Assembly (NCBI GenBank): GCA_029934915.1
Contig: JAOZLI010000197.1
Span: 1-5,042 of the forward strand
From: Desulfocapsa sp.
Lineage (GTDB): Bacteria > Desulfobacterota > Desulfobulbia > Desulfobulbales > Desulfocapsaceae
Reading direction: 5' to 3'
DNA: 5,042 nt
Part shown: positions 1 through 5,042 of the stretch, one piece after another
How positions within the stretch are numbered: position 1 is the first letter of the stretch
How the letters are laid out: each line of letters opens with the position of its first letter
Made by a program: the position numbers and the translations under genes
Notes under the pieces: generated by a model
The model's database searches: none
What the model saw: the letters and a program-made list of their open reading frames with translations, nothing else
What the model was told of the DNA's origin: nothing

Positions 1-1092
1 CATGAATTTATGGTTCTTGCCGATACAGGTGAGGATACGCTTGTGATCTGTTCTGCCTGTGACTATGCCGCAAATAGTGAAAAAGCGGCTGTCGCAGCAC
101 CCAGTGTAGATGAGACTGAAATGCTACCACTCGAAAAAGTTGAAACACCCGGCAAACGCAAGGTTCCTGCTGTCTGTGAATTTATGAAGATCGAGCCGCA
201 GGAACTTGTGAAAACCATGGTCTATAAAACGGATGAGGAGACAGTTGCTGTTCTTGTTCGCGGAGATCGTGAGGTACAGGAAGTGAAGCTTAAAAATCTT
301 CTTGGTGGTACGGATGTCGAGATGGCCGATGATAAAGAGGTCTTTGATGCAACCGGGGTTCCCACCGGATATCTTGGACCCGTTGGTATCACAGTAAAAC
401 TTCTTGTTGATCAGGAGGTCGCGGCCATGAAAAACTTCGTGGTTGGCGCCAATGAAAAAAACTTTCACATGATCAATGTCAATTTTGGTCGTGATTTTGA
501 GGCTGCAGAAGTCGCAGATCTTCGTCAGATAAGTCCGGAAGATCCATGCCCCTCCTGTGGCGGCAAGCTCAACCTGAAAGAAGGCATAGAGGTTGGTCAC
601 GTTTTTAAACTGGGCACCGGGTATTCAGAATCCATGAATGCAGTCTATCAGACCAAAGATGGTAAAGACAAACATATGGTCATGGGCTGTTACGGCATTG
701 GGGTTAGTCGCATTGTGGCTGCAGCCATTGAACAGAACCATGACGAAAACGGGATGATTTTCCCCATGCCCCTGGCTCCTGTGCAGGTTATTTTACTGAA
801 CCTTGGTTTGAAAGATAAGCAGATCACGGAAACCACCGAAGCCTTGTACACAGAATTGCAGGAACAAGGTGTAGAAGTCCTGCTCGATGATCGTGACGAA
901 CGTCCAGGGTTCAAGTTTAAGGATGCTGATCTCCTGGGCATTCCCCTGCGTGTCACCGTGGGCAAGAGCTTAACTAAAAATGGCGTAGTTGAATTGCGTC
1001 ATAGAAAGGATGGAACCACCGAAGAACTGGTTCCTGAAAAAATAACAGAACGATTGCTTGAATGTATTCAGGCAGAAATAAATCATGGCTAA
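1..1092 (+). CDS. proS: Prolyl-tRNA synthetase (class II), C-terminal part, 5'-truncated by window edge
   Basis: Cytoplasmic enzyme that attaches proline to tRNA-Pro. The reading frame is open from base 1 (first residues HEFMVLADTGED), so the ATG at 10 is internal. About 200 N-terminal residues, with class II motifs 1 and 2, are missing compared with the usual bacterial length near 570. Numbering from the first visible codon: residues about 50-180 are the inserted YbaK-like editing domain that clears Ala-tRNA-Pro, with a Lys in LVKT (about 71) and the GYLGPVG loop; a CPSCGG pair follows near 183-186; motif 3 appears as MGCYGIGVSRIVAAAIEQ (about 228-245); the anticodon-binding domain fills the rest, with the hallmark DDRDERPGFKFKDADLLGIP (about 296-315). 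The TAA stop at 1090-1092 lies inside the relA start region, an 8-base overlap. Family assignment is very secure. Confidence 0.97.
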   Translation, partial: HEFMVLADTGEDTLVICSACDYAANSEKAAVAAPSVDETEMLPLEKVETPGKRKVPAVCEFMKIEPQELVKTMVYKTDEETVAVLVRGDREVQEVKLKNLLGGTDVEMADDKEVFDATGVPTGYLGPVGITVKLLVDQEVAAMKNFVVGANEKNFHMINVNFGRDFEAAEVADLRQISPEDPCPSCGGKLNLKEGIEVGHVFKLGTGYSESMNAVYQTKDGKDKHMVMGCYGIGVSRIVAAAIEQNHDENGMIFPMPLAPVQVILLNLGLKDKQITETTEALYTELQEQGVEVLLDDRDERPGFKFKDADLLGIPLRVTVGKSLTKNGVVELRHRKDGTTEELVPEKITERLLECIQAEINHG

Positions 1093-3247
1093 AGAACTTA
1101 CTGTCATGCTTAACCCGGAAGGATTAAAGATCCTGACCCGGAGTTATCTGAGTGGAACAGATCTGCAGGTTATAGATAAGGCTTGGGATCTTGCTGTTTC
1201 CGTTCATACAGACAAGACACATTTTTCTGGAACTCCTTATCTTGATCATACGTTGCAGGTGGCTTCAACACTTGCCTCCATGCATCTTGATCTTGACACC
1301 ATTGTTGCGGGGCTTCTGCATGGGGTTCTCAAAGAAGGTGTTGAATTAACAAGCTTGCGCAAAGAATTTGGGGATAGTGTTGCGAATATTGTAGATGGCT
1401 CCACACGTATCGCTAACGTCCATTATAATTCAAAACTGACTCACCAGGCAGAGAACGTTCGAAAGATGCTGCTTGCCATTGCCAGTGATATCCGAGTGCT
1501 ATTGGTTAAACTGGCAGATAGGCTTCAGGATATGTGTGTACTGGACACTGTGGAGCCCATTGCTAGAAGGGAAATCGCTCGTGAAACCAAAGATCTATAC
1601 GCTCCTTTGGCGTCTCGCCTTGGTATTGACTGGCTCAAACGTGAGCTTGAGGATCTTTCTTTTCAGTTTCTTCACCCCGAGGAATATTCAGAGCTTGTGT
1701 CAAAGCTGGAAAGCTCCCTTGAAGAACGACAAGACTACGTTGATGAAGTGATCTCGATTCTTCATGGAAAACTGGGCGAAAACGGCATTAGTCCCACCCG
1801 TATTCTTGGTCGCCCTAAACATCTCTATTCCATCTATAAAAAACTGGTTGTGCAGCAGATCCCCCTGGAGCGTGTGTACGATAAGGTCGCTTTTCGTATT
1901 ATCGTAAATACTGTGAACGAGTGTTACGAAGCACTCGGCGTGATACACGCAAACTGGTCACCTGTTCCCGGCCGGATAAAGGATTTTATCTCTGTTCCAA
2001 AGGCGAATAACTACCAGTCCATGCATACCACCGTTGCTGGTCCCCGCGGGCTTTTTATTGAGATTCAAATTCGAACCGAAGAGATGGATCGTATCGCTCA
2101 GGAAGGTGTTGCCGCACACTGGGCATATAAAGAAGGACAAAGCGCTTCTGATACCGATAGCAGGCTTTTTAAGCGTTTGAAAAGTCTTGTGAAAAATCTG
2201 CAGGAGGTGGAAGATCCAGGAGAATTTCTTGAATCTGTTCACGGTGAACTCTATGCCCATGAGGTCTACGCCTTAACTCCAGCTGGAGAAGTAAAAGAGC
2301 TTCCTGAGAATGCCAGCCCTATAGATTTCGCCTACGCAATTCACACCGAGGTGGGGGATCATTGTGTGGGGGCTAAGGTGAATGACAGGCTTGTTCCCCT
2401 TAAATATCAGATAAAAAATGGAGATATCCTGGAAATTGTTACTTCCAGGAAACAGCGCCCCCGTAGAGGATGGCTGGATCTGGTGAAAACCAGCCGTGCC
2501 AGGTCTCGTATTCGTTCATGGTTACGTAAAGAAGAACGGGAGAAATCTCTTAATCTTGGTCGTGAAATTTGTGAACGGGAATTAAAACGCTACGATACGA
2601 CCTTGAAAAAGATGGTGAAGAGCGGGCATGTTAAACACCTTTTAAAGGATCTGCACTGTAATTCTCTGGAAGATATGCTGGCTAAAGTTGGTAGTGGTAT
2701 GATCACCATCCCAACGCTCGTAAAAACGCTGCAACCTACCGAAATGCAGAAAGAACGAGATGTTTCGTCGGTTGCTGCAGATACATCGCCTCAGCGAAAA
2801 ACGGCGTCGTCTGGCCCTGGTATTGTAATTGAGGGGGTGGATGATATTCTGGTGAAAATCAGCCGCTGCTGTAATCCTGTTCCTGGAGATCCTATTATTG
2901 GTTTTATCACCAGTGGTCGTGGAGTTTCCGTACATAAGAAGACCTGTGTGAATCTGCTCTCCACCGATCCGCAGCGTTGGATTGATGTTGAATGGTCTGC
3001 AACTACCCAAGCCGGGCACAGGGTTGAAATTCAGGTCAGTGCTGAAAACAGCAAAGATATTTTTTCGGCGATCAGTTACTCAATTAGTAGTGATGATGCA
3101 AGTATTGTTGAAATTTCTGCGCATATTACACCCACCGATACTGCCGATTTTCATATTGCTCTTGAAGTAGAAAATTTGGAACATCTGGAAAAAATATTAC
3201 AGAATTTGCGACAGATGAAACAGGTTATTATGGCAAGAAGGGCGTAA
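1085..3247 (+). CDS. relA: RelA/SpoT-family (p)ppGpp synthetase with a degenerate HD hydrolase domain
   Basis: Long RelA/SpoT homologue, 720 aa, the normal full length; it transfers pyrophosphate from ATP to GDP/GTP to make the stringent-response alarmone. Domains in order: HD hydrolase-like (about 30-175); synthetase (about 225-345) with GRPKHLYSIYKK at 242-253, catalytic Asp266, RIKD at 297-300, Tyr310 and Glu326 in EIQIRT; TGS (about 392-453) with His420 in the tRNA-end contact region; helical region; zinc-finger domain with Cys595, Cys596, His617, Cys621; ACT (about 640-717). In the HD part His55, His79 and Asp145 remain, but the HD pair is His-Gly (79-80), the usual Glu-Asp is Lys-Glu (83-84), the Asn after the metal Asp is Asp149, and the guanine-stacking Arg is His46. 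Hydrolysis is therefore probably lost (inference). The ATG overlaps the proS stop by 8 bases and has only a weak ribosome site, suggesting translational coupling. A bifunctional Rel is the alternative reading, disfavoured by these substitutions. Confidence 0.95.
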   Translation: MAKELTVMLNPEGLKILTRSYLSGTDLQVIDKAWDLAVSVHTDKTHFSGTPYLDHTLQVASTLASMHLDLDTIVAGLLHGVLKEGVELTSLRKEFGDSVANIVDGSTRIANVHYNSKLTHQAENVRKMLLAIASDIRVLLVKLADRLQDMCVLDTVEPIARREIARETKDLYAPLASRLGIDWLKRELEDLSFQFLHPEEYSELVSKLESSLEERQDYVDEVISILHGKLGENGISPTRILGRPKHLYSIYKKLVVQQIPLERVYDKVAFRIIVNTVNECYEALGVIHANWSPVPGRIKDFISVPKANNYQSMHTTVAGPRGLFIEIQIRTEEMDRIAQEGVAAHWAYKEGQSASDTDSRLFKRLKSLVKNLQEVEDPGEFLESVHGELYAHEVYALTPAGEVKELPENASPIDFAYAIHTEVGDHCVGAKVNDRLVPLKYQIKNGDILEIVTSRKQRPRRGWLDLVKTSRARSRIRSWLRKEEREKSLNLGREICERELKRYDTTLKKMVKSGHVKHLLKDLHCNSLEDMLAKVGSGMITIPTLVKTLQPTEMQKERDVSSVAADTSPQRKTASSGPGIVIEGVDDILVKISRCCNPVPGDPIIGFITSGRGVSVHKKTCVNLLSTDPQRWIDVEWSATTQAGHRVEIQVSAENSKDIFSAISYSISSDDASIVEISAHITPTDTADFHIALEVENLEHLEKILQNLRQMKQVIMARRA
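3245..3247 (+). repeat. Left TAA flank of the palindrome (putative target duplication), also the relA stop codon
   Basis: TAA immediately before the first base of the palindrome, matching TAA immediately after its last base (3426-3428). Identity of a three-base flank can be chance, but here removing one copy plus the palindrome gives a sensible compact gene junction, which is the main argument for a target-site duplication. Confidence 0.5.
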
Positions 3248-3425
3248 GGGCTCGGTAAGAAATAACTTGGACTTTCCAATTCGTAACTGTACCACACCTT
3301 CAGCCGATTATTTATTTTCGCAATCCTCACGTAGCCAGCTACGCTGCGGTTTCAAAAATAAATAATCGACTGAATCTGCAGCACATTTACGACTGAAAAT
3401 GTCCAAGTTATTTCTTTCCGAACCC
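3248..3425. repeat. 178-bp imperfect palindrome, MITE-like element
   Basis: Two 88-base arms (3248-3335 and 3338-3425) are inverted copies of each other around a 2-base centre, CA at 3336-3337. Aligned without any gap, 67 of 88 positions agree by hand count. The best blocks are AGAAATAACTTGGAC near the outer ends (3258-3272 against the right-arm complement 3401-3415), TCGATTATTTATTT-type sequence in the middle (right arm about 3354-3367), and the CGTAGC/GCTACG tip. Outer ends read GGG...CCC. No coding sequence of its own is apparent. Symmetry to the base, flush placement against the relA stop and identical TAA flanks fit a small non-autonomous mobile element or a REP-like dispersed repeat; a simple large transcription terminator is less likely, since no T-run follows the stem. 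In RNA it would fold into one long hairpin between relA and the Smr gene. Confidence 0.8.
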
Positions 3426-3428
3426 TAA
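3426..3428 (+). repeat. Right TAA flank of the palindrome (putative target duplication)
   Basis: Second copy of TAA, directly after the right end CCC of the palindrome. It merges into the AAGGAG ribosome site of the Smr gene, so the similarity to the left side extends to TAAGG (3245-3249 and 3426-3430). Confidence 0.5.
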
Positions 3429-3433
3429 GGAGA
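3427..3433 (+). promoter_or_regulatory. Shine-Dalgarno site of the zinc-ribbon/Smr gene
   Basis: AAGGAGA, near-perfect complement to the 16S rRNA 3' end, 5 bases before the ATG at 3439. It fixes the start codon. It begins only two bases beyond the palindrome end, so the foot of the RNA hairpin would sit right beside it and could affect ribosome access (inference). Confidence 0.85.
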
Positions 3434-3438
3434 ACTGA

Positions 3439-3894
3439 ATGTCGCTTTGTCAAATCTGTGGCAACACTATCGATAGTGATTGTAGCCGTTGTCCGTACTG
3501 TCACAGTATACTGGAGGCAGACGAACCACAACAGCAATCGAAGGCAAGATTTTACCAGAAGATTGTAAATATAGAGGATGGTCTTCCCACAGTGGAACAG
3601 GCTCTTGCGCGATTGCAAAGTGAGTTGCATGCTGCCAGTCAGGAAAAAATTCGTGTTTTGACCCTTATTCACGGCTATGGCTCCACCGGGAAAGGTGGGG
3701 CGATTCGTCTGGAATGCAGGAAAACACTCGATTATCTCAAAGGGCTTGGGGATGTTCACACTGTTATCTATGGTGAGAATTTTAACCGGAAAAATGGCCC
3801 TACCAGGCATATCTTGAGCAGATTTTCAGAGCTTTCCCGGCATCCCCACTTCAATCACAATAATAAGGGCATTACTCTGGTTCAAATGTACTGA
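3439..3894 (+). CDS. Small zinc-ribbon and Smr-domain protein
   Basis: A 151-residue cytoplasmic protein. The N-terminus is a compact zinc ribbon, Cys4-x2-Cys7 and Cys18-x2-Cys21 with an extra Cys15. A Gln/Ser-rich linker follows (about 27-38), then a Smr-type domain (about 41-103): a helix from TVEQALARL, strand RVLTLIHGYG and the glycine loop HGYGSTGKGGAIR (78-90). The tail, with GENF near 112-115, TR at 122-123 and a final NKGITLVQMY, resembles the conserved ending of short stand-alone Smr/MutS-family proteins. Smr domains bind nucleic acid and some are endonucleases or act on stalled ribosomes or mRNA. Here the usual LDLHG box is replaced by VNIEDG (43-48), so nuclease activity cannot be assumed. 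The start has a strong ribosome site. Without the palindrome the gene would sit 10 bases after relA, suggesting original operon membership. The domain call is good; the exact role is unknown. Confidence 0.85.
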   Translation: MSLCQICGNTIDSDCSRCPYCHSILEADEPQQQSKARFYQKIVNIEDGLPTVEQALARLQSELHAASQEKIRVLTLIHGYGSTGKGGAIRLECRKTLDYLKGLGDVHTVIYGENFNRKNGPTRHILSRFSELSRHPHFNHNNKGITLVQMY

Positions 3895-3916
3895 AAAATA
3901 ATAACTGAAAGACGTT

Positions 3917-3973
3917 GCTTTACTGCGTTTCGCTGTATCAACGCGTAAAGCATGAATGATAGACTTCTTTTTT
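3917..3973 (+). terminator. Stem-loop with delayed T-run, possible terminator of the Smr gene
   Basis: GCTTTAC-T-GCGTT (3917-3929) pairs with AACGC-GTAAAGC (3940-3951): 12 base pairs with one bulged T and a 10-base loop. A six-T run (3968-3973) follows only 16 bases later, and an A-run (3894-3898) lies a similar distance upstream, so an outer A/T pairing is possible. The gap between stem and T-run is unlike a textbook intrinsic terminator, so the stem-loop is solid but its function is a guess. Confidence 0.4.
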
Positions 3974-4125
3974 AGGAGGCCTGAGATTATTACACGATTG
4001 TAACTTGCGTAAAGTGACTAGAGTGTGTATTTGTAATATGTTTTTTTTGGAGAAGGCAGGCAAGGCTGAAGGAAATGGCGGACAGACCCGATTTTCCTGA
4101 ATAATGAGTAATTAAATACCCAGAT

Positions 4126-4129
4126 GGAG
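4126..4129 (+). promoter_or_regulatory. Shine-Dalgarno site of the FKBP gene
   Basis: GGAG, 7 bases before the ATG at 4137. It supports this start, which is also the one that gives a proper signal peptide. Confidence 0.75.
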
Positions 4130-4136
4130 TTCACGA

Positions 4137-4889
4137 ATGAAACGAATTGCAGGAATCGCATTACTGGCATGTTTGACCGTTCCCGGCACGATGCAGGCGG
4201 CAGAAAAAACAGTTGAACTGGAAACGTTTAAAGATAAACTGAGCTACAGTATGGGTTATGATATGGGAACCTACCTGAATAGTGTTGGTGATGATCTGGA
4301 TTATAATACGCTCATTATTGGTTTGAAAACTGGATTTGATGGTGGGGAATCAATTCTTCCTCCCGAGGAAATGCAGACAGTACAAAAAGAATTTGCTCAA
4401 AAAATGAAAGTTAAGCAGGAAGAAGAATTGAAGGTGTTGGCTGCTGAAAATAAAACAGCAGGGGATACATATCTTGCGGAGAATAAAAAGAAAGAAGGTG
4501 TAATTGTAACCGAAAGTGGCTTGCAGTACGAGATTGTTGAAGAAGGGAAGGGGGAATCTCCTCAAATGATTGATACTGTAACTGTCCATTACAAAGGAAC
4601 CACTATTGATGGTTCTGTTTTTGATGATTCCAGTAAGCGTGGTGAGCCCGCAAAGTTTGGCGTGGGGCAGGTTATCCCAGGTTGGAGTGAAGTATTGCAG
4701 CTTATGAAAGAAGGCTCAAAGTATCATGTTACTATCCCACCGGCTCTAGCCTACGGTGAACGCGGCGTACCACCAATGATTGGTCCAAATTCCGTCCTTG
4801 TTTTTGACGTTGAGCTGGTTGCTATCGAGAAGGTAGATGCCGGGGCTGTGATGCAAAGAATGATGGAAGGTGGCGGTGGCCAACAATAG
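4137..4889 (+). CDS. Exported FKBP-type peptidyl-prolyl cis-trans isomerase (Mip/FkpA type)
   Basis: A 250-residue folding catalyst that speeds cis-trans isomerisation of Xaa-Pro bonds, here outside the cytoplasmic membrane. Residues 1-21 are a signal peptide: MKR, a hydrophobic stretch IAGIALLACL, and likely cleavage near MQA-AEK. A Cys at 12 (LLAC) faintly resembles a lipobox but lies very early. Residues about 30-95 match the FKBP N-terminal dimerisation domain (KLSYSMGYDMG), followed by a long charged helix (about 80-120). The FKBP domain is about 128-231 and keeps the pocket residues known from FKBP12: Tyr152, Phe162, Asp163, Phe174, Val179, Ile180, Trp183, Tyr206 and Phe223, so it should be active. 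The C-terminus is a short Met- and Gly-rich tail ending GGGGQQ. The V-shaped dimer of the Mip/FkpA family is expected. The gene stands 242 bases from the Smr gene and probably heads its own unit with the small gene downstream. Confidence 0.94.
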   Translation: MKRIAGIALLACLTVPGTMQAAEKTVELETFKDKLSYSMGYDMGTYLNSVGDDLDYNTLIIGLKTGFDGGESILPPEEMQTVQKEFAQKMKVKQEEELKVLAAENKTAGDTYLAENKKKEGVIVTESGLQYEIVEEGKGESPQMIDTVTVHYKGTTIDGSVFDDSSKRGEPAKFGVGQVIPGWSEVLQLMKEGSKYHVTIPPALAYGERGVPPMIGPNSVLVFDVELVAIEKVDAGAVMQRMMEGGGGQQ

Positions 4890-4928
4890 TCATTGTCTCA
4901 ACTATCCTCAAATATGAATGACCTGAAA

Positions 4929-4933
4929 AAGGG
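4929..4933 (+). promoter_or_regulatory. Possible Shine-Dalgarno site of the Cys/Lys-rich small gene
   Basis: AAGGG inside a GAAAAAGGG stretch, 5 bases before the ATG at 4939. It favours this start over the ATG codons at 4914 and 4918, which open only very short frames. Confidence 0.5.
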
Positions 4934-4938
4934 CTGTT

Positions 4939-5042
4939 ATGTCAAAAATAAAGAAGAAGTGTTGTAAAAAGGTCGAGAAAAAGGGGAAGTGCTGCAAAAG
5001 CTGTCCATTGTTTATGGATATAAAACGAGCGAAAAAGAAGAA
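4939..5042 (+). CDS. Cysteine- and lysine-rich small protein, 3'-truncated by window edge
   Basis: The frame opens at ATG 4939 and stays open to the window end, giving 34 visible residues. It begins MSKIKKKCCKKVEKKGKCCK and continues with SCPLF. Cysteines are at 8, 9, 18, 19 and 22, and about 40 percent of the visible residues are lysine. The repeated KCCKK/KCCKS pattern and the CxxC-like spacing (19-22) suggest metal binding, possibly with nucleic acid or ribosome contact given the charge, but this is inference and I cannot name a family with certainty. It starts 49 bases after the FKBP stop, with no clear terminator between, so co-transcription with the isomerase gene is likely. The coding call rests on the patterned composition and a plausible ribosome site; the total length is unknown. 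Confidence 0.6.
   Translation, partial: MSKIKKKCCKKVEKKGKCCKSCPLFMDIKRAKKK

Follow-up and report, generated by a model that had tools for sequence, protein, structure and literature searches.

A 178-bp palindromic MITE at the relA stop codon of a Desulfocapsa genome, with an interior apparently related to hairpin elements of two phyla

The window, i.e., the whole stretch of 5,042 nucleotides analyzed here, is contig C232 of a Desulfocapsa sp. genome of 3.06 Mb (606 contigs, 83% complete). It carries a relA/spoT-type gene and a co-directional Smr-domain gene, with a palindromic element between them (Table 1). The placement proposed in the initial annotation was exact, the first base of this element lying directly 3' of the relA stop codon TAA, with a second TAA following its last base.

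Table 1. Features of the window. Family A and covariance model R2 are described in the text.
Feature	Position	Strand	Remarks
Prolyl-tRNA-synthetase-type gene			End only in the window; named by its domains
relA/spoT-type gene	1085..3247	+	Domains HD, RelA_SpoT, TGS, ACT
Left target-site duplication TAA	3245..3247		relA stop codon
Palindromic element, family A	3248..3425	+	178 bp
Left terminal inverted repeat	3248..3274	+	27 bp
Conserved interior	3282..3394	+	45.6 bits with covariance model R2, family A being left out of its training
Central hairpin CGTAGC-CA-GCTACG	3330..3343	+	Within core AATCCTCACGTAGCCAGCTACGCTGCGGTT
Right terminal inverted repeat	3399..3425	-	
Right target-site duplication TAA	3426..3428		
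GGAG, ribosome-binding-site-like	3429..3432	+	Adjoins the duplication; 6 bases 5' of next start codon
Smr-domain gene	3439..3894	+	Frame intact; domain score just above family cut-off
FKBP-type gene	4137..4889		

The element is composed of two arms of 88 bases each (3248-3335 and 3338-3425), in a gap-free register around a CA center (3336-3337). This architecture was indeed described correctly at the outset, whereas the symmetry is not base-exact as then stated: Watson-Crick complementarity links 67 of the 88 positions and leaves 21 unpaired. By comparison, arm pairing in 10,000 mononucleotide shuffles had a mean of 22.4 and a maximum of 39. Stable folds were predicted both for the element as single-stranded DNA (z = -10.7) and for the RNA of the element region (-80.4 kcal/mol, z = -9.3), none of 200 shuffles being equally stable in either case. 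None of the ORFs of at least 60 aa was confined to the 178 bp. Terminal inverted repeats in family A, to which this element belongs, extend over at least 23 bp. The flanks do match, as had been noted, and the duplicated target consists of the three bases TAA, not of TA, the shorter reading then offered.

A search of the source genome with the element returned nine full-length copies, each exactly 178 bp long, on nine contigs. Their 3-bp flanks are identical in eight cases (TAA in four, TTA in three, TAT in one), the ninth copy lying between TTT and TTG; multiple copies with such flanks had been foreseen for a mobile element. Ends of this kind also delimit seven shorter forms (51-82 bp), three of them with identical flanks, and solitary ends are present as well. 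The end pattern, allowing up to two mismatches, has 41 matches in this genome, vs. none for the reversed pattern. Surroundings are unrelated for the window and C487 copies, which differ at one of 178 bases, as they are for the C54 and C404 copies, which do not differ at all. At the C60 copy, an upstream ORF terminates at the duplicated TAA, so that, with the window copy, two of the nine use a stop codon. Marks of mobility are thus carried by eight of the nine full copies, from which movement itself may be inferred. The near-identical copies at unrelated sites, the identical flanks and the element-free relA junctions of relatives (see below) agree with the earlier view of a small non-autonomous element. 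By every feature tested, the element is a MITE, with an unusual conserved interior and with no parental transposase found in the source genome.

This interior was also found elsewhere. The core around ACGTAGCCAGCTACG gave separate matches in the source genome, constituting a second family, B, with six copies of 179-181 bp (contigs C528, C414, C404, C45, C450, and C415; loci L272-L277). Their ends, GGAACGGGGACRAAATAAC or GGGAATGAAAAAC-like, are unlike those of family A, and their 3-bp flanks are identical in three of the six (TAA, TTA, TAC). On C415, the family B element lies directly against a short derivative of family A, with one TTA common to both. From 91 collected elements, 31 were chosen by hand for variety; they come from families A and B of the source genome, from genus relatives, and from Anammoxibacter and Planctomycetota, and they can be aligned from end to end without a break (alignment A1). 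Pair-keeping changes on both sides were observed for 35 of 51 consensus pairs, 92.1% of the cells being paired, and covariation reached 0.430, whereas shuffles gave 0.150 and sliding the partners never more than 0.119. When family A is left out, covariation is seen in 21 of the 26 interior pairs (28 sequences). In alignment A3, the U-G pair of columns 43/72 is invariant across all 28 of these interiors, which hints that the RNA itself or a sequence-specific binder matters. The unpaired words CATCTT on one side and AAATCTG on the other, together with the AATCC...GGTT core, are retained in many elements of both phyla. Rfam 15 gave no match at the gathering score, the window yielding three microRNA matches far below it and seven other loci nothing at E values up to 0.1.

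Two covariance models were employed: R1, limited to the interior and trained with family A included, and R2, built without family A. At E ≤ 1e-5, R1 detected the interior in at least 31 genomes out of 395 sampled from the source phylum, including the source genome, and in 23 of 245 genera; in the Anammoxibacter phylum, from which 392 genomes were sampled, R2 detected it in at least 15, Anammoxibacter included. These counts are lower bounds, since each scan covered a sample of a larger group, with at most nine candidates scored per genome. R2 found all 12 family A sources given, in a held-out test that was not wholly independent because the phylum loci used in R2 had been found via R1, itself trained with family A. 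Elements of the source phylum have very different ends, including GGGACATGACAAGGACC, GGGCCTGTCCACCAATAACC, and GGCGAACGGCAACAAATAAAT. Clear ends starting with GG were found at 13 of 29 loci examined in this phylum, with identical flanks (TAA, TTA, or TAT) in eight of these 13, as placed by a boundary routine that rewards equal flanks and that gave a wrong length or poor ends at several loci, one of them at a contig edge. These 13 entered the comparison of ends and interiors given below. In the Anammoxibacter phylum, 14 loci were inspected; the flanks are identical (TAA or TTA) at four of them, and two loci were unplaceable. Clear ends of the element type are missing from the weakest matches (G518, G556, and G051 as well as G659, G832, G843, and G1028, among others); in the four genomes of the Anammoxibacter phylum with the weakest matches, the ends are of another kind. 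At L345, L346, and L347, weak R2 matches in the latter phylum, the core is enclosed by inverted repeats of an entirely different sequence, in which the word GCAGSCCGT occurs. Four loci in other genera of the order (L367, L368, L369, and L371) hold double-hairpin repeats of about 100 bp, with ends GGGGCCGTYAAGAAATAACTTG and a TTA left flank. Phages and plasmids, considered as carriers, gave no match in viral_contigs (exact patterns), plasmids, or phages. The interiors appear to be related across families, as members of a widespread hairpin MITE superfamily in two phyla. No description of this superfamily was found in searches of open-licence papers.

Part of this similarity may be due to palindromy itself. 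If the element were an ordinary MITE, arm copying and shared ends could mimic homology and covariation between families, and arm-to-arm copying could indeed produce covariation without selection. In line with this, the palindromes are scored by R2 on their other strand as well (28.8 bits for the window), which indicates that part of its score reflects palindromy, and family A interiors are just 37-54% identical to others among the pairs listed. However, arm copying would erase the unpaired words, and their retention across phyla argues against it as the sole source of covariation. On 170 kb of other loci, R2 moreover gave only two matches at E ≤ 10, one of 33.7 bits, corresponding to a G002 element that appears decayed by eye, and one of 10.8 bits. 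Lastly, the window element and an Anammoxibacter element have ends that are 96% identical around interiors that are 46% identical; by contrast, family B shares with the same Anammoxibacter element 69% of the interior (69-70% between B and Anammoxibacter interiors) and 58% of the ends. We therefore regard the reading as an ordinary MITE with a partly palindrome-driven interior similarity as unlikely. Since identities at ends and interiors run in opposite directions in these two comparisons, ends and interiors appear to differ in history. It is plausible that one arm of the palindrome templates the other, a new end thus spreading to both sides.

Concerning the origin of the ends, a scan of genome_contigs with the element end returned at least 104 stretches. 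The matches listed include two Planctomycetota assemblies, Candidatus Anammoxibacter, one Chlamydiae, and two Desulfobulbaceae assemblies. Among these listed matches, 93 end pairs are spaced by 40-260 bp, 62 of them by exactly 180 bp; their 3-bp flanks are identical in 69 pairs (TTA in 36, TAA in 22) and unequal in 24, and the next 3 bp outward are identical in only three of the 93. In the two Desulfobulbaceae, CSMAG_1653 (L172) and bin100106 (L209), the end leads into a contig-end gene fragment and not into a palindrome. The window end has 26 of its first 27 bases in common with CSMAG_1653, in the same order, and 25 of 27 with bin100106; when three elements of the source genome were scored against the bin100106 end, the alignment was limited to bases 1-27. 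Such an end-only match of 27 bp is what is classically seen between a MITE and its parent. Both fragments match only the C-terminal end of the ISAzo13 transposase (Pfam PF07592, 249-279 and 286-308; NCBIfam NF033519), with scores below the cut-offs of both families, these matches being weak because the pieces are short; the bin100106 fragment is frameshifted. No complete insertion sequence with GGGYTCGGNAAGAAATAACTTGG ends was found, only these contig-end fragments. The transposase with matching ends that the initial annotation had called for is therefore represented by ISAzo13 C-terminal fragments in two other genomes of the order, and by none in the source genome.

A PF07592 transposase was indeed not detected in the 606 contigs of this 83% complete genome, which lowers any claim of present activity; it should be noted that repeats tend to drop out of fragmented assemblies. 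Within the order, 26 of 257 genomes contained PF07592, one of them being G007, which belongs to the source genus. In five named genomes bearing this end, among the matches listed, it scored above the cut-off in three and below it in two. ISAzo13 right ends, placed by eye and leaning partly on the flank, close in 24 of 29 cases with CC then TAA or TTA, shortly past the transposase stop, and both ends were located for only two insertion sequences (L234 and L243), in a search demanding identical flanks. The ISAzo13 copies of two planctomycete genomes and of Anammoxibacter have ends unlike those of the elements there, so that we only infer mobilization by ISAzo13 enzymes. Taken together, the element ends are likely recognized by ISAzo13-type transposases. 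At L235 (2469-2648), in a planctomycete genome, an element lies directly behind an ISAzo13 insertion sequence end, with a TTA common to both. A derivation of the interior from the insertion sequence was rejected, R1 having matched, on both strands of 29 ISAzo13-related loci, only the neighboring MITE of L235.

A different mode of mobility, that of a REP/BIME-type element moved by a RAYT (Y1) transposase, was also considered. The element is indeed a dispersed palindrome with a GTAG word in its core, and GTAG/CGTC REPs are likewise dispersed palindromes, reported from several phyla including Planctomycetes in the available part of PMC3733652. According to the same source, however, these REPs are 20-40 bp long, carry an unpaired tag, and are linked to tyrosine transposases or to no known one, whereas the present element is 178 bp long, has long terminal inverted repeats with 3-bp duplications, holds its GTAG inside a paired central stem without an unpaired tag, and has ends that match ISAzo13-bearing fragments. 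A REP/BIME origin is accordingly quite improbable.

We consider it very likely that the palindrome is one of nine full MITE copies, for which an ISAzo13-family transposase probably acts in trans, and that a TAA was probably duplicated upon insertion, the relA stop codon being one of its two copies. In such a mechanism, the transposase would bind the 27-bp ends and cut at the outer GG/CC, and the cut ends would be joined to a TAA or TTA target opened by a staggered cut, so producing the 3-bp duplication. Both frames would remain unchanged because TAA is itself the stop codon and because GGAG and the smr start lie outside the element. The interior would represent a separate conserved hairpin module placed behind many different ends, the ends probably following the resident transposase and the interior probably being kept for its fold. 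Going further, the element may be defined by its interior and not by its ends, as a core-keeping hairpin parasite of at least two phyla, whose terminal repeats are exchanged to suit the ISAzo13-type transposase of the host, arm templating arm and both ends thereby changing at once. This last proposal is tentative, and we lean somewhat against it.

At the relA-smr junction itself, empty orthologous sites were observed, as expected for an insertion: the element is absent from 18 of 18 genus relatives compared, 17 of these loci reaching smr and one stopping before it, and R2 gave no match in the 18 junctions. A 19th genus locus (L117), which ends inside relA, was left out of this count. A small gene lies between relA and smr in most genus relatives (L099-L116) and in neither the window nor G001; that of L100 resembles Phd/YefM antitoxins, just under the family cut-off. 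The relA protein of the window ends in ...MARRA, the same as its G014 orthologue, which indicates that TAA works as an ordinary stop and agrees with the earlier statement that the insertion reuses it without altering the protein. The locus is thus a MITE insertion in which the relA and smr frames are both intact. Distribution among relatives is patchy, DNA matches to the element (E ≤ 0.001) being found in 10 of 56 relatives, source genome included; of the 93 family genomes, seven have the end pattern, and all seven belong to the source genus. In G002, of the same genus, an element that appears decayed by eye (L112, 4871-4985) lies about 400 bases downstream of smr, flanked by TAA. A single copy at a conserved position, initially proposed as the sign of a native structure, is not what was observed here. 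A native regulatory hairpin of the relA-smr transcript (attenuator, processing, or stability element) would account for a strong RNA fold between two co-directional genes that are adjacent in 17 of 18 genus loci (the remaining locus ending before smr), but it is a very improbable reading, given 18 orthologous junctions without the element, nine copies at unrelated loci, eight of them with target duplications, and no terminator-like or promoter-like site in 3150-3560. A terminator-like U tract was likewise not found. An ancestral native attenuator at relA is ruled out by the empty orthologous sites and the many copies. The inserted MITE may nevertheless affect relA-smr expression: if the two genes are co-transcribed, it would form a long hairpin between them in the mRNA, with possible effects on RNA processing.

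Several known systems resemble this element. The MITEs of Candidatus Thiomargarita nelsonii, as described in the available part of PMC4853749, are likewise palindromic, hairpin-forming, and present in many copies, their parental insertion sequence not being found; the 10-bp direct repeats of the hupL family and the TATA(G)-type ends of the dsrA family set them apart, by description. No such element is described in the portion available of PMC9208149, the only paper found to mention both ISAzo13 and MITEs. In the accessible text of a review on prokaryotic MITEs, where ISAzo13 is not named, copies of Chunjie, a MITE of Geobacter uraniireducens, measure 178 to 235 bp, and one of them lies in a phosphate-uptake operon called disrupted (PMC10969869). 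Chunjie could be a relative. Geobacter belongs to the same phylum as the source organism, and the structure of the operon was reportedly kept. The ISAzo13 insertion sequences (PF07592, NF033519) have in common with the element GG...CC ends of one type, apparently TAA/TTA flanks, in many cases an AATAAC-like subterminal word, and one end over 27 bp; by contrast, the element has no transposase gene, and only the ends are common, not the interior.

The preference for TAA or TTA illustrates a way into an operon for such an element, by insertion at a stop codon with both proteins left unchanged; two of the nine copies lie at a stop codon. Prokaryotic MITEs are described, in what is available of the same review, as short, non-coding, often intergenic elements with terminal inverted repeats, flanking direct repeats, and a stable stem-loop, moved in trans, a description that fits the present element, for which movement in trans is likely; they are also described as decayed transposable elements, whereas here the interior appears conserved across families and phyla (PMC10969869). 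This would be the opposite of the usual picture, with an interior fold that outlives the ends across phyla. Bacterial MITEs are usually viewed as decayed insertion sequences, the ends of which are the sole working parts. If the present reading is true, some MITEs form independent lineages whose structure is under selection, and its role becomes testable.
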